From Halobacterium litoreum (GTDB lineage Archaea; Halobacteriota; Halobacteria; Halobacteriales; Halobacteriaceae), in NCBI RefSeq assembly GCF_021233415.1, contig NZ_CP089466.1, positions 2,046,001 through 2,110,000 on the forward strand: a DNA stretch of 64,000 bases, written 5' to 3'. Position numbers and translations under genes: made by a program. Below are positions 1 through 64,000 of the stretch, one piece after another; positions within the stretch are counted from its first letter, which is position 1, and the number at the start of each line of letters is the position of its first letter. The notes below the pieces were generated by a model. It had not been told where the DNA came from, made no database searches, and worked only from the letters and a program-made list of their open reading frames with translations.

Positions 1-29
1 TTGCGTCGTCTCGACTCACGAGCGCGCCG

Positions 30-194
30 CCCCTTTCAGTCCACCCGATGCCGGTTGGTCAGCCGGCAGGCTACGGGGTGGACTCCGAAAGGGGCGAGGG
101 TGTGGACGAAGGCGCGCGACGTAAGCACTGGAACGAGCGAAGCGAGTGAAGCGCGCAGCGAGCGCACCGAGTCCACACCCTCGGGGCTTTCGAG
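30..194. repeat. Intergenic structured repeat, copy 1
   Basis: The first 299 bases hold no convincing gene but contain strong nested inverted repeats. CCCCTTTC (30-37) pairs with GAAAGGGG (87-94), AGTCCACCC (38-46) with GGGTGGACT (76-84), and an inner GCCGG (50-54) with CCGGC (63-67). A second, perfect 12-bp stem joins GAGGGTGTGGAC (96-107) to GTCCACACCCTC (171-182) around a loop containing GTAAGCAC and GAGCGAAGCGAGTGA. CTTTC (187-191) can close on GAAAG (87-91). The loop and the GAAAGGGGC and GGGGCTTTCGA flanks recur at 21227-21415 with a different stem. Function is unknown. Confidence 0.7.
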
Positions 195-299
195 GCGTCG
201 TCATTCCCACGAAGTACACCGGCCGAGAGAACCAATCAGAAAACGAGGACCGTCCACGACTCCGAAACCGTATTGCGCTAGGGCGTCACAGGACCGTGC

Positions 300-1031
300 A
301 TGGACTTCGAGGAGTTCGTGCTCGCTGCGAGCGTCGGCGACCTCGCCGACGAGGAGCGAGCGCGAGAGCACGCGGACGCCGTGGAGTTCCGGATGGACCT
401 CGCGGACGACCCGCTGGCGGCGCTGGACGACTACGACGGGGAACTGCCGGTCATCGCGACGAACCGCCCGACGTGGGAGGGCGGGGAGGCCGAGGAGGGC
501 GGGCGCGTGAACGCGCTCGTGGAGGCAGCACAGACCGAGAGCGTCGCGGCCGTGGACGTGGAGTTGGCGTCGCTCGTCGGGAGCGACGAGAACGACGTAG
601 ACGGAGACGGTGGCGGCGAGGACGACGCGGCGGTCGACGAGCGCGGGAACGGCGCGGAGGTGCTGGCGGCGGCGCGGGCGGCAGATACGACCACCATCGT
701 GTCGAGTCACGACTTCGAGGGGACGCCGCCGCTCTCGGAGTTGGCGAGCACGCTCGGCGAGGCTTGTTCGCTCGGCGACGTCGGGAAACTCGCGGTGACC
801 GCCGAGGACCGCGGCGACGCCCTGGACTTGCTCCGGGTGACCCACGAGTACAGCGCGGCGGGGATGACGGTGGCGACGATGGCGATGGGCGAAGCGGGCC
901 GGCACACGCGCCCGGTCGCGCCGCTGTACGGGTCGCGAATCGGGTACGCGCCCGTGGACAGCGAGGACGCGACAGCGCCCGGCCAGTACGACGCGGCGAC
1001 GCTCCGGCGGCTCGTCGCGGACCTCCGGTAG
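300..1031 (+). CDS. aroD: 3-dehydroquinate dehydratase, type I
   Basis: The 243-residue protein is a type I (Schiff-base) dehydroquinase, which converts 3-dehydroquinate to 3-dehydroshikimate in the cytosolic shikimate pathway. The catalytic His is in SSHDF (H137) and the Schiff-base Lys in DVGKLAVTA (K163); a conserved Glu is in DVELAS (E88). An acidic insert at about residues 96-116 is typical of halophilic versions. The ATG at 300 follows a weak TATA-like element (GTATTG, near 268). It is separated only by a small membrane-protein gene from the aroB' gene on the other strand, so three steps of the archaeal shikimate route lie within 4 kb. Confidence 0.93.
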
Positions 1032-1082
1032 CGTTCGCCGTTCGGTGGTTTTAGGGGTGCAGGGCGCGGAGTTGCGGGCACT

Positions 1083-1538
1083 GTGGTCAATCGACGCGGA
1101 GTCATTGCGGCCGTTCTCGGGTTCGTCTACCCGGGGTTGGGTCACGTCTACTTGCGGAAGTGGGTGCGGGCGCTGTCGTGGTTCGTGCTCGCCATCGCCA
1201 CCGCGGCGCTGGTCGTCCCGACGTCCGCGTACGAGGCGTTCAACGCGCGGGGCGCACAGGGGTTACTGGAGGCCAGCGAGTCGTTCGGCATCGAAGTGAC
1301 GCTGAGCCTGCTGGCGATTCGGCTGTTGAACGTCGCGGACGCGTACCTCGTCGCCGTGCGCGAGTCCGAGTCGACGGCACGCGGGGCCACTGGTGACGCC
1401 GGCGGGAGCGAGTCGCCGCCCGAGCCGGCCGCCGAAACGTGTCCGTCCTGCGGGAAGGAACTGGACGAAGACCTCGACTTCTGTCCGTGGTGTACGCAGC
1501 GTCTCGACGGCGAGCCGGCGGACGCGGAGTCGAACTAG
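1083..1538 (+). CDS. Small membrane protein with C-terminal zinc ribbon
   Basis: A 151-residue protein starting at GTG. The N-terminal half is hydrophobic (GVIAAVLGFVYPGLGHVYL, then a second segment near ALSWFVLAIATAALVVP) and includes a PGLGHVYL motif like that of TM2-type or zinc-ribbon membrane proteins. The C-terminus carries a zinc ribbon, CPSCGKELDEDLDFCPWC. It is probably membrane-anchored with a cytosolic zinc knuckle. No enzymatic role can be assigned. Its TAG stop (1536-1538) directly abuts the stop codon of the convergent aroB' gene. Confidence 0.75.
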   Translation: MVNRRGVIAAVLGFVYPGLGHVYLRKWVRALSWFVLAIATAALVVPTSAYEAFNARGAQGLLEASESFGIEVTLSLLAIRLLNVADAYLVAVRESESTARGATGDAGGSESPPEPAAETCPSCGKELDEDLDFCPWCTQRLDGEPADAESN

Positions 1539-2705
1539 TTACTGCTCGATGATTCGTTCCTCGACGGTCTCGCCGAAGTGCCGGCCGCCCTCCTCGAGGT
1601 AGACGAGCACCTCGTCGCCGGCTTCGAGGTCGGTGACGGCCGTCCGTCCGTCGCGCCCGGCGACTTTGATGGTCTCCGCGTTCTGCAGCAGCGTCTCGAT
1701 GCGGTCGCCGGCCTCCGTCTCGACCTCGACGCGGAACATCGGCCGCTTCTCGATTTTCGCGCGCCCGACCACCGCGGTCCGGGTGTGGCCGTCGCGGTCG
1801 ACGACCTGCACTTCGTCGCCCGATTGGAGTTCGGCGAGGTACTTCGTGCCGCCGTCCGGGGTGCGGACGTAGGCGTGGACGGCGCCCGCGTTCACGCGGA
1901 ACGGGCGTGCCGCGACGTACGGCGACTCGGCAGTCTCGGCGTGGACGAAGAACAGCCCGCGGCTCATCGAGCCGACGAGCATCCCCTCGTCGTCGGCCAT
2001 CAGGCTCCCGGTGTCGACGCAGACGCGGTCGGCGCTCCCGGCCTCCTCGATTTCGGTGACCGTCGCCCACGCCAACTCGAGGCGCTCGCGCTCGGCGGCG
2101 TCCCGGACGTCGACGGTGCGTCGAATCTCGTCGGGGTCGTCGCTGTCCAGCAGGACGGCGTCGGCGCCGATGTCGAGCGTGTCGAAGGCGGTGTCGGCTT
2201 CGGCGGCGGACTCGACGCCCGCGACGAGCGTCGTCTCGTCGCCGATGCGCGCGATGAGGTTCTCGAGCGGGATGATAGTCCAGTCCTCGCCGACGACGAG
2301 CGTGTACTCGGCGTCGTCGGCGACGGCTTCGGCGAACGCCTCGTAGTCCTCGTCGAGGATGCGGACGTAGCCCGCGTCGGCGTTGTCGCGGCGGAGTGCG
2401 GAGAGGTCCGCGCTCCCGGAGAAGTCCGAGGGCAGGTCGACCGTGCCGTCGCCCTCGCCGCTCTTGCCGACGACGTAGGCGTCCGGTTCGGCGGCCGCCT
2501 CGGGGTCTGCTTCGTCGATGACGTCCACGTCGTCGGCGCGGAACGCGGCGACGTTCACGGAGCCGAGTTCGCGGACGCGCGCCACGTCTCGTTCGTCGAC
2601 GAGCACCCAGTCGACGCCGGCTTCGAGGCCGGCGGTGATGCGTCGCTTCCGCGTCTCCCAGTCGCCGACCGCGTCGTCGGCCTTCAGCCAGACGGACCGT
2701 GTCAT
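1539..2705 (-). CDS. aroB': 3-dehydroquinate synthase II (archaeal type)
   Basis: The 388-residue protein matches the archaeal DHQ synthase family, which makes 3-dehydroquinate from 2-amino-3,7-dideoxy-D-threo-hept-6-ulosonate by NAD-dependent oxidative deamination and cyclisation, replacing classical AroB. Family features include the N-terminal MTRSVWLKAD, the segment VCVDTGSLMADDEGMLVGS, and NAGAVHAYV. The ATG at 2705 is chosen over upstream in-frame extensions because family similarity begins at MTRSVW. It works directly downstream of the aroA' enzyme encoded at 3178-3975 on the same strand, with one unrelated opposite-strand gene between them. Confidence 0.93.
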   Translation of the reverse strand: MTRSVWLKADDAVGDWETRKRRITAGLEAGVDWVLVDERDVARVRELGSVNVAAFRADDVDVIDEADPEAAAEPDAYVVGKSGEGDGTVDLPSDFSGSADLSALRRDNADAGYVRILDEDYEAFAEAVADDAEYTLVVGEDWTIIPLENLIARIGDETTLVAGVESAAEADTAFDTLDIGADAVLLDSDDPDEIRRTVDVRDAAERERLELAWATVTEIEEAGSADRVCVDTGSLMADDEGMLVGSMSRGLFFVHAETAESPYVAARPFRVNAGAVHAYVRTPDGGTKYLAELQSGDEVQVVDRDGHTRTAVVGRAKIEKRPMFRVEVETEAGDRIETLLQNAETIKVAGRDGRTAVTDLEAGDEVLVYLEEGGRHFGETVEERIIEQ

Positions 2706-2844
2706 TGGAGAGACGGTGGCGTGGTGCGGCCTTGAACGTACCGGACCCCCGCCTTCTTGCGCGGCCGGAAGTCGACCCGCGCGCCGGTGCGCGTCGGCTT
2801 CCGGAACGCCACGGTTTTTCACGCGGGACTGCCTCTCGTGGGGT

Positions 2845-3147
2845 ATGGCGACACGCGAAGGAGGGAGTTTTCTCGCGGACCGCGTCCCGTTCCCGATGAC
2901 GGCCGCACAGTCGCTGAGTTGGGACCTCGGCAGCGAACTCGCCGAACGCAAGCCCGAGTGCGCGCGCCTCGAACGCGCCGATTGTGGCTGTTCGGCGACC
3001 GTCTTCGAGGCGACGCCGAACACCGTCATCGCGCGATTCCGGACGGCGGTCGGCCGGGAGCGGTTCTTCGGACTGGCGACGGCGGACCTGCGGGAGACGC
3101 TCGCGGACCTGCCGCCGGAGTGGCGCGTCGACTACGCGGACATCTGA
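2845..3147 (+). CDS. Hypothetical protein, about 100 residues
   Basis: An unrecognised 100-residue protein starting MATREGGSFL. It contains a Cys-rich spot (CARLERADCGC) and ends DLPPEWRVDYADI. Codon use is typical of the neighbourhood and the frame is open throughout. The start could also be the internal Met of MTAAQSLSW. It lies between aroB' and aroA' but on the opposite strand, so it is not part of their operon. It may be a haloarchaea-restricted protein; no function is proposed. Confidence 0.55.
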   Translation: MATREGGSFLADRVPFPMTAAQSLSWDLGSELAERKPECARLERADCGCSATVFEATPNTVIARFRTAVGRERFFGLATADLRETLADLPPEWRVDYADI

Positions 3148-3177
3148 GGAACTGCGAGGAGAGATTCGACCGGGGGC

Positions 3178-3975
3178 TCAGGCTTCGACCGGGAGGCCGG
3201 CGACCCGGAGGGCTTCGTCGGGCGCGGCGCCCTCGTGGACGACTTCGGCGATAGCCGCGGCCATCGCGCCGGGGTCGTCGTGCTGGAAGACGGTGCGTCC
3301 CATCGAGACGCCGGCGGCGCCGGCGTCCATCGCGTCCCGGACGTTCTGGAGGGTCTCTCGGTCGCCGTCCGGATTCCCGCCGGCGATGATTACCGGCTTG
3401 GCGGTCGACTCGACGACGCGCTCGAAGCTCTCTCGGCTCCCCGAGTACGCGGTCTTCACCACGTCCGCGCCGACCTCCTCGGCGAGGCGGACGGCGTGCC
3501 CGAGATTCTCGGCGTCGTGTTCGTCGACCCCCGGACCGCGGGCGTAGGCCATCGCGAGGACGGGAATGCCGAGGCGTTCGGCGTCGTCACAGACCTCCGC
3601 GAGTTGCGTGATTTGGTCGGGCTCGTGGTCGCTCCCGACGTTGATGTGGAAGGAGACGGCGTCGGCGCCGGCGCGTACGGCCTCCTCGACGGTGCCCGTG
3701 AGGCGCTTGTCGTTGGCGTCCGGGCCGATGGTGGTGGAGGCGTTGAGGTGGACGACGTAGCCGGCGTCGTTCTTGTTCGGGTGGACGCGGGGCGCGATGC
3801 CCTTCTGCGTGAGGACGGCGTCGGCGCCCCCTGAGGTCACTGCGTCGATGGTGGCCTCGATGTCTACGAGGCCGTCCACGGCGCCGAGCGTGATGCCGTG
3901 GTCCATCGGAATCGTCACGAATCGGCCGTCTGTGCCGATGCGGTCGAGTCGGCTCGCTTTCCCTGCGTCTGTCAT
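3178..3975 (-). CDS. aroA': 2-amino-3,7-dideoxy-D-threo-hept-6-ulosonate synthase
   Basis: The 265-residue TIM-barrel enzyme of the class I aldolase (DeoC/FbaB) family catalyses the first step of the archaeal shikimate route, the product being the substrate of AroB'. Signatures are PMDHG (24-28), the catalytic Tyr of AMAYARG (Y144), the Schiff-base Lys of DVVKTAYSGS (K174) and the phosphate-binding IIAGGNPDG. The ATG at 3975 is preferred over an in-frame TTG two codons upstream. It follows trpA by 24 nt on the same strand, so it is likely the last gene of a trpCBA-aroA' transcript that couples aromatic supply to tryptophan synthesis. Confidence 0.92.
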   Translation of the reverse strand: MTDAGKASRLDRIGTDGRFVTIPMDHGITLGAVDGLVDIEATIDAVTSGGADAVLTQKGIAPRVHPNKNDAGYVVHLNASTTIGPDANDKRLTGTVEEAVRAGADAVSFHINVGSDHEPDQITQLAEVCDDAERLGIPVLAMAYARGPGVDEHDAENLGHAVRLAEEVGADVVKTAYSGSRESFERVVESTAKPVIIAGGNPDGDRETLQNVRDAMDAGAAGVSMGRTVFQHDDPGAMAAAIAEVVHEGAAPDEALRVAGLPVEA

Positions 3976-3999
3976 TGTCAACGAGTAGCAAACGGTCGG

Positions 4000-4830
4000 C
4001 TATTTGCGTTCCGGTTCCGGCACACTTGCCGTCGCGCCCGCCTTCAGTTCGGCGGCGAGGTCGCGGAGGCGCTCCGCGACGGCGTCGGTCGGGTCGTCGT
4101 TCTCGACGCCCTCGGCAATCAGGTCGACGTATGCGCTCCCGACGATGACGCCGTCGGCGCCGCTCGCGACGACCTCGCGGGCCTGCTCGCCCGACGAGAT
4201 GCCGAACCCGACGGCCTTCGGCACGTCGGCGTCCCGGAGGCGGTCGAGCGCCGCGGGCGTGTCGTCGCTCATCTCGTCCCGGGCGCCCGTCGTCCCGAGG
4301 CGGCCCTGCACGTAGACGAATCCGGTGGTGCGGTCGAGCATCCGGTCGAGGCGCTCCTCGGTGGTCGTCGGCGCGACGATGAACACCAAGTCGAGGCCGT
4401 GCTCGCGGCACGCCTCGTACAGCGGCCCGGACTCGTCGACCGGGAGGTCGGGCACCACGAACCCGGAGATGCCCGCGTCCGCCGCCGCTTCGACGAACTC
4501 CTCGGGGCCGGACTCGGTGCCGTACTGGTAGATGAGGTTGTAGTACGTCATGCAGACGACCGGCACGTCCACGTCGAGGCTCCGGACGAGGTCGAGGTAG
4601 GCGTCGGGCGTCATGCCGGCGTCCAGCGCGCGCTTGATGGCGTTCTGGATGGTGGTGCCCTCGGCGACCGGTTCCGAGAACGGGAGCCCGAGTTCTATCA
4701 CGTCGCTCCCGCCCTCGACGAGCGCCTCGACGTACTCTCTCGTCGCGTCGGCGCTCGGGTCGCCCGCCGCGACGTACGAGATGAGCGCCGAGTCGTCCGT
4801 GAACGCGTCCGCGAGGTCGCTCCGGCTCAC
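4000..4830 (-). CDS. trpA: Tryptophan synthase alpha chain
   Basis: The 276-residue alpha subunit cleaves indole-3-glycerol phosphate to indole and glyceraldehyde-3-phosphate and channels indole to TrpB. The barrel signature [13 protein letters not shown] (46-58) keeps the acid/base Glu (E46, equivalent to Glu49 of enterobacterial TrpA), but the second acidic residue (Asp60 equivalent) is Glu (E57). GFGIS and VGSAYVD form the phosphate site. It starts at GTG in a GTGA overlap with the trpB stop, consistent with translational coupling. The end, VPEPERK, is slightly longer than usual. Confidence 0.95.
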
Positions 4831-6104
4831 TCCTCGAACACCTCCATCGTCGGCGCGCCGTCGATGTCGCGCGCCGTCGACTCCTCGACGACGGTGTCGA
4901 GGTCCTTGTCGCCGCGCCCCGAGAGGTTCACCACGACCGGGCCGTCACCGTCGTACTGTTCCAAGTACGCGACGGCGTGACTCGATTCGAGCGCGGGGAT
5001 GATGCCCTCCTCGCGGGAGAGCCGGTGGAACGCCTCGAGCGCGGCGTCGTCGTCCACGTTCACGGGTTCGACGCGACCCTCGTCCACGAGGTGTGCGAGT
5101 TCCGGGCCGACGCCCGCGTAGTCGAGGCCCGCCGAGACGGAGTGGGACTCGACGATTTGGCCGTCGCCCGTCTGGAGGAGTTTCGTGCGCGCGCCGTGGA
5201 GCACGCCCTCCGTGCCCGTCGAGAGGCTGGCGGAGTTCGGCGCGTACCCCTCGTCGGCGTCCACGCCGAGACTGGAGCCGCCCGCCTCGACCGCGAGCAG
5301 GTCGACGTCCGGCGCCGCGTCCTGGGTGCCCTCGGGCGCTCCGGCGAGCGCGGCGCTCCCGACGAACGCCGAGAACGCACCCATCGTGTTCGACCCGCCG
5401 CCCGCGCACGCAATCACGGCCTCGGGGAGTTCGCCGAGGCGCTCGCGGGACTGCTCGCGGACCTCCTCGCTGATGACCGACTGGAAGTCACGCACCATCG
5501 CCGGGAACGGGTGCGGGCCGACGACGCTCCCGATGACGTAGTGCGTGTCCTCGACGTTCGTCGCCCAGTCCCGCATCGTCTCGTTGATGGCCTCCTTGAG
5601 CGTCCCCGAACCCACGTCCACGGGGTTGACCTCGGCGTCGTGGAGGCGCATCCGGAAGACGTTCGGGCGCTGGCGGTTCACGTCGGTTCGACCCATGTAA
5701 ATCTCGCAGGGCATGTCGAGGTACGCACACGCCATCGCCGTCGCGGTGCCGTGCTGGCCGGCGCCGGTTTCGGCGACGATTCGCTCTTTGCCCATGTACT
5801 TCGCGAGCAGGACCTGTCCGAGCGCGTTGTTGAGTTTGTGCGCGCCGCCGTGGAGCAAGTCCTCACGCTTGAGGTAGACGTCGAAGCCGTAGCGCTCGCT
5901 GAGGTTGTCCGCGTGCGAGAGCGGCGTCGGGCGGCCGCCGAACTCGCGGATGCGCGACCGGAAGTCGTCCACGAAGCCGTCCTCGTTGTCGAGCACGTAG
6001 CGCTCGTAGGCGTCCACGAGTTCCTCGACGGCCGGCATCAGCACCTCGGGGACGTACTGGCCGCCGTAGTCGCCGAACTTCCCGGGGCGGTCGGACTCGC
6101 TCAT
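4827..6104 (-). CDS. trpB: Tryptophan synthase beta chain
   Basis: The 425-residue PLP enzyme condenses indole with serine. [10 protein letters not shown] provides the PLP Lys (K90), ETGAGQHG the catalytic Glu (E112), and GGGSN (235-239) the phosphate-binding loop. The N-terminus [20 protein letters not shown] is typical of the canonical TrpB1 group that partners TrpA. The start ATG overlaps the trpC stop (ATGA), and the stop overlaps the trpA GTG start, so the three genes form a tight operon. A short acidic insert (EGTQDAAPD) follows the GGGSN region. Confidence 0.97.
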
Positions 6105-6865
6105 GCGGACACCAGCCTCCGCGTGTTCGACTCCACGTCGCCGGCCTCGGCGTCCATGATGGCGCTCCCGACGAGCAAGCCGTCGGCGCCGGCCTCGCGC
6201 ATCCGGCGGGCGTCGGCGGGCGTCGTCACGCCGCTCTCGGCAATCAGTGTCACGTCGTCCGGAGCGTGGGGCGCCACCGTCTCGAAGGTTTCGAGGTCGA
6301 CCACGAGTTCGGCGAGGTCGCGGTTGTTCACGCCGACGAGGTCGGCGCCCGCGTCGAGCGCCTGCTGGAGTTCGTCGCGGTCGTGGACCTCCACGAGCGC
6401 GTCGAAGCCGCGGTCGCGGGCGGCCGCGAGCATCCCCGCGAGGTCGTCGCCGAGGAACCGCGCGATGAGCAACACGGCGTCGGCCTCGACGGCGTCGAGT
6501 TGGGCCTCGCGGAGCAGGAAGTCCTTGCGGAGGACGGGCACGTCGACGGCGTCGCGGACGGCGCGCAGGGCGTCGGGGCTGCCACCGAAGTGCTCGGGTT
6601 CGGTGAGCACGGAGATTGCGGCGGCGCCGCCTTCGACCATCTCGCGGGCGAGCGCGGCGGGGTCGTCGCGGCGCTCGCCGTCGGTCGTGGGGCTCGTCGG
6701 TTTCACCTCGGCTATTGTCGGTACCCGGCCGTCGGCGTCGGCGGCCGCGAGCGCATCGGGCAGCGAGCGCGGGGACACCGACAGGCGTCGGTCGGGGGCG
6801 TCGCGCTCCCGGGCGGCGTCGAGGATGGACCGCACCGCGGGCGCGAGGTCCGCTGTCTCGTTCAT
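6101..6865 (-). CDS. trpC: Indole-3-glycerol phosphate synthase
   Basis: The 254-residue TIM-barrel decarboxylase makes indole-3-glycerol phosphate from CdRP, the step before Trp[10 protein letters not shown] (catalytic Lys K55), VLRKDF (K114) and GVNNRDL are diagnostic, as is LIAESGV near the C-terminus. It is the first gene of the trpCBA operon. The ATG at 6865 has a TATA-like TTATGTA centred about 30 nt upstream, consistent with a leaderless message. TrpD, TrpE, TrpF and TrpG are not in this window. Confidence 0.95.
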
Positions 6866-6878
6866 CGTTGTTCATTGA

Positions 6879-6907
6879 TGCACTAGATTGTACATAAGAC
6901 TTGTGCA
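6879..6907 (-). promoter_or_regulatory. trpC promoter with TGTRCA direct repeats
   Basis: On the minus strand, TTATGTAC (about 6892-6899) is placed as the TATA box of trpC. It overlaps the palindrome TGTACA (6889-6894). A second related box, TGCACA on the minus strand (6902-6907), lies 13 nt upstream, and TGATGCAC (6876-6883) lies downstream. The TGTACA hexamer is the reported TRP-box core of the methanogen repressor TrpY; use by a haloarchaeal regulator is only an inference. Confidence 0.45.
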
Positions 6908-6949
6908 GTTCGCCGAACCTACAAGGCCGCGAGACGCGACAGTCCACGC

Positions 6950-7405
6950 ATGGACGCGGCCGGCATCTACGCGCGGTACTTCGACTCGCTGGACTGCTAC
7001 GTGCAACTCGGCGTCGCGGGCGACCGCGTCATCAGCGTCTCCTTCCCCGCCGAAGTTCCGGGGGACGCCGACGACGACCACGAACTGTTCGACCGCATCG
7101 CGGACTACCTCGCCGGCGGCGAGGACCACTTCGACGACGTGACCGTCGGCCTCACCGTTCCCACCGACCAGCGCGCCGTCCTCGAAGCCGTCCGGAACGT
7201 CCCCCACGGCGAACGCATCTCCGTCGAGCGCCTGCTCCGGAAGGTACCCGACGCCGACCCCGACAGCGAGGAGGACCGCCAACTGGTGCGGGACGCGCTC
7301 GCTGCCAACCCCGTCCCGCTGCTCGTTCCCGACCACCGCATCCGGAACGCGCCCAGCGGCGCGCCCGACCGCGTCGCCCGCAGGCTCCGCGAAATCGAGT
7401 CCTGA
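6950..7405 (+). CDS. MGMT/ATL-like DNA repair protein lacking the acceptor cysteine
   Basis: A 151-residue protein with the DNA-binding domain layout of O6-alkylguanine-DNA alkyltransferases: [15 protein letters not shown] (helix and turn) followed by [12 protein letters not shown]. In true MGMTs the last motif is PCHRV, with Cys accepting the alkyl group; here it is P127-D128-H129-R130, so suicide methyl transfer is not expected. The protein is also short after this motif. It resembles alkyltransferase-like proteins that flag lesions for excision repair, although those usually carry Trp or Ala at this position. It is divergent from trpC and its stop abuts that of the next gene. Confidence 0.7.
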
Positions 7406-8077
7406 CTACTGACCGTGGACGACGAACTCGACGGCGTTCACGACGTAGTGTGCGACCACGGGCGCGAGTAGGCTCCCGGTCCCGAGATAGACGGCACAGA
7501 GCGCCAGGCCGAGCAGCGACGCCACCACGACGCCCGTGAACCCCTGTGCGGTGTGTGCGGCGCCGAACGCAACGCTTGCGGGGACGACGAGGAGCCACGG
7601 GTCGACGCCGAATCCGGTGGCGAACGCGCCCACCAGCACGCCGCGGAAGAGCAGTTCCTCGAACCCGGCGACTGCCGGGAGCGCGACGCCGAGCAACAGC
7701 GCCCACCCGGCGAGCGAGTCGGGCGCGAGCGCGTCCCGGAGCGACGAGTCGTAGGAGAGGCCGGCGGCGTCGAGCGCGCGCATCGTCGCCTCGTTCCCGG
7801 CGGCGAGCGCGACGCCGGCACCGACGCCGACGGCGACCGCGTCGACGGAGACGCCGGGGCTGACAGCGGACGCGGGGACGCCGGTCGCCCACCCGACGGC
7901 CACCAGGAGGGCGCCGACGACCGCCTGTGACGCGGTCGTGTTCGCGAGCAGCGCCGTCGAGGAGAGGTCTGGCGCCGCGTCGTCCGCGAGCATCGCCGCG
8001 GACTGCCGGGTAAGCGCCACCAGCGCGAGCGTCACGACCACCGCGAACGCGCCGAACGCCGTCCAATCGGTCGCCAT
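7406..8077 (-). CDS. CPBP-family intramembrane metalloprotease
   Basis: The 223-residue multi-pass membrane protein carries the CAAX protease/bacteriocin-processing (Abi, CPBP) motifs EELLFRG, FGAAHTAQG and HYVVNAVEF, which supply the Glu/Glu and His metal ligands in the membrane. About six to seven hydrophobic segments are visible. The substrate is unknown; relatives cleave prenylated proteins, process peptides or act in immunity. The ATG at 8077 lies 39 nt after the end of the upstream MFS gene, so the two may be co-transcribed. Confidence 0.85.
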   Translation of the reverse strand: MATDWTAFGAFAVVVTLALVALTRQSAAMLADDAAPDLSSTALLANTTASQAVVGALLVAVGWATGVPASAVSPGVSVDAVAVGVGAGVALAAGNEATMRALDAAGLSYDSSLRDALAPDSLAGWALLLGVALPAVAGFEELLFRGVLVGAFATGFGVDPWLLVVPASVAFGAAHTAQGFTGVVVASLLGLALCAVYLGTGSLLAPVVAHYVVNAVEFVVHGQ

Positions 8078-8116
8078 CTGGCGGACGGACGCGACGCGCG
8101 ACCAGAAAACTGGCGG

Positions 8117-9349
8117 TCAGTCCGCGTCCGCGGCGGGGGCGTTCGCGCCCGGCGTCGCGGCGCCTTCCTCGCGCACCGGCGACACCGCGAGCCACAGCAG
8201 GCCGCCGGCGCCCGCGAGCAGGACGCCCGCACTCGCGAGGAACCGGAACGGCCCGAGCGCGGCGACCAACTGCCCGCTGAACAGGTTCGCGGTGCCGGAC
8301 GCGAGGGACAGCGCCATCGACGCGCCCGACAGCACCGTCGCCCGCCCGACGTCCGCGAGGCGGTCGTTGAGGTACTGGTCGCGGAGCGGACCGACGACGC
8401 GCTGGACGCTCCGGTTCAGGAAGAACACGGGCACGACGAGCACGGGGACGAACGCGACGGCGGCGTACGCCAGCCCGTAGACCGGCGTCAGGAGCGCGAG
8501 CGCGCGCCGCGTGCCGACGGCGTCCCGAATCCACCCGGCGCTCGCGGACGCGCCCGCGGAGACGACCTTGAACGCCGCGAACAGCACGCCGAGCGCGGCC
8601 ACCGGGACGCCGACCTGCTCGGCGATGGGCGACTCGTAGGGCCGCGTCACCGCGAACAGGACGTGGAACACGCCGACGTACGCGACGAGCCACCGAACCT
8701 CGGGGCGCGCGACCTGCAGTCGGAGGGTGTCGAGGGCTTCGCGGACGGAGAACGCGTCAGCGGGGTCGGGCGCGTCGTCGCCGTCGGTTTCGGCGTCGCC
8801 GACGGCGGGGAGCGCGAGCACCAGCGGGATGCCGACCGCGGAGAGCGCGGCGTTCGCGAACAGCGGGACGCCCCAACCGTACGTCACGAGCACGCCCGCG
8901 AGGACGGCCGTCACGGCGGAGGTGAGCAGGCGGACGGTGTTCCCGCGCCCGCTGAGTCGCGCGTACTCGTCGTCCTCGTCCTCGGCCGCGAGCAGTTCGT
9001 ACAGCCACGCCTGCTCGGTGCCCGAGCGGAACGCCCACCCGAACGCCCAGACGGCGTACAAGAGGACGTACTCGGTCGGCGAGTCGAGGAAGACGAACAC
9101 GGCGAGCGCGCCCGCAGAGATGGCGTTCCCGACGGCGAGGCTGGCTCGCCGCCCGACGCGGTCACCGAGGTAGCCGGTGGGAATCTCGGCGAGCAGGAGC
9201 GCGAAGGAGAACACGCCCTGCGTCAGGCCGACGACCGCCCACCCGTACTCCGACTGGAGGTAGAGCAGGCCGACCGGGAGGTAGAAGCCGTACGCGGTGG
9301 TGGCGAGGTAGGCGTAGTACCGCCACACGACGTGCCGACTCGCTGCCAT
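8117..9349 (-). CDS. MFS transporter
   Basis: A 410-residue, about 12-helix major facilitator. The loop between helices 2 and 3 has EIPTGYLGDRVGRR, a good match to the MFS A-motif (G-x-L-x-D-x-x-G-R-R), and an acidic central loop (GDAETDGDDAPDPADA) separates the two halves. The substrate is unknown; drug or sugar efflux are typical of this group. The ATG at 9349 is preceded by A/T-rich sequence (about 9391-9420) that likely holds its promoter. The 124 bases between this gene and lonB show no other gene. Confidence 0.85.
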   Translation of the reverse strand: MAASRHVVWRYYAYLATTAYGFYLPVGLLYLQSEYGWAVVGLTQGVFSFALLLAEIPTGYLGDRVGRRASLAVGNAISAGALAVFVFLDSPTEYVLLYAVWAFGWAFRSGTEQAWLYELLAAEDEDDEYARLSGRGNTVRLLTSAVTAVLAGVLVTYGWGVPLFANAALSAVGIPLVLALPAVGDAETDGDDAPDPADAFSVREALDTLRLQVARPEVRWLVAYVGVFHVLFAVTRPYESPIAEQVGVPVAALGVLFAAFKVVSAGASASAGWIRDAVGTRRALALLTPVYGLAYAAVAFVPVLVVPVFFLNRSVQRVVGPLRDQYLNDRLADVGRATVLSGASMALSLASGTANLFSGQLVAALGPFRFLASAGVLLAGAGGLLWLAVSPVREEGAATPGANAPAADAD

Positions 9350-9473
9350 CGAGTGTGGCTACAGGAGCCACCGTAAAGGTCGTTCCCGGGAGTAAATTTT
9401 AGTAGGAAAGTATACAGTTTTCGCGGGAGCGCTGTGGCTCGGCCGGCGCGAATAACGAGAGAATCGAGGGCCG

Positions 9474-11549
9474 CTACTGCGGACTCGGACTGCCGCCGGT
9501 GGCGCCCGAGTCGACCTTCCCCTCGAAGGCCTTGCCCGTGATGGACTTCAGGCGGTCGACGAGCGAGTCCTTCTCGGGTTCGCCGACCAGCGCGATGTCG
9601 AGCACCTCGCTGATGTGCGAGACCGGGATGATTTCGATCTGCTCCCGGTACTCGTCCTCGATCATCACGTCCTGTTCGTTCGCGGCCGGGATGATGACGC
9701 GCTCACAGCCCGCCTTCGCCGCGGCCTCGATCTTGTGCGTGACGCCGCCCACGGGCAACACGTCCCCGCGCACCGATAGGCTCCCAGTCATCGCGAGGTT
9801 CTGGGAGATGGGCGCGTTCTCCAGCGCGGAGATGACGGCCGTCGCCACCGTGATGGAGGCGGAGTCGCCGTCCACGCCCTGGGTCTGCACGAACTGCACG
9901 TGGATGTCCTTCTGGGAGATGTCCTCGTCGGAGAACTTCTTGATGATGGCGGAGACGTTGTCCACGGCCTCCTCCGCGTTCTCCTTCAGTTGGCCGGTGG
10001 CGATGACCTCGCCGCCCTCGCCCTGCCGGGGCGTGACCTCCGCCATCACGGGGAGCATGATGCCGGAGTCGCCGCCCATCACGGCCAGCCCGTTGACGCG
10101 GCCGACCGCCTCGCCGTTCGAGACCTTCAACTCGTAGTCCTTCCGGCGCTCGATGTAGTCGTCCGCGAACTGCTGTTCGATGGACCGCGAGCGCTTTTTC
10201 GCCTGCAACACGTCGTCGCGCTTCGCGTACTCGTGGCCGCGAGACCGAGCGATGTCGCCCGCGACGCGGACGAGGCCACCGAGGTCGCGCAGTTCCAGCG
10301 TCAGGTGGTCCTTGCGGCCGGCGCGGCGCTTGGCCTCGAGGATGATCTCGCGGACGGCGTCCGGCTCGAAGTCCGGCAACTGGCCGTCCTTCTCGACCTC
10401 CTGGGCGACGAAGCGCGCGTACTTCCGGCGCATCTCCGGCGTGTCCTCGATGGTGTCGTCCATGTACACCTCGTACCCGTACCCGCGGACGCGGGAACGG
10501 AGCGCCGGGTGCATGTTCTCCATCGCGTCCATGTTCCCGGACGCGACCATGATGAAGTCACACGGCACGGGCTCGGTCTGCACCATCGCGCCCGAGGAGC
10601 GCTCGGACTGCCCGGTGATGGAGAACTTCCCCTCCTGAATCGCCGTCATCAGCTTCTGCTGGCTGCGGATGTCGAGCGTGTTGATCTCGTCGATGAACAG
10701 CACGCCCTTGTGCGCCTTCTGGATGGCGCCGGCTTCCACGCGGTCGTGACTCGGCGTCTCCATCCCGCCACTCTGGAACGGGTCGTGGCGGACGTCGCCG
10801 AGCAGCGCGCCGGCGTGAGCGCCGGTCGCGTCCTCGAAGGGCGCAATCTGCCGGTCGGCGTTGTTGATGAGGAGTTTCGGCACCATGGCGTCGCTCCCCC
10901 GGTTCGAGTACCGGAACCCGAGGTAGATGACGCCGGCCGCGAGAATCCCGAGCAGGACGTTGTTCGCGATCAACAGCGCGTAGCCCACGACGAGCAGGAT
11001 GATGATCCACATGAGGAACGACCGCATCTGGTTGCGCTTGCGGGCTTCCTCCTGGTGGGCGTCGACGATCTGCTCGCCCTTCCCGGCGGGCACCGTTCGG
11101 ACCTTCGGTTCGTTCGAGTCGTCCGGGTTGTGGTAGACGAGAACGTCCTGCAGACTCTCCTTCGGGAGGAGGTGGCTCATCGCCTTCGCGAGCAGCGACT
11201 TCCCCGTCCCCGGGGAACCGATCATCATCACGTGGCGGTGCTGTTTCGCCGCCCGCATGATGATGTCGCGGGCCTCCTCCTGCCCGATGACTTGGTCGAC
11301 TAGTCGGTCGGGGACCTCGATGTCCGACGTGTCGTCGATTTCGAGGCCGCCGAGCAGGTCGTCCTCGGCGATTTCCTCGTTGATGTCCACGTCACCCTCG
11401 ACGCCGACCTCGCTCCCGAGGTCGTCGAGGTCTTCGACGGTCTCGACGCCGTCAGCCATCGAGCCGTCCTCGGACCCGGAATCTGACGGCTCTTCGCCGC
11501 CGTCGGGGTCGTCGTGAAGGGGCGTGTCCTTCGTCGATTCGTTGCTCAT
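9474..11549 (-). CDS. lonB: ATP-dependent membrane protease LonB
   Basis: The 691-residue archaeal LonB is a membrane-anchored AAA+ Ser-Lys protease; in haloarchaea it is known to be essential and to control membrane lipid and protein turnover. An acidic N-terminus precedes Walker A GSPGTGKS (111-118). Two transmembrane helices (about 178-195 and 197-212) interrupt the AAA+ domain, followed by Walker B VLFIDEIN. The protease dyad is S563 (GDSAS) and K606 (THKIEAA), with the 43-residue spacing of bacterial Lon. The ATG at 11549 is preferred over an in-frame GTG at 11576. Confidence 0.96.
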
Positions 11550-11585
11550 AGAAGTTGTTTCGACAGTCGAAAACACGGGTGGGCG

Positions 11586-11600
11586 ACTGATATACTTTCT
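11586..11600 (-). promoter_or_regulatory. Likely lonB promoter
   Basis: The minus-strand sequence AGAAAGTATATCAG holds a good TATA element (GTATAT) with a purine-rich BRE-like flank. It lies about 44 nt upstream of the lonB ATG, predicting a short leader of roughly 15-20 nt. Confidence 0.5.
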
Positions 11601-11728
11601 CCCTCGTAGAAACCGCGAGTCGGTCGTTTTCTCCGCTTTCGAGGCCCGAAACGGCGGTTCGACGCTCGGGGACTATGGGCCCGGACTCGCCATTCTTATG
11701 GTGGCTGGCGCGGTGTCTCCACGGGAGG

Positions 11729-12262
11729 ATGACTCGCGGGTTCTACATCGGCCGCTTCCAGCCGTACCACAACGGCCACCACCGCGTCGTCGAGCAGATC
11801 GCCACCGAAGTCGACGAACTGGTCGTCGGCATCGGGAGCGCCGGAGACTCCCACACGACGCGGAACCCGTTCACGGCGGGCGAGCGCATCATGATGATAA
11901 CGAAGGCGCTCGTGGACTTCGATTTGGTGACGTACGCCGTCCCCATCGAGGACTTAGACCGGAACGCGGTCTGGGTGAGCCACGTGCAGTCGATGAGTCC
12001 GAACTTCGACGTTGCGTACTCGAACAACCCCCTCGTGATTCGGCTGTTCAACGAGGCCGGCGTCGACGTCCGGCAGTCCCCGATGTTCGAACGCGACGTA
12101 CTGGAGGGGACCGAGATTCGCCGCCGGATGCAACGCGGCGGCGACTGGGAGAGCCTCGTGCCGGACGCCGTCGCGGGCGTCATCGACGAAATCGGCGGCA
12201 TCGACCGCATCCAGCGCGTCGGCGACACGGACGCGAACGGCGACGACGCCTACCCCGAGTGA
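11729..12262 (+). CDS. nadM: Nicotinamide-nucleotide adenylyltransferase (archaeal NadM)
   Basis: The 177-residue nucleotidyltransferase makes NAD from NMN and ATP. The N-terminal GRFQPYHNGHH contains the HxGH motif, and LEGTEIRRRM provides the C-terminal adenylyltransferase signature. The ATG at 11729 is chosen because the family starts at MTRGFYIGRF and a GGGAGG Shine-Dalgarno sequence lies immediately upstream; an in-frame ORF extends further 5' but would add non-homologous residues. TTCTTATGG (about 11693-11701) is a plausible TATA box. The DUF62 gene 89 nt downstream is probably co-oriented by chance or co-transcribed. Confidence 0.94.
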   Translation: MTRGFYIGRFQPYHNGHHRVVEQIATEVDELVVGIGSAGDSHTTRNPFTAGERIMMITKALVDFDLVTYAVPIEDLDRNAVWVSHVQSMSPNFDVAYSNNPLVIRLFNEAGVDVRQSPMFERDVLEGTEIRRRMQRGGDWESLVPDAVAGVIDEIGGIDRIQRVGDTDANGDDAYPE

Positions 12263-12351
12263 GCCGCCTCGGGGTCACGTCCCGAGGCACTCGGCTCGCT
12301 CCGCCTGTAGACGCCGAGCAGTTTTCACGTCGGAGCGCACTACGGCCACGC

Positions 12352-13107
12352 ATGCTAACGCTGAGTTCCGACTTCGGGTCGCCGTACCCCGCGGCGATGA
12401 AGGGAGTGGCGTTGCAGTCGACGGACGCCCGCCTCGTGGACGTCGCCCACGACTTCCCGCGACAGGACGTGCGCGCGGCGGCGTTCTGGCTCCGGGAAGT
12501 GCTGCCGTACTTCCCGCCGGCGGTCCACCTCGTCGTCGTGGACCCCGGCGTGGGCACGGACCGCGCCGCGGTCGTCCTGCGGGCGGGGAAACACGCCATC
12601 GTCGCGCCGGACAACGGCGTCGCGGTGCCGGCGGCGCGGGCGCTCGACGAGGACGTCGAGGTGTTCGAAATCGAGGTCGAGGACCCCGCGAGTTCGACGT
12701 TCCACGGCCGGGACGTGTTCGCGCCGGCGGCCGCCGACGTCCACGAGCGCGGCGTCGAGCGCTTCCACGAGTACGCTGGGTACGAGCCGACCAGCGACCA
12801 CGAGACCGTCTCGTTCCCGACGCCCGACTTCGAGGGGGACGCCGTCGTCGGCGAAGTCCTCGTCGTGGACGGCTTCGGGAACGCCATCACGAACGTCCCC
12901 GGGCGCGTCCTCGACGACCGATTCGGCGGCGACGTCGTGGTGAACGGCCAGCCAGCGCCCGTCGAGCGCACCTACGCGAACGTCGACGCCGGCCAGCGAC
13001 TCGTGACGGTGGGCAGCCACGGCAACGTCGAACTCGCGGCGAACCGCGGCCGCGGCGACGACGCGTTCGGCGTCGCGACGCGGAGTCGGGTGGCACTGGA
13101 ATGGTGA
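12352..13107 (+). CDS. SAM hydrolase (DUF62 / chlorinase-fluorinase family)
   Basis: The 251-residue protein belongs to the SAM hydroxide adenosyltransferase family, which splits S-adenosylmethionine to adenosine and methionine using activated water. MLTLSSDFGSPYPAAMKG, the VVDPGVGTDR loop, the IVAPDNGV segment and FHGRDVFAPAAA are hallmark motifs; VDGFGNAITNVP marks the C-terminal domain. It is slightly shorter than bacterial members. The cellular purpose is unsettled; it may control SAM or adenosine levels. TTTTCAC about 30 nt upstream of the ATG is a weak promoter candidate. Confidence 0.9.
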   Translation: MLTLSSDFGSPYPAAMKGVALQSTDARLVDVAHDFPRQDVRAAAFWLREVLPYFPPAVHLVVVDPGVGTDRAAVVLRAGKHAIVAPDNGVAVPAARALDEDVEVFEIEVEDPASSTFHGRDVFAPAAADVHERGVERFHEYAGYEPTSDHETVSFPTPDFEGDAVVGEVLVVDGFGNAITNVPGRVLDDRFGGDVVVNGQPAPVERTYANVDAGQRLVTVGSHGNVELAANRGRGDDAFGVATRSRVALEW

Positions 13108-13132
13108 CGGCGCTCGGTCGGGTGACGCGCGG

Positions 13133-13759
13133 ATGGTGACGCCGTTCGAGGCGATGAACGCCGTCGGCCTCGTCGCGTTCGCCATCGTCGGGTCGCTGAA
13201 GGCCGCCGACGCCGAGTTCGACGTGCTCGGCGTCGCCGTGCTCGGCGTGCTGACGGCGCTCGGCGGCGGCGCGACCCGGGACGTGCTCGTCGGGCGCGTC
13301 CCCGCGATGCTGCAGTCGACGTGGGACGTCGGGTTCGCGCTCCTCGGCGTCGCCGTCGCCGTCCTGCTCGCGCGGCGCGTCGGCGCGCGCCTCCTCGACC
13401 ACCCCGTCGTGATGCTCCCGGACGCAATCGGCCTCGCGGCGTTCGCCACGACCGGCGCGCTCGTCGGCCACGACGCCGGCGTGACGCCGTTCGGCGTGGT
13501 CGTCCTCGGTACCGTCACGGGCGTCGGCGGCGGCCTCGTCTCGGACGTGTTGCTCCAGCGCGTCCCGTTCGTGCTCGCCGAGGACTTCTACGCGACCTGT
13601 GCGGTGGCCGGCAGCGCGACGTTCTGGCTGGCGGTCGAAGCCGGCGCGAGCACGGCGGTCGGCGCGGGCGTCTGCGCCGCCCTCACGCTCTCGCTCCGAG
13701 TCGTCGCGCTCCGCCGGAACTGGCGGCTCCCGACGGTCCGGCTCAGAGCCGAGAGTTGA
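13133..13759 (+). CDS. TRIC-type channel protein (UPF0126)
   Basis: A 208-residue, seven-helix membrane protein of the UPF0126/TRIC cation channel family. The two inverted repeats each show the glycine-rich signature, LTALGGGATRDVL and TVTGVGGGLVSDVL, and each repeat begins with a hydrophobic GLVAFA / GLAAFATTGA helix. A conserved positively charged residue follows each glycine stretch. In prokaryotes these are thought to be monovalent cation channels. Its 3' end overlaps the convergent APC permease gene by 17 nt. Confidence 0.9.
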   Translation: MVTPFEAMNAVGLVAFAIVGSLKAADAEFDVLGVAVLGVLTALGGGATRDVLVGRVPAMLQSTWDVGFALLGVAVAVLLARRVGARLLDHPVVMLPDAIGLAAFATTGALVGHDAGVTPFGVVVLGTVTGVGGGLVSDVLLQRVPFVLAEDFYATCAVAGSATFWLAVEAGASTAVGAGVCAALTLSLRVVALRRNWRLPTVRLRAES

Positions 13760-15089
13760 CGCCGTCCCCGAACTCGGAGAGGTGGTGTTGAATCGCCTCG
13801 CGCTCGAAGTACAGCAGTTCCACGGCGACCACGAACACCGCGAGCACGACGACCATCCAGAACGTCTCCGGTTCGCGGCGGTAGAGATTCCGGAACATCA
13901 GGGGCGCGAACCCGAGCGCGCCGAGCGCGCCGACCGCGGGCAACACGGGGTTGACGTCCTCGTGGTCGCGCTGGCGGAACGCGAGGTAGCTCATCGCGCC
14001 GAACACGATGATGAACGCGAGCGACGCGAACGACGTGATGGCGCCGAGACTGCCGTAGGCGGAGAACGCGGCGGTGGCGGCGCCGAGCGCGAGCACCGTC
14101 TTCTCGGGGACGCCGTCGGCGTCGCCGTCGCCGAAGCGGTCCGGGAGCAGGTCGCCGCGAATCAGGCGCTTCGCGAAGTGCGCCGACGAGAACAGGGTGG
14201 CGTTGATGGCGCTCCCGGTGGAGAACAGCGCGGACGCGGAGATGACGGCGAACCCGAGACTCGACAGGCCGAACACCGACAGCATCTCCGAGGCCGCGTC
14301 GCCGAGCGCGACGTGCGGGTGGCTCTGGAGCGCCTCGGGCGCGAGGTTCACCGTCACCACGGCGACGAGCACGTAGATGGCGACGGCGACGGGAATCGAG
14401 ACGTAGACCGCCTTCCGGATGGTCTCGACGTTGTCGGCTATCGACTCCTGGTCGTAGAACAGCAACTGCCAGCCCTGGAACGCGACGAACGAGATGGCCG
14501 CCGCGACGAGAGGGCTGACCGACGTGAACTGCCCGAACCCGTACGTCATCGCGGTGTCCGAGAGGCCCGTGGCGTAGACGAGGCCGAAGGCGCCGAACGC
14601 CACGAGGATGCCGACCTTCACCGCGACGAGGACGTTCTCGGCGGTGCCCGTGGAGCGCGCGCCGAGCAGATTCAGCCCGACGAACAAGGCGATGGCGCCA
14701 ACCGAGATGACGGGCCGGAGCGGGACGCCGGCGTACGCCGACGGCACCGCGCCGAACCCGATGGCGAACTCCGCGAACGCGTAGGCGTACATCGCCATCG
14801 ACCCGACGTAGCCGAACAGCAGCGTCCAGCCGACCATCCCCGCGAGCGTCTCGTTGCCGAGGGTCTGCTGGACGAACGACACCGACCCCCCGCGGTCGTC
14901 GCCGAGCGCGTTCAGGCGGTTGTAGGAGTAGCCAGCGCACGCCGCGACGACGCCGGCGAGCACGAACGCGAACCACGTCGCGCCCGTCGTGAGCTTCGCG
15001 ACGACGCCGAGCACGGCGTAGATGCCGCCGCCTATCATGCCGCCGAGCGCGATGGAGACGCACTCGGTGAGGCCGAGGCGTTCGCTCAT
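13743..15089 (-). CDS. APC-family amino acid permease
   Basis: The 448-residue protein has about 12 transmembrane helices. Its first helix carries the unwound APC substrate motif (ALGGMIGGGIYAVLG), and AFQGWQLLFYDQESIADNVETI is typical of haloarchaeal APC transporters. It most likely imports an amino acid or polyamine with sodium or protons; the substrate is not deducible. The ATG at 15089 is clear. It lies 60 nt from the thermosome gene on the same strand but is unlikely to share its function. Confidence 0.88.
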   Translation of the reverse strand: MSERLGLTECVSIALGGMIGGGIYAVLGVVAKLTTGATWFAFVLAGVVAACAGYSYNRLNALGDDRGGSVSFVQQTLGNETLAGMVGWTLLFGYVGSMAMYAYAFAEFAIGFGAVPSAYAGVPLRPVISVGAIALFVGLNLLGARSTGTAENVLVAVKVGILVAFGAFGLVYATGLSDTAMTYGFGQFTSVSPLVAAAISFVAFQGWQLLFYDQESIADNVETIRKAVYVSIPVAVAIYVLVAVVTVNLAPEALQSHPHVALGDAASEMLSVFGLSSLGFAVISASALFSTGSAINATLFSSAHFAKRLIRGDLLPDRFGDGDADGVPEKTVLALGAATAAFSAYGSLGAITSFASLAFIIVFGAMSYLAFRQRDHEDVNPVLPAVGALGALGFAPLMFRNLYRREPETFWMVVVLAVFVVAVELLYFEREAIQHHLSEFGDGVNSRL

Positions 15090-15149
15090 CGTGTCGGCAG
15101 GAACGAGAGATTCGCGGCTAAAGGTTGTGGCCGACTGCCCCTAGCGTGG

Positions 15150-16724
15150 CTATTCGGCGGCGATGATGTCGTCGATGCGGACGATCATCGTCGCGGCCTC
15201 GGTGGCGGCTTCGATTGCTTCGCGTTTCACGTCGGCGGGGTCGAAGACGCCCGCCTCGACGGGGTCCGCGAGTTCCACCGTCTCGCCGTCGACGAGCACG
15301 CCGGCGCGGCCGGTCTCGTTCTTCGCTCGCAGGGAGACGAGCGCGTCGATGGGGTCGAGGCCGGCGTTCGCGGCGAGCGTGCGCGGGAGCACGTCGAGGG
15401 CGTCCGCGAACGCTTCGGCCGCGAGTTGGGCGCGCCCGTCGATGCTCGCGGCGCCGTCGTGCACCGCGTCGGCGGCGAGCAGTTCGACACAGCCGGCGCC
15501 CGGAACGATTCCGTCGCCGTCGAGCGCCGCGACCACCACGTCGGTCGCGTCGCCGAGCGCGCGTTCGAGTTCCGCGACGACGTGTTCGGTTCCGCCGCGC
15601 GCGAACAGCGTCACGGCCGTGGCGTCGGCGTTCTCGACGAACGCGAGCGCGTCGTCCCCGTAGGACTCGACGCGCACCGCGTCGGCGTGCCCGAGGTCGG
15701 TGTCGGTCACGTCCGCGATGTCGCGTGCGAGACTCGCGCCGGTCGCCGAGACGACGGCTCTCGTGTCCGAGGCGGACAGCGAGTCGAAGACGAGGACGCC
15801 GCGCTTCGCGAGCGCCGCGGCGACCGAGTCGTCCACGTCCTTCGAGCAGAACACCACGTCCGCGCCGGTCGCCACGACGGCGTCCGCGAGGTCGCGCAGT
15901 TCCGCGGTCTGGGCGTCCACGGCGGCCGTGAGTTGGTCGACGCTCGTCACCTCGTAGGCCACGTCGGCTTCCGTCTCGCGGGCGCCGAGGTTCGCGTCGA
16001 ACACGAGCACGCTCGCCTCCTCGACGCGCCGCGGCATCGACTCGCGGACCGGTTCGGCGTCCAGCACGACGCCGTCCACGAGGTCGGTCGCGCCCGAGGA
16101 CGCGCCGGTCTGGGTGTGGACGCGCACGTCCTCTCGGGGGACGCCGTCCTCGGTCTGGACCTGCCGGACGGCGCGAACCACGAGGTCGGCGAGCGCGTCC
16201 GCGCTCACGTCGCCGGTCCCCTTCCCGGTCATGCTGGAGCGAGCGACCGCACGCAGGCGGTCGTCGTCCAGTTCGCCGTCGACGGTGGCGTCAGCGACTG
16301 CGTCCAGCGCGATGTCGCGCGCGGCGGCGTACCCCTCCACGATTGCGGTCGGGTGGACGTCGCTCTCCAGTAGGTCTTCGGCGCCCGCGAGCAGGTGGCC
16401 GGCGAGCACCGCCGCCGTCGTGGTGCCGTCGCCAACTTCGTCCTCCTGGGTGCGCGCGACCTCCACGAGCATCGTCGCGGCCGGATGCTCCACGTCCATC
16501 TCCTCGAGGATGCTGACGCCGTCGTTCGTCACGACGACGTTCCCGGACGCGTCGACGAGCATCTTGTCCATGCCCCGCGGTCCGAGCGTCGTGCGTACCG
16601 CTTCGGCGACAGCCTTCCCCGCGGTGATGTTCCACGTCTGCGCGTCGCGGCCGCTGGTGCGCCGCGAGTCCTCACCGAGCACGAGTACGGGGCCGGTCGC
16701 CCCTCGGGGTGCAGTTGCTGCCAT
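15150..16724 (-). CDS. Thermosome (group II chaperonin) subunit, divergent
   Basis: The 524-residue chaperonin subunit has the ATP-binding motifs [21 protein letters not shown] and GDGTTT, with the late-domain [11 protein letters not shown]. It would assemble in an ATP-driven folding ring in the cytosol. It is shorter than the main haloarchaeal subunits and ends at IDDIIAAE without the usual Gly-Gly-Met-rich tail. Several normally conserved segments in the apical domain are drifted, so it may be a third, minor subunit (Cct3-like) rather than the principal one. Confidence 0.88.
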
Positions 16725-16751
16725 AATCAGGTGTCTCAGACGCTGGCGGTT

Positions 16752-16761
16752 CTATATGTAG
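16752..16761 (-). promoter_or_regulatory. Thermosome gene promoter (TATA box)
   Basis: The minus-strand CTACATATAG is a strong TATA box centred about 32 nt upstream of the chaperonin ATG, predicting a leaderless or nearly leaderless transcript. The A/T-rich CTAGAAAAC preceding it could be the BRE. Confidence 0.65.
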
Positions 16762-16834
16762 TTTTCTAGGGGTGCGTGCTACCCGTCGTCACGCGCACCG
16801 TCACATCGAAATAGCAGGCCGGCGACCTACCCCC

Positions 16835-17653
16835 ATGCTCGAACTGGAACACGGGTTCCGCGCCGTGGACTGCCACGTCCGCCTCCACGCCGGACCGGGG
16901 CGGCCCGTGCGCGGACGGACCATCGACGCGGAGGACCTCGAACGCGAGATGCACCAGTCCGGCATCGTTCGCTCGGTCGTGTTCCCCGGCCCGCAGAAGG
17001 GCGAGCAGGGCTACCTGCGCGCGAACAACGCGGTCGCCCGGCAGGCCGTCGAGCGGCCGTTCATCGCGTTCGCGCGCATCGACGGCCCCCGCGACCCCGG
17101 CGAGAGCGCCACGTCGAAACTCCGGAACCTCCGGTCGTCCCGCGCGGAGTGGCAGACCTCCCCCGAGGACATCGAACAGTACGCGTACGACGACCGCTTC
17201 CACGGCTTCAAACTCGACCCGACGCGGGACGGCATCCCGGACCGCGACGTGCTCGACGTGCTCGACGACGTCGGCCTCCCCGTCCTCGTCCACGGTGGCC
17301 GTGGATTCCCGCCGAGCGCGCTCGAAACCGAACTGCTCGACCGCGAGTTCCCCGTGGTGTACGCGCACTTCGGCGGCCACCCGCTCGACCGAGAGTTGAT
17401 GCACGAAGCCGTCTCGATGCTCGACCGCCACGAGGACCTCTACCTCGACACCGCGACGGTGCGCTACCGCGAACTGCTGGAGCGCGCCATCGTCGAACAC
17501 CCCGACCGCGTGCTGTTCGGGAGCGGGACGCCCGCGACGCACCCGAACGTCGCCGTGATGGAGATTCTGACCCTGGACGTGACCGAGGACGCGATGACGA
17601 AAGTGCTCGGGAAGAATCCGGTCCGCGTGATTCCCGGCCTCGACCGGGAGTAG
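16835..17653 (+). CDS. Amidohydrolase-family (TIM-barrel) metal hydrolase
   Basis: A 272-residue protein of the amidohydrolase 2 superfamily. AVDCHVRLH near the N-terminus corresponds to the D-x-H-x-H metal motif but has Arg in place of the usual spacing residues, LVHGG gives the barrel His, VYAHFGGHP the second His, and VLFGSGTPATHP is the C-terminal Asp-containing loop, here reading GSGT rather than GSD. This suggests altered metal ligation. The ATG at 16835 is preferred over an upstream in-frame start. The substrate is unknown; decarboxylase-like activity is possible. Confidence 0.75.
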   Translation: MLELEHGFRAVDCHVRLHAGPGRPVRGRTIDAEDLEREMHQSGIVRSVVFPGPQKGEQGYLRANNAVARQAVERPFIAFARIDGPRDPGESATSKLRNLRSSRAEWQTSPEDIEQYAYDDRFHGFKLDPTRDGIPDRDVLDVLDDVGLPVLVHGGRGFPPSALETELLDREFPVVYAHFGGHPLDRELMHEAVSMLDRHEDLYLDTATVRYRELLERAIVEHPDRVLFGSGTPATHPNVAVMEILTLDVTEDAMTKVLGKNPVRVIPGLDRE

Positions 17654-17670
17654 CGACACCCACCGACGGA

Positions 17671-18591
17671 CTACTTGTCGTAGCGCGCCATCGCGCGGTC
17701 CATCCGCGAGGAGACGCCGTTCGGGTTCCGGCGGTCGCTTCGGTCCGCGACGCGGGCGGACATCCCGTCCTGGCTGCCGCGCCAGATGTTCGGGACGACC
17801 GCGCGCCCGGCGGCCGCCCACTCCGAGAGTTTCGCGTCGCCGCGAGCCACGTCGCCGCCGACCGACAGCGCGTCGCCGAGCGCGTGCCTGACGACGCGGG
17901 CCGCGATGCGCGCGCCCATCCCGTAGTTCTTCACGAGGCGGTACGCCAGCGACCGATACTTCAAGCCCCACGCCGAGTCCTCGGAGTCCTCTGGCAGGCG
18001 GTGTGCGATGTCGTCGGCCTCCTCGCGGAGGACACAGGCGTCCGGTTGCCAAGCGACCTCGCAGCCCATCCCCGCGAGTCGGTGGGCGGCGTCCCGCGCC
18101 GCCCCGGTCTGGAGGTACTCGTCGAACCCGTCGAGGGCGTCGAGGGCGTCCCGCGAAAACGCGACGTTCCCGCCGTCGAAGAACACCACCTCGCGGCCGG
18201 CGACCTCGCATCGCTCCTCGGCCTCCGTCGTCACGCCGCCCTCGACGTTCCGGTGAACGGGGCCGGTGACGGCGTCCGCGCCGTCGGCGAGCGCGTCACG
18301 AACCGCGTCCAGCCACGCCCGTCGAACGCACGTGTCCTGCCCGACGAACGCCACCGCGTCGCCCGTCGCCGCGGCGATGCCGGCGTTCCGGGCGGCGTTC
18401 AGATTTCGCTCGGAGAGTTCCAGCAAGACGTCGACGGCGTCGTGAGTGCGCGCCATCCCGGACGTCCCGTCGACGGACGGGCCGTTCGCGACGACGACCT
18501 CGGCGGCGGGCGCGTGGGCCGCGAGCGCGTCGAGTGACGCGGCGAGCGCGTCGCGGCCGTTGAGCGTGGGCACCACCACCGAGAGGTCCAT
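17671..18591 (-). CDS. Family 2 glycosyltransferase
   Basis: The 306-residue GT-A fold protein starts with LSVVVPTLNGRDALAASLDAL. It has ERNLNAARNAGIAAATGDAVAFVGQDT (the acidic metal site is QD rather than the common DDD) and FDGGNVAFSRDALDALDGFDE, the acceptor-side motif of GT2 enzymes. There is no membrane anchor, although the basic C-terminus (SDRRNPNGVSSRMDRAMARYDK) could contact membranes. The sugar and acceptor are unknown; S-layer or lipid glycosylation is possible. Confidence 0.85.
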   Translation of the reverse strand: MDLSVVVPTLNGRDALAASLDALAAHAPAAEVVVANGPSVDGTSGMARTHDAVDVLLELSERNLNAARNAGIAAATGDAVAFVGQDTCVRRAWLDAVRDALADGADAVTGPVHRNVEGGVTTEAEERCEVAGREVVFFDGGNVAFSRDALDALDGFDEYLQTGAARDAAHRLAGMGCEVAWQPDACVLREEADDIAHRLPEDSEDSAWGLKYRSLAYRLVKNYGMGARIAARVVRHALGDALSVGGDVARGDAKLSEWAAAGRAVVPNIWRGSQDGMSARVADRSDRRNPNGVSSRMDRAMARYDK

Positions 18592-18680
18592 ACCCCGTCC
18601 GAGTCAAGCCGTCGGTAAAAACGTCTCGGCTTCGAGAACGCCCGGAAACGCCGGCGTCAGACCGCCGTCCGCCGGTCGTC

Positions 18681-19394
18681 TCACACTCGCGCGTCCCAGT
18701 AGGACACCGACGCGAGCGCGTCGCCGACCGGCGACCCGCCGATGGCGGTGTCGGCGCGCCGGAACGGGCCGGCCACCCAGTCAGGCACCTTGCGGTAGAA
18801 CCCGTACGGAACCACGAAGTCGTGTTCGGCGTCCGCGAGTTCGAGGCCCGCGGTCGCCACGAGGTCCTCGACCTCGCTCGCGCCGTACAGCCGCGACCCC
18901 ATCGGGAGCAGCCAGTTGTACAGCGACCGCGTGCTGAAGCGGTTGAACGTGTCGAAGAACACCTGGTTCTTGGAGACGCGGGCCATCTCCGTGAGGAACT
19001 TCGCCGGCGTGTCCGCGAGGTGGAAAAAGCGCATCGCGAACACCGTGTCGAAGTGGTCGTCCGGGAACGGGAGGCGGGCGGCGTCCCCGCGCATGAACTC
19101 CAAGTGGTCGTCGACGCCGGCGTGTCGCGCCTTCTCGCGTCCCTCCCGGAGCATCGGTCCGGAGATGTCCAGTCCCGTGATGTCGGCGCCGCGCTCGGCG
19201 AGCATCACGGTGAACCGGCCGGTACCGCACGCGATTTCGAGGACGCGTTTGTCCTCGACCGGGCCGATTGCGTCCAGTACCGCCTGCTTCTCCCGGCGGT
19301 CGATGAGCCGGCCACCGCGAGAGAATCGCTTCTCGTCGTACTCCTCGGCGACCTCGGTGGCCTGATACCACTCCTGTCCCTTCACGCTTCTCAC
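18681..19394 (-). CDS. Class I SAM-dependent methyltransferase
   Basis: The 237-residue protein has the Rossmann methyltransferase motifs VLEIACGTGRFTVMLAE (motif I), TGLDISGPML (acidic loop) and GDAARLPFPDDHFDTVFAMRFFH, as in the UbiE/type 11 group. The substrate is unknown; ubiquinone/menaquinone-like or small lipid substrates are typical of this group. The start is a GTG at 19394, and an internal GTG three codons later is equally possible. It lies 89 nt from the glycosyltransferase gene on the same strand. Confidence 0.85.
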   Translation of the reverse strand: MRSVKGQEWYQATEVAEEYDEKRFSRGGRLIDRREKQAVLDAIGPVEDKRVLEIACGTGRFTVMLAERGADITGLDISGPMLREGREKARHAGVDDHLEFMRGDAARLPFPDDHFDTVFAMRFFHLADTPAKFLTEMARVSKNQVFFDTFNRFSTRSLYNWLLPMGSRLYGASEVEDLVATAGLELADAEHDFVVPYGFYRKVPDWVAGPFRRADTAIGGSPVGDALASVSYWDARV

Positions 19395-19473
19395 CCTCTT
19401 TTCGTTGGTCGCCCGTTAAAACCGTACTGGAAACCGCGGAACGACTTAGGTCGTCCGCGTCCAAGTTCGTGGT

Positions 19474-19608
19474 ATGCCAACGTGTAACAGGTGCGGCGGC
19501 GAGTTCGAGGCCGGCGACCTCGTCAGACACGAGCGACAGGGCATGCACTACGTCCACTGCCCGGACTGCGGGTGTCACCTCGGCACCTACAACGAGCACG
19601 CCCGGTGA
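19474..19608 (+). CDS. Zinc-ribbon micro-protein, 44 residues
   Basis: A short gene read directly from the sequence: MPTCNRCGGEFEAGDL at the start, then HCPDCGCHLGTYNEHAR at the end. Two CxxC pairs (C4/C7 and C29/C32) form a probable zinc ribbon. The ATG at 19474 has a TATA-like CGACTTAGG about 29 nt upstream. Its TGA stop at 19606-19608 abuts the stop codon of the convergent gene. Haloarchaea encode many such zinc-finger micro-proteins; the role is unknown. Confidence 0.7.
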   Translation: MPTCNRCGGEFEAGDLVRHERQGMHYVHCPDCGCHLGTYNEHAR

Positions 19609-20004
19609 CTACCAGACGCGCGTCGGTTCGATGCGCACGAGCACGCGCTCGCCGTCCTCCTCGCCGTGGTGCGGGTACTCGTCAACGTCCATGTAGCGGC
19701 GTGCGAGTTCGTCGATGTGTTCGACCGCGCCGTCCGTGGTGAGTTCGACGACTTCGCCCTGGAAGCCGACGTACCGGTACGGGTCGTCGGGGTCGAGGAT
19801 GCAGCCGCCGACGCGGCCGTCGTTTCGGAGGTTCTTGTCCTTCCGGCGGCCGCGCGCGGTGTTCACGAGGATGTGTTCGGCGTCCTCGTCGTAACTCACC
19901 CAGACGGGCGTGACGTGGGGTGCCCCGTCGGGAGTGAGCGTCCCGAAACTCAGGAACGACCGCTTCTCGAAGAGGTCGTGGTACTCGGCAGGAATTGCGA
20001 CCAT
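19609..20004 (-). CDS. PPOX-class F420/FMN-dependent oxidoreductase
   Basis: A 131-residue split-barrel flavin/deazaflavin protein. The sequence reads like the PPOX F420-dependent family: EKRSFLSFGTLTPDGAPHV, PVWVSYD, RKDKNLRNDGRVGGCILDPDDP and YVGFQGEVVEL. The ATG at 20004 is chosen because similarity begins at MVAIPAEYHDLF, and a TTTTAGAG element lies about 28 nt upstream. Members reduce small molecules with F420H2 or bind FMN or haem; the substrate is not deducible. Confidence 0.85.
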   Translation of the reverse strand: MVAIPAEYHDLFEKRSFLSFGTLTPDGAPHVTPVWVSYDEDAEHILVNTARGRRKDKNLRNDGRVGGCILDPDDPYRYVGFQGEVVELTTDGAVEHIDELARRYMDVDEYPHHGEEDGERVLVRIEPTRVW

Positions 20005-20129
20005 GTGACCTGTTTGGACGCCTACCCCTCTAAAACGCCGGGTTCCGGGCATCTAGACCTTATACAGTTTTAGGTGTTTAGTCGCAGGGGTAGACAACCT
20101 TTACCTTCACCAGTATGTGACAGAGTTGC

Positions 20130-20396
20130 ATGAGCCTGTCCGCGCAGAACGGCCAATCGCCAATCGACGACGACGAGTTCAGAGAGCGCCTGAGCGAACT
20201 CCCACCGAGCGCGAAGCTCGTCGCGAAGGTCCTCGAAATCGACTCGCCGCTCTCCCAGGGCGAACTCGCCGAGGAGTCCCTGCTCCCCGACCGCACCGTC
20301 CGGTACGCGCTCAACCGCCTCGACGACGAGGAACTCGTAGACTCCCGCTACAGTTTCCAGGACGCCCGCAAGCAAGTGTACTTCCTCGCCGAGTAA
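20130..20396 (+). CDS. Winged-helix transcriptional regulator
   Basis: An 88-residue single-domain winged-helix protein of the MarR/TrmB-like type. PPSAKLVAKVLEIDSPLSQGELAEES forms the first helices, LLPDRTVRYALNRLDDEELV the recognition helix, and SRYSFQDARKQVYFLAE the wing. Small wHTH proteins of this kind are abundant in haloarchaea and act as dimeric repressors or activators. The target is unknown, although the MBL hydrolase 36 nt downstream follows a T-rich terminator and is probably separate. TTTACCTTC about 28 nt upstream may be its TATA box. Confidence 0.85.
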   Translation: MSLSAQNGQSPIDDDEFRERLSELPPSAKLVAKVLEIDSPLSQGELAEESLLPDRTVRYALNRLDDEELVDSRYSFQDARKQVYFLAE

Positions 20397-20400
20397 CGCG

Positions 20401-20407
20401 GTTTTTT
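20401..20407 (+). terminator. Oligo-T terminator after wHTH gene
   Basis: GGTTTTTTCTC directly follows the TAA of the winged-helix gene. Runs of T on the coding strand are the main archaeal termination signal. Confidence 0.5.
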
Positions 20408-20432
20408 CTCGCCGCCGTCCGTCGTCCGCGAC

Positions 20433-21200
20433 GTGCCCGCCCGCTTTCCCGTCCCCGTCGACACCCGCGCTCCCCACGGCGAGACGAACGCGTACGTCCT
20501 CGGCCGCGACGACGCCCTGCTCGTCGACCCGGCGGGTCGCACACCCGAACTCGACACCGCCGTCGGGAGCGTCGACCACGTCGCCGTCACGCACGCCCAC
20601 CCGGACCACGTCGGCGCCGTCGCGGAGTACGCGACCGAGACTGACGCGACCGTCTGGGCGCACGCCGCGTTCGCCGACCGGTTCGAGCGCGAGACCGGCG
20701 TCGAACCCGACCGCGCGTTCCGCCCCGGCGACGAGATTGGCGACACCGGCGTCACGGTTCTGGACACGCCCGGCCACGCCCCCGACCACGTCGCGTTCGT
20801 CGAGGGACGCGAGGCCGTCGTCGGTGACCTCGTGTTCGCCGCGGGCAGCGTGTTCGTCGGCGCGACGGACGGCGACCTGCGCGCCTACCTGAGTTCGCTC
20901 CGCCGCGTCGCCGTCCGCGACTTCGAGCGCCTCCACCCCGGCCACGGTCCGCCCGTCGACGCGCCCCGCGAACGCCTGTACAACCTCTACTTCCACCGCC
21001 GCGACCGCGACCGCCGCGTCCTCGCCGCCGTCGAAGACGGCTGTGCGACCGTTTCGGACATCCTCGACCACGCCTACGACAAGGACCTCGCGGGCGTCCG
21101 CGACCTCGCCGGGCAGACGGTGCGCGCGCACCTCGACAAACTCCTCGTGGAGGGGAAGGTAGAGTGGGACGGCGCCCGCGCGTATCCGGTCGAGGACTGA
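20433..21200 (+). CDS. Metallo-beta-lactamase-fold hydrolase
   Basis: The 255-residue protein has the MBL dinuclear-metal motif THAHPDHVG (HxHxDH), the later DTPGHAPDHVAF (His), VVGDLVFA (bridging Asp) and LHPGHGP (last His). A C-terminal winged-helix-like domain (residues about 190-255, ATVSDILDHAYDKD and GQTVRAHLDKLL) matches the LACTB2/glyoxalase-II-like branch. It starts at GTG. The substrate is unknown; thioester or RNA hydrolysis are possible. Confidence 0.87.
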   Translation: MPARFPVPVDTRAPHGETNAYVLGRDDALLVDPAGRTPELDTAVGSVDHVAVTHAHPDHVGAVAEYATETDATVWAHAAFADRFERETGVEPDRAFRPGDEIGDTGVTVLDTPGHAPDHVAFVEGREAVVGDLVFAAGSVFVGATDGDLRAYLSSLRRVAVRDFERLHPGHGPPVDAPRERLYNLYFHRRDRDRRVLAAVEDGCATVSDILDHAYDKDLAGVRDLAGQTVRAHLDKLLVEGKVEWDGARAYPVED

Positions 21201-21226
21201 AATACCGGCCTGTTACGCCGAACTGA

Positions 21227-21415
21227 CCGCCCGGTATCGGGCGGGACCGAGCCGTCGCGTCGCGACCGCGAGGGCGGAAGACGAGCGAAGCGAGTCGTTC
21301 CGGGACTGAAAGGGGCCGCCCTCTCGGGGAAGCACGACGACGCAAGCACCGCAGCGAGCGAAGCGAGTGAGGAGCACAGCGAGACGCGCGACCCGAGAGG
21401 GCGGGGGCTTTCGAA
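21227..21415. repeat. Intergenic structured repeat, copy 2
   Basis: The 270 bases between the MBL and YkgJ-like genes contain hairpins rather than a gene. CCGCCCG (21227-21233) pairs with CGGGCGG (21238-21244). ACGAGCGAAGCGAGTCGT (about 21281-21298) is palindromic. GCCCTCTCGGG (21318-21328) pairs perfectly with CCCGAGAGGGC (21392-21402) around a loop with GCAAGCACC and GAGCGAAGCGAGTGAGGAGC. The flanks GAAAGGGGC (21308-21316) and GGGGGCTTTCGA (21403-21414) and the loop match the copy at 30-194, but the stem sequence is different and fully compensated. Confidence 0.7.
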
Positions 21416-21470
21416 GAGTACGGGGTAGCGAGACGGACGGCTTTTGCGTTCCCGTCTCCTTTCGACGACC

Positions 21471-22175
21471 GTGCAAGACCTCGAAGCCGAACTCGAACGC
21501 GCCCGCGCCCTCGACGAGAGCGACCTCGCGGACGCCATCGAGACCATCGGCTTCGAGTGCACGCGGTGTGGCGCGTGCTGCAAGAGCGAGGAAGACGACC
21601 CGCACACGGCGACCGTGTTCCCGGACGAGGTGCGGGAGGTGGCAGGCGAGGACGACGAGCGCGACCGCCGAAGCGACGATGTCGCTTCGAGGTCCCCCTC
21701 ACAGAGTTCGCGGGACTGGCGAGACGTGGCGCGCCCGATGCCCTACGGCTTAGACGAGGACGGGTCGGGGGAGACCTTCGAGTGGGCGCTCCAGACGAAC
21801 GCGTGTGGCGACTGCACGTTCTACGAGGAGGACGACGACGGCACGGGCGCGTGCACGGTCCACGACAGCCGCCCCCTCATCTGCGAGACGTACCCGTTCA
21901 GCGTCGCGCTCGGCGGGACGAGCCAGCCGATGGGCGAGGCCGTCGACGAGTCGGGGATGGTGCGCGCCCACGAGTGCGAGGGGCTCGGGCGTGACATCTC
22001 GCGGGCGGACGCCGAGGACCTGGCGGCGGCGCTGAAAGAGCGCGCTGTCCGGGAACTGGAGGAGGCCATCGGCGTGCGCGACGAGTACGCGCCCGCCGAC
22101 CCCGACGCAGGCGAGACGGTGGTCCACGACTCGGAGGGCGCGAAGCGCCCGGACGGCTCCGTCTACGAGCCGTGA
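21471..22175 (+). CDS. YkgJ-family cysteine cluster protein
   Basis: A 234-residue protein with the cysteine pattern of the YkgJ/Fe-S or zinc cluster family: FECTRCGACCKSEED, then TNACGDCTFY, TGACTVHDSRPLICETYPFSV and AHECEGLG. About eight conserved Cys would bind a metal cluster. An acidic, low-complexity insert (DDERDRRSDDVASRSPSQSS) interrupts it. The start is GTG at 21471; the upstream in-frame stretch overlaps the repeat flank and lacks homology. The molecular function of the family is unknown. Confidence 0.82.
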   Translation: MQDLEAELERARALDESDLADAIETIGFECTRCGACCKSEEDDPHTATVFPDEVREVAGEDDERDRRSDDVASRSPSQSSRDWRDVARPMPYGLDEDGSGETFEWALQTNACGDCTFYEEDDDGTGACTVHDSRPLICETYPFSVALGGTSQPMGEAVDESGMVRAHECEGLGRDISRADAEDLAAALKERAVRELEEAIGVRDEYAPADPDAGETVVHDSEGAKRPDGSVYEP

Positions 22176-22255
22176 TTCGGGCCACTCGTACGCGGCGACC
22201 CCGTAACAACGATTAAGTCAGACGCCCGCAACGAATCGGGTGGAGGCTTTCGACA

Positions 22256-22666
22256 TTGGAAATCTCTGATAAGCTGCTCTGTCTGTTCAACGCGGAAGTG
22301 ACGGTCAAAGACGACGAGTACGTCGTGGAAGTGCCCAAGAGCGAAATCGAGACCGGCTCGGTCGACCCCGGCGACGTCTACCGGGTCGCGCTCATCTCGC
22401 GGTCGGACGCCGACGACTCGCAGTCCTCGTCGTCGCAATCGACGACCGAGACGTCGTCCTCGGAGCCACAGCCCCCCGTCGAGGAGGGCGAGATTCGGTA
22501 CGTGGAAATCGAGGACATCGGGAAGCAGGGCGACGGCATCGCGCGCGTCGAGCGCGGCTACGTCATCATCGTGCCGGACGCCGAAATCGGCGAGCGCGTG
22601 AAAGTAGAGGTGACGGAAGTCAAGTCGAACTTCGCGGTCGGCGAAATCATCGACGAGGAGTACTGA
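22256..22666 (+). CDS. TRAM domain protein
   Basis: A 136-residue protein. The C-terminal half (about 75-136: EEDIGKQGDGIARVERGYVIIV to VGEIIDEEY) is a TRAM beta-barrel, an RNA-binding module found in tRNA modification enzymes and in stand-alone archaeal RNA chaperones. A Ser/Gln/Glu-rich linker (SQSSSSQSTTETSSSEPQ) separates it from an N-terminal domain. It starts with TTG at 22256, supported by a TGGAGG Shine-Dalgarno sequence about 10 nt upstream. It converges on the radical SAM gene with only three bases between stops. Confidence 0.85.
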   Translation: MEISDKLLCLFNAEVTVKDDEYVVEVPKSEIETGSVDPGDVYRVALISRSDADDSQSSSSQSTTETSSSEPQPPVEEGEIRYVEIEDIGKQGDGIARVERGYVIIVPDAEIGERVKVEVTEVKSNFAVGEIIDEEY

Positions 22667-22669
22667 TTC

Positions 22670-24367
22670 TCACGAGCGCGTGAACTTCCCGAGGTTCACG
22701 CCCTCGACGCTGGGCGCCGAGTCGTGCGGCCGCCCGACGAGGATGTCGCCCGCCGTGCTCGACCCGATGCCGGGAATCGCGGTGAGTTCGTCCATCGTCG
22801 CGTCGTTCACGTCCAGCGGGTGGGGGATACCCGTCACGGAGCGGTAGCCGTGGTCGGTGACGGCCACGTCGATGGTCTGCCCGAGTTCGCGCTCGCCCGG
22901 AATCCCCACCAGCAGGGAGTACGTCCCCAACTGCCGGCCGAACGTCTTGCCGTCCTGGTGGTACTCCAGGGTCACGTCCTCCAGAATCGTTCCCGGCGGG
23001 ACGACGCGGTTCAGCATCGGATTGTCGATGGTCTCGCGGACCTCCTGTTTGTACTGCTTGAACTGCTTCTTGTGGTCGTTGGCGAGGTCCGCGCCCGTCT
23101 CCGCCATGTCGGTGCCCTCGAAGGCCATCACCTGCCTGATGTTGATGCGCCGGAGCATCAGCCCCTCGTCCAGGACGCTCTGGAGGAACTGCTTGTTGTG
23201 CTCGAAGGTCTCCTCGCGCTCCCCGGTGAGGCCGTGGACGAGGTTGATGCCGGGCAGGAGTTTCGGGAGGCGGTCGGGGGTGTCGCCCCCCCACGACGGC
23301 GCGTCCGCGGGGGACTCGCCGGGCCGCCAGCCGCCGACCTCGTTGACGATGCGCACCGCTTCGAGACACTCCTCGGCGGTCACGAGGAGGTTGTTCTCCT
23401 CCTGCACGAGCGGGTCGGCGGATTCGAGGCCGAACGCGGCAGTGTCGCCCGCGGTGTTGTGCTCCGCGATGACCCGGATGGCCTCCTTGGACTTCTCGGG
23501 GTAGTCCACGATGGTCACCGGGTTCATGTTGTCGAGGTGGAGCGTCTCCAAATCCGGCGCCACCTCCCGGATGCCGCCGTAGAGCCGCCGAATCGCGTCC
23601 GGGTTCGGGGCTTCGCCGTCGCCGCCGAACGCGAGGATGTCGGCCTGCCGGCCGAGGCGGAAGTGGCGCGCGCCGTGGTCGTAGAGGTTCCCGACCTCCC
23701 GAACCACGCTCTCGGCGGACCGGAACGCGGGGTCGCCGTACATCGGTTCCGTGCAGAAGGAACACCGGTACGCGCAGCCACGCGAGGTCTCCATCTCGCA
23801 GATGAGGTAGTCGGGGTAGTTCGGGTGCTGTTCGACGACGAACGCGCCCTTCGCCGCCCACCGGTCGAGTTCGTCGTTGTCCCGGTAGCGGTCCTCGAAC
23901 CCCTCCAGCCCGTTGTTCACGAGGTCGTAGGCCGCGGCCTCGATGTCCGCCATCGCGAGGAAGTCGAAGTCCAAATCGGAGCGCTCCATCTCCTGTGCGC
24001 CCGCGTTCTCCTCGCCGACGCCGAAGCGCACGGGCCCGCCCATCACGCTCGTCCCCTCGGCGACCCACGCCATCTCCCTCACTTCGTCGGGTTCGGCGGG
24101 CGTCCCGCCGACGTACTTCCCCGGGACGGTCATCCCGCCCACGTACACGAACAGGTCGGCGTCCGCCACGTCCGACCACTTCGACTTGTCCTCGCGGAGT
24201 TCGTCGATGGTGTGGTACGTGACGTTCGCGGGGTCGACGCCCGCGTCCACGAGCGCGCCGGCGGCGTTCCGCGGGTACGTGGAGATGTACGGCGGCACCC
24301 CGAAGTGCGCCGGCTCGTCGACGTAGCCGTCCACGAGCGTCACGTCCAACTCCGCGGGGTCAATCAT
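22670..24367 (-). CDS. Radical SAM protein with C-terminal helix-hairpin-helix
   Basis: The 565-residue protein has an N-terminal B12-binding-like Rossmann region (DVTLVDGYVDEP, VYVGGMTVPGKYVGGTPAEPDE), then the radical SAM cluster motif CAYRCSFC (C198, C202, C205) and a TIM-barrel core. The C-terminus holds a TRAM/HhH-like end with DVNDATMDELTAIPGIGSSTAGDIL, a helix-hairpin-helix nucleic-acid binding motif. This suggests modification of an RNA or DNA substrate. The ATG at 24367 is chosen because the protein family starts at MIDPAELDVTLVDGY; a long upstream extension has no support. Confidence 0.82.
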   Translation of the reverse strand: MIDPAELDVTLVDGYVDEPAHFGVPPYISTYPRNAAGALVDAGVDPANVTYHTIDELREDKSKWSDVADADLFVYVGGMTVPGKYVGGTPAEPDEVREMAWVAEGTSVMGGPVRFGVGEENAGAQEMERSDLDFDFLAMADIEAAAYDLVNNGLEGFEDRYRDNDELDRWAAKGAFVVEQHPNYPDYLICEMETSRGCAYRCSFCTEPMYGDPAFRSAESVVREVGNLYDHGARHFRLGRQADILAFGGDGEAPNPDAIRRLYGGIREVAPDLETLHLDNMNPVTIVDYPEKSKEAIRVIAEHNTAGDTAAFGLESADPLVQEENNLLVTAEECLEAVRIVNEVGGWRPGESPADAPSWGGDTPDRLPKLLPGINLVHGLTGEREETFEHNKQFLQSVLDEGLMLRRINIRQVMAFEGTDMAETGADLANDHKKQFKQYKQEVRETIDNPMLNRVVPPGTILEDVTLEYHQDGKTFGRQLGTYSLLVGIPGERELGQTIDVAVTDHGYRSVTGIPHPLDVNDATMDELTAIPGIGSSTAGDILVGRPHDSAPSVEGVNLGKFTRS

Positions 24368-24502
24368 AGGGACGCGTTGGGCGCGGACGCGTAAGAACGT
24401 GACTACACGGAGATGCACGTTGTCGAACCGGGCTTCGACCGCAGCGACGCCGCCGACGAAACCCGGCAAGGCACTTACCCTTCCGAGTATCAGGCTGACA
24501 CG

Positions 24503-25159
24503 ATGACAGTCGACCGTCGCGCGCTCGCCGTCCTCCTCGCCGTGGCCGGCTTGGCCGCGTTCTACGTCGGCGGAACGGCCGCGTTCGAGGCGGCACAACC
24601 GGAGTACGAACACGCCGTGAGCGCGGCGTCTCCCGCCGAAGTCGAGCGCGCGGAGTCGGCGGCGACCGAGACCGACGAGCGGGTGGTGTTCGCGTTCGCT
24701 GACCTCTCGGCAGACGCTCGGGACGTGTTCCTCGAAGCGTTGCGGGCCGACGGCACCGCGGTCGTGACCGACAGGGCGGCCACGCCGCCGGAGTTCGAGT
24801 ACGGAGACACCGGTAGCTACGGCGAAGGACGGTACCTCGTTCGGTACGACGGCGAGGCGTACGTCGTGTCCGCGACCGGCGAACAGGCCGCCGCTTGGCT
24901 CGGCGGCGTGCCCGCGTTCGCCGCGACGCTGCTCGTCGGCGGGAGCGCGCTGCTCGCCGCGGTCCTCCGGTACGACGGTGCGCTGCCGATTCGCTCGGTG
25001 ACGACGTTCGTCGCGAGTGCCGTGGCCGTCGGACTCCTCGCAGCGGGCGTCCTCTCGAATCCGTTGTTCGCGGTGACCGTGTTCTTCACCGTCGCCGTCG
25101 TCGCGTGGGCGGGACTCGAACGCGCCGGCTGGGGGACGGCCGACGCGGCGAGAGACTGA
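24503..25159 (+). CDS. Membrane protein of unknown function
   Basis: A 218-residue protein with an N-terminal signal-like helix (LAVLLAVAGLAAFYVGG), an extracytoplasmic soluble domain (about 25-120, rich in Glu and with RYLVRYDGEAYVVSA), and three C-terminal helices (AFAATLLVGGSALLAAVL, SVTTFVASAVAVGLLAAGVL, PLFAVTVFFTVAVVAWAGL). The ATG at 24503 follows an ACTTACCCTT element about 33 nt upstream. Unrecognised beyond a likely haloarchaeal family; it may be a surface sensor or stress protein. Confidence 0.7.
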   Translation: MTVDRRALAVLLAVAGLAAFYVGGTAAFEAAQPEYEHAVSAASPAEVERAESAATETDERVVFAFADLSADARDVFLEALRADGTAVVTDRAATPPEFEYGDTGSYGEGRYLVRYDGEAYVVSATGEQAAAWLGGVPAFAATLLVGGSALLAAVLRYDGALPIRSVTTFVASAVAVGLLAAGVLSNPLFAVTVFFTVAVVAWAGLERAGWGTADAARD

Positions 25160-25163
25160 TGAG

Positions 25164-26372
25164 TCACGGTTCTGTCGCCGCCCGGTGCTGGTAGAGCAGA
25201 CAGCCGGCGAGCACCAGCCACGCCCCGATAGTGGGCGGGAGCACGAACGCGAACGCGTCGCGAGAGACACCACGGATTGCACTCGAAATGCCGCCCGGAA
25301 GCGGCGCGGTGAGCGTGACGACCGACTCGTAGAGCACCGGAACGGAGACGAGGAGGGTGCCGGCCAGCAAGAGCGTCCGGGGCGTGCCAGGGTCGAGTCG
25401 GTAGAGGAGTGGTGCGAGCGGGAACACGGCGAGGACGACGTAGAACGGTTCGAGGGGGAAGACGAGGAGCGTGGCGGTTAGCGTGCCCTGCAGCGCGACG
25501 AGGCGACTCTCGGGGTCGGCGACGACGCGATTGACGCCGGCGTAGACTGGCGCGACGACGGCGAGACCGGCGGCGAGGAGCGCCGTTCCGGAGAGCGACG
25601 GCGCGAGGTACGTGAGTTGGCGGCGCACCGTGACGAACGGCGCGGTCGGGTCGGGGCCGTCGGGGAACGACGCGACGCTCAGTTCGCCCGAGAGCGTCTC
25701 CGCGACGTACGTCTCCGTCGCGCCGGGCCCGAACAGGAGGACGCCCGCGAGGATGGCGCCGACGCCGGTGGCGGTGGCGGCGGCGATTGCGCGCCACGCG
25801 CGCCGCCGGCAGAGCCAGACGCCGACGAGCGCGGGGAACAGTTTGACCGCGGCCGTCGCGCCGAGCGCCGCACCGCTCGCGCGGTCGCGGCCGCGTTCGA
25901 GGGCGACCGCGCCGCCCGCGAGGCCGAGCGCGAGCACGGGGTTCACCTGCCCCATGACGAGGTTCACGCCGACGGGGCCGGCGAGAAAGACGAACGCAAC
26001 GAGGAGCGCGCGGTCGACGCGGGCGAGCGACCCGGTACCGCGTTCGGCGGTGCGGACGACGAGGGCGGCGAGACCCACGAGCGCCGCGAGGTTGACGAGC
26101 GTCTGGAGCGCGAGCGCGAGCGCCGGGTCGCCGAGGAGGGCGTGTGGGTAGAACGCCGCGACGACGGCCGGCGGGTACTGGAACGTTGCGTCGCCGACCG
26201 GATTCACGGCGTAGAAGTCGCGGCCGGCGAGCGCGGCCCGGGCCGCCGCGTAGTAGACGTCCGTCGCGAAGCCGACCTGTCCGGGGTTCCGGAGCGCGAA
26301 CAGGACGGTGCTCGGGACGCCCGCGAGCGCGGCGACGGCGAGGACGGCGCGCGGACGGCGGTTCCGTGACAC
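25164..26372 (-). CDS. GT87-type membrane mannosyltransferase (DUF2029)
   Basis: A 402-residue protein with about ten transmembrane helices and the layout of GT-C fold polyprenol-phosphate-mannose-dependent alpha-mannosyltransferases: an early periplasmic loop (FATDVYYAAARAALAGRDFYAVNPVGDATFQYPP), MGQVNPVLALGLAGGA, and GATAAVKLFPALVGV. Such enzymes decorate lipids or surface glycans using lipid-linked sugar. It starts at GTG (26372, or 26384 four codons upstream); no ATG is suitably placed. It is convergent with the membrane protein gene, four bases apart. Confidence 0.8.
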   Translation of the reverse strand: MSRNRRPRAVLAVAALAGVPSTVLFALRNPGQVGFATDVYYAAARAALAGRDFYAVNPVGDATFQYPPAVVAAFYPHALLGDPALALALQTLVNLAALVGLAALVVRTAERGTGSLARVDRALLVAFVFLAGPVGVNLVMGQVNPVLALGLAGGAVALERGRDRASGAALGATAAVKLFPALVGVWLCRRRAWRAIAAATATGVGAILAGVLLFGPGATETYVAETLSGELSVASFPDGPDPTAPFVTVRRQLTYLAPSLSGTALLAAGLAVVAPVYAGVNRVVADPESRLVALQGTLTATLLVFPLEPFYVVLAVFPLAPLLYRLDPGTPRTLLLAGTLLVSVPVLYESVVTLTAPLPGGISSAIRGVSRDAFAFVLPPTIGAWLVLAGCLLYQHRAATEP

Positions 26373-26492
26373 GCCCGAACGCACCGCACGGTGACACTTC
26401 CCGTTTCGGGTCGGTTGCGGGCCGGCGACGCGTCGGCGGCCGGCCTCACCGCGGCCGGCCGGTTTATGCCCGCGGCGGCCCAACGGACGGGT

Positions 26493-26651
26493 ATGCCCGC
26501 CACGCTCGAAGTCCGCTGCACCGAGGAGGACTGCGAACTCGACATGTTCGAGATGCACTACACGTACGACATGCCCGACGAGGTGGGGGTCGCCGACTTC
26601 TCGTGCCCGTACTGCGAGCAGACCGAGAGCCTGGAGGCCATAGAACTATGA
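26493..26651 (+). CDS. Zinc-finger-like micro-protein, 52 residues
   Basis: A 52-residue acidic protein: MPATLEVRCTEEDCELDMFE at the start and a C-terminal CPYCEQTESLEAIEL. The pairs C9/C14 and C38/C41 could bind zinc. A TTTATGC element 26-30 nt upstream predicts a leaderless transcript. Its stop overlaps the start of the small heat-shock protein gene (ATGA), so the two are translationally coupled and possibly functionally linked. Confidence 0.75.
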   Translation: MPATLEVRCTEEDCELDMFEMHYTYDMPDEVGVADFSCPYCEQTESLEAIEL

Positions 26652-27118
26652 CCGCCCGCGAGTTCGCCGAAGCCGTCGGGAGCGCGGTGTTCCGGCGGAT
26701 GGGCCGGGCGGCGTCCCGGTTCCAGGAGGAGTCCCCGCTCCCCGTGGACGTCTTAGAGAGCGAGGACGAGTGCCTCGTCGTCTTCGACGCGCCGGGCGCG
26801 ACGACGAGCGACGTGCAGGTGAACTACGAGGGCGACGCGGTGGCGGTGCGCGTCGACCGCTTCCGGGAGTTCAGAGAGAACTACGAGATGCTGTTCCCGG
26901 GCCGCGGCCTGTCGCTGGACGGGCGCGCAGAACTCCCCGAGGACGCCGTGGTGGACGCCGAGCACGCGCGCGCCGAACTGAACGACGACGGCACGCTGTA
27001 CGTGTTCCTGCCGAAGCGCGAGTCGACCGGCACGAGCATCGACGTGACCGAGGGCGACGGCGACGACGCGGGCGACGACGCGGACGAGGAAATCGAGACC
27101 GAAGAGCGCGAGGAGTGA
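26648..27118 (+). CDS. Hsp20/alpha-crystallin small heat-shock protein
   Basis: A 156-residue chaperone that would bind unfolding proteins without ATP. The alpha-crystallin domain spans about 35-125, with the diagnostic AELNDDGTLYVFLPK (the A-x-x-x-n-G-v-L motif). An N-terminal helix precedes it, and an unusually acidic tail (EGDGDDAGDDADEEIETEE) replaces the usual IxI motif. The ATG overlaps the stop of the preceding micro-protein. The stop abuts the convergent FAD oxidoreductase stop exactly. Confidence 0.85.
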   Translation: MTAREFAEAVGSAVFRRMGRAASRFQEESPLPVDVLESEDECLVVFDAPGATTSDVQVNYEGDAVAVRVDRFREFRENYEMLFPGRGLSLDGRAELPEDAVVDAEHARAELNDDGTLYVFLPKRESTGTSIDVTEGDGDDAGDDADEEIETEEREE

Positions 27119-28237
27119 CTACTCGACGGCCATCCCTTCGACGATGGCGAACTCCTCGTCGCCGGTGAATCGCGTCGGGTCGAACGCCGGAATCCCCTCG
27201 CCGCCGAGTATCTGTTCTGCAATGGCTTCCCCCGTGGCCGGCGACCGCATGAAGCCGTGGCCCTGCCAGCCGGCGGCGACGTAAATCCCGCCGTCCAGTT
27301 CGCCGAGCAGGGGGTCGCGGTCGGGCGTCGCGGTGCAGACGCCGGCCCACGCGCGCTCCACGTCCGGGTCGTAGCCGGGCAGGCGGTCGGCGAGGCGCGC
27401 CGTCGTGTCGGAGACGAACCAGTCGTCGCCGTCGCGGTCGTAGGCGTCGGGGTCGGCTTCCACTTCCTCGGTGCCGTCGCCGGCGAGCAGACCGGTCGGG
27501 TGCGGGCGGGCGTAGTAGCCCTCGGTGGCGTCGTAGAACGTCGGCACGTCGCCCGGCGAGTCGGCGGTGAGCGCCTGCACGCGGTACGGCTTCAGCGAGA
27601 CGGAGAAACCGGCGTCCGCGAGCACGCGCTCGGTGTGCGCGCCGGCCGCGACGAGCACCGCGTCGTGGGCGTCGCCGTTCACGCGCGGCGGGTCGGTCGA
27701 GACTGACGCCTCGACGCCCGTGCGAATCTCGGCGCCCTCGCCGCGAGCGAGGTCCGCGAGCAGGTCGGCGTACGCCGACGTGTCCACGACGGCGGCGTCC
27801 TCCGCGACGGCGGCCTCGACCACGTCGTCGGTGCGGAGCGCGGGGAAGCGCGCCGCGAGTTCGTCGCCGTCGATTCGCTCGACGCGCCGGCCGTTCCGGG
27901 TCATTCCCTCGACCTGCTTGCGGATGGCGTCGGCCTTCGCGCCCGGCTCGGTGACGAACCAGACGTAGGGCGCGTCCCGGAGTTCGAACTCGCCCCGGCC
28001 GTCGAACGCGCGGAAGCGCTCGATTGCGCGGTCGGCGACGCGGGCGTCCACGTCCTCCGCGAACGCGTCGTAGAGGATGCCCGCGGCCCGCCCCGTCGCG
28101 CCGCCGGCCACGGTGTCGCGCTCGTAGACCGTCACGTCCGCGCCCGCCGCCGCGAGGTCGTAGGCCGCGGTGAGACCGACCGCGCCGGCGCCGACCACGC
28201 CGACCGACCGGGCCGCGCCGTCGAGTGAGTCGTCCAT
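27119..28237 (-). CDS. FAD-dependent oxidoreductase (DAO family)
   Basis: The 372-residue flavoenzyme begins with the dinucleotide fold GVVGAGAVGLTAAYDLAAAGADVTVYERD and has the late FAD-ribose/amide motif GGIYVAAGWQGHGFMRSPATG, typical of D-amino-acid oxidase or sarcosine/glycine oxidase-like proteins. It is a cytosolic FAD enzyme oxidising a secondary or primary amine; the substrate is unknown. The ATG at 28237 matches the start of the family. TATGCGG (about 28259) on the minus strand could be the promoter. Confidence 0.85.
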   Translation of the reverse strand: MDDSLDGAARSVGVVGAGAVGLTAAYDLAAAGADVTVYERDTVAGGATGRAAGILYDAFAEDVDARVADRAIERFRAFDGRGEFELRDAPYVWFVTEPGAKADAIRKQVEGMTRNGRRVERIDGDELAARFPALRTDDVVEAAVAEDAAVVDTSAYADLLADLARGEGAEIRTGVEASVSTDPPRVNGDAHDAVLVAAGAHTERVLADAGFSVSLKPYRVQALTADSPGDVPTFYDATEGYYARPHPTGLLAGDGTEEVEADPDAYDRDGDDWFVSDTTARLADRLPGYDPDVERAWAGVCTATPDRDPLLGELDGGIYVAAGWQGHGFMRSPATGEAIAEQILGGEGIPAFDPTRFTGDEEFAIVEGMAVE

Positions 28238-28357
28238 ACCGGGCGGTGTGCGGGCGGCCGCATAACTCTCGCGGACGCCGAGGTCCACGCAAGCGGACAG
28301 TTTCACTTTCACTCCGCACGGGTGACGTTAAAGCGGATACCGCGTCTCCCAGCGAGT

Positions 28358-28531
28358 ATGGCACTGCAAGGGAGACACCGCCGCACGCAGTCGACGACCG
28401 ACCGGGACGGGCGCCGCATCGAGGTGTCCGAGATGACCGCCGCGGGCGTCGCCGCCTACGCCGACACGCACGGCGACGACGCGTTCTTAGAGCGCCGCGG
28501 CGGCCAGACGTTCCTCGTCACCGAGGAGTAG
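28358..28531 (+). CDS. Micro-protein, 57 residues
   Basis: A 57-residue protein, MALQGRHRRTQSTTDRDGRR at the start, then a short GVAAYADTHGDDAFLERRGG segment and LVTEE end. The ATG at 28358 has GTTAAAG 26-32 nt upstream. It looks like one of the many small haloarchaeal proteins of unknown role. Its TAG stop is directly followed by the convergent gene's stop. Confidence 0.6.
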   Translation: MALQGRHRRTQSTTDRDGRRIEVSEMTAAGVAAYADTHGDDAFLERRGGQTFLVTEE

Positions 28532-29317
28532 TCAGCAGAAGCCGTCGAGGCCTGCCGCGGGGTACGCGACGACGTAGTCCGCACCCGCATCGCGGAGCGC
28601 GCTCACGCGCTCGCTGACCGTCGATGCGTCGCCGACCAGCGCGAAGTCCCGCACCGCCTTCGACAGCACCTCGCGGGCGCGCCCCGACGCCGTCGCGTCC
28701 GTCTCGGCGCCGTCGGGAAGCGCTCGCGCCACGGGCTTTCGCCGGGCGGCGTACGCGCCCACCGCGTCCAGTATCTCGTTCTCGTCGCCGGTCAGCACCG
28801 TGGGCGCGTAGACGGCCACGCCGCCGTCGAACCCGGCGGCGCGCAGCGACCGCACGTCCCGCTCGGTTCCCCGGGAGAGGAGTTCGAACTGCGCCGCGCC
28901 CGTCGCGAGCGCCGCGCGCTCCACGCCCTCGGTGCCGACCCACGCGTCGCCGTCGGCGTCGACGGCGGCGCCGAGTCGGGGCGCGATGGCGCGACTGGCT
29001 TCCTCCTCCGAGAGGTACGCGCCGTGGCCCGCGACCAGCACGCGCCCCACGGAGTCGGGAATCTCGGCGGCGAGCGAGTCGTCGCCGAGGGGGTCGAAGC
29101 CGTCCGCGCGAACGGGCGTCGTCAGCCGCACGTCGCGGTCGCTCGCGAGGTCCGCGAGCGCGTCGAAGTCGGGGAGGTGCTCGCGGCCCTCGTAGTCTAT
29201 CGTGACCGTCCCGAACGCGTCGTCCAACTCATCGATGCGCCGCCAGTCGTGCTCGGCGGGTTTCAGTGCCACCGCGTCGACGCCCGCGGCCGCGGCGTGG
29301 CTGTCGCTTCTCAACAC
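28532..29317 (-). CDS. TIM-barrel-like hypothetical protein
   Basis: A 261-residue protein starting at GTG. It has an alternating beta/alpha pattern (DVRLTTPVRADGFDPLGDD, GRVLVAGHGAYL, AALATGAAQFELLSRG) and a C-terminal stretch, SKAVRDFALVGDASTVSERVSALRDAGADYVVAYPA, resembling the C-terminal helices of luciferase-like/F420-dependent reductases. I cannot assign a reaction. It may be a degenerate or shortened relative of that superfamily. Confidence 0.6.
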   Translation of the reverse strand: MLRSDSHAAAAGVDAVALKPAEHDWRRIDELDDAFGTVTIDYEGREHLPDFDALADLASDRDVRLTTPVRADGFDPLGDDSLAAEIPDSVGRVLVAGHGAYLSEEEASRAIAPRLGAAVDADGDAWVGTEGVERAALATGAAQFELLSRGTERDVRSLRAAGFDGGVAVYAPTVLTGDENEILDAVGAYAARRKPVARALPDGAETDATASGRAREVLSKAVRDFALVGDASTVSERVSALRDAGADYVVAYPAAGLDGFC

Positions 29318-29438
29318 GACGAACCACCCACGGACGCGAGACGAGTAACTCTAGAACAGTGCCGGAACTCGATCCATCGTCTCTGCGACCATACCCCCGT
29401 TACCGCGTCGGACGGGAAAAGGGTGTCGGCACCGCCGA

Positions 29439-31064
29439 TTACGGCCGGAGCGACCGCACGACCTCCCACGCGTCGTGTCCGACCTCGCCGGGGTGCGGCA
29501 GGCCGAGGCGGTAGCGCAGGGCGTCCTGGCGCTTCAGCGGGTCGAACACGCGCGGCTCCTCCAGTCCCCACACCTGACAGCGCGAGTGGCGACCGGGCGA
29601 GGCGTCGAGGACGGCGTTCGCAGCCCGGCGGCCGGCCTCGTTCGCGGCCTCCATCGTCGCGAGGTCGGTGTCGACGCGCACGTAGTCGCCGGCCACCGCG
29701 AGGTTCGGCGCCTCGGTGTCGGCCTCCGGGCGGTTCCGGAGGCTGTCGACGGTGTTGATGACGAGCGGCGAGTCGTTCGCGAGACCCCCCTCGGTCTCCC
29801 GGAGTTCGGGGTCGAGGAAGTGCGCGACGCGGGCCTCGTCCGGGAGCGCGTCCGCGCCGAGGTGGGATTGGACTTGCGCCCAAATCTCCTCGACGACTTC
29901 CTCGCGCGTGCACTCCTTGGCGGGCTTGCCGTACAGGATTCCGGGCGTCTCCCAGTCCGACGCGATGACCGACAGCACGCCCTCGACGTCGCCGTCGGAG
30001 CGCGCCGCCACGTCGTGGTCGGTCCAGAACTGGCGCTGGCTGATGGACGTAATCGCCCACGGCGAGTCGACGTAGACGGCGTGCCCGTTCACGATTGGCA
30101 CGTCCCGGTCGAGGTAGAACTGGACGCCGTTCATCCACGCCGTCCGCACGCGGTCGGCACGCGCGAGCGACGGCGCGGCCCGCCGGAGTTCCGGCGTCAC
30201 GACCCGCGGCAGCACGTCGATGGGGAGCGCGGCGACGTAGTAGTCCGCCGTCACCGTCTCGCCGTCGGCGACCGCGCCCGTGACCCGGCGGCCGTCGCTC
30301 TCGATGGCCGTGACCGGCGCGTCGAGTTCGAAGGTCACGCCCTGCGCTTCGAGGTAGTCGACCCACGGGTCGAACCACACCTCGCTCGTCGGGCCGTCGA
30401 GCACGCGCTCGGCCGGCTTCTCCGGGTCGAGTTGCCCGAACAGCAACTGGAGGTAGATGGTGCCGACGGTGCGTGCGCTCCCCTGCTCGGGGCGGAGCGC
30501 GACGAGCGCCTGCGTCGACTGCGCGAGGTGCTTGCGGTACGCCGGCGACATCTCGTCGGCGTCGATGAACTCCCACCACGACTGGCGTTCGAACTCCGTC
30601 TCGCGGCGCTCGTCGCAGGACGTCAACAGCACCGCGAGCCGCGACAGGAAGTGCGCGACCTCCCGCGGCGGCACCTCGCCGCCCGCGATTTGGGGGCGAA
30701 GCGCGTCCAGCCACTCCTTCGGCGACGACGGGCGCTCCGTGGACGCCGTGAACCCCGCGCCGTCCGCGCCCGCAATCAGGGTCTCGCTGGTGGGCACGAG
30801 GTGGTCGGCGACCCGGCGGTCGCCGTCCGGGATGCGCGCCATCGTGTCCACGACGTTCTCGTAGTACGCCGGGAAGAAACGGAAGCCGTGCTCGCCGAGC
30901 AAGCCGTCCTCGTCGTCGGCCACCGGGATGCTCCGGGCCTTCCCGCCGACGCGGTCGTTGGCCTCGTAGACGGTGACGTCGAAGTCGCGCTCCGCGAGTT
31001 CGTGGGCGGCAGTCAGTCCCGCGATTCCTCCCCCGAGCACCGCGACGGTCGTCGAACTGGACAT
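29439..31064 (-). CDS. FAD-dependent desaturase/dehydroxylase-like protein
   Basis: The 541-residue protein has the N-terminal FAD motif VAVLGGGIAGLTAAHELAERDFDVTVYEA, GEHGFRFFPAYYENVVDTM, and the C-terminal LAVAGDYVRVDTDLATMEAANEAGRRAA, as in hydroxysqualene dehydroxylase and phytoene desaturase-related enzymes. It probably acts on an isoprenoid in the membrane, fitting haloarchaeal carotenoid or squalene metabolism, but other amine-oxidase-fold roles are possible. It ends with a basic tail (LGLPHPGEVGHDAWEVVRSLRP). No neighbouring carotenoid gene is present. Confidence 0.78.
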   Translation of the reverse strand: MSSSTTVAVLGGGIAGLTAAHELAERDFDVTVYEANDRVGGKARSIPVADDEDGLLGEHGFRFFPAYYENVVDTMARIPDGDRRVADHLVPTSETLIAGADGAGFTASTERPSSPKEWLDALRPQIAGGEVPPREVAHFLSRLAVLLTSCDERRETEFERQSWWEFIDADEMSPAYRKHLAQSTQALVALRPEQGSARTVGTIYLQLLFGQLDPEKPAERVLDGPTSEVWFDPWVDYLEAQGVTFELDAPVTAIESDGRRVTGAVADGETVTADYYVAALPIDVLPRVVTPELRRAAPSLARADRVRTAWMNGVQFYLDRDVPIVNGHAVYVDSPWAITSISQRQFWTDHDVAARSDGDVEGVLSVIASDWETPGILYGKPAKECTREEVVEEIWAQVQSHLGADALPDEARVAHFLDPELRETEGGLANDSPLVINTVDSLRNRPEADTEAPNLAVAGDYVRVDTDLATMEAANEAGRRAANAVLDASPGRHSRCQVWGLEEPRVFDPLKRQDALRYRLGLPHPGEVGHDAWEVVRSLRP

Positions 31065-31124
31065 CGTTTCCTGTTAGGGCCTCCCCACCTTCAGCCTACC
31101 CGTCGTCCGGGGTGCTCGCCGGCT

Positions 31125-31757
31125 TCAGGCGTCGGGGTCCATCTCCACGACCTCGGGGTCGCGGTCCGGCGGCGTCCAGTCGACCGCCAGGTCGAGGAAC
31201 TGCAGGAGGATGCGGCCGGTCGCCCCCCAGACGGTGTAGCCGTGGACGTGGAAGAAGTGGACGAGCGCCTCGCCGTACTTCGGGTGGACGCGCTTCTCGA
31301 GTTCGTAGTTCGCGGGGTCGGTCAACCCCGAAATCGGGAGGACGACCACCTCGTCGACCTCGCGCTCGTCGGGGACGTACGACCGGTCTGGGACGCGCCC
31401 GACGAACGGCGTCACCGAGTAACTGGTGACGGTGGCGATGTCGTCGAGTTGGCCGACGAACGAGATTTCGTCCCGCCGGAGGCCGATTTCCTCGTCGACC
31501 TCGCGGACCGCGGTGTCCCGCAAGTCGCCGTCGCTCGGCTCGCGGCCGCCGCCGGGGAAACTCATCTGGCCGGGGTGTTCGCCGAGGTGGTCGGCGCGCT
31601 TCGTGAACACGAGCGCCGGCTCCCGGTCCGAGTCGTCGGCCTCGAAGCGCCCGTCCTCGTCGCTGGCGCCGTCGACGACGGGGACGAGCACCGCGGCGTC
31701 GCGCTCCTGGTCGCGCACGCGGACCGGGCGGTGCGCGGCGACCCGCGAGAGGTCCAT
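31125..31757 (-). CDS. Nudix hydrolase, CoA pyrophosphatase-like
   Basis: The 210-residue protein has the Nudix box core REVDEEIGL (85-93) after PGGGREPSDGDLRD, preceded by LGEHPGQMSFPGG, the combination found in CoA pyrophosphatases (UPF0035/NUDT7-like), which cut CoA into 3',5'-ADP and phosphopantetheine. The first Glu of the Nudix consensus is not at the expected position (Gly/Asp there). The TATVTSYSVTPFVG segment is typical of this subgroup. The ATG at 31757 is clear. Confidence 0.82.
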   Translation of the reverse strand: MDLSRVAAHRPVRVRDQERDAAVLVPVVDGASDEDGRFEADDSDREPALVFTKRADHLGEHPGQMSFPGGGREPSDGDLRDTAVREVDEEIGLRRDEISFVGQLDDIATVTSYSVTPFVGRVPDRSYVPDEREVDEVVVLPISGLTDPANYELEKRVHPKYGEALVHFFHVHGYTVWGATGRILLQFLDLAVDWTPPDRDPEVVEMDPDA

Positions 31758-31787
31758 GCGCGAGGTGACGGCCGCGACGCCCTTAAT

Positions 31788-32231
31788 TCACGCGTCGTCG
31801 GTGAGTTCCGCGCGCACGTCCCCGAGGTCGACGGGCGCCCACGCCTCGGCGTCGTAGGTCGCGTCCACGAGCGAGCGAGCGCGCTCGCTGCCAGGTTCGG
31901 CGTCCGCGGCGTCGGCTTCGAGGCGCGCCCGGACCGCGTCGGCGAGCGCGTCCCGCGAAATCTCGCGGCGCTCCACGTCGAGGATGTGCGGGAGGTCGGT
32001 GGCGTACTCGGGCGGACTCGGGAACGCCGCCGGCCCCGGAGCCAACACCGTTTCGTCCTCCCGGTCCACCTCGACGAGGTAGTAGTCTCGGAGCGCGTTC
32101 TCCACGTCCGCCTCGACGCCGTCGGCCTCCTCGCCGCGCTTGAACGCGAGTTCGTCCACCGCGTCGTCGAGTTCGGCCCGCGTGAGGCCGCCGAACAGGT
32201 CCACGACCCCCGCGAGTTCGTCGCCGTCCAT
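31788..32231 (-). CDS. Hypothetical acidic protein, 147 residues
   Basis: A 147-residue protein, MDGDELAGVVDLFGGLTRAE at the start. Predominantly helical with an Ala/Asp/Glu-rich C-terminus; the middle (LAPGPAAFPSPPEYATDLPHILDVERREI) may bind a helix. It lies 26 nt downstream of the glycosyltransferase and 30 nt upstream of the Nudix gene on the same strand, so the three may be one transcript. It is probably a haloarchaea-specific DUF; no function is proposed. Confidence 0.7.
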   Translation of the reverse strand: MDGDELAGVVDLFGGLTRAELDDAVDELAFKRGEEADGVEADVENALRDYYLVEVDREDETVLAPGPAAFPSPPEYATDLPHILDVERREISRDALADAVRARLEADAADAEPGSERARSLVDATYDAEAWAPVDLGDVRAELTDDA

Positions 32232-32257
32232 GCCTCCGCGTGTCCGTCCCGGTGGCT

Positions 32258-33352
32258 TCAATCTGCCGCGTCGTCGGCGTCCGCGGCGGCGGCCGCGGCC
32301 ACCTCGTCGGGGTCGAGTGGCGCGTCGGCCCACGCCGGGAGCCGAGTGTCCGGGCCGGGTTCGGCGATGGCGTCGGCGTACGTCGCGGTCTGGTCTCGCT
32401 CGCCCTCGCTGTCGTAGTCGAGGCCGTTGAACGCCGCGTCCGCGCCGTACGCGCGAACGAACCGCGCCGCGTGCTCGCGGTAGCGCTCGGGGAGCGCGTC
32501 GTAGTCCGGTTCCACGCCCGCGTCCTCGATTGCGCGGAACAGCGCCGACCCGACCCCCTCGCTCATCTCCGAGAGCCCGGTCGGCCCGGAGACGGCGCGG
32601 TGGTCGTGCTCGTAGCGTCCGAGGTCGACTTGGGCCGCGCCGTCCGCGCCCGCCAGTCGGAACGCCTCGCCGAGCGTGCCGACCTCCAGCCCCCAGCGGC
32701 GCTGGACGCGCATCCCTCGGGCGAGGTCGCTGGTCATCGCGCACTCGCCGGCGAGCGCGTACCGGAACGCCCCGAGGAAGTCGAGCACGTCGTGGTCGGC
32801 GCCGTCGCCGAGCGCCGCCACCAGCGGCTCGTAGAACAGCCGAAAGAGCCGGCCGTACAGCCGGTCGTTCTCCACGCGAGCGTAGTACCCCTTCGAGAAG
32901 TCGAACCCGTCGGCGAGCGGGAAGAGGAGTTTCCGCACGTCGCGGGCCTCGTAGGTCGTGGTGTCGGCGTCGTGGACGACCACGTAGTCGCGGCGCGCGG
33001 CGACGCCGAGCGCCAGCCACACGTCCCTGCCCTTCCCGCGCTCGCCGTCCAGGCCGGCGTCCGCGAGCAGGGACTCGACGCGCGGGCCGTCACACCACAG
33101 CAGCGTGAGGTTCACGTCGAACTCGGCGAGCCACTCACGGAAGTCGGGGACGCGCTCGGCTGGCGCGCGAAGGGGCACGACCACTTCCGCGGGGTCGACG
33201 CGCTCCAGTTCGGAGAACACGCGCTCCGGCGCGAGGCCGGCGTACTCGCGGTCGGTCATCGGCACCACCACGGCCGCGCGGCCCGCCGGCGCGTCCGGGT
33301 CGGCGTCGCCGTAGTCGTGGAGCGTCGCCACGCGCTCCTGCGTGTAGTCCAT
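32258..33352 (-). CDS. Glycosyltransferase, GpgS/MPGS-like
   Basis: A 364-residue GT-A protein. VVVPMTDREYAGLA forms the first strand, DYVVVHDADTTTY (DAD) the metal/nucleotide-sugar site, and FSKGYYARV and EVGTLGEAF resemble glucosyl-3-phosphoglycerate or mannosyl-3-phosphoglycerate synthases, which make compatible solutes or precursors of lipid-linked sugars. No matching phosphatase is nearby, so the product is uncertain. The acidic, Ala-rich C-terminal tail is typical of halophiles. The ATG at 33352 is clear. Confidence 0.75.
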   Translation of the reverse strand: MDYTQERVATLHDYGDADPDAPAGRAAVVVPMTDREYAGLAPERVFSELERVDPAEVVVPLRAPAERVPDFREWLAEFDVNLTLLWCDGPRVESLLADAGLDGERGKGRDVWLALGVAARRDYVVVHDADTTTYEARDVRKLLFPLADGFDFSKGYYARVENDRLYGRLFRLFYEPLVAALGDGADHDVLDFLGAFRYALAGECAMTSDLARGMRVQRRWGLEVGTLGEAFRLAGADGAAQVDLGRYEHDHRAVSGPTGLSEMSEGVGSALFRAIEDAGVEPDYDALPERYREHAARFVRAYGADAAFNGLDYDSEGERDQTATYADAIAEPGPDTRLPAWADAPLDPDEVAAAAAADADDAAD

Positions 33353-33378
33353 ACCCGGAGTGGGGACGCGTCCCGGAA

Positions 33379-34581
33379 CTAGCTTGCGCCCTGCGGGAGG
33401 CGACCGGCGCGCTGGAGGGCGACCAGCGCCGCCAGGAGGACGGCGAGCAGCACCGCGCCGGTCCGGAAGATGACGTCGTAGCCGACGTCCATCCCGAGGA
33501 GCGTGCCGACGGCCACGCTCCCGAACGCCTGTACGATCATCATCGAGGCGCTGTACGCGGCGTACGCGCTCGCGCGGTCGGCGTCCGGGAGGCTGTCCAG
33601 CAGGAACGTGTCGATGGCGGGGAAGAGGCTGTGGATGCTGTACCCCAACACGACGGAGACGAGCGTGACCGCGAGGACGCCGCTGACGACGGTGAGCGCG
33701 AGCAGCGTGGTGACGAACGCGCCGAGCACGGTGAGCATCAGGGGGACGTGCCGGAACCGGTCGGCGAGCCGGCCGGTGTACCAGAACGCGGGCACGCCGG
33801 ACGCGAACACCACCGTCAGCAGCGTCTGGGCGGTCGACTGCGGAATCTGTTTGCTGTCGGTGAGGTACGTGATGTAGAAGTTGAAGAAGCCGTTCCACAC
33901 GAGGCCGGTGGCGCCGACGATGACGACGCCGAGCAGGACGACGCGGTACTGGCGGCGAATCGCGCGCATGAGGTCGCGGTCCTCGGCGCCCGCCTCCGGC
34001 AGGTCCGCGCGCTTCGCGGTGACGTAGAGGACGCCGGTGACGACGAGCGCCGCCGCCGACAGCAGGTAGAACGGCGCCTGCCACGAGTAGTATTCGAGGA
34101 GGACGCGCCCGACGAACACGGGCGCGAGCGCCGCCGCCAACTGCGAGGCGGTGCCGTGGACGCCGACGACGCGACCGACGCGGTCCGGGAACAGTTCGCT
34201 GATGAGGGGGTTCGCGGCGACGAAGTAGACGCCCGACGCGAGGCCGACGAGGAGCGCCCCGAGCATCACGAACTCGATGGACGGCGCGAACGTCATCCCC
34301 GCCGACGACACCGCCAGCAGGACGCCCGTGCCGAGGACGACGTGGTGGCGGGGAACGCGCGTGAGGAGGTAGCCGGTCGGTAACCGCGGGAGCGCGCTGC
34401 CGAGCCACGCGAGCGTCGCCACCAGTCCGACCGCGGCGTCGCTCGTCACGAACTCCGCCTGGAGCGGGCCGACGAGCGGCGCGAACACGACGCGCCCGAA
34501 GTTCACGAGGAACACGAGCGCGCACAGCGACCCGAACAGGCGGACGCGGCGAGCGTCGCGCTCGGCGGTGGAACTGGACAC
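33379..34581 (-). CDS. MFS transporter
   Basis: A 400-residue, 12-helix major facilitator. The loop after helix 2 reads LPTGYLLTRVPRHHVV, a poor fit to the standard A-motif, while WYTGRLADRFRHVP in the second half fits it better. NPLISELFPDRVGRVVGVHG is typical of nitrate/oligosaccharide-type members. The start is a GTG at 34581. The substrate is unknown. The minus-strand CCTATACC (about 34622-34629) could be its TATA box. Confidence 0.85.
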   Translation of the reverse strand: MSSSTAERDARRVRLFGSLCALVFLVNFGRVVFAPLVGPLQAEFVTSDAAVGLVATLAWLGSALPRLPTGYLLTRVPRHHVVLGTGVLLAVSSAGMTFAPSIEFVMLGALLVGLASGVYFVAANPLISELFPDRVGRVVGVHGTASQLAAALAPVFVGRVLLEYYSWQAPFYLLSAAALVVTGVLYVTAKRADLPEAGAEDRDLMRAIRRQYRVVLLGVVIVGATGLVWNGFFNFYITYLTDSKQIPQSTAQTLLTVVFASGVPAFWYTGRLADRFRHVPLMLTVLGAFVTTLLALTVVSGVLAVTLVSVVLGYSIHSLFPAIDTFLLDSLPDADRASAYAAYSASMMIVQAFGSVAVGTLLGMDVGYDVIFRTGAVLLAVLLAALVALQRAGRLPQGAS

Positions 34582-34669
34582 AACGCCCTTTCTCGGGCCG
34601 CCGAGTCAATTCTTCCGGTTCCGGTATAGGCGGCGCTTACTGAAGTGGTAGGCGGTGGGTGTCGAAGTC

Positions 34670-34837
34670 ATGAGCTCCGTCACGAAGGCGCTCCGGTCCG
34701 GCACGGTACGGAAGGACACGTACGAACGACTCGTCTGCGCGGACTGCGACACCCGACTCGCCACCCGGAGTCGAACCGGCGCCGGGTGGCGGCGCACGTG
34801 TCCGGACTGCGGGCGCGAGTGGAAGCAGGTTCGCTGA
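34670..34837 (+). CDS. HVO_0758-type zinc-finger micro-protein
   Basis: A 55-residue protein with MSSVTKALRSGTVRKDTYER at the start, then CADCDTR and CPDCGREWKQVR. Two CxxC pairs make a zinc finger, and the overall pattern (KxLRxG, KDTYERLxC, CPDCGREWK) matches the haloarchaeal zinc-finger micro-protein family named after HVO_0758. An in-frame upstream Met gives a 60-residue version, but family similarity begins at MSSV. The stop abuts the convergent aldo/keto reductase stop. Confidence 0.8.
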   Translation: MSSVTKALRSGTVRKDTYERLVCADCDTRLATRSRTGAGWRRTCPDCGREWKQVR

Positions 34838-35926
34838 CTACTCGAAGACGGCGTCGAAGGCGTCCGCGCCGAGCGGTTCGTGGTCGCCCGCGGCGACGTT
34901 CTCGCGGACGTGCTCGGGGCTGGTGGTGCCGGCGAGCGAGCAGGTGACGCCGGGCGCGCTCCGCGCGAAGTTCAGGCCGCGCTGGGCGGGCGTGTCGCCC
35001 GCGAGTTTCTCGTCGACGTCCTCGGGCACGCCGTCCAAGACCTCGCCCTGCGCGAGACTCGCCGACGTGAAGACGTTCAGGCCGGCCTCGTGGGCGTACC
35101 ACAGCACGCTCTGGGCGCCCTCGGGGCCCTCCTGCGAGTCGACGGTGAACGCGTCGGCCATGTAGACGTTGAACGGCAGTTGAATCGCGCGCAGGTGGGT
35201 GGCCGTGTTGCCGACGGCCTTCGCCGCGGAGCGCGCCCGCGAGATGAGTTCGCTCAGGTCCAGGAAGTGGTCGTGGTCGCGGGGCACGCGGAACGCGTCC
35301 CACGTCGCCACGCCGTAGTGCCGGATGTCGCCCGCGGCGACGCGCTCCTCCAGTCGCTCGAAGGTCGCTTCCAGTTGGTCGTAGACTGCCTCCGCTGACC
35401 GGACGTCCAGTTGCGTCTCGGGGTTGTGGACGTAGTAGAGGTCGATGGTGTCCACGCCGAGGTTCGCCAGCGACCAGTCGAGTTGGGCGTCCACGAACCC
35501 GGGCGCAATCGAGTGACTGCCGTGGGCGAGGTCGTCGGCGTCCACGAGGCCCGCGTCCACGTACTCGCGCTGGACGTACTGGCCGGGGTTCTCGGGGCGG
35601 TCCTCCTCGAACGCGACGAACCCGCCTTTCGTCGAGAGGAACACCGACTCGCGGTCCACGTCCGCGTCTTCGAGCGCGCGCCCGACGACGCGCTCGCTGC
35701 GCTGGTGGCGGTAGTTCACGGCCGTATCGACGACGTTACAGCCGGACTCGACGGCCGCCCGGACGGTCTCGTAGTACGCGTCGTCCACGGCGTCGGTCGG
35801 GTCGCCGAGGTACGTCCCGAGGCCGACGCTGGAGACGGCGCGGTCGCCCACGCGCCGGAAGTACGTGCGCGCCTTCCCCTCGCCGAACCGCTCCTTGTAC
35901 CGGAACGTCGCGTCTGCGGTGGCCAT
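34838..35926 (-). CDS. Aldo/keto reductase
   Basis: The 362-residue NAD(P)H-dependent oxidoreductase has the AKR elements VGLGTYLGDPTD, CNVVDTAVNYRHQRSE (catalytic Asp and Tyr), LSTKGGF (Lys), LYYVHNPE (His replaced in position by a conserved His-Asn) and GVTCSLAGTTSPEHVREN (nucleotide-binding end). It likely reduces a sugar or aldehyde. It is longer than the 320-residue average because of an insert around 110-135. The ATG at 35926 is clear. Confidence 0.87.
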   Translation of the reverse strand: MATADATFRYKERFGEGKARTYFRRVGDRAVSSVGLGTYLGDPTDAVDDAYYETVRAAVESGCNVVDTAVNYRHQRSERVVGRALEDADVDRESVFLSTKGGFVAFEEDRPENPGQYVQREYVDAGLVDADDLAHGSHSIAPGFVDAQLDWSLANLGVDTIDLYYVHNPETQLDVRSAEAVYDQLEATFERLEERVAAGDIRHYGVATWDAFRVPRDHDHFLDLSELISRARSAAKAVGNTATHLRAIQLPFNVYMADAFTVDSQEGPEGAQSVLWYAHEAGLNVFTSASLAQGEVLDGVPEDVDEKLAGDTPAQRGLNFARSAPGVTCSLAGTTSPEHVRENVAAGDHEPLGADAFDAVFE

Positions 35927-35946
35927 ACCCGAGTTCGGGGCCGGCG

Positions 35947-36861
35947 TCACTTGTACTCCCCGCGACGGAACGCCTCGACGGCCTCCCGGTACCCCTCGCG
36001 GAACGTCGGGTACGCGAACTCGTAGCCGAGTTCTCGCAGGCGAGCGTTCGAGCAGCGCTTGCTCGTCTTCAGGCGGCGCTCGGCGGGCGTCGACAGGTCG
36101 CCCGCCTCGATGCGGTCCGCGACCGTCTGTTTCTCGGGGCGCTCGACGCCGCACTCGTCGGCGAGCCAGTCCGCGAACGCCCACTTCGAGACCGGTTCGT
36201 CGTCCACCGCCAGCAACACCTCGGCGTCCGTCCCGTCCGCGTCTGCACCCGCGCCGTCGAGCGCGAACCGCACGGCGCCGGCCGCGTCGTCGCGGTGAAT
36301 CATGTTCAGGTAGCCCTCCGTGACGGGGCCGTCGACGTAGCGCGTGAGCCGGTAGCGCTCCGGCCCGTAGAGGCCCGCGAACCGCACGACGGTCGGGTCC
36401 ATCCCGAACTCCGGCGCTTCCTCCCGGCAGACGCGCTCGGCCTCGACGAGTACCTCGGTCTTCTCCGTGGTCGGGTCGAGTGGCGTCGCCTCGTCCACCC
36501 AGTCGCCGCCGTGGTCGCCGTACACGCCGGTGCTCGACGTGTAGACGAATTTCTCGGGTGCGTCGTTTCGGGCGCCGAAGTGTTCGACTGCCGTCCGGAG
36601 GCCGTCGACGTACACTTCGCGGGCCGCCTCCGCGTCCCGCCCGCCCGAGGACGCGATGAACACCACGGCGTCCGCGTCCGGCACGCTCGCGAGCGAGTCC
36701 GCGTCGGTCACGTCCGCCCGAACCGCGTCGAACCCTGCATCGCGAATCGCTTCGAGGCCCTCGTCGGAGCGCCGGACACCCACCGGGTCGTGGCCCGCGT
36801 TGACTAACTGGCGGCCGAGTTCGAGGCCGACGTACCCACAGCCGAGGACGGCGACCCGCAT
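35947..36861 (-). CDS. NAD-dependent epimerase/dehydratase (SDR)
   Basis: The 304-residue extended SDR protein has the N-terminal Rossmann motif VAVLGCGYVGLELGRQLV and KFVYTSSTGVYGDHGGDWVDE, but the usual YxxxK is shifted to a TEKTEVLVEAE context, so catalysis may differ. RFAGLYGPERYRL and NMIHRDDAAGA are typical of nucleotide-sugar epimerases. Its ATG overlaps the stop of the upstream gene by one base (TGATG), so the two are coupled. Confidence 0.83.
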   Translation of the reverse strand: MRVAVLGCGYVGLELGRQLVNAGHDPVGVRRSDEGLEAIRDAGFDAVRADVTDADSLASVPDADAVVFIASSGGRDAEAAREVYVDGLRTAVEHFGARNDAPEKFVYTSSTGVYGDHGGDWVDEATPLDPTTEKTEVLVEAERVCREEAPEFGMDPTVVRFAGLYGPERYRLTRYVDGPVTEGYLNMIHRDDAAGAVRFALDGAGADADGTDAEVLLAVDDEPVSKWAFADWLADECGVERPEKQTVADRIEAGDLSTPAERRLKTSKRCSNARLRELGYEFAYPTFREGYREAVEAFRRGEYK

Positions 36862-37292
36862 CAGTACGGGTTCTCGCTCGCGACGTGGTGGTAGATGCGC
36901 GCGTACTCCGCGAGCGTCATCGGCTGACGCCCCTCTATCTTCTGCTGTATCTCCTTCGGGTCGAGGCCGCCGTCCAGTCCCGACGCGAGCGCGTCGACGT
37001 CCATCACGGCGGAACTCATCTGGAGCATCAGGTTGTCCCGGGCCTCGAGGACGATGCCCTCGGCGTCCGGCCAGTCGTCGCTCAGCGCGAACACCGCCGC
37101 CGCCTCCTCGACGGTGAACGCGGGCGCGTCGCCGTCGACCAGCGCCGCCAGTTTCGCCTCGTCGACGCCCGATCGCTCGGCGGCCGTCTCGACGCCCACG
37201 TCGCTCACTACGTCCGCCATCGCGGCCTCGTACTCCGCGAGCACCTCGTCGGCCGACGTGGCCGACGGGTCCTCGATTGCTTCGGCTAGCAC
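36861..37292 (-). CDS. Conserved haloarchaeal protein of unknown function
   Basis: A 143-residue, helical, acidic protein. The C-terminus reads QQKIEGRQPMTLAEYARIYHHVASENPY. The start is taken as a GTG at 37292 (VLAEAIEDPSATSADEVLAEY); a longer version upstream would run into the promoter region. It is coupled to the epimerase gene through a TGATG overlap. It probably belongs to a haloarchaeal DUF; no function is known. Confidence 0.7.
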   Translation of the reverse strand: MLAEAIEDPSATSADEVLAEYEAAMADVVSDVGVETAAERSGVDEAKLAALVDGDAPAFTVEEAAAVFALSDDWPDAEGIVLEARDNLMLQMSSAVMDVDALASGLDGGLDPKEIQQKIEGRQPMTLAEYARIYHHVASENPY

Positions 37293-37330
37293 GACCCGGG
37301 CTACGCACCCGTGCTTGAAGGGTACTGCGC

Positions 37331-40291
37331 TTACCACCCGGGCGACTGCTCGTCGCGGTCGCCGCCCACGTCGCCGACGCCCCGCGTCCCCGCCGGCACG
37401 ACCACCGCGACGGTCGCCGACACCTCGAAGGAGAGGCGTTCGTTCCGCCCGATTTCGTCGGGCCGCCCGTCGCCGTTCACGTCGAACGCGACGGGCGCGT
37501 CCTCGCGGACGTACGTCGTCCCGTCCCCAGGGCCGACGGGCGACCCGCCGCGGCCCCGCACCGCGAAGCGCGCCCACGACCCCTCGACTGACACCGACCA
37601 AGCGTTGAACGTCGCGTACCAGAACCCCGGCACGGGTGCGAGCGGCAGGCCGGCGGGGACGGCGCCGAAGTTCGACGCGCCGAGTCGGCGGGCGGCGCGT
37701 TCGGCGGCGACGCCGCCGGCGTGTTTCAGGGACTCCTTCGCGACCGTTCTCGCGACCTGCCGGGACGCCAAGGCGGTGTCCCGGACGAGGTCCGGTTCCA
37801 CCCGAATCGTCCCCCGGTCGGCGACGTCCGGCGACTCGGCTCGCAGGCGCGCCCGAAGTCGGTCCCGAGCGACCGCGTCGGCGTCGGCGGTTCGGGCGGC
37901 CTCGACGGCGACGGCGCGGGCCGCGGAGCCGTTCGTGACGGCGCGCGCTCGCGCCGCGACCGACTCCCAGCGCGCGAACGCCGCTCGCGTCGCCGCCTCG
38001 CGTTGGGCCGGCGAGAGCGAGACGGGCGACGCCGCGAGCACGCCGCGGTACGCGCGCCCGGCGTCCTCGACGCCGCGCTCGACGGCGGCGAGCAGGTCGT
38101 CGCGGTGGTCGCGGAGCGTCGCGTTCCCCGTCTCGGCGAGCGTTCCGTCCGCGGCCGCGAGCGCCTGCGCCGCCCGACCGAGCCGCACCGTCTCGGGTGG
38201 TTCGGCCATCGCCTCCGAGAGCACGGCGTCGGCGGCGTCGCCGTGCGGGATAGTGAACCAGTTGACGTTGCGCGCGGCGAGCGGGTGGTAGCGCTCCTCG
38301 ACTGCGGCGTCCACGTCGGGGCCGACCTCGCCGAGCGGGAGGTACGCCGGCGCGCCGTCCACGGCTCTGACCGGGTCGCCGGACAGAGTGCCAGCGCGCT
38401 CGCCGTCGGCGTCCTCGACGCCGCGCTCGCCTAACTGCGCGCCGACGTCCGCGAGCGTACCGTCCGAGTGCCGGTCGGCGAGGCGTTCGGTGACCCGGGA
38501 GAGGTACGCTTCGCGGGCCGCCGCCACGGCGCGCGCCGACGCGGTCGGATAGCGGTCGGCGGCGGCGTGGAGCGCGAACACGCGCTCCCGGAGCGACTCG
38601 GCGGCCGAGTGACCCGCGGCCAATTCGGTCGTGGAGACGTTCTCGGTGACGTTCCGCGCGCGGTCACGGTCGCGGGCCACGGCGCGATAAGCGCGCTCTC
38701 GAATCGGTTCGGGAACCGCGGGACGCACGACGCGCTCGCGGTTCGGGACGCCGTCGGTGACGGCTCGGCGGGCGAGCGCGTCCACGCCACCGTGGTCGGC
38801 GACGAGCACGCGGGTCGTGCGGTCGGCGATTCGTTCGCGGACGGCGTCGCTCACCGACCCGACAGGGCGGTCGAGAACCGCCTCAGAGCGGTCGCCCCAC
38901 CCGCGGGGCGGCGGCGTCAGTTCGTAGCCGAGCGCGACCGAGACGCGGTACGTCTCGCGGCGCGTCTCCACGACGGTTCGCTCGCGGGTGCCGTTGGCGT
39001 ACTCGCGGGTCGTGCGCTCCGTGACGACGACGCGGCGGCCGTACGCGGCGAGCGAGCGCGAGACGCCCGTGGAGACGCTCGCCGGGTTCGTTTCGCCCAC
39101 GACGCGCGTCGACGACGTCGAAGCCGTGTCCGCCAGCCGCCAGTCCGCTGGCGCGGCGCCGGACTGCGAGGTGGTGGTGTCGACGCGTTCGACTTCGGTG
39201 ACGCGTCGTGCGGTCGTTGTGTACGCGTCTCGGAGCGTGCCGTCGAGCGTGCGTTCGCCGTCGCCGTCCGCGAACGCGACGAACGCGCGGTCGGCGGTGA
39301 CGTTCACGCCGACCGGAACCGACTGCTCGCCTCCGGGGGTGCCGGCCTGCACGACCGACGGGAGGCCGACGCTCACGGGGGCTTTGCTCGCGTCGGCGGA
39401 CTGGAGCACGGCGGACGCTCGCCGGCTCGCGCCCTCCTTCGCGGCGGCGAGAACGTCCGTGAAGCCGACGCGAGCCAGCGCCTCCGCGAACGCGTCGCGG
39501 CCTTCGGCGTCCGTCTCGCCGAACGCGGCGCGCTGGGCGTCGAGCACCGCGAGGTTCGTGGCGACCTCGACGTGGCGGTTCGCGAGCACGTTCGAGATGG
39601 GCGCGCCGCCGTACTGGAGCGGGCCGCGGAGCGCCACGACCAGTTGCAGGTACGCGGTGACGCGGCGGTCGACTCCCGGCCCGTCGAGCGCGTCCCGGTC
39701 GAGCAGGCGCCGGAACCGCTGGACGCGGTCGTGGAGTTCGAGGGCCGTACTGTGGACCGTCGTCGTAACGTTCCGGCGCTCCCGGGAGACCACGCGCCCG
39801 TCGCGCCGAACGGTCGTCCGGACGCCCGAGACGGTGGCCCGGACGACGGAGTCGTTCACGCGCTCGACGGCGACCGAATCGATCGCGGCCTCGGCGTCGG
39901 CGGTGGTCTGGACGCGCGGAAGCGACAGGGACGCCGTCACACCGCCCGCGGTCGCGTCTCGCGCGCGGAGCGACTGCTCGAAACCGGCGTACACGCGGAG
40001 CGCGAGCGCGTCACGGAACGCCCGGTCGGGTTCGATGGCCCGCCCGTACTCGGTGTCGCCGGGCGAAACGACCGGACTCCGAGCGGCCGCCGCGAGCGCG
40101 TTTCGGGTCGCGCCCGCGAGCGCGACGCCCGAACCGGTCTCGGCGCGTTCGACGGCGCGGTCGGCGCGCGTGCGGTCGGGCGCCGGGTCGCGGGCGGCGA
40201 AGACGGCCGCCGCGCTCGCCGACGCGACGAGCAGGACGACGCCGGCGAGCGCGAACGGAACGCGAGCGCGCTCGTCGTCGGCGAGTCTCAC
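37331..40291 (-). CDS. Large pilin-operon surface protein, 986 residues
   Basis: The last gene of the pilus-like operon. After a short basic N-terminus the protein has one helix (VPFALAGVVLLVASASAAAVF) resembling a type IV pilin N-terminus, then about 950 mostly extracytoplasmic, helix-rich residues with abundant Arg, Ala, Thr and Val, and a C-terminal stretch (FDVNGDGRPDEIGRN) like a calcium-binding or Ig-like loop. It may be a minor pilin, tip adhesin or stalk protein. The GTG at 40291, overlapping the previous stop (GTGA), is chosen over a GTG three codons upstream. Confidence 0.7.
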   Translation of the reverse strand: MRLADDERARVPFALAGVVLLVASASAAAVFAARDPAPDRTRADRAVERAETGSGVALAGATRNALAAAARSPVVSPGDTEYGRAIEPDRAFRDALALRVYAGFEQSLRARDATAGGVTASLSLPRVQTTADAEAAIDSVAVERVNDSVVRATVSGVRTTVRRDGRVVSRERRNVTTTVHSTALELHDRVQRFRRLLDRDALDGPGVDRRVTAYLQLVVALRGPLQYGGAPISNVLANRHVEVATNLAVLDAQRAAFGETDAEGRDAFAEALARVGFTDVLAAAKEGASRRASAVLQSADASKAPVSVGLPSVVQAGTPGGEQSVPVGVNVTADRAFVAFADGDGERTLDGTLRDAYTTTARRVTEVERVDTTTSQSGAAPADWRLADTASTSSTRVVGETNPASVSTGVSRSLAAYGRRVVVTERTTREYANGTRERTVVETRRETYRVSVALGYELTPPPRGWGDRSEAVLDRPVGSVSDAVRERIADRTTRVLVADHGGVDALARRAVTDGVPNRERVVRPAVPEPIRERAYRAVARDRDRARNVTENVSTTELAAGHSAAESLRERVFALHAAADRYPTASARAVAAAREAYLSRVTERLADRHSDGTLADVGAQLGERGVEDADGERAGTLSGDPVRAVDGAPAYLPLGEVGPDVDAAVEERYHPLAARNVNWFTIPHGDAADAVLSEAMAEPPETVRLGRAAQALAAADGTLAETGNATLRDHRDDLLAAVERGVEDAGRAYRGVLAASPVSLSPAQREAATRAAFARWESVAARARAVTNGSAARAVAVEAARTADADAVARDRLRARLRAESPDVADRGTIRVEPDLVRDTALASRQVARTVAKESLKHAGGVAAERAARRLGASNFGAVPAGLPLAPVPGFWYATFNAWSVSVEGSWARFAVRGRGGSPVGPGDGTTYVREDAPVAFDVNGDGRPDEIGRNERLSFEVSATVAVVVPAGTRGVGDVGGDRDEQSPGW

Positions 40292-40740
40292 GGCGACCAC
40301 GTCCTGACGGTGACCGTCGCAGTCGTGTTCCGGACCCCGACCTCGTGGCTCACCGAGGCGACAGACGCGTCTGCGGGCGGTCGCGGACCGGCACGAACCG
40401 TCGTCCCGCCGGCGGAGGCGAGCACCTCGATTCGACCGCCGGTCTCCGCGAGTACGTCCTCGGTCGCCGTCTCGACGCCGCGCACGAATCCGGAATCGGT
40501 GCCGCGGTCGGCGGCGACGGCGGCGTGCGCGGCGAGCGTGGCGACACGACCCGACGCCACGGAGCCGTCTCCGGGGCCGTAGGTCGTGGTGGCGGTGCTA
40601 GCGAGCACAGTTCGCGCGGCGGCGTCCGGGTCCGGTGGCTGGCTGGTGCCGCCGGGCACCGTGGCGAGCGCGAGCGCCGCGGCGCTCACGAGGAGCACGG
40701 CCATCGACGCGTCGACGACCGTGCTAACGGCTCGGCTCAC
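40288..40740 (-). CDS. Pilin-like small protein of the type IV pilus-like operon
   Basis: A 150-residue protein with an N-terminal pilin-like segment, SRAVSTVVDASMAVLLVSAAALALATVP, where a short charged leader precedes a hydrophobic helix as in archaeal pilins processed by PibD. The rest is a Gly/Thr/Val-rich soluble domain. The start is a GTG overlapping the upstream stop (GTGA). It is probably a minor pilin exported by the TadA/TadC system encoded in the same operon. Confidence 0.65.
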   Translation of the reverse strand: MSRAVSTVVDASMAVLLVSAAALALATVPGGTSQPPDPDAAARTVLASTATTTYGPGDGSVASGRVATLAAHAAVAADRGTDSGFVRGVETATEDVLAETGGRIEVLASAGGTTVRAGPRPPADASVASVSHEVGVRNTTATVTVRTWSP

Positions 40741-41132
40741 TGCCACACCGCCACGGTGAGGTGGCCCGGACGCACGCGCCCCGGCGCGACGCGAACCGGC
40801 ACTCGCCCGCTCTCGCTCGCCGCGCTGTCCGGCGGCTCCGGTCCGGCCGTCCACTCGCGGTCGCCGGCGGTCAGCGTGACGGCGACCCGGAAGCCCTCGG
40901 GCGCGACGCCCTCGGTGGTCAGGTCGGCGGGCGAGGCGACTGCCGAACCCGGCTCGGTGACGGCGTCCGACGCGTCCGCGAGCACGGCGTCGGTCGGCGC
41001 GCCGTGTCCGATGCCGGGGAGCGCGGTGCCGCGAGCCGAGGCGTACGCGCCGAGCGCAAGACAGACGGCGAGCACCGCGGCGAGCGCGGGCACCGGCTCG
41101 ACTTGCGCTCTACGCGCCGACGAGCGTGACAT
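40737..41132 (-). CDS. Pilin-like protein with class III-type signal
   Basis: A 131-residue protein beginning MSRSSARRAQVEPVPALAAV. The RRAQ-VEP pattern followed by a hydrophobic helix (ALAAVLAVCLALGAYA) is that of archaeal prepilins, with cleavage expected near the Q/V region. The mature part is acidic and beta-rich. The ATG at 41132 is preferred over a GTG two codons upstream. It overlaps the preceding gene by 23 nt and the next by 4 nt. Confidence 0.65.
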   Translation of the reverse strand: MSRSSARRAQVEPVPALAAVLAVCLALGAYASARGTALPGIGHGAPTDAVLADASDAVTEPGSAVASPADLTTEGVAPEGFRVAVTLTAGDREWTAGPEPPDSAASESGRVPVRVAPGRVRPGHLTVAVWQ

Positions 41133-41580
41133 CGACACCTCCCCACGTGACGCGGCGGACGGTCAGTCGGTCGGCGCCGGTGCGCCACACCGGGTCGCGG
41201 GCCGAGGCCGCGACGGCGGCGTTCGCGAACGCGAGCCGGTTCCCGAACACCGCCGAGGGCGGTTCGCCACGGAGCACGCGAGCGAGGGCGGTGTCCTCGC
41301 GAACCGGAACGACCGGCCCGTAGGCGAGCGTCGCGTGCGCGGTGCCGCCGTCGCCCCGAACGGCGATTCGGTTTCGGGAGATTCGGACGGCGTCGGCCCG
41401 AATCTCGTGAGTTTCGGTGGCGGGTTCGTCGGCGGCGGCGACCGCGTCCACGGTGTCGGCGAGCGCGCCAGCGGACGGGGCTGGCGTCGGGCTCGCGGCG
41501 ACCGAGACGCCGAGTAGCGCGGCGCTCGCGAGTGAGAGTGCGACCAACAGCGGCGGGACGTCGGCTGGCGCGTCGAACAT
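41110..41580 (-). CDS. Pilin-like operon protein
   Basis: A 156-residue protein, MFDAPADVPPLLVALSLASA at the start, with a hydrophobic N-terminal helix (LLVALSLASAALLGVSVAA) and an extracytoplasmic beta-rich domain (ADAVRISRNRIAVRGDGGTA, GPVVPVREDTALARVLRGE). It probably belongs to the same minor-pilin set as its neighbours. The ATG lies 32 nt after the TadC-like gene, the only real gap in this operon. Confidence 0.6.
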   Translation of the reverse strand: MFDAPADVPPLLVALSLASAALLGVSVAASPTPAPSAGALADTVDAVAAADEPATETHEIRADAVRISRNRIAVRGDGGTAHATLAYGPVVPVREDTALARVLRGEPPSAVFGNRLAFANAAVAASARDPVWRTGADRLTVRRVTWGGVDVTLVGA

Positions 41581-41612
41581 GGCCCGCGGTGGTCCCGGCC
41601 TCCGATTTAAAG

Positions 41613-43190
41613 TTAGAGGACGCGCCCGGCGAGCACCGCGGTCAGGGGGTAGACGACGCTCGCGGCGGCGAGCGCGACGCCAGCGTGGTAGCCGACGAGC
41701 GCGCGGTCGAGGCCGCGTTCGAGGCCGACCGCGAGCGCGGGCAGAAGCACCGCGAGCCAGAGGACGTAGCCGCCGACGGCGACGGCCAGCGCGCCCGGGT
41801 CGAGCGCCGTCGCGCCGTCCAATCCGCCGACGCGTCCCGAGAGCGCGACCGTCACGCCGGCGACGAGCGGCGCGTACACGAGCGCTGTGTGCCGGAGCGT
41901 GCGCGTCGTGTCGGCGAACTCGCGGCGCACGTCCCGGTCGAGGGCGGCGAGGTCGTCGAACAGTCCGGCGACGTCTACGAGCACGCGCCCGCCCTCCGGG
42001 CCGGCGTCGGCGGCGTGGACGGCGAGCGCGACGGCTGCCCTCGCGCGCTCGCTGGGGACGCGAGCCAGCGGGCCGTGGTCGCCGAGGAACGCCTCCTCGA
42101 CGCCGATTCGGAGGCGGCCCATTCGGCGCGCGGCGTCGGCGAACGCGTCGCCGGTCGCGCCGTCGAGCGTGTCACCCGCGTCCGTCACGGCGGCTTCGAC
42201 GGCCTGCCCCTGCCGGAGTCGGTGGCCGAGCACGGAGAGCGCGTCCGCGAGACCGGCTTCGAGGGAGCGAGCGTCCTCGCGCACCTCGCAGGCCGGCCGG
42301 AACCACTGTGCGAGTGCGCCACCGACCGGGAGGCCGACGGCGAGCACCGGGAGCGCCCACGCTGGGAGGAACCACGACGCGGCGACGGCCGCGGCGATTC
42401 CGAGGCCCGCGGCTGCTGCGGTCTTGACGCGGCGGCCCGCGAGTTCTGGGTGCCCGTCGGGAATCGGCGCCGGCGGAAACGCGACGGGGCGGCGCGCGAG
42501 CACCCAGCACGCCGCCGCGAGGACGGCCAGCGGGAGGACGACGCCGTACCCGAGCGCGAACGCGCCGACGGTCAGCGGGACGCCCGCGCTCGCGGCGGCG
42601 GGCGCGACGCCGACGAGCGCGAGGGGTAACACCACGCCGAACGCGTACACTGCCGTCGTCGGGCCGCGGACGGCGTCCGCGTACTCACTGGTGCGTTCGC
42701 GGGCGCCCTCGACGACGACGGCGAGCGTGCGGTCGAGGAGGCGCTCGCGGTCTCCGCCCGCGGCGTCCACGGCGGCGTCCGCGAGCGCGGCGGCGCGCCG
42801 GAGCGACGGGAGGTGTTCGGCCCACGTTGCGGCGAACGCGTCGAACCCGGCGGCAGGACGGCCACGGGCTTCCCGAGTGTGCGCCGCGAGGCTGTCGGCG
42901 AGACGGCCGTCGCCCTGTTCGGCCGCGAACGAGCTCGCGCGCTCCAGCGCGGGTTCGAGGCGCAGCGACAGCACGACCAGACAGACGAGGTCGGGCGCGG
43001 CGCCGAGCGCGCGAGACCGCTCGGCGACCTCGCGAACGCGCGGCCCGTAGGCGATGCCGACGCCCGCAGCGACGCCGAGGACGCCGACTGCGGCGCCGAC
43101 GTAGGGGTAGTGGTCGGCGACGAGGACCGCAGTCAGCGAACCGGCCGCGGCGACGCCGAGCGCGGTTCGCGCGTACTCGGTGTCGGTCAT
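41613..43190 (-). CDS. Type IV pilus / secretion integral membrane protein (TadC/GspF family)
   Basis: The 525-residue polytopic protein is the platform component of archaeal pilus and T2S-like machines. It has two GspF-like halves: residues about 60-190 with SLRLEPALERASSFAAEQGDG, and about 320-430 with SVLGHRLRQGQAVEAAVTDAG and RMGRLRIGVEEAFLGD. About eight to nine membrane segments flank them. It acts with the ATPase encoded immediately upstream (ATGA overlap) to push pilins through the membrane. Confidence 0.85.
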   Translation of the reverse strand: MTDTEYARTALGVAAAGSLTAVLVADHYPYVGAAVGVLGVAAGVGIAYGPRVREVAERSRALGAAPDLVCLVVLSLRLEPALERASSFAAEQGDGRLADSLAAHTREARGRPAAGFDAFAATWAEHLPSLRRAAALADAAVDAAGGDRERLLDRTLAVVVEGARERTSEYADAVRGPTTAVYAFGVVLPLALVGVAPAAASAGVPLTVGAFALGYGVVLPLAVLAAACWVLARRPVAFPPAPIPDGHPELAGRRVKTAAAAGLGIAAAVAASWFLPAWALPVLAVGLPVGGALAQWFRPACEVREDARSLEAGLADALSVLGHRLRQGQAVEAAVTDAGDTLDGATGDAFADAARRMGRLRIGVEEAFLGDHGPLARVPSERARAAVALAVHAADAGPEGGRVLVDVAGLFDDLAALDRDVRREFADTTRTLRHTALVYAPLVAGVTVALSGRVGGLDGATALDPGALAVAVGGYVLWLAVLLPALAVGLERGLDRALVGYHAGVALAAASVVYPLTAVLAGRVL

Positions 43191-44983
43191 CGGCCGGCAA
43201 ACGCCTCGGCGCGGGCGGTCACGTCCTCGCGCACGTCGGCGTACGTCTCGCCGGGCGCGGTGAGGTCGGCGACGACGCGGCTGTTCCCGCGAGCGATTCG
43301 GCCGGTCGGCTCCGGGCCCGCGCCCTCGTCCTCGTAGAGGAGCGCGTCGTCGCCGTCGAAGACTTCCTCGACGCGCGTGACGCGGCGCCCGCGTTCGGTC
43401 TCGGCGAGCGTCACCACGAGGTCGGTCGCCGCGAACGACGACGGGGCGACGCCGAGGTCGGAGACGACGCGCTCGCGGACGCCCGCCGCGCCCTCGCCGT
43501 GAATCGTGCCGAGGACGGTGGCGTCGCTCGCGCCGACGCGCATCGCCTCGTAGAGCACGGTCGCCTCCTCGCCCCGGACCTCGCCGACCGCCACCGCGCC
43601 GTCGCCGAGTCGGAGCGCGGTGCGGAGCGCGTCCGCCATCGACACGTCCGCGCCGGCGCCGTCCGCGCTCGCGTACAGCGCCTGCACGTCGCGGTCGTCG
43701 CCCCGGAGCGCGCGCGTCGGAAGTTCGGGCGTGTCCTCGATGGTGACCAAGCGGGTCGCCGGCGAGAGCGCCCACAGCGACGCGCCGAGCAGAGTCGTCT
43801 TCCCGGCGCCCCGAGCGCCCGCGAACAGGATGGCGGCGCCGCGCTCGACGGCGGTCGCGAGGAAGCCCGCGAGGTGCGGCGCGAGCGTGCCGTTCGCCAC
43901 GAGGTCCGCGAGCGCGAACGGGTCGGCGTCGTGCGCGCGGAACGCGAACCCCGTGCCGTCGCTGACGGGTTCGGTGACGCCCGCGACCCGGACGCGCCCC
44001 GTCTCCCCGAGGCCGTCGACGGTGGTGTCGAGCGTCGGGTTCGCGCGGGAGAACGGGCGCCCGCTCTCGGCCCGCAGTCGGGAGGCGAGTCGGTCAGCGC
44101 CCTCGTCGGTGAACCGGACGTTCGTGCGCGCCGCCTCGCCGTCGACGGTGACGCGGAGCGGGCCGTCGGTGACCGGCGCGCTCGCGAACGCGTCGCTCAC
44201 GCGAGGATCGGCGAACACGTCTTCAAGGACGCCGAACCCCCGCGTGTGCTTGTGCAGGGCGTCGGCAAGCGGTTCACGGTGTTCGTCCGCGACGGCGCGC
44301 ACCGCGCGACCGGGCGCGTCCTCGCCGTCTGGAATCGACCCGTCCGCGAGTCTGCGACGAGCGTCCGCGAGTAGTCCCCAGTCTGCCGAGTCAAGTTCGT
44401 ACTCCGGCGGCACGACGTGGTAGACCGGCAGTCCGTCGGGCACGTCGTACTCGCGGACCTCGGCGCCCGTCGAGAGGATTCGCGCGTCGCGGAGGCGGCC
44501 CGCGGGCGGCGGCGTCGGTTCGATTCGCGCGTCGGCGAGCGACGGGCCGAGGTGCGGGCGGAGCGCATCGTAGTCGGAGAACGTCGCGGCGACGGCGCCG
44601 AACCCGGTCTCCGCGGCGACGTCTGCGACCGGTCCGGCGCGCCCGGTGGCTTCGGCGGCGGCCGCGAGCGGGTCGGAGCGCGCGCGGGCCGCGAGGCGCT
44701 CGTCGCGGTCCTCGACGCGCGCGGCGAACCGGCCGGCGGCGGTGAACAGCGCGGCGGCGCGCTCGCCGTACGCGCGCTCGAACCCCGCGGCGTCGACGAC
44801 GACGCGCTCGGGTTCGAAGCGTCTCGCGGCGGCCGCCACGGTGACGCGACACGCCGACTCGTCGCCGAGCGCGCCGGCGCCAGGGCAGTCACTCGCGTCC
44901 ACGCACAGCGTCCCGTTCTCGTGGCTCGCGTCGCACTCGCAGGCCGCGTCGTCGGACCGGAAACGGTCAAAGAACGCACGCAT
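43187..44983 (-). CDS. Type IV pilus / secretion ATPase (TadA/GspE family)
   Basis: The 598-residue hexameric ATPase energises pilus assembly. Walker A is GARGAGKTT (389-397), Walker B VAVGEVRGEEA, with an Asp box (TIEDTPELP) and His box (GTIHGEGAAG). The N-terminus is unusual: it carries five Cys between residues 15 and 45 (CEC, then C27, C33, C45) that could bind metal. The ATG at 44983 begins MRAFFDRF. The start overlaps the preceding gene by 17 nt. Confidence 0.88.
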   Translation of the reverse strand: MRAFFDRFRSDDAACECDASHENGTLCVDASDCPGAGALGDESACRVTVAAAARRFEPERVVVDAAGFERAYGERAAALFTAAGRFAARVEDRDERLAARARSDPLAAAAEATGRAGPVADVAAETGFGAVAATFSDYDALRPHLGPSLADARIEPTPPPAGRLRDARILSTGAEVREYDVPDGLPVYHVVPPEYELDSADWGLLADARRRLADGSIPDGEDAPGRAVRAVADEHREPLADALHKHTRGFGVLEDVFADPRVSDAFASAPVTDGPLRVTVDGEAARTNVRFTDEGADRLASRLRAESGRPFSRANPTLDTTVDGLGETGRVRVAGVTEPVSDGTGFAFRAHDADPFALADLVANGTLAPHLAGFLATAVERGAAILFAGARGAGKTTLLGASLWALSPATRLVTIEDTPELPTRALRGDDRDVQALYASADGAGADVSMADALRTALRLGDGAVAVGEVRGEEATVLYEAMRVGASDATVLGTIHGEGAAGVRERVVSDLGVAPSSFAATDLVVTLAETERGRRVTRVEEVFDGDDALLYEDEGAGPEPTGRIARGNSRVVADLTAPGETYADVREDVTARAEAFAGR

Positions 44984-45416
44984 GGGCCGCGGTGGTCGCC
45001 TCCCCGCCGATAAACCCTCGCGTCGCGACGACCACCGGGCCGTCGCTCGCCTCGACGTACGCGAGCGTCGTGGGGCCCCGGAGCGTCCGGCGGTCGCCAC
45101 AGACCGCGACCGGAACCGGGAGCAGTCGGCGGTGTTCGGTGCCACCGTGGACGACGACGAGTCGCGCCGGGTCGTCGCGAACCCGGAGTTCGGCACCTGT
45201 CGGCAGGTCGAGGTCGAGTGTCGTCCGCGGCGCCGTCGCGAGCGAGTCGCCGGGGTCGCTCCGCCGGTGGAAGTCGGTCACGGCGTCCGCGACGCGGTCG
45301 GCGCTCGCGCGAATCTCCGCCGATTGCTGGGTGTCTCGCGCGTGGTCGACTGCGGGCTGTGCGGCCGCGACGAGTGCGAGCGCAGCCAGCACCGCGAGGA
45401 CGACACGGACAGTCAC
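44967..45416 (-). CDS. Pilin-like protein preceding the ATPase
   Basis: A 149-residue protein with a single N-terminal hydrophobic helix (VVLAVLAALALVAAAQPAVDH) and an extracytoplasmic domain containing RTTLDLDLPTGAELRVRDD. The GTG at 45416 overlaps the preceding stop (GTGA). The helix followed by a soluble beta-domain suggests a minor pilin or a periplasm-side accessory of the pilus motor. Confidence 0.6.
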   Translation of the reverse strand: MTVRVVLAVLAALALVAAAQPAVDHARDTQQSAEIRASADRVADAVTDFHRRSDPGDSLATAPRTTLDLDLPTGAELRVRDDPARLVVVHGGTEHRRLLPVPVAVCGDRRTLRGPTTLAYVEASDGPVVVATRGFIGGEATTAAHACVL

Positions 45417-45892
45417 AGCGACTCTCGGACGCGGTCGAACAGGGAGGCGTCGTCGTCTCCGTCCGCGGGCCTCTCGCTGTCGGCGACCGCGGCTTCGAGG
45501 TCGGCTGGCAGTTCGTCGCTTTCAGGGCGCTCTCGGTCGGTATCTGGGGTTCGTCGGGCGGGTTGGCCGGTCGTGTCGTGCGCACGCTCGGTGTCGTCTC
45601 GCGGTGTGCGTCGGCGCTCGTCTTCGAGTCGCTCGACGGCCGCCCGCGCTGCGTCAGCGCGGCGCTCCACGCGCTCGTTCACGTGGTCTATCTCGCCGAC
45701 GTAGCCGTGCAGGGACTGGACCGTCGCGTCGAGCGCGTCGAGGCGCTCCGCGAGGTCCGCGAGGTCCGCCTCGATTTCGTCGAGGCGGTCGTGGACGACG
45801 GCCGCCTCGGAGAGGTCGGCCACCGCCGCGTCGCTGTCGGTCACCGCGCGCTCCACCGCCCGCAGTCGCGCTGCGAAATCCTCGTCGGTCAC
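45413..45892 (-). CDS. Coiled-coil protein, first gene of pilus-like operon
   Basis: A 159-residue protein starting with GTG (VTDEDFAARLRAVERAV). Residues about 20-75 form a strong coiled coil with heptad-like Leu/Ile/Val spacing (DRLDEIEADLADLAERLDALDATV), and the C-terminal half is a disordered Arg/Asp/Glu/Pro tail ending SLFDRVRESL. It may be a cytosolic scaffold or regulator of the ATPase. It starts the eight-gene operon; the 77 bp up to cetZ hold both promoters. Confidence 0.65.
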   Translation of the reverse strand: MTDEDFAARLRAVERAVTDSDAAVADLSEAAVVHDRLDEIEADLADLAERLDALDATVQSLHGYVGEIDHVNERVERRADAARAAVERLEDERRRTPRDDTERAHDTTGQPARRTPDTDRERPESDELPADLEAAVADSERPADGDDDASLFDRVRESL

Positions 45893-45969
45893 GACCCCCG
45901 CTGGCCGCGCTCTCGCACTTAACGCTACGGGGCGCAACGTTGATGCACGATGCCCGAGACACGCCTGAT

Positions 45970-47043
45970 ATGAAAGCCGCCCTCATCGGCGTCGGGCAGG
46001 CCGGCGGGAAGGTATCCCAAGCGCTGCTCGAAGAAGACCGCCGCGCCGGCTACGACTCCATCCGCGGCGCGTTCGCAGTCAACACCGCCAAGACCGACCT
46101 CGAAGGCCTCGACATCGACTCGATGCTCGTCGGCCAAGAGCGTGTGAAAGGCCACGGCGTCGGCGCGGACAACGAACTCGGCGCGGAAGTGATGAAAAGC
46201 GACGTGCGGGAGGTCATGGGCGAACTCGACGGCGTCGTCGACCCCAAGACCGAAGCCATCTTCGTCGTCGCCGGGCTCGGCGGCGGCACCGGCTCCGGCG
46301 GCGCCCCCGTCATCGTCAACGAACTCCAGCGCATCTACGAGATTCCCGTCTACGCCCTCGGCATCCTCCCCGGCCGCGACGAAGGCGGCATCTACCAGGC
46401 CAACGCCGGCCGCTCCCTCAAGACCCTCGTCCGCGAAGCCGACTCCACCCTCCTCGTCGACAACGACGCGTGGCGCAAGACCGGCGAGAGCGTCACCGAA
46501 GCCTACGACGCCATCAACGAACGCATCGCCCGCCGCATCAGCCTCCTGCTCGCCGCCGGCGAAGGCATCGAAGGCGTCGGCGAGAGCGTCGTCGACTCCA
46601 GCGAAGTCATCAACACCCTCAAATCCGGGAACATGTCCGCGCTCGGCTTCGCGTCCGCCGACGCCGCCGCCGACGCCGGCGAGAACATCAACGTCATCAC
46701 CTCCACCACCCGGAAAGCCCTCCTCACCGGCATGAGCGTCCCCGAAACCACGGAAGCCGGCGCCGCACTCGTCGTCGTCGCCGGCGACAGCGACCGCATC
46801 CCCCGAAAGGGCGTCGAGAAAGCCCGGTCGTGGGTCGAAGACGAAACCCGCAGCATGCAAGTCCGGGGCGGCGACTTCCCCCTCGACTCCGACAACGTCG
46901 CCATCCTCGTCCTCCTCTCCGGCGTCGCGCGCTCCGACCGCATCGAGGCGTTCATGGAACGCGCCAAGGAAGCCAGCGAAGAAGTCGAAACCGAACAACA
47001 GACCGAGAACTTCCAGAACGACGAACTCGACGGGCTCTTCTAA
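45970..47043 (+). CDS. cetZ: CetZ tubulin/FtsZ-family cytoskeletal GTPase
   Basis: The 357-residue protein is a CetZ homologue, the haloarchaeal tubulin-superfamily group involved in cell shape and motility rather than division itself. The GTP-binding tubulin signature GGGTGSG is at 104-110, following AVNTAKTDLEGL and GHGVGADNELGAE. ILPGRDEGGIYQANA and LVDNDAWRK are typical of CetZ. MKAALIGVGQAGGKV at 45970 is the family start; a Met nine codons upstream is also in frame. It ends EQQTENFQNDELDGLF, a possible C-terminal interaction tail. CTTAACG (about 45918) could be the promoter. Confidence 0.93.
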   Translation: MKAALIGVGQAGGKVSQALLEEDRRAGYDSIRGAFAVNTAKTDLEGLDIDSMLVGQERVKGHGVGADNELGAEVMKSDVREVMGELDGVVDPKTEAIFVVAGLGGGTGSGGAPVIVNELQRIYEIPVYALGILPGRDEGGIYQANAGRSLKTLVREADSTLLVDNDAWRKTGESVTEAYDAINERIARRISLLLAAGEGIEGVGESVVDSSEVINTLKSGNMSALGFASADAAADAGENINVITSTTRKALLTGMSVPETTEAGAALVVVAGDSDRIPRKGVEKARSWVEDETRSMQVRGGDFPLDSDNVAILVLLSGVARSDRIEAFMERAKEASEEVETEQQTENFQNDELDGLF

Positions 47044-47048
47044 AGTAC

Positions 47049-47067
47049 CTTTTCCACGGACCTTTTT
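47049..47067 (+). terminator. cetZ terminator, two oligo-T runs
   Basis: ACCTTTTCC and ACCTTTTTAC follow the cetZ stop within 25 nt. T-rich runs on the coding strand are typical archaeal terminators, and a GTCGCC-TTC-GGCGAC hairpin (47078-47092) comes just after. Confidence 0.5.
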
Positions 47068-47077
47068 ACTTCGTCGG

Positions 47078-47172
47078 GTCGCCTTCGGCGACCACTCCTC
47101 GCAAAAAGCTACGCTAAAAACTCCCTGCGCTCGCTTCGCTCGCGCAGTGAATCGCCTCGCTTCGCTCGGCGA
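47078..47172. repeat. Three hairpins downstream of cetZ
   Basis: GTCGCC (47078-47083) pairs with GGCGAC (47087-47092). CTGCGC (47125-47130) pairs with GCGCAG (47142-47147), and TCGCC (47152-47156) with GGCGA (47168-47172); these last two enclose an identical 11-base loop, TCGCTTCGCTC. The loop is the complement of the GAGCGAAGCGA core of the repeats at 30-194 and 21227-21415. Different stems with identical loops argue for selection on structure or for a shared mobile origin. Confidence 0.65.
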
Positions 47173-47208
47173 ATGCTCGTTTCGACCGCTCGGCGACTGC
47201 TCGTCGCG

Positions 47209-47391
47209 CTACTCGTCGTTCGCGCCGATGCCGGCGAGAACGAGGCCGAGCACGAAGAGAACGGCCACCGTCTTCCAGAGCGCGTCCGGGGCGTTCGCGG
47301 TGCCGTCGGCGAGGAACAGCGCGGCGACGGCGAATCCGAAGCCGGTGACACCTAGCTGGAGGGCGAGCGTGCGAGCGAGATTCCGAGGCAT
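47209..47391 (-). CDS. Small two-helix membrane protein
   Basis: A 60-residue protein, MPRNLARTLALQLGVTGFGF at the start. Two hydrophobic segments are apparent (LALQLGVTGFGFAVAALFL and WKTVAVLFVLGLVLAGIG), so it is probably an integral membrane micro-protein. The ATG at 47391 is the only sensible start. It lies in the 400-base gap after cetZ. Function unknown. Confidence 0.55.
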   Translation of the reverse strand: MPRNLARTLALQLGVTGFGFAVAALFLADGTANAPDALWKTVAVLFVLGLVLAGIGANDE

Positions 47392-47444
47392 CGAACGGGC
47401 GAGAAACCGGAGCGCAGGGAGTTAGGTTTTGGGTGCCGGCGCCG

Positions 47445-48803
47445 TCAGTCGTCGGCCTGCACGAGGCTGTCGCCGTCGAAGTCGCGGGCGTCGTACTGCA
47501 CGTCGAGTTGGTCGAGGAGCGTCGGCGCGATGTCGTAGAGGTCGGTGTTCCCCGGCACTTCGACGTCCGGGTCGTCGGTGACGAGCGTCGCGTTCTCGAA
47601 GGAGTGCATGCCGTTCCGGGGGCCGTGCGTGAACACGTCCTCGCTCCCCGAGAAGCCGGCTTTCAGGTCGAAGCCGTGGTTCGGGATGGCGACGAGGTCG
47701 GGCGCGATTTCGTCGTGCGCGCCGTCGAACACGCGGTCGCCGTCGACCACGCGGTCGACGACCTGTCGGCCCTCCGGCCCCTCCAGCGAGAGCAGTTTCT
47801 CGCGGAGTTCAGAGCGCACGTCCTCGTACTCGTGTTCGGGGACGCTCCCGCGGGGCTCGCGGTCCTCGAGGTTGACGTAGAAGCGCCCCGGGATGAACGA
47901 GTACGCCTTCGTGTCGTCGTGGATGTCTTCGAGGCTGTCGTGGTCGTCGTCCTCGTAGGACAGCCATCCCTCGTCTTCGAGCCACTGGTTCAGGTGGACC
48001 TCGTAGTCCTCGCTCGTAAACCCGTGGTCCGAAGCGACGACGAGCGTCACGTCGTCCGCGAGCGCGTCCCGGAGCTCGCCGATGTACTCGTCGACCTTCT
48101 CGTAGAACTCGAGGAACTCGCGCTCGTACTCGCCGCCCTCCTCGTAGTCCTTGAACAGGAAGTGGTTCACGCGGTCGGTCGCCATGAACACGCCGAAGAA
48201 GAGGTCCCAGTCGTCCTCCTCGACGTAGTGCAAGAATGCCTCCTGTCGCGCGTCGAGGGTCTCGTGGGCGTTGTCGATGAACTCGGTCTTGTCCGCTTTG
48301 TGCCCGAGTTTCGCGTTCGCGTCGATGCGGTAGCCGATAGAGTCGAGGTACGAGGATACGTCCTCGGGGTGGGCGCCCTTGTCGACGCCCGGCGAGAGGA
48401 ACCCGGAGACCATGCGCTGGACGTTGCGCTGGGGCGGGAACGTCACCGGGACGTTCAACACGGTGGCGTCGCGCCCGGCGTCGGTGACGCGGTCCCAGAC
48501 GCGGGTCGCCTGCACGTCCCGGCCCATCGGCACGTACGTCTCGTAACTCCCGACCTCGCGGTCCTGGAAGCCGTATACGCCCGTTTCGCCGGGGTTGACG
48601 CCCGTCGTGAGCGACGGCCAGCACGCGCTGGATTCGGGCGGCACGATGCTGTCGATGGGGCCGCCGGTGCCCTCGTCGATGACGTCGTGGAGGTTCGGGA
48701 ACGTCTCGGGTTCGTCCCGAATCAGACTGTACGGGACGCCGTCGATGCCGACGAACGCGACCCGGGCGGCGTCACTCCCACGGAGTCGGTCGAACAGACC
48801 CAT
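47445..48803 (-). CDS. Alkaline-phosphatase-fold phosphodiesterase/nucleotide pyrophosphatase
   Basis: The 452-residue protein is of the type I phosphodiesterase/nucleotide pyrophosphatase family. VAFVGIDGVPYSLI gives the first metal Asp, SIVPPESSACWPSLTTGVNPG carries the nucleophile region (Ser/Thr), and VVASDHGFTSEDYEVHLN the DHG metal motif; FTHGPRNGMHSFENATLV supplies the last His. It may remove phosphate or sulfate esters, or act on lipid head groups, from the cell surface. No signal peptide is seen, so it is probably cytosolic. Confidence 0.82.
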   Translation of the reverse strand: MGLFDRLRGSDAARVAFVGIDGVPYSLIRDEPETFPNLHDVIDEGTGGPIDSIVPPESSACWPSLTTGVNPGETGVYGFQDREVGSYETYVPMGRDVQATRVWDRVTDAGRDATVLNVPVTFPPQRNVQRMVSGFLSPGVDKGAHPEDVSSYLDSIGYRIDANAKLGHKADKTEFIDNAHETLDARQEAFLHYVEEDDWDLFFGVFMATDRVNHFLFKDYEEGGEYEREFLEFYEKVDEYIGELRDALADDVTLVVASDHGFTSEDYEVHLNQWLEDEGWLSYEDDDHDSLEDIHDDTKAYSFIPGRFYVNLEDREPRGSVPEHEYEDVRSELREKLLSLEGPEGRQVVDRVVDGDRVFDGAHDEIAPDLVAIPNHGFDLKAGFSGSEDVFTHGPRNGMHSFENATLVTDDPDVEVPGNTDLYDIAPTLLDQLDVQYDARDFDGDSLVQADD

Positions 48804-48841
48804 ACCGGGGAAGTCGCCGCTGGGCTACTAAAGCGTTGGTC

Positions 48842-49951
48842 TTACGCCTGCTCGAACGACGAGAACAGCGCCTTCCGCGTGCTCGCGTCGATGAGTTCGT
48901 CGAGGGTCTGTTGTTGTTCCGCGCTCACGCGACTGAACAGGCCGAGTGGCACGCGCGCGGTGGCGGCGTCGGCGTCCCCGCCGAGCGCCTCCGTGCGGTC
49001 GAACGCCGACGACAGCACGTCCATCGCGCTCGTCCGCACGTCGTCGGCGCGACAGGCGGTGACGACGGTGTCCTCGTGGACGCCGAACGCGGCCGCCGAC
49101 GACACGCCGTCGAGGCGGAGGAGGGTGTCGGCGGCCTCCTCGAGGGCGCTCACCGCGGGGACGGCGCCGACGTTCGTGACGGCGAAACTGGCGCGGCGCT
49201 CGCGGTTGGCGATGGCGTCGCCGATGACGTCGAACGTCTCGCCGCTCATGCCGGGCGCGCGGAGCGCGTCGATGGTCCCCTGGTCGGCGAACTCCTGGAG
49301 GAAACTCGCGGCCTGGAAGTCCTCGCGGGAGCGCACGCGCCGGAACTCGCGGGTGCCGGCGCGGATGCCGTAGAGGAGCGCGGTCGCCACGTCCTGTTCG
49401 GGGGTGCGGTCGGCGCGCTCGATGAACCGCGCGACGATTGTCGACGTGGCGCCGGCCTCGTTGCCCGCGACGACGAGCGGGTGGTCGACGGCGGCGGGGC
49501 GGTGGCGGACGACGGCGACGACGGGCGGCCGGTTCGCGAACGACGGGACGGTGCCGCCGCCGCCGACCGCGACCGCGCCGTCGTAGTCGTCGAGGGGGTC
49601 GTCGGCCACGTCGAGACTGAGATTGAAGAGGTTACAGAACGCCTTGGCGTCGTCGCTGGTGACGGTGCCTTCGGCGAAGACGCGGGCGGAGACGCCCCAC
49701 TCCTCGCAGAGTTCGCGCAGACCGATGGAGGCGGCGAGCGCGTCGACGCTGGGGTTCTCGGGAACGACGAGTGCGACGGACTCCAGGCCGGCGATGGTGT
49801 CGCGTAACTGTGCGAAGTCCTCGTCAGTGGCGGCTGTCCGGCGGCGACGCAACACGGCGTTGATGGCGTAGCCGCCCGCGCCCCCTGCGACCACGGTGCC
49901 CGCGACGAGCGCGAGCGTGGGCGTGGGGACGGAGCCGACCTCCGGGAGCAT
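48842..49951 (-). CDS. DHH-family protein with degenerate catalytic motifs, membrane-anchored
   Basis: The 369-residue protein has an N-terminal helix (TLALVAGTVVAGGAGGYAI) followed by a DHH phosphoesterase-like fold and a DHHA1-like C-terminal domain (SSAAAFGVHEDTVVTACRADD). The catalytic motifs are damaged: NPSVDALA (66-73) stands where DxDA-type motif I is expected, and VVAVVRHRP (about 144-152) replaces the DHH motif. It may be a non-catalytic nucleotide or nucleic-acid sensor. The ATG at 49951 is clear. Confidence 0.75.
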   Translation of the reverse strand: MLPEVGSVPTPTLALVAGTVVAGGAGGYAINAVLRRRRTAATDEDFAQLRDTIAGLESVALVVPENPSVDALAASIGLRELCEEWGVSARVFAEGTVTSDDAKAFCNLFNLSLDVADDPLDDYDGAVAVGGGGTVPSFANRPPVVAVVRHRPAAVDHPLVVAGNEAGATSTIVARFIERADRTPEQDVATALLYGIRAGTREFRRVRSREDFQAASFLQEFADQGTIDALRAPGMSGETFDVIGDAIANRERRASFAVTNVGAVPAVSALEEAADTLLRLDGVSSAAAFGVHEDTVVTACRADDVRTSAMDVLSSAFDRTEALGGDADAATARVPLGLFSRVSAEQQQTLDELIDASTRKALFSSFEQA

Positions 49952-49998
49952 GTAGCCGGAAGTCCACGCGAACGGTTAAGTAGGTTTCCCCGACCGGG

Positions 49999-50106
49999 CT
50001 ACTCGGCTGTGTCGCGTCGCGCGTCGTCTTCGTCCTCGGTCGGTTCGAAGTTCGTCGGAACGACGGTGACGTGACGCACGCCGAAGTCGGAGCGTTTGGC
50101 TGCCAT
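49999..50106 (-). CDS. Micro-protein, about 35 residues
   Basis: A very short reading frame, MAAKRSDFGVRHVTVVPTNF and an acidic end (EDEDDARRDTAE). The ATG at 50106 is preceded by GTAATTAC, a TATA-like element about 34 nt upstream on the minus strand. A longer version from ATG at 50148 would translate through that element. Codon use is consistent with a real protein, but support is limited. Confidence 0.4.
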   Translation of the reverse strand: MAAKRSDFGVRHVTVVPTNFEPTEDEDDARRDTAE

Positions 50107-50218
50107 CTCGTCCTGTCGTAGGGCCGCACCCCAGAAGTAATTACCCATGCGCATAACACATGGGCGGTTCGAGCGGAGATACGTCCCGGTAATCAGCCCC
50201 ACCGGGAGCGCGACGTCG

Positions 50219-50752
50219 CTACTCGAAGTTCTCGGCGTAGAGGTCCTGTGCGTGCTCGATGGCGTCCTTCGCCGCGGCGGCGTCCTCGTAGCCCAGCGTC
50301 TCGACTTCCTTGCCCGCCTCGAGGTTCTTGTACGTCTCGAAGAACTCCTCGATCTCGTCGAGTTGCTGCTGGGAGACGTCTTCGAGGTCCTGGATGTGGT
50401 CGTAGCGCGGGTCCTCGTCGGGCACCGCGATGACCTTGTCGTCTTTCTCGCCGTCGTCGTCCATCTTCATCAGGGCGACCGGGCGCGCCTCGATGACGCA
50501 GCCGGGGAACGTCTGGTCCTCGACGAGCACCAGCACGTCGAACGGGTCGCCGTCGTCGTAGTAGGACTGCGGGATGAAGCCGTAGTCCGACGGGTAGTGG
50601 ACGTTCGAGTGGAGGACGCGGTCCAGCATCACGCCGGGGATGTCCTTGTCGTACTCGTACTTGTTGCGTTCGCCTTTGAGACACTCCACGACGGCGTAAA
50701 TCACGTCGGGCGCGTCGGGGCCGGTTTCGAGGTCTTCCCAGAGGTTCGTCAT
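50219..50752 (-). CDS. ppa: Inorganic pyrophosphatase (family I)
   Basis: The 177-residue soluble enzyme hydrolyses PPi to phosphate, pulling biosynthetic reactions forward. Family I signatures are KGERNKYEYDKD (with the active-site Lys/Glu/Lys), YPSDYGFIPQSYYDDGDPFDVLVLV (the conserved D-x-D-P-x-D motif) and KDDKVIAVPDEDPRY. The length matches hexameric prokaryotic PPases. The ATG at 50752 starts MTNLWEDLETGPDAP. An A/T-rich element 26-36 nt upstream on the minus strand (CTCTTTTTCC) may be the promoter. Confidence 0.95.
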   Translation of the reverse strand: MTNLWEDLETGPDAPDVIYAVVECLKGERNKYEYDKDIPGVMLDRVLHSNVHYPSDYGFIPQSYYDDGDPFDVLVLVEDQTFPGCVIEARPVALMKMDDDGEKDDKVIAVPDEDPRYDHIQDLEDVSQQQLDEIEEFFETYKNLEAGKEVETLGYEDAAAAKDAIEHAQDLYAENFE

Positions 50753-50852
50753 GGCGTCTGCAGGTCCACTCCGCGCGGAAAAAGAGTTTTCGTATCCGGG
50801 TTCGTGTCGCCTCCCTGCCGGATAGGGGCAACTGTGGTACCGTTGAGAAGTG

Positions 50853-50860
50853 TTTAAATA
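50853..50860 (+). promoter_or_regulatory. PadR gene promoter (TATA box)
   Basis: TTTAAATA centred about 26 nt upstream of the ATG at 50883, in the context GTGTTTAAATATCC, is an excellent haloarchaeal TATA box predicting a leaderless message. Confidence 0.7.
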
Positions 50861-50882
50861 TCCGCGCTCCTTTCCTCCACCT

Positions 50883-51233
50883 ATGTCAGAGGCACAACCC
50901 GAGACACGGACAGACGTCCGGGACCTGACTGCGTTCCAGAAGAACATCCTCACCGTCCTCGTCGAAGAGGCGCGCTACGGGCTCGCTATCAAGCGCGAAC
51001 TCGAAGACTACTACGGGCAGGAAGTCAACCACGGCCGGCTCTACCCGAACCTCGACGACCTCGTCAACAAGGGTCTCGTCGAGAAGTCCGAACTCGACAA
51101 GCGCACGAACGAGTACGCGCTCACCGACGACGGCTTCGACGCCGTCGTCGACGACCTCGAGTGGTCCCTCTCGAAGTTCGTCGTGGACGACGAACGCAGA
51201 GAACAGGTCGAAGCGCTCCTCGCAGAGAACTAA
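50883..51233 (+). CDS. PadR-family transcriptional regulator
   Basis: The 116-residue wHTH protein matches PadR regulators: LTAFQKNILTVLVEEARYGLAIKRELEDYYG, then NHGRLYPNLDDLVNKGLVEKSE (recognition helix and wing) and a C-terminal dimerisation helix (DERREQVEALLAEN). PadR proteins repress a target gene until an effector binds; the target is unknown. It is divergent from pyrophosphatase. The downstream GGTTTTTCACC (51241-51250) is a likely terminator. Confidence 0.88.
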   Translation: MSEAQPETRTDVRDLTAFQKNILTVLVEEARYGLAIKRELEDYYGQEVNHGRLYPNLDDLVNKGLVEKSELDKRTNEYALTDDGFDAVVDDLEWSLSKFVVDDERREQVEALLAEN

Positions 51234-51241
51234 CGCTCGCG

Positions 51242-51247
51242 GTTTTT
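51242..51247 (+). terminator. Oligo-T terminator after PadR gene
   Basis: GGTTTTTCAC begins eight bases after the PadR stop and is the only sizeable T-run in the 41-base convergent gap. Confidence 0.4.
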
Positions 51248-51274
51248 CACCGCTTTCCCGCCCGCCAGCGACCG

Positions 51275-51811
51275 CTACGTCTCGGCGACCGCGTCCACCA
51301 GGTCGAGTGACTCCTCGACGGCGTCGCGTTGCTCGTCGCTCGGCCACGCGTTCCGCGGGAAGAACTCGGCGAGGAACTGCTCGCGCTCGTGGGCCGACGC
51401 GGTGTCCATCGGTCGCGCGTAGTGGTTGTTCATGAAGTCCGCGAACGCCGCGGCGTTGTCGCCGTGGACGTCGCCGTGTTCCTCGCGCACTCGCTCGACG
51501 AGTTCGGCGTTTCGCGCGGCGGCGTCGTCGTAGTCGCCCTGTTCGCCGGGGCCGGCCAGCGACACCTCGGCCGCACGGTCTGTGTCCTCGACGTCGCCGA
51601 GGCGCACGGTTCCCTCGTCGTCTATCCACTCGCTCGGGTAGCAGACGAGCGTGTCGTCGCCCTCGCGCACGCGGGCGACGAACTCGTGTTCGGCGAGCAG
51701 GTCGTCGCGGCGCTCGCGGTAGGCGTCCGCGGCGTTGTCGTCGACCGCGTCGCGCGCGAGTCGCGTGAGCCGTTCGGCCTCCTCGACTGCGTCCTCGGGT
51801 AGGTCAGTCAT
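51275..51811 (-). CDS. Conserved haloarchaeal protein downstream of RNase HI
   Basis: A 178-residue acidic protein. The sequence is helical with DFMNNHYARPMDTASAHEREQFLAEFFPRNAWP, a recognisable block, preceded by a short beta-rich part (EFVARVREGDDTLVCYPSEWIDDEGTVRLGD). The start overlaps the rnhA stop by 8 nt, so the proteins are translated together and may act together, for example in RNA-DNA hybrid processing. I do not recognise a defined function. Confidence 0.72.
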   Translation of the reverse strand: MTDLPEDAVEEAERLTRLARDAVDDNAADAYRERRDDLLAEHEFVARVREGDDTLVCYPSEWIDDEGTVRLGDVEDTDRAAEVSLAGPGEQGDYDDAAARNAELVERVREEHGDVHGDNAAAFADFMNNHYARPMDTASAHEREQFLAEFFPRNAWPSDEQRDAVEESLDLVDAVAET

Positions 51812-52400
51812 CGTCTAGGGCGTCGTTGGCTAGTTCGTCGGCGCGGTCGTTTACCTCCCGCGGTACGTGCGTGAGCGTCCAGTCGTCGAACCGTTCGAGG
51901 AGTTCGCGGACGCGGACGCGCTTCTCGCGGAGTTCCGGGTCGTTGGTGTTCCACGCGCCTTTCACCTGTTTGACGATGAGTTGGGAGTCGCCGCGAATCT
52001 CGGCCTCGTCGAACCCGAACTCCGTGGCTGCTTCGAGCGCGGCGATGAGCGCCTCGTACTCGGCCTGATTGTTGGTGGCGCGCCCGATGCGTTCGCCGTT
52101 CTCGGCGACGATGCCGTCCCCGGAGACGAGCACCCACCCGACGGCGGCGGGGCCGGGGTTGCCGCGGCTCGCGCCGTCGAAGTAGACGTGGACGCGCCCG
52201 CCGCGGTCGGGTTCGACGACCGCCGTGATGTCCGTGGGGTCGGCGCCCTGCACGACGAGTTTGTCCTCGTAGGCGACGGCGTGGGCGTCCCCGAGGTCGG
52301 CGTGCCACTGTTCGTACTCGGAGTTTCCCTCGCTGAACGTGGCGCCCGCGTCCGCGAGGCGAACGCGTGCGGCCTCGACGTCGCACTCGACGACCGGCAT
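51804..52400 (-). CDS. rnhA: Ribonuclease HI with N-terminal extension
   Basis: The 198-residue enzyme cleaves the RNA strand of RNA-DNA hybrids. The catalytic acids are D75 (VYFDGASRGNPG), E114 (NNQAEYEAL), D138 (RGDSQLIVKQ) and D188 (NDRADELAN). The basic handle is missing, as in other archaeal type HI enzymes. About 65 N-terminal residues form an extra domain containing EYEQWHADLGDAHAVAYEDKLVV that is not part of RNase H; such fused domains occur in haloarchaeal homologues. The ATG at 52400 is clear. Confidence 0.9.
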   Translation of the reverse strand: MPVVECDVEAARVRLADAGATFSEGNSEYEQWHADLGDAHAVAYEDKLVVQGADPTDITAVVEPDRGGRVHVYFDGASRGNPGPAAVGWVLVSGDGIVAENGERIGRATNNQAEYEALIAALEAATEFGFDEAEIRGDSQLIVKQVKGAWNTNDPELREKRVRVRELLERFDDWTLTHVPREVNDRADELANDALDDD

Positions 52401-52544
52401 TGACGCGAAGTCACCTCCACTCCCGTATATGGGTTACTATCCACGTTGGTGCAATTGAACGGCTCTGTCCCGCGATTATCGGCAGATTGGGCGTTCGACG
52501 CGCCGATTGTGTCGTCTGCGAGGCGGACCAACACCGGCAACGGA

Positions 52545-52551
52545 TTTAAAT
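52545..52551 (+). promoter_or_regulatory. TFB gene promoter (TATA box)
   Basis: TTTAAAT in CGGATTTAAATGC lies 29-35 nt upstream of the TFB ATG. A second A/T-rich stretch, TAATATAAAAG (52565-52575), is only a few bases from the ATG, too close to serve as the TATA box for this start. Confidence 0.65.
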
Positions 52552-52579
52552 GCTTGCGTACCGCTAATATAAAAGTGCG

Positions 52580-53542
52580 ATGACACGGTCCACTCGCCAG
52601 CGGGAGCGAGAAACAGCGACAGAGCAGGAGGAGTCCGAGGAGGGGGTACGGGAGTGCCCGGAGTGCGGCTCTGACAACCTCGTGAAGAGTTCGGACCGCG
52701 CGGAACTGGTCTGTGACGACTGTGGTCTCGTCGTCGAGGAAGAACAGATAGACCCCGGTCCGGAGTGGCGCGCGTTCAACCACCAGGAACGACAGGAGAA
52801 GTCCCGCGTCGGCGCGCCGACGACGCAGACGATGCACGACAAGGGACTGACGACCACCATCGACTGGAAGGACAAGGACGCCTACGGCCGGTCTATCTCG
52901 TCGAAGAAGCGCTCGCAGATGCACCGCCTGCGCAAGTGGCAGGAACGCATCCGCACCAAGGACGCCGGGGAGCGCAACCTCCAGTTCGCGCTCTCCGAAA
53001 TCGACCGGATGGCCTCCGCGCTCGGCGTACCGCGCTCCGTGCGCGAGGTCGCCTCGGTCATCTACCGGCGCGCGCTCAAGGAAGACCTCATCCGAGGTCG
53101 CTCCATCGAGGGCGTCGCCACGAGCGCGCTGTACGCGGCGTGCCGGAAGGAAGGCATCCCGCGCAGCCTCGAGGAGATTTCGGAGGTGTCCCGAGTCGAG
53201 CGAAAGGAAATCGGCCGAACGTACCGCTACATCTCCCAGGAACTCGGCCTGGAGATGAAACCGGTCGACCCGAAGAAGTACGTGCCGCGCTTCTGCTCGG
53301 AGCTCGAACTCTCCGAGGAGGTCCAGTCGAAAGCCAACGAAATCATCGAGACCACCGCCGAGAAGGGGCTGCTCTCCGGAAAGTCCCCGACCGGCTACGC
53401 CGCCGCAGCAATCTACGCTGCCTCACTGCTCTGCAACGAGAAGAAGACCCAACGCGAGGTCGCGGACGTCGCGCAGGTGACGGAAGTCACCATCCGGAAC
53501 CGGTACCAGGAGCAGATCGAAGCGATGGGCATCCACGGGTAG
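52580..53542 (+). CDS. tfb: Transcription initiation factor IIB
   Basis: The 320-residue archaeal TFB recruits RNA polymerase to TBP-bound promoters. The N-terminal zinc ribbon is CPEC (C26, C29) and CDDC (C45, C48). The B-reader/linker region ([12 protein letters not shown] and [31 protein letters not shown]) and two cyclin repeats follow, the second with [16 protein letters not shown]. It has an acidic N-terminal leader. Haloarchaea carry several TFB paralogues; which one this is cannot be told from sequence alone. Confidence 0.96.
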
Positions 53543-53652
53543 CCCGTCGTTTCGCTCCTCGCCGCCAGTCGCCGAACAGCGGTGCCGCCGGCCCTCGTCG
53601 CCGAGTACCTGCATCGAAGGGGTTTTGCTCGCCGCATCGAAACCGGTGAGAC

Positions 53653-54363
53653 ATGACTGCGCCGTGGGCCGACTGGGACCACGTCCTGAAGGTGGACCCG
53701 GACAAGTCGCTCGTGGACGGGGAGACGTTCGACGACGTCTGCGAGACGGGGACGGACGCCATCGAGGTCGGTGGGACGCTGGACGTGACGACGGAGAAGA
53801 TGCAGCGGGTCATCGACGCGTGCCGAAAACACGACGTGCCCCTCTACCAGGAGCCGTCGAATCCCGCGGTCGTCGTGGACGACGCGGCGCTGGACGGCTA
53901 CCTCGTGCCGGTCGTGATGAACGCCGGCGACCCGTTCTGGATCACCGGCGCGCACAAGGAGTGGGTGCGCATCGCGGAGTTGGACTGGGAGCGCACCACG
54001 ACCGAGGCGTACATCGTGTTGAATCCGGCGGCGAGCGTCGCGGAGTACACGGACGCCGACTGCGACCTCGACGCCGACGACGTGCGAGCGTACGCGACGG
54101 TCGCCGAGCGCCTGCTCGGGCAGGAAATCGTCTACGTGGAGTACTCGGGGACGCTCGGCGACCCCGAGGTGGTGGCGGCGGCCGCCGACGGCGTGGACGA
54201 CGCGACGCTGTTCTACGGCGGCGGCGTCGGCACGTACGACGCGGCCTACGAGATGGGGCAGCACGCGGACACCGTGGTCGTCGGGGACTTGCTCCACGAC
54301 GAGGGCGTTGACGCCGTCCGGGAGACCGTCGAGGGCGTGCAAGACGCCCACGCCGAGAACTGA
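53653..54363 (+). CDS. Geranylgeranylglyceryl phosphate synthase
   Basis: The 236-residue TIM-barrel prenyltransferase makes the first ether bond of archaeal membrane lipids, joining geranylgeranyl diphosphate to sn-glycerol-1-phosphate. Signatures are [44 protein letters not shown] and [13 protein letters not shown], with the phosphate-binding glycine loop. The length is typical of the group I enzymes. The ATG at 53653 starts [13 protein letters not shown]. Its stop abuts that of the convergent permease gene. Confidence 0.93.
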
Positions 54364-55359
54364 TTACTCGCCGACGCGGGGGTCGAGGTAGCCGTACAGC
54401 AGGTCCTGAGCGAGACTGCCGACGACGCCGATGAGCGCGAACACGGTCGCCGCGCCGACGACGAGGCGGAAGTCCCGCGTGTAGACGGCGACCTGCAGGT
54501 AGGCGGCGACGCCGGGGATGCGGAAGACGGTCTCGACGACGAACGCGCCGAGCGCCAGCACCGACATCAACTCCGCGAACGACACCGACAGCAGCGGGAG
54601 CGCCGCGTTCCGCAGCGCGTGCCGGGCGTTCACCGTCTGGTTTGCGCCCTTCGCGTTGAGCATCTTCGACGTGTCCGACCCCTTGTACGAGAGGGCGTTG
54701 TTCCGGGTGTGCCGGAACAGCCCCGAGACGAGGCCGACCGCGAGGACGGCGGCGGGCAGGAGGTACTTCCAGCCGACCGACCGCCACGGCTCGGTGCCGC
54801 GGAACGACGGACTCCCGCGGAAGAGGAACGGGTGCGTGTTCCAGACGGGGTCGGCGAGCCACGGGTACTCGCCCGCGAGCGCTTTCACGACGACGATGCC
54901 GAGGACGATGCTCGGGACGCCGAGGCCGACGTAGGCGGCAATGCGGAGCGTCCAGTCGCTGACGCGGCCGCGGTACGCGCTCGCGAGGCCGCCGAGGACG
55001 CCGACGGTGTACGCGATGACGACGCCCGGGACGACGTACGCGAGCGTCCGCGGGAGCGTCTCCGCGAGGATGTCGGCGACCGGGCGGTCGAACTCGTAGG
55101 AAAATCCCCAGTCGAGCGTGACGACGTCGGTCATGTACCGGACGTACTGCTCGGCGAGCGTGCCGGTCGTCCCGTGGGCTCGCCGGTACTGGCGGCGAAT
55201 CTCCTGTGCCGCCTGGCTGTCGGGGTCGAGGCCGACGAGGCGCGCGGTGAGGTCGGTGTTCGGTGCGTACCGCACGACGAGGAACGTCAACGAGACCACG
55301 AGGAGCGCGGTGAACGCGGCGAACGCGGTGCGGCGGGCGGCGTACGTCAGCCACGACAT
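54364..55359 (-). CDS. ABC transporter permease, DppB-like (B1)
   Basis: The 331-residue B-type permease of the dipeptide/oligopeptide/nickel family. After an N-terminal helix (AFTALLVVSLTFLVVRYAP), the segment LDWGFSYEFDRPVADILAETLPRTLAYV is the family hallmark; the cytoplasmic EAA-type loop is MLNAKGANQTVNARHALRNA. The C-terminus QDLLYGYLDPRVGE is shared by B2 and B3. The ATG at 55359 overlaps the TGA of a 22-residue leader ORF (TGATG). It lies on the strand opposite to the ATPases. Confidence 0.87.
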   Translation of the reverse strand: MSWLTYAARRTAFAAFTALLVVSLTFLVVRYAPNTDLTARLVGLDPDSQAAQEIRRQYRRAHGTTGTLAEQYVRYMTDVVTLDWGFSYEFDRPVADILAETLPRTLAYVVPGVVIAYTVGVLGGLASAYRGRVSDWTLRIAAYVGLGVPSIVLGIVVVKALAGEYPWLADPVWNTHPFLFRGSPSFRGTEPWRSVGWKYLLPAAVLAVGLVSGLFRHTRNNALSYKGSDTSKMLNAKGANQTVNARHALRNAALPLLSVSFAELMSVLALGAFVVETVFRIPGVAAYLQVAVYTRDFRLVVGAATVFALIGVVGSLAQDLLYGYLDPRVGE

Positions 55360-55427
55360 CAGACCACCCCGCGGCCGGCGAACGGGCGGGACTGCCTGCT
55401 GGGAGCGGTCGGCGAACTGGAGGGCAT
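55359..55427 (-). CDS. Leader ORF upstream of DppB-like B1, 22 residues
   Basis: An ATG-initiated short frame that begins MPSSSPTAPS and ends FAGRGVV. Its TGA overlaps the B1 start codon (TGATG). The TATA-like ATTTATTTC lies about 30 nt upstream of this ATG and almost 100 nt from the permease ATG, so the leaderless message would start at the leader ORF. The first residues recall the MPSS/MPST starts of the two DppC-like permeases. Translation is inferred, not proven. Confidence 0.55.
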   Translation of the reverse strand: MPSSSPTAPSRQSRPFAGRGVV

Positions 55428-55451
55428 CGTCCCCGAACGTTGAACGTATCT

Positions 55452-55463
55452 GAAATAAATCTT
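55452..55463 (-). promoter_or_regulatory. Promoter of leader ORF and permease B1
   Basis: On the minus strand, AAGATTTATTTC is a good TATA element centred about 30 nt upstream of the leader ORF ATG at 55427. Confidence 0.6.
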
Positions 55464-55471
55464 GGGGCGCG

Positions 55472-56464
55472 TTAACGCTCGTCGACGCCGGGGTCGAGGT
55501 AGCCGTACAGGAGGTCCTGGAGGAAGTTCCCGCCGATGCCGATGAACACCAACACCATCGTCGTCCCGACGACGAGGGGCACGTCCTGGTTCTCGATGGC
55601 GAACAGGCTAATCGTCCCGAGTCCGGGGATGGCGAACACGCCCTCGATGATGTAGACGTTCAACATCAGGATGCCGAGCACCTCGACGAACGACAGCGTG
55701 AGGATGGGGATGGCGGCGTTCCGGAGGACGTGTCGCGCGACCCGGAGTCTGCTCGCGCCCTTCGCTTCGAGGAGTTTCACGAACTGCGCGCGCTCGTACT
55801 CCAGGGCCTCCGCGCGAGAGTGCTGGAGGAGGCCGGCGACCAGCCCCAGCGACAACACGAGCGACGGCCACACGTACCGCAGCGGGTGCGAGAACGCCCA
55901 CACCTCGCTCACGCGCCGCGACGCGCTGATGACGACGCGCGCCGGCGACAGCCACGGCAGCGTCCACGGGTGGACGACGTCGAGGTAGTGTACCACCCAG
56001 AACGCGGGCAACCCCATCGCGAGGTACGCGACGACGCGGGACCCGCGGTCGAGGAGGCCGTCGCGGCCGAACGCGCCGGCGACGCCGAACGCCGCGCCGA
56101 GCACGAACGACAGCAGGACGCCCGGCACGACGTACGCGAGCGTGTACGGGAGTCGGTCTGCGACGACGTCCACGACGGGTCGGTCGAACTCGTAGGACTG
56201 CCCCCAGTCGAGCGTCGCGACGCCCGCGACGTAGTCGACGTACCGCTCGACGAGGCCGCCGCGACCGCCGTGTTCCGCGTAGTACTGCGCCTCGATTCGG
56301 TCCAGTTGGGCCGGCGTCGCGCCGCTGCGCTCGGCGCCCGCCAGTTCCGCGCCGAGTTCCGGGTTCGGGACGGAGGCGACGACGCCGAAGGTCAACGAGA
56401 CGACGAGGAACGCCGCGAACACGGCGAACGCGCCGCGGCGGGCGACGAACGCCGCGTAGCTCAC
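55472..56464 (-). CDS. ABC transporter permease, DppB-like (B2)
   Basis: A 330-residue B-type permease starting with GTG (VSYAAFVARRGAF). It shares LDWGQSYEFDRPVVDVVADRLPYTLAYVVPG and the EAA loop LLEAKGASRLRVARHVLRNAA with B1 and B3, and ends QDLLYGYLDPGVDER. It is divergent from the C1 permease gene across a 132-bp region. The GTG start overlaps the TGA of a 13-residue leader ORF (GTGA). Confidence 0.87.
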   Translation of the reverse strand: MSYAAFVARRGAFAVFAAFLVVSLTFGVVASVPNPELGAELAGAERSGATPAQLDRIEAQYYAEHGGRGGLVERYVDYVAGVATLDWGQSYEFDRPVVDVVADRLPYTLAYVVPGVLLSFVLGAAFGVAGAFGRDGLLDRGSRVVAYLAMGLPAFWVVHYLDVVHPWTLPWLSPARVVISASRRVSEVWAFSHPLRYVWPSLVLSLGLVAGLLQHSRAEALEYERAQFVKLLEAKGASRLRVARHVLRNAAIPILTLSFVEVLGILMLNVYIIEGVFAIPGLGTISLFAIENQDVPLVVGTTMVLVFIGIGGNFLQDLLYGYLDPGVDER

Positions 56465-56502
56465 GCTACACCACCGCGCGGGAGAGTCCGTTGGAGGGCC
56501 AT
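56461..56502 (-). CDS. Leader ORF upstream of DppB-like B2, 13 residues
   Basis: A short frame MALQRTLPRGGVA starting at ATG 56502; its TGA overlaps the permease GTG start (GTGA). A minus-strand CTTATC element lies about 32 nt upstream of this ATG. Its position relative to the promoter and the permease matches the leader ORFs before B1 and B3, although its sequence does not resemble theirs. Confidence 0.5.
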   Translation of the reverse strand: MALQRTLPRGGVA

Positions 56503-56530
56503 CGACTGCCGGAGTGTCGACAGCCCGACT

Positions 56531-56538
56531 GATAAGCG
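56531..56538 (-). promoter_or_regulatory. Promoter of leader ORF and permease B2
   Basis: Minus-strand CGCTTATC is the only TATA-like element in the divergent region for this direction. It is centred about 32 nt upstream of the leader ORF ATG. Confidence 0.4.
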
Positions 56539-56562
56539 TTCGGTGTCCGCCAACGCACGCCA

Positions 56563-56571
56563 AAGTATAAC
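56563..56571 (+). promoter_or_regulatory. Promoter of permease C1 (TATA box)
   Basis: AAGTATAAC lies about 29 nt upstream of the C1 ATG, predicting a leaderless transcript; no leader ORF precedes this gene. Confidence 0.6.
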
Positions 56572-56596
56572 CGTCGAGTGTAACACAGTTGTCGCA

Positions 56597-57772
56597 ATGC
56601 CCTCCAGCAGACTCGACGGCGCCGCCTTCACCAGTGTCGACTGGGGAGAAGAAGACGCCTCGCGACGGGTTCGTCCCCGCACCGTCGCGTTCGTCCTCGC
56701 GCTCGCCGGCGTCGCCGCGCTGTTCGTGTACGACAACTGGCTGCACAGCGGACCGCTGTACGGGACGTACTACACGCGCCGCATCGACTGGCTGTTCGCC
56801 GTCTCGTTGGTCGTGTTCGCGCGGTTCGTCGCGCTCCCGCTCGTCCTCGACCGCGGCCGGACGCGGCGGTACTGGCGGCGCGTCCGCGGCGACCCGCTGG
56901 CGATGGCCGCGGTCGGCTACCTCGCCGCGTTCTTCGTCGTCGCGCTCCTCGCACCCGAACTCAGGGGCATCGGTCACGTGAGTTTCCAGCGCCAACTCCA
57001 GCCGCCGGTGTTCTTCAGCGTCCCCGCGGACGCCGTCGACGCCTGTGTCGGCCCCGTTTCGAACGGCCGGTGTCACGGCACGTGGCGCCACCCGCTGGGA
57101 ACGAACGCGCTCGGCATCGACGTGCTCAGCATGCTCGTCTACGGGATGCGCGAGATTCTACAGGTGGCGCTGTCGGCGGCCGTCCTGATGGGGGTCGTCG
57201 CGACCTTCGTCGGCGCGACCGCCGGCTACGTCGGCGGCTGGGTCGACGACGTGCTGATGCGGTACGTCGACGTCCAGCAGACGGTGCCTGCGGTAGTCGT
57301 CTACGTGCTCGTGGCGACGCTCGTCCTCCGGGACAAGGCGCTCATCCTGCTCGCGGTGTTCTTCGGCCTGCTGGACTGGGGCGGTATCGCCCGCCTCGTC
57401 CGCAGCGAGGTCCTGAAGCGCCGCGACGACGGCTACGTGCGCGCCGCCCGCGCGGCGGGCGCCAGCGACTTCCACGTCGTCCGGAAGCACCTCGTGCCGA
57501 ACGCGTCGCCGGCGGTCGCCACCAGCCTCTCGCGTCGCGTGCCGATGCTCGTGTTGACGCAGGTGGGGCTGTCGTTCCTGCTGTTGAGCGAGTCGAACAT
57601 GCGCTCTATCGGCGAACTACTGCGGCGCGGCCTCGCGTCGCGGTACGTGGCCGGCGAGTGGACGGCGAAGTGGTGGGTGGCGGGCGCGGCGGTGCTCGTC
57701 GTCGTGCTCACCGTCGCGGCGTCGAACGTCGCCGGCGACGCGGCGCGGGACGCCCTCGACCCCCACGAGTAG
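56597..57772 (+). CDS. ABC transporter permease, DppC-like (C1)
   Basis: The 391-residue C-type permease of the dipeptide/oligopeptide family. About 100 extra N-terminal residues with two helices precede the usual core. An extracytoplasmic loop with two Cys (C150 and C159) leads into HGTWRHPLGTNALGIDVLS, the family's HPLGTDxxGRD-type entry motif. The EAA-type loop is YVRAARAAGASDFHVVRKHLVPN. It starts MPSSRLDGAAF at ATG 56597 and pairs with one of the B permeases. Confidence 0.87.
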   Translation: MPSSRLDGAAFTSVDWGEEDASRRVRPRTVAFVLALAGVAALFVYDNWLHSGPLYGTYYTRRIDWLFAVSLVVFARFVALPLVLDRGRTRRYWRRVRGDPLAMAAVGYLAAFFVVALLAPELRGIGHVSFQRQLQPPVFFSVPADAVDACVGPVSNGRCHGTWRHPLGTNALGIDVLSMLVYGMREILQVALSAAVLMGVVATFVGATAGYVGGWVDDVLMRYVDVQQTVPAVVVYVLVATLVLRDKALILLAVFFGLLDWGGIARLVRSEVLKRRDDGYVRAARAAGASDFHVVRKHLVPNASPAVATSLSRRVPMLVLTQVGLSFLLLSESNMRSIGELLRRGLASRYVAGEWTAKWWVAGAAVLVVVLTVAASNVAGDAARDALDPHE

Positions 57773-57785
57773 CGCGGAGGTCGCG

Positions 57786-58739
57786 CTATCCGTTGATTCT
57801 GGGGTCGAGGTAGCCGTAGAGGACGTCCTGGAGGAGGTTGCCGAGGATGCCGACGAAGACGAGAATCATCGTGGTGCCGATGATGAGCGGGAGGTCGCGT
57901 TCCCGCACCGCGAACAGACTCGCCCCCGCCAACCCCTCTATCTCCAGAATCTCCTCGATGACGTAGATGTTGAGGACGAGCACGCCGAGGATTTCGGTCA
58001 CCGACAGCGACACGATGGGTATCGACGCGTTCCGCAGCACGTGGCGCGCCACGCGGAGGCGACTCGACCCCTTCGCCTTGAGGAGTTTGGTGAACTCCTT
58101 GCCGGCCTGTTCGAGGCTCGCGATGCGCGCGAACCGAATCTGGCCCGCCAGCAGCGTCGCCGCCACCGTCACCGCCGCCAACACCTGCGGGTGCGGCGAC
58201 ACGACCAGCAGCGTCCCGCCGATGGACTGGATTTTGGCGCCGCCGACGGCGGTGTACCAGACGAGACCGACAAACGCCGGAATCCCGAGCAGCGCGTACG
58301 ACCCGACGCGGAGCACCCAGTCGAACCGCGAGTTCCGGAGCATCGCGGACGCGAGGCCGAACAGGACGCCGAAGGCGACGGCGAGAATCACGCCGGGGAT
58401 GACGTACTCCAGAGTAGTGGGGACGCGAGTTTCGAGGACGGACCACACCGGTTTGCGGTACGCGAACGAGTACCCCCACTCCAGCGTCGTCACGTCCACC
58501 AGCCACCCGACGTACTGGTCGAGCAGCGACGCGTCGAGGCCGCGCGCCTCGAGGTAGCGCTGGCGTATCTGCTCGATTTCCTCGGGTGACGCGCGCTGGA
58601 ACCGCGCGGCCGACGCGAGTTTCGCGCCGAGGTCGACGTTCGGCGTGAACGTGATGAGCGCGAACGTCGCGGTGACCACGAGATACGCCGAGAGCACCGC
58701 GAACGCCACGCGACGCGCCAGATACTGGAGGTAACTCAC
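57786..58739 (-). CDS. ABC transporter permease, DppB-like (B3)
   Basis: A 317-residue B-type permease. It carries TLEWGYSFAYRKPVWSVLETRVPTTLEYVIPGV and the EAA loop LLKAKGSSRLRVARHVLRNA, and ends QDVLYGYLDPRING. It starts at GTG 58739 (VSYLQYLARRVAF), aligned with the start of B2; a TTG ten codons upstream is less likely. The GTG overlaps the TGA of a 20-residue leader ORF. It converges with C1 (13-base gap) and diverges from C2. Confidence 0.86.
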   Translation of the reverse strand: MSYLQYLARRVAFAVLSAYLVVTATFALITFTPNVDLGAKLASAARFQRASPEEIEQIRQRYLEARGLDASLLDQYVGWLVDVTTLEWGYSFAYRKPVWSVLETRVPTTLEYVIPGVILAVAFGVLFGLASAMLRNSRFDWVLRVGSYALLGIPAFVGLVWYTAVGGAKIQSIGGTLLVVSPHPQVLAAVTVAATLLAGQIRFARIASLEQAGKEFTKLLKAKGSSRLRVARHVLRNASIPIVSLSVTEILGVLVLNIYVIEEILEIEGLAGASLFAVRERDLPLIIGTTMILVFVGILGNLLQDVLYGYLDPRING

Positions 58740-58798
58740 GGCCACCACGCGTCGCGCTTCGGTCGACAACTGTACTCGGTGGAGGGCTGTTTCGGCAT
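58736..58798 (-). CDS. Leader ORF upstream of DppB-like B3, 20 residues
   Basis: MPKQPSTEYSCRPKRDAWWP, from ATG 58798, with a TGA overlapping the permease GTG (GTGA). The TATA sequence TTTATAAA is centred about 32 nt upstream of this ATG, while the permease start is about 90 nt from it. Of the three leaders it is the most peptide-like: it has one Cys, several Arg/Lys and two Trp near the end. Confidence 0.55.
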   Translation of the reverse strand: MPKQPSTEYSCRPKRDAWWP

Positions 58799-58826
58799 GT
58801 GTTCCCGCGAGACTCTCTCACAAAGA

Positions 58827-58836
58827 TTTATAAAAA
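58827..58836. promoter_or_regulatory. Bidirectional TATA element between B3 and C2
   Basis: TTTATAAAAA is close to palindromic. It is centred about 34 nt upstream of the C2 ATG on the plus strand and about 32 nt upstream of the B3 leader ORF on the minus strand, so one A/T core could serve both directions. GGCTATAATCG (58839-58849) is an alternative but is closer to C2 than usual. Confidence 0.6.
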
Positions 58837-58864
58837 TTGGCTATAATCGCAGGTACACGCCACG

Positions 58865-60055
58865 ATGCCCTCCACCGAACTCGAGTCGGCCAAATTCACC
58901 AGTATCGACTGGAGCGACGAGTCCGGCGGCTGGCGGTCGGTCCGCTACCGCAGCGTCGGACTCGTCGCCGCGTTGCTCCTCGTCGCCGCCCTGTTCACCT
59001 ACGACTACGTCGCCGCCCCGCGGGAACTGTTCGCGTTCATGGACTGGGACGTCACCCGGATGGACTGGCTGTTCCTCGTCTCGACGGTGCTGTTCGTCCG
59101 GTACGCGCTCGTCCCCCTCGCGGTCAGCCGCGAACGCTCGTCGACGTACGTCCGCGAGTTCGTGCGCCGGCCGGCGGGCGTCCTGAGTCTCGGGTACATC
59201 CTCTTCTTCGGCGTCATGGGGCTCGTCGGTCCCGAGTGGTTCGGGCTGGCCCGCGTCGACTTCTACGCGAAAGTCCAGCCGCCGGTGTTCACGTCGGTGA
59301 ACACCGGGAACATCCGGGCGTACAACTGCGTCGGGAAGGTAGCCGGAAACCAGTGCCACGGGACGTGGCAGTACCCGCTCGGCACCACGCGCGTGGGCGA
59401 GGACGTCGCGAAAGTCATCGTCTACGCCATCCGCATCGGCCTCAAGCTCGCGTTGAGCGCGGCGATGATAATGGTCGTCGTCGCGACCGCCGTCGGCACC
59501 GCCGCCGGCTACTTCGGCGGCTGGGTCGACGACGTGTTGATGCGGTACGTCGACGTCCAGCAGACCGTCCCCGCCATCGTCGTCTACATCATCCTCTCGA
59601 CGATGTACCTCGGGAAGGGGCTGTTCGCGCTCGCGCTCGTCTTCGGCCTGCTCGACTGGGGCGGCATCGCACGCCTCGTCCGCAGTGAAGTCCTCCAGCG
59701 CCGCACCGACGGCTACGTGCGCGCCGCGCAGGCGGCCGGCGCGAGTGACCTCCACGTCGTCCGAAAACACGTCATCCCGAACTCCACGGCGACCATCGTC
59801 ACCGCGCTCACGCGACAGATTCCCCTGCTCATCCTCGCGCAGGTGGCGCTCGCGTACCTGAAACTGAACAGCGTCGCGTTCCGCTCGCTCGGCGAGGTGC
59901 TGATGCGTGGACTGTCTGCGAACCCCGTGCCGTGGCACCAGCGCTGGTGGGTCACCGGCTTCATCACGCTGTTCCTCGTCGTCACCGTCGTGTCGTTCAA
60001 CGTCTTCGGGGACGTGGTTCGTGACGTTCTCGACCCACAGGAGGAGGTGGCGTAG
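58865..60055 (+). CDS. ABC transporter permease, DppC-like (C2)
   Basis: The 396-residue C-type permease has the same build as C1: an extended N-terminus with two helices, a loop with two Cys (C155, C164), then HGTWQYPLGTTRVGEDVAKV and the EAA loop YVRAAQAAGASDLHVVRKHVIPN. It starts MPSTELESAKF at ATG 58865. It is immediately followed by the two ATPase genes (no gap to the first), so C2-D-F is the core operon. Confidence 0.88.
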   Translation: MPSTELESAKFTSIDWSDESGGWRSVRYRSVGLVAALLLVAALFTYDYVAAPRELFAFMDWDVTRMDWLFLVSTVLFVRYALVPLAVSRERSSTYVREFVRRPAGVLSLGYILFFGVMGLVGPEWFGLARVDFYAKVQPPVFTSVNTGNIRAYNCVGKVAGNQCHGTWQYPLGTTRVGEDVAKVIVYAIRIGLKLALSAAMIMVVVATAVGTAAGYFGGWVDDVLMRYVDVQQTVPAIVVYIILSTMYLGKGLFALALVFGLLDWGGIARLVRSEVLQRRTDGYVRAAQAAGASDLHVVRKHVIPNSTATIVTALTRQIPLLILAQVALAYLKLNSVAFRSLGEVLMRGLSANPVPWHQRWWVTGFITLFLVVTVVSFNVFGDVVRDVLDPQEEVA

Positions 60056-61060
60056 ATGCGGGAGCCGCTGCTCTCGGTCCGCGACCTCCACACGCAGTTC
60101 GACACCGACGACGGCACCGTGAAAGCCGTCGACGGCGTCAGTTTCGACGTGGAGCCCGGCGAGACGGTGTGTCTCGTCGGCGAGTCCGGCTCCGGGAAGA
60201 CGGTCGCCTGCGAGTCCATCACGAAGCTCATCCCGACGCCGCCGGGAGAGATTACGGGCGGCGAGGTGCGCTTCGACGGCGAGGACCTCGCCGACCTCTC
60301 CTCGAAGCAACTCCGGCAGTACCGCGGCGGCCGCATCGGCCACGTCTTCCAGAACCCGCAGGGCGCACTCGACCCGGTCTACACCGTCGGCGAGCAGCTC
60401 GTGGAGGCGATTCGCCTCCACCGCGACGTGTCGAAGAAGGCGGCCCGGAAGCGCGCAGTCGAGTTGCTCGACCGCGTCGGCATCGGCGACGTATCGGAGC
60501 GCATCGACGACTACCCCCACCAGTTCTCGGGCGGGATGAAACAGCGCGTCGTCATCGCGATGGCGCTCGCCTGCGACCCCGACCTGCTCATCGCCGACGA
60601 ACCGACCACCGCCCTCGACGTGACCATCCAAGCGCAGGTCTTGCGCCTCCTGAACGAACTGCAGGAGGAACGCGGGATGGCGATGGTGTTCGTCACGCAC
60701 GACCTCGGCGTCGTCGCGGAAATCGCCGACCGCGTCGTGGTGATGTACGCGGGGAAGGTGATGGAGACCGGCGACGTCTACCAGGTGTTCGAGAACCCCT
60801 CGCACCCGTACACGAAGGCGCTGTTGAAGTGCCTGCCCGGGAGAGGGCGCGCGCTCGAAACCATCGGCGGGTCGCTGCCGGACCCGACCGACCCGCCGGA
60901 CGGCTGTCGGTTCCACCCGCGGTGTCCCCACGCCGTCCCGGCGTGCGAGGAGGGCGGCCAGCCCGCCTTCGAGGACGTGGGCGGGAACCACGAGGCGTCC
61001 TGCGTGCTGTACGGCACCGAACACGAGCAACCCGAAGCACTGGAGGCAGACGATGACTGA
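60056..61060 (+). CDS. ABC transporter ATPase, DppD-like
   Basis: The 334-residue ATPase powers the transporter with its partner. Walker A is GESGSGKT, the signature FSGGMKQRVVIAMALA and Walker B LLIADEPTTALDV. The C-terminal oligopeptide-transporter extension carries the Cys-containing CRFHPRCPHAVPACEEG motif. The ATG follows the C2 stop directly. The best-known substrates of the family are di- and oligopeptides and nickel; which applies here is not evident. Confidence 0.92.
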   Translation: MREPLLSVRDLHTQFDTDDGTVKAVDGVSFDVEPGETVCLVGESGSGKTVACESITKLIPTPPGEITGGEVRFDGEDLADLSSKQLRQYRGGRIGHVFQNPQGALDPVYTVGEQLVEAIRLHRDVSKKAARKRAVELLDRVGIGDVSERIDDYPHQFSGGMKQRVVIAMALACDPDLLIADEPTTALDVTIQAQVLRLLNELQEERGMAMVFVTHDLGVVAEIADRVVVMYAGKVMETGDVYQVFENPSHPYTKALLKCLPGRGRALETIGGSLPDPTDPPDGCRFHPRCPHAVPACEEGGQPAFEDVGGNHEASCVLYGTEHEQPEALEADDD

Positions 61061-62312
61061 CGACGCCATCCTCTCCGTGGAGAACCTGGAGAAACACTAC
61101 CCCGTGCGGTCCGGACTGCTGCGCCGCGTCACCGGCCACGTGAAGGCCGTCGACGGCGTCAGTTTCGAGGTCCGCGAGGGCGAGACGGTCGGCCTGGTCG
61201 GCGAGTCCGGCTGCGGGAAGTCGACGACGGCGACCAGCCTGCTCCGACTGGAGGAGCCGACGGGCGGCGACGTCTACTTCGACGGCGAGGACATCACGGA
61301 GTACGGCAAAGACGAACAGAAGGAGTTCCGGCGGCGCGCCCAGATGGTGTTCCAGGACCCGAACTCGGCGTTCGACCCGCGGATGACCGTCGGCGAGTCG
61401 GTCGCCGAACCGCTGGGTATCCACGGCCTCCGCGACGGCGACCGGCAGGAGGAAATCGTCGGCGACCTGCTCGAACGCGTCGGGATGTCGGCGGACGACG
61501 CGAGCCGGTACCCCCACGAGTTCTCCGGCGGGCAGAAACAGCGCATCGCGCTCGCCCGCTCGCTCATCCTGAACCCGGACCTGCTCGTCGCGGACGAGCC
61601 CGTGAGCGCGCTGGACGTGAGCGTGCAGGCCGAGATTCTCTCGCTGCTGGACGACCTCCAGCAGGAACTGAATCTGTCGATGCTCCTCATCAGCCACGAC
61701 CTCGGCGTCGTCCAGCAGGTGTGTGACCGCGTCGGCGTGATGTACCTCGGCGAACTCGTGGAGATGGGGACCACCGAGGAACTGTTCGAGAACCCCCAGC
61801 ACCCGTACACCGAAGCGTTGCTCGCGTCCATCCCCGACCCGGACCCGCGCCAGCGCGGGGACGCAATCGAGTTGACCGGCGACGTGCCGGACCCGTCGAA
61901 CCCGCCGAGTGGCTGTTCGTTCCACCCGCGGTGTCCCCGCGTGGTGCCACCCGAGGAGTTCGACTTCCCAGAGGACTCGTTCCGGGAGGTCTTGGACTTC
62001 CGGCTCGCCGTGGAGAACGGCGACGTGGACGAGGACCTGCTCGCGGGCGAGGGCGACGTGCGCGAGGAGTTCGGCCTCCCGTCCGCGTTGCCCGACGACG
62101 ACGCCGAAGCCGTCGTGTCGTCGGCCATCGACGACCTGCTCGCGGGCGACGAGGACGCCGCCGCCGACCGCCTCGGGGACGCGTTCACGTCCGTCTGCGA
62201 GCGCGAGGAGCCGGCCCTCCAGGAGACCGACGCCGGCCACCCGGCGGCGTGTCACCTCCACGACCACGCGAGCGAACACGCGCCGCCCGAACTCACGCAG
62301 GCACAGGACTGA
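61053..62312 (+). CDS. ABC transporter ATPase, DppF-like
   Basis: The 419-residue second ATPase overlaps DppD by 8 nt. Walker A is GESGCGKST, the signature [14 protein letters not shown] and Walker [15 protein letters not shown]. The C-terminus keeps [12 protein letters not shown], but about 80 mostly acidic residues (from [16 protein letters not shown] to [10 protein letters not shown]) are inserted before the closing [21 protein letters not shown]. This makes it longer than bacterial DppF. No substrate-binding protein gene follows; the next gene is aspS. Confidence 0.92.
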
Positions 62313-62354
62313 CCGCTCTCGCGGTCGGTTCGCCGCACGCCGGAAATGGCGGCG

Positions 62355-62361
62355 TTTAAGG
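62355..62361 (+). promoter_or_regulatory. aspS promoter (TATA box)
   Basis: TTTAAGG in GGCGTTTAAGGCC is centred about 27 nt upstream of the aspS ATG at 62385, predicting a leaderless transcript. Confidence 0.55.
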
Positions 62362-62384
62362 CCGGGTGTCGTGAATCGGGAGGC

Positions 62385-63689
62385 ATGCAGGACCGCACGT
62401 TCACCGCGGACGCCGAGCCGGGCGACCACGCGACGGTCGCCGGCTGGGTACACGAGATTCGCGACCTCGGTGGCATCGCCTTCCTCATCCTCCGAGACAA
62501 GACCGGGAAGATTCAGGTCAAATTCGAGAAGGACGAGATGGACGACGACCTCGTGGAGACCGGGCTGGGCGCCCACCGCGAGTCCGTCGTGCAGGTCACC
62601 GGCGACGTCGAGGAAGAAGAGCGCGCGCCGACCGGCGTCGAGGTGACGCCGGAGTCGATGCAGGTGCTCGCCGACGCCGACCCCGAACTCCCCCTCGACC
62701 CGTCGGGGAAGGTCGACGCCGACCTCTCGACGCGCCTCGACAACCGCACGCTGGACGCCCGCAAGCCGGAGACGAAGGCCGTCTTCGAGATTCGCGCGGA
62801 AGTCCTGCGCGCGGTCCGCGAGTACTTCCGGAGCGTCGGCTCCACGGAGATCAACACGCCGAAAATCGTCGCCACGGGCACCGAGGGCGGCACGGAACTG
62901 TTCCCCGTGACGTACTTCGGCCGCGAGGCGTTCATGAACCAGAGCCCCCAGCTGTTCAAGCAGCTGATGGTCGGTAGCGGCCTGGAACGCGTCTTCGAGG
63001 TCGGTCCCATCTTCCGCGCGGAGGAGCACAACACGCCCCGCCACCTGAACGAGGCGACGATGATCGACTTCGAGTCCGCGTTCATCGACCACGAGGAGGC
63101 GATGGATGTCTGCGAAGGGACGCTCAAGGCGGCGTACTCGGCGGTCGAGGAGCACTGCCAGGAGGAACTCGAAATTCTGGGCATCGCCGACGAGTTCGAG
63201 GCGCCGACCGACGACTTCCCGCGGCTCACCTACGAGGAGGCCATCGAGCGCATCAACGCGACGGGCGAGCTCGACGAGCAACTCGTCTGGGGCGACGACC
63301 TGCCGACCGAGGGCGAGAAGGCCCTCGGCGACGACGTGGGCGGGCACTACTTCGTCACGGACTGGCCGAGCGAGATCAAGCCGTTCTACATCCAGGACTA
63401 CGACGACGACCCCGACCTCTCGAAGGGCTTCGACCTGATGCACCCGCGCATGGAACTCGTCTCCGGCGGGCAGCGCGAACACCGCTACGACGCGCTCGTC
63501 GAGGGCTTCGAGCAGCAGGGCCTCGACCCCGACCAGTTCGAGTACTACACGAAGATGTTCCGCTACGGGATGCCGCCCCACGCCGGGTGGGCGTACGGCG
63601 TCGAGCGCCTCGTGATGACGATGCTCGACCTCGACAACATCCGGGAAGCCGTGCTGTTCCCGCGAGACCGGCAACGCCTGTCGCCGTAG
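62385..63689 (+). CDS. aspS: Aspartyl-tRNA synthetase, archaeal type
   Basis: The 434-residue class II enzyme attaches Asp to tRNA. It has an N-terminal OB anticodon-binding domain (to about 100), then motif 2 region [16 protein letters not shown] and motif 3 GAERL-like [13 protein letters not shown]; it ends [11 protein letters not shown] as usual for archaeal AspRS. At the two positions known to govern discrimination it has His (H23, in GWVHEIRD) and Pro (P82), which predict a non-discriminating AspRS that also charges tRNA-Asn for amidation by GatCAB. The UAG stop sits in a hairpin loop. Confidence 0.95.
63657..63689 (+). repeat. aspS 3' end, reference copy
   Basis: The last ten codons and the stop of aspS ([10 protein letters not shown] then TAG). 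GTCGCC (63680-63685) pairs with GGCGAC (63689-63694) so that the GTA loop contains part of the stop codon. It is listed as the reference for the second copy at 63821-63853. Confidence 0.8.
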
Positions 63690-63820
63690 GCGACGGCGTC
63701 CCTGTCGAGCGGGAGCACGGAAGTCGCAGCCCGCGCAACGCAGTGAGCAGGAACGTCTTCCGGCGTTCTCGTGAGGGGACCGAACGAGAATTCGCTGGGC
63801 GCGACTGGCGCCGAGCGATA

Positions 63821-63853
63821 TTCCCGCGAGATCGACAACGGCTCTCCCCGTAG
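63821..63853 (+). repeat. Second copy of the aspS 3' end
   Basis: A 33-base sequence encoding [10 protein letters not shown] and TAG, 164 nt downstream of the end of aspS. It matches the real 3' end at 28 of 33 bases, and all five differences are at synonymous third positions. The similarity stops sharply before the Phe codon. This looks like a remnant of another aspS allele, for example left by an integration/excision event or by gene conversion, but no integrase is present. Confidence 0.75.
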
Positions 63854-63894
63854 GGGAGAACGTTGTCGGTCAGCGAGACGCGCCAGCGTCTCGC
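63833..63894. other. Intergenic hairpins downstream of the aspS end copy
   Basis: CGACAACG (63833-63840) pairs with CGTTGTCG (63861-63868) and TCTCCCC (63843-63849) with GGGGAGA (63853-63859), giving a 15-bp stem whose loop, GTA, contains part of the copied stop codon. A further perfect stem, GCGAGACGC (63873-63881) with GCGTCTCGC (63886-63894), follows. The remaining gap up to the next gene (63895-63985) shows no ORF. The earlier part (63690-63820) has shorter inverted repeats but no gene. Confidence 0.6.
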
Positions 63895-63985
63895 AAGACC
63901 GTCAGCGTCTGAGTCCCTAGCTGGGAACTGGCGGGTCGTCCCCAGACTGCAACGCTTACCTTCTCGCGTCGCCGAACCCGTGTCA

Positions 63986-64000
63986 ATGAGCGACGGCGAC
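63986..64000 (+). CDS. Start of a gene truncated by the window edge
   Basis: Only five codons (MSDGD) are visible. CTTACCTTC, 24-32 nt upstream, fits a leaderless promoter. The product cannot be identified. Confidence 0.35.

Follow-up and report, generated by a model that had tools for sequence, protein, structure and literature searches.

Proteins of the MGMT fold are known as alkyltransferases or, when the acceptor Cys is missing, as lesion sensors. The archaeal alkyltransferases SsOGT (4zye and 4zyd) and S. tokodaii OGT (1wrj) have much in common with the haloarchaeal protein described here, which we call the Asp-type protein: a two-domain fold along the whole length, the Asn hinge, a PxHR motif, and a C-terminal Glu. 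However, the acceptor Cys, flipping Tyr, Arg finger, helix Gly, and Gly-Tyr/Phe loop of archaeal OGTs are all missing from it.

ATLs (Atl1, the E. coli ATL, and the V. parahaemolyticus protein 2kif) likewise have the MGMT C-terminal fold without the acceptor Cys. PMC10779285 describes ATLs as having no N-terminal domain and no Asn hinge, with Tyr and the HTH Arg finger conserved. The Asp-type protein is the opposite of ATLs in all four respects: the N-terminal domain is present, the Asn hinge (N120) is invariant, and both the Tyr and the Arg finger are gone. At the acceptor position, ATLs have Trp (the usual residue) or Ala, whereas the haloarchaeal protein has Asp, a residue that the preliminary description rightly set apart from the known ATL substitutions.

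A further likeness is to the tags SNAP-tag and SsOGT-H5 (3kzy, 6ga0, and 8aes), whose recognition helices follow a similar pattern (AVK/VR-T-AL...NP) and have no Arg finger; unlike the Asp-type protein, these tags are man-made and keep the Cys. They presumably also keep the Tyr and the loop. We take 6ga0 and 8aes to be SsOGT-H5, and assume the identity of its five mutated residues, from entry titles and printed alignments. A PDB search with the family profile gave these three entries E-values about tenfold better than those of wild-type SsOGT and human MGMT. According to PMC7216122, the five HTH mutations of SsOGT-H5 abolish DNA binding. The helix changes of the Asp-type protein appear to resemble those engineered into both tags to abolish DNA binding, an analogy that we regard as suggestive.

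The canonical haloarchaeal MGMT occurs in the same organisms, belongs to PF01035, and also has no Arg finger. Unlike the Asp-type protein, it keeps Cys, Tyr, Gly131, and the loop in 29/29 loci. Among the papers listed by searches of the open-licence PMC literature, none was on this Asp-type family.

Here, we characterize this family. In our judgment, it is probably, though by no means certainly, a haloarchaea-wide, vertically inherited pseudo-alkyltransferase that is held under purifying selection and has a new, non-flipping role. If so, a third state of the fold, in which acceptor, flipping residues, and loop are lost, is conserved across a whole class and shows that the MGMT fold can be repurposed.

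An MGMT-fold protein with Asp at the acceptor position

The window, that is, the whole stretch of 64,000 nucleotides of Halobacterium litoreum DNA that was analyzed, contains the following gene:

6950..7405, + strand: haloarchaeal Asp-type MGMT-fold protein (putative pseudo-alkyltransferase), 151 aa, from the ORF list

The open reading frame starts with ATG and carries the motif P127-D128-H129-R130. Its protein exceeds the curated PF01035 cut-off narrowly (28.2 bits against 27; E = 1.7e-6) and falls below that of the NCBIfam ogt model (22.3 against 46.4 bits). The source genome yielded no other PF01035 match; the same search was positive in 14/14 control genomes.

An AlphaFold2 model built from 63 sequences (this protein plus the named loci) has a pLDDT of 94.4 and a pTM of 0.87. 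VIA-align superposes it on DNA-bound SsOGT (4zyd) over 138 residues at 1.9 A (Z = 17.8), and on the S. pombe ATL (3gva) over 73 residues (Z = 8.2). The N-terminal domain is modeled, with the structural alignment beginning at residue 3-4. Neither VIA nor Foldseek returned a non-MGMT fold with a comparable score, an absence that is not proof. The profile match and the two-domain model place the protein in the MGMT-fold superfamily. The preliminary description had proposed this fold, with Asp in place of the acceptor Cys and an intact NPVP stretch before the motif, and had called for structural modeling; the three features are confirmed.

DSSP assigns helix letters to residues 128-130, so that Asp128 opens a short helical turn in the predicted structure. 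A helix start readily accommodates any of Asp, Ser, Thr, and Gly, and this would fit the replacements seen at this position (see below). The geometry of the pocket around Asp-His-Glu is predicted from alignment.

Residues retained and lost

The residues considered are listed below, as placed by alignment and, for Asp128, by the sequence itself.

7331..7333, + strand: GAC codon of Asp128, at the alkyl-acceptor Cys position (human C145)
7334..7336, + strand: His129 (human H146), invariant in 117/117 and 30/30 orthologues
7397..7399, + strand: Glu150 (human E172), invariant in 117/117 and 30/30 orthologues
7307..7309, + strand: Asn120 (human N137, the Asn hinge), invariant in 117/117 and 30/30 orthologues
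7289..7291, + strand: Arg114 of the recognition helix, at the human G131 position
7223..7225, + strand: Val92 at the human Y114 position, where the base-flipping Tyr is lost
7352..7366, + strand: short PSGAP segment (residues 135-139) replacing the Gly-Tyr/Phe active-site loop

The human numbering N137, H146, and E172 is in part our assumption. It is in line with PMC10779285.

We compared these positions among 113 main-clade, 5 deep-lineage, 29 canonical haloarchaeal, and 20 outgroup rows, with one mis-cut row (L046) excluded; another mis-cut row, L147, adds wrong letters, its acceptor motif being PDHR. The Y114 position is Tyr in all deep (5/5), canonical haloarchaeal (29/29), and outgroup (20/20) rows and Val in 89/113 main-clade rows. 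Only four rows of a 117-row orthologue census have Tyr there, all from deep lineages. The G131 position is Gly in 49/49 Cys-type MGMTs (canonical haloarchaeal and outgroup) and Arg in 98/113 main-clade and 5/5 deep rows. The Gly-Tyr/Phe loop is found in 0/113 main-clade rows, against 54/54 deep, canonical, and outgroup rows. The Arg finger is gone from the Asp-type family, its position being variable. This loss alone is a weak argument against DNA activity, because canonical haloarchaeal MGMTs (L032-L061), which keep Cys and Tyr, also have Val, Ile, or Gln at that position in 29/29 loci.

Of the features that define AGT/Ogt enzymes, the protein thus has the Asn hinge and the His-Glu pair (N120, H129, and E150). 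It has Asp in place of the acceptor Cys of PCHR, which is present in 2/148 orthologues, and Val92 and a variable residue in place of the base-flipping Tyr and the Arg finger. This reading frame is probably misannotated when it is called a methylguanine repair enzyme.

The preliminary description had also raised the possibility of a lesion sensor. Such a protein would bind O6-alkylguanine DNA without repairing it and hand the lesion to UvrABC, as Atl1 and the E. coli ATL do. The missing acceptor Cys, the MGMT fold, and the structural match to the S. pombe ATL are consistent with this role, as are the two UVR-domain genes of the source genome (presumably uvrB and uvrC) and the lack of any second PF01035 gene. 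We nevertheless consider an ATL-like sensor unlikely: the protein has no Tyr, Arg finger, or active-site loop, it does have an Asn hinge and an N-terminal domain, and its recognition helix is acidic and has Arg for Gly. The mean net charge of the HTH segment is -5.6 in 107 Asp forms and -1.4 in 28 canonical haloarchaeal MGMTs (L046, L060, and L147 dropped out at the motif cut of the charge, codon, and dN/dS analyses), although acidic surfaces are general in halophiles.

Distribution and selection

Of the 391 genomes sampled from the haloarchaeal class, 390 contain an orthologue. The acceptor residue was read in 148 genomes, made up of the 117-row census, 30 further genomes weighted toward odd lineages, and one deep genome (G702): it is Asp in 132, Ser in 8, Thr in 5, Cys in 2, and Gly in 1. 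The census, in which all 86 genera are covered, has Asp in 108/117 full-length orthologues. It leaves out L001 (which repeats the locus described here), L090 and L146 (partial), and L151 (the same gene as L147). Among the 30 additional genomes, picked partly for odd lineages, 24 have Asp. The best named loci, from genera including Halobacterium, Haloarcula, Halorubrum, Natrinema, and Haladaptatus, have Asp in 80/80, a count biased by a scan pattern that itself required D or S. That pattern was based on an alignment; a pattern built from the single protein gave 74 matches, none of which encoded a relative.

Asp is encoded by GAC in 81 orthologues and by GAT in 26. The use of both codons shows that Asp is maintained at the protein level. 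Asp is thus conserved among haloarchaeal orthologues, a check that had been proposed from the single sequence, and the frame problem or sequencing error that had been considered is contradicted by the recurrence of the same protein across the class. The one Gly genome (G226) has the motif PGHR (L337). In genus g48, the six genomes read (L116, L315, L316, L328, L335, and L336) have PTHR in five cases and PSHR in one.

The variation at the acceptor position in some lineages might indicate that alkyl transfer continues through another residue, or that the gene is dying and on its way to being lost. Either is very improbable. A conserved alternative Cys is absent, Cys16 of the H. litoreum protein being Cys in only 10/117 orthologues. 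A dying gene is at odds with presence in nearly every genome, with the invariant motifs, and with dN/dS values well below 1 (0.05-0.38 in 12 pairs). The Asp-type protein is under purifying selection, and its fold, Asn hinge, and His-Glu pair are retained.

Evolutionary origin

Cys at the acceptor position occurs only in genomes G021 and G285. Together with the Ser forms G218, G382, and G702, these make up families f5 and f11. In a tree of the marker LonB, which took in four of these five genomes, f5 and f11 are sister to all other sampled haloarchaea (support 98/95 and 99/96), followed by f9. In the protein tree, where L046 remained as an odd long branch, a branch with 100/100 support has the Asp clade on one side and the outgroup together with the deep Cys and Ser forms on the other. 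Since both Cys forms belong to lineages that branch below all other haloarchaea, Cys is ancestral and was lost early. Cys orthologues, which the preliminary description had expected to signal a sequencing error, do therefore exist, but they represent the ancestral state. The protein was inherited vertically from a Cys-type archaeal MGMT; the change to Asp took place on the stem leading to the main radiation of haloarchaea, and Ser, Thr, or Gly are later changes.

The marker gene itself lies nearby in the window:

9474..11576, - strand: lonB, used for the marker tree

It and the MGMT-like gene lie no more than 7 kb apart in 19/28 haloarchaeal genomes, three deep ones among them, and this proximity supports orthology. 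In the deep families, the MGMT-like gene lies directly behind tbp (L091, L148, L149, L150, and L262), and one outgroup locus, L276, has a TBP match near its MGMT gene.

The canonical Cys-type MGMT is a separate gene on a different branch of the tree. Matches of at least 80 bits to it occur in 37/116 haloarchaeal genomes, leaving 79/116 with none at this threshold, one of which (G054) has a partial 62-bit match. Judging from gene content, most of the class may lack direct reversal of O6-alkylguanine; the missing matches bear on how haloarchaea handle the lesion.

Possible functions

The reading that we favor is a pseudo-alkyltransferase with a non-flipping role. Its sequence changed in two stages. 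In the ancestor common with the deepest lineages, the recognition helix had already lost its Arg finger and exchanged its DNA-packing Gly for Arg. Later, on the stem of the main radiation, Asp replaced the acceptor Cys, Val or some residue other than Tyr replaced the flipping Tyr, and a GPSAAP-like sequence took the place of the Gly-Tyr/Phe loop. The resulting protein would neither transfer alkyl groups nor flip damaged bases from duplex DNA. Its remodeled Asp-His-Glu pocket would serve another, binding-type role toward a protein or a small ligand, and Asp128 would mainly stabilize the pocket instead of accepting methyl groups, with Ser, Thr, and Gly tolerated in its place. The deep Cys and Ser forms provide a natural series for reconstructing the change from Cys to Asp.

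Some further considerations weigh against this reading. The deep Cys forms, in which Cys, Tyr, and the loop are retained, already have Arg at the G131 position, so the helix may be compatible with alkyl transfer. In addition, the invariant His and Glu could reflect retained chemistry.

New chemistry had been suggested for this protein from the outset. Asp128, His129, and Glu150 might act on a small molecule instead of duplex DNA, with Asp either as a nucleophile (forming an alkyl ester that is then hydrolyzed) or as part of a metal site. The prevalence of Asp next to the invariant His129 and Glu150 would agree with this, as would a helix like that of tags that do not bind DNA and still react with free benzylguanine. 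Yet Ser, Thr, or Gly replace Asp in several lineages, the guanine pocket has lost the Tyr and loop lining it, and we found no precedent, so that we give such chemistry a rather small chance. Because Asp, though preferred, can be replaced and His129 and Glu150 are invariant, an essential Asp nucleophile is unlikely; a new chemistry in a broader sense is conceivable.

A bolder version of the favored reading, which we put forward tentatively and doubt more than we believe, is that a single conversion of the MGMT scaffold took place at the base of the main radiation of haloarchaea. The product would be a near-universal protein taken off damaged bases in duplex DNA, with its Asp-His-Glu pocket turned to some new ligand or reaction. 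It would be nature's counterpart to the SNAP-tag.

Gene neighborhood

The gene is flanked in the window by the following features, identified from the ORF list (trpC), profile matches, and comparison of loci:

6101..6865, - strand: trpC (IGPS), conserved divergent neighbor
6866..6949, no strand: intergenic region common to the MGMT-like gene and divergent trpC, with TGTTCA at 6869-6874 and TGTACA at 6889-6894, both on the trpC side
7406..8077, - strand: CPBP/Rce1-type protease gene, frequent convergent neighbor

The neighbor count, made on 120 loci, includes partial and duplicate rows. The CPBP gene was considered as an ancestral neighbor, but it was not seen in the deep loci.

The MGMT-like gene is divergent from trpC in 156/204 loci, and TGTACA occurs in 123/156 of these intergenic regions, against a shuffle mean of 6.0. 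In loci with trpC located elsewhere or outside the flank retrieved, TGTACA is found upstream of the MGMT-like gene in only 2/48 cases (the counts 204, 156, and 48 include some genomes twice). The divergent arrangement with its TGTACA boxes, together with the Arg gained in the recognition helix, might suggest a transcription regulator of the divergent trpCBA operon that reads TGTACA boxes and senses an indole-type ligand in its old pocket. We regard such a regulator as most improbable, given that the boxes go with trpC and that the gene has no adjoining trpC in deep lineages, where it stands behind tbp. TGTACA is known as the box of the unrelated regulator TrpY. As it stays with trpC and not with the MGMT-like gene, we read it as a trp promoter element. 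Paired TGTACA-type boxes, about 20 bp apart, are conserved just upstream of trpC across haloarchaea and probably serve trpCBA as an operator or promoter element.

Follow-up and report, generated by a model that had tools for sequence, protein, structure and literature searches.

Each of the three DppB/OppB-type ABC permeases (B1, B2 and B3) encoded in the 64,000-nucleotide stretch of Halobacterium litoreum DNA that we analyzed (the window) is preceded by a short leader ORF whose TGA overlaps the permease start codon. Comparison with relatives makes it probable that this leader acts as a leaderless fore-cistron from which ribosomes reach the permease by termination-reinitiation, in place of an upstream gene that has been lost.

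Leaders, permeases and promoter phase

The ATG-initiated leaders had been described in a sequence-only reading of the window as encoding 22, 13 and 20 residues, with coordinates and peptides that proved exact. An independent codon-statistics gene caller picked the identical permease starts (55359, 56464 and 58739). The leaders, permeases and cluster neighbors are as follows:

55359..55427, minus strand: B1 leader ORF (fore-cistron), 22 codons, MPSSSPTAPSRQSRPFAGRGVV, TGATG stop/start overlap
56461..56502, minus strand: B2 leader ORF, 13 codons, MALQRTLPRGGVA, 4-nt GTGA overlap
58736..58798, minus strand: B3 leader ORF, 20 codons, MPKQPSTEYSCRPKRDAWWP, 4-nt GTGA overlap
54364..55359, minus strand: B1, DppB/OppB-type ABC permease, 331 aa (Pfam PF00528, E=3.8e-24)
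55472..56464, minus strand: B2, DppB/OppB-type ABC permease, 330 aa, GTG start (Pfam PF00528, E=2.1e-22)
57786..58739, minus strand: B3, DppB/OppB-type ABC permease, 317 aa, GTG start (Pfam PF00528 and PF19300)
56597..57772, plus strand: C1, DppC/OppC-type permease, divergent from B2, with its own near-leaderless promoter
58865..60055, plus strand: C2, DppC/OppC-type permease, divergent from B3
60056..61060, plus strand: D, oligopeptide-type ABC ATPase, immediately 3' of C2 (PF00005 and PF08352)
61053..62312, plus strand: F, oligopeptide-type ABC ATPase, 8-nt overlap with D (PF00005 and PF08352)

The BPD_transp_1 domain of the B permeases scores 78.6-85.9 bits against a curated cut-off of 26.4, and none of these permeases reaches an NCBIfam equivalog cut-off. 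The B2 genes of G003 and G005 likewise have leaders of 13 codons.

Most haloarchaeal genes are started without a 5' UTR. With a BRE/TATA matrix whose training set was 508 first genes of the same genome, we located a promoter motif upstream of each leader:

55454..55465, minus strand: BRE/TATA motif CCAAGATTTATT upstream of the B1 leader, score 11.1, 38 nt from the leader ATG
56531..56542, minus strand: BRE/TATA motif CGAACGCTTATC upstream of the B2 leader, score 11.2, 40 nt from the leader ATG
58829..58840, minus strand: BRE/TATA motif CCAATTTTTATA upstream of the B3 leader, score 8.1, 42 nt from the leader ATG

The distances from these motifs to the permease starts are 106 (B1), 78 (B2) and 101 nt (B3), in agreement with the earlier claim of a TATA-like element near the leader and far from the permease. 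Neither C1 nor C2 has a leader ORF, as had also been claimed, and each has its promoter motif upstream of its own ATG, at 37 nt for C1 and 44 nt for C2.

The same phasing is found across a clade set of 13 same-clade permeases from Halobacterium, 4 of them from the H. litoreum genome. Between the strongest promoter motif and the leader ATG there are 37-47 nt (sd 2.4), the spacing of leaderless genes, whereas the distance from that motif to the permease start ranges from 78 to 158 nt (sd about 22), and this phase would be compatible with a leader 5' UTR of a few nucleotides or none. In a promoter-first test, which took the first ATG lying 34 nt or more past the best promoter and made no use of the leader in choosing that promoter, this ATG opened the same frame and terminated on the permease start in every one of the 13 clade members. 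The check proposed earlier, for loss of the leader frame or of the overlap in close relatives, thus revealed no loss, both being kept by all 13. The ORF junction is an RTGA tetramer in 12 of the 13 and TGATG in B1; in genes whose second codon has a first base other than A, the overlap is retained as TGATG or TAATG (B1 and L124).

SD-like sites, leader peptides and the CCCTCC box

The last codons of each leader contain an SD-like site, a feature absent from the sequence-only reading:

55362..55370, minus strand: SD-like site GGGGTGGTC, end of B1 leader, anti-SD duplex -13.5 kcal/mol
56469..56475, minus strand: SD-like site GGTGGTG, end of B2 leader, anti-SD duplex -9.0 kcal/mol
58742..58748, minus strand: SD-like site GTGGTGG, end of B3 leader, anti-SD duplex -6.2 kcal/mol

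Such a site stands ahead of the permease start in 13/13 clade members, always at or below -5 kcal/mol, and the median energy at these starts is -10.05, compared with -4.0 in first genes and -8.55 at intra-operon ATGA/TGATG pairs. Against a role for the SD, the site of G010 is weak, and in another DppB clade the SD energies of five of six leaders are no stronger than -2.5 to -5.9 kcal/mol. In Haloferax, translation of the downstream gene of overlapping pairs is strictly coupled to that of the upstream gene, and SD removal reduced downstream translation in 6/7 cases (PMC6728339).

Many leaders have an SD region that is predicted to be mostly paired, and this pairing might itself govern permease translation. 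We regard this as unlikely, since the pairing partners vary among leaders with no shared RNA structure, the leaders fold no more strongly than shuffled sequence (z-scores from about -0.3 upward), and in haloarchaea SD motifs are reported to serve reinitiation (PMC6728339) and not de novo initiation (PMC3986360, PMC6728339).

Less probable again, and in our view very unlikely, is a peptide-dependent attenuator, in which the leader would sense amino acids or peptides and ribosome stalling would set B levels. The gene 3' of the leader does encode a peptide-type transporter component, and most clade leader peptides contain P-S-S/T or a close variant; however, the peptides diverge, and we found no codon runs, conserved regulatory codons or arrest peptide in the clade leaders, nor any hairpin shared by them, while the CCCTCC motif that they do share falls in another reading frame in B2. 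A codon-position signal of peptide selection was found neither in the B2 trio, a very small set in which positions 1 and 2 change no less than position 3, nor in the leaders of cheF, where change is equal across the three codon positions and in-frame stops are absent. With the peptide unconserved and RNA structure neither shared nor above shuffled sequence, the attenuator-like control suggested earlier finds no support. In the clade, the linkage of leader to permease is better conserved than the peptide, which appears to be meaningless. The leaders may also serve to set the amount of B in proportion to C, D and F.

The leader peptides had been called dissimilar, which is correct overall but overlooked a CCCTCC(A) motif common to the leaders and the C gene starts:

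55419..55424, minus strand: CCCTCC box in B1 leader
56493..56498, minus strand: CCCTCC box in B2 leader, in a different reading frame
58781..58786, minus strand: CCCTCC box in B3 leader
56600..56605, plus strand: CCCTCC box immediately 3' of the C1 start codon
58868..58873, plus strand: CCCTCC box immediately 3' of the C2 start codon

The selected feature could in principle be this DNA or RNA element past the transcription start, with the leader frame secondary, and the occurrence of the box in 12/13 clade leaders (1.3 expected), in more than one frame and also at C gene starts, fits such a view. It nevertheless leaves the frame, the stop/start overlap, the TGATG replacement and the SD unexplained, and the cheF leaders have the same architecture without the box, so that we give this account very little credence; the element may operate alongside reinitiation. 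CCCTCC does not mark leaderless genes in general (only 5/150 have it), nor does it mark binding-protein genes, both SBP_bac_5 genes of H. litoreum starting without it, and no consistent pairing of CCCTCC with the SD was found.

Chance expectation and distribution beyond the clade

Because uORFs with a stop/start overlap are common in a GC-rich genome, the overlap by itself says little: one is present at 25 of the 508 first genes, compared with 20.8 expected from shuffles (genome-wide background computed on 864 kb of the 2.7-Mb genome), and the earlier caveat about open frames in GC-rich DNA was right. When a promoter-phased leader ATG is included, the per-gene chance in dinucleotide shuffles is 0.0013 for B1, 0.019 for B2 and 0.026 for B3, with a product of ~6e-7, paralogues in one genome being incompletely independent. 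That the leaders are open frames coincidentally ending on NTGA is the least credible reading and is refuted as a full account, for although overlap-only uORFs are near shuffle expectation and H. litoreum has a look-alike before hisF, the full architecture occurs in 13/13 clade members against 0.41 expected from shuffles, promoter phase and frame are maintained despite very different leader lengths and sequences, and SD strength is in excess at permease starts. The hisF leader was rejected as a second example and is taken as chance because its promoter-phased form is retained by none of the relatives examined (6 of 13 loci seen).

Among 60 distant homologues, promoter-phased leaders precede 11/34 first-gene permeases compared with 1/26 of those following a gene, and in about a dozen of the first-gene homologues it is B that has the promoter at the leaderless distance. 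Leaders are frequent outside Halobacterium and not universal, with examples in Halorarius, Haloarchaeobius, Halovenus and Halovivax; a scan of genome contigs returned ten haloarchaeal loci, the remaining matches being bacterial. The same leader device precedes cheF in 13/13 Halobacterium genomes searched.

Proposed ribosome delivery and known systems

Under the fore-cistron reading, each B permease would be translated as the second of two cistrons on one mRNA. Gene order and promoters suggest that each B is transcribed separately, at the head of a transcript from a promoter of its own, with B2 and B3 divergent from the C genes. Transcription would start 0-6 nt before the leader ATG, as judged from promoter position, and ribosomes would start leaderless on the leader, as the biology of the genus suggests. 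The 13-22 leader codons would then be translated into a peptide without value, with termination at the TGA overlapping the permease start and reinitiation there, probably aided by the SD-like site in the last leader codons, in keeping with the SD role described in PMC6728339. The leader would stand in for the gene that is the ribosome source of B in an operon, in most cases one for a binding protein, and would most likely serve to bring ribosomes to a permease whose start they could not use directly. Leaderless initiation on the leader with reinitiation at the permease had been proposed before, and comparison supports this part, with phase, frame, overlap and SD-like site kept in 13/13 clade members; the attenuation part is not supported. 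Given that distant leaders accompany first-gene permeases (11/34) far more than gene-following ones (1/26), a usual follower gene turned first gene of its transcript would be a better-supported reason for the leader than attenuation or stoichiometry. Transcripts could start elsewhere, or the SD-bearing permease start could initiate directly. A broader conjecture, which we consider doubtful, is that haloarchaea keep dedicated leaderless, peptide-free ribosome-delivery cistrons wherever non-self-starting genes head transcripts (B permeases, cheF and other DppB genes), and that CCCTCC near the B and C 5' ends is a regulatory site acting on leader initiation and co-regulating both permease halves.

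This kind of arrangement is known in mycobacteria, and its archaeal use appears to be without description in the literature searched. The mycobacterial leaderless coupled small ORFs (RTGA; PMC4633059) are short ORFs at the 5' end of a leaderless transcript, the place that promoter phase predicts for the B leaders too; as in the B leaders, their stop lies on the next start, with linkage conserved and peptide not, and ribosome delivery has been proposed for them. The B leaders differ in being archaeal and without homology to them, in being fixed in one transporter clade, in using TGATG as well as NTGA, in the SD-like site that all clade members have, and in that their transcript starts are predicted from promoter position. 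The termination-reinitiation pairs of Haloferax volcanii (PMC6728339) share the NTGA/TGATG overlap and the intragenic SD; there the coupling is experimental and the upstream partner is an annotated gene, whereas here coupling is predicted from sequence and the partner is a 13-39 codon cistron with no detected peptide constraint. Small ORFs also precede ABC transporter genes, e.g. dppA15, in the long 5' UTRs of H. volcanii (PMC4983044), although the UTRs there, at 150-250 nt, are unlike the B leaders.

If the fore-cistron reading is true, some short upstream ORFs serve ribosome movement and not peptide coding, with consequences for archaeal annotation, start-codon prediction and expression vectors, and the B leaders would be a conserved natural case of translating a gene that is no longer behind another gene. 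The synthetic leaderless bicistronic design of Corynebacterium glutamicum (PMC10367133) also combines a leaderless promoter, a short fore-cistron and an SD, and requires both the SD and fore-cistron translation. That design is engineered and bacterial, whereas the B leaders would be a natural version, the archaeal counterpart of synthetic bicistronic designs.

Leaders and promoters of the B-type permease genes

The genome that holds the window (2.7 Mb, genus Halobacterium) carries here an oligopeptide-type ABC transporter cluster, all seven proteins of which fall in the expected Pfam families.

B1, B2 and B3: three B-type permease genes, minus strand (Pfam)
C1 and C2: two C-type permease genes, plus strand, divergent from B2 and B3 (Pfam)
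D and F: two ATPase genes, after C2 (Pfam)

The B1-B3 proteins score far under all NCBIfam equivalog cut-offs, so their substrate is unassignable. There is no binding-protein gene in the cluster. Just two SBP_bac_5 genes occur in the genome (G000:C1:2405357-2406448 and 2676623-2677873), one of which adjoins another permease operon; the other could serve this transporter. A fourth B permease elsewhere in the genome (B4; L031, G000:C1:323798-324745), 81% identical to B3, has its own coupled leader, MSPEPSTESDTNRRWSP; a search of the surrounding 12-kb stretch found no C homologue.

The short ATG-initiated leaders whose stops overlap the starts of B1, B2 and B3 are present exactly as described in the sequence-only reading, and its permease starts are also those picked by an independent gene caller based on codon statistics. 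The C-type permeases, as that reading also held, lack leaders; each has a promoter of its own, 37-47 nt upstream of the ATG. The reading's caveat that open frames are common in GC-rich DNA and that GTGA overlaps arise easily was well placed: an ATG uORF with its stop overlapping the start as NTGA precedes 25 of 508 first genes against 20.8 expected from dinucleotide shuffles, in a background of 864 kb (about one third of the genome, its genes called approximately), and hence the overlap alone is close to chance.

It is the position of the promoter that sets the leaders apart. A BRE/TATA matrix, trained on the same 508 first genes of this one species, has its peak 36 nt upstream of the gene start, which is where the promoter of a leaderless gene should lie. 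In B1, B2 and B3 the top-scoring motif precedes the leader ATG by 38, 40 and 42 nt, respectively, and the permease start by 106, 78 and 101 nt. Across the core set of 13 same-clade permeases from six Halobacterium genomes, the motif-to-leader distance is 37-47 nt (sd 2.4) and the motif-to-permease distance 78-158 nt (sd 22.5). When the promoter is picked with the leader left out of account, the first ATG 34 nt or more past it opens the very frame that ends on the permease start in 13/13; these leaders are 13 to 39 codons long, and the proposed check on relatives found frame and overlap kept in all 13 clade members. In shuffles of the promoter-to-start region the chance per gene averages 0.031, or 0.41 genes expected against 13 observed, the 13 including paralogues and related species and not being independent.

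Promoter-phased uORFs number only 17 among the 508 first genes, and seven of these end on a start codon if B4 is counted, the start of which had been called 9 nt too early; B permeases make up four of the seven. The look-alike leader of hisF was discarded as a further example, its promoter-phased form being missing in the relatives displayed, and it illustrates the chance case. By comparison of sequences, cheF (Pfam E=1.2e-72) supports the leader class as a putative independent example.

G000:C1:1372126-1372992 (homologous loci L283-L295), minus strand: cheF, with promoter-phased, ATGA-coupled leader

Its leader of 24-25 codons was found in 13/13 Halobacterium genomes searched. In all of them the promoter precedes the leader ATG by 38-40 nt and the overlap is ATGA; most also have an SD-like site. 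Differences are even across the three codon positions (0.36, 0.41 and 0.38), the peptide not being conserved; the leader frame never contains a stop, and another frame always does. Elsewhere (L298, G000:C1:1690532, minus strand), the gene for a 515-aa protein with a Tat-like signal is preceded, at a distance of 2 nt, by the end of a 20-codon MPST leader that has a TATA-like motif upstream.

The stop/start junction and what the leader encodes

The stop/start overlap looks to be under selection. Permease genes whose codon 2 begins with A have ATGA or GTGA at the junction; in B1, codon 2 is TCG and the junction is TGATG. A gene of a different DppB clade with TCA as codon 2 has TAATG, its relatives having ATGA, and a Natronosalvus homologue (codon 2 TCG), read by eye, has TGATG, preceded by no more than a GTG/TTG-started frame. 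The leaders of that other clade (L124, L125, L128-L130, L134) are 11-12 codons long and coupled to the start by ATGA (TAATG in L124). In three species their sequences are near-identical, and most lack a strong SD.

The last leader codons of the core set contain an SD-like site, with a median predicted pairing of -10.05 kcal/mol to an assumed 16S tail; the medians are -8.55 for same-overlap operon pairs, -4.0 for first genes and -1.1 for leaderless DppB genes. In overlapping Haloferax pairs, translation of the downstream gene depends strictly on coupling with the upstream one; SD removal reduced reinitiation in 6/7 pairs (PMC6728339). That paper, citing PMC3986360, describes de novo initiation in Haloferax as making no use of the SD.

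The leader peptide itself appears irrelevant. The peptides are dissimilar, as the earlier reading had stated, and third positions are not enriched in differences in the B2 trio of equal-length leaders. No common RNA structure was found among the leaders, whose folding is not stronger than that of shuffled sequence. The lack of both signals argues against the attenuator-like control that had been suggested and against a mechanism that works mainly by structural unmasking.

A short box recurs in the leaders and at the start of the C coding sequences.

55419-55424, minus strand: CCCTCC box, B leader
56493-56498, minus strand: CCCTCC box, B leader
58781-58786, minus strand: CCCTCC box, B leader
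56600-56605, plus strand: CCCTCC box, first codons of C gene
58868-58873, plus strand: CCCTCC box, first codons of C gene

CCCTCC(A) occurs in 12/13 core leaders against 1.3 expected, and in the C genes it follows immediately on the ATG. Its reading frame is not always the same, and it is rare in other leaderless genes (5/150). One possibility is a regulatory site shared by the B and C transcripts.

Distribution and a possible origin

The distribution among 60 distant B homologues, for which upstream genes were called automatically and approximately, suggests a reason for the leader. Twenty-six follow a same-strand gene, judged from sequence to be mostly a binding-protein gene, and 34 head the transcript. 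Promoter-phased leaders (promoter score at least 5) precede 1/26 of the former and 11/34 of the latter, and in about a dozen others of the 34 it is B itself that starts at leaderless distance from the promoter. Relatives with leaders include Halorarius halobius, Haloarchaeobius iranensis, a Halovenus MAG and a Halovivax. A B cistron within an operon would receive ribosomes from the preceding gene; one heading its own transcript would retain that need, which a minimal cistron could supply. Replacement of the upstream ribosome source by such a cistron would be the simplest account of the B leaders.

Two distant homologues with a leaderless-distance promoter (L055, L056) also have 4-codon ATG frames, MMER and MVDR, whose stop overlaps the permease start as ATGA. 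In another family (L039, L095 and L096, from G031, G068 and G058), a PST-type leader sequence is in frame with the B permease, as if the two had fused.

Comparison with known systems

Promoter use, leader initiation and reinitiation in the B genes are predictions from comparative analysis. The open-licence literature searched yielded no archaeal description of the coupled-leader arrangement, a weak negative. The closest known systems are a synthetic leaderless bicistronic design (PMC10367133) and the leaderless small ORFs of mycobacteria, in which RTGA joins the next gene and the linkage is conserved but the peptide is not (PMC4633059).
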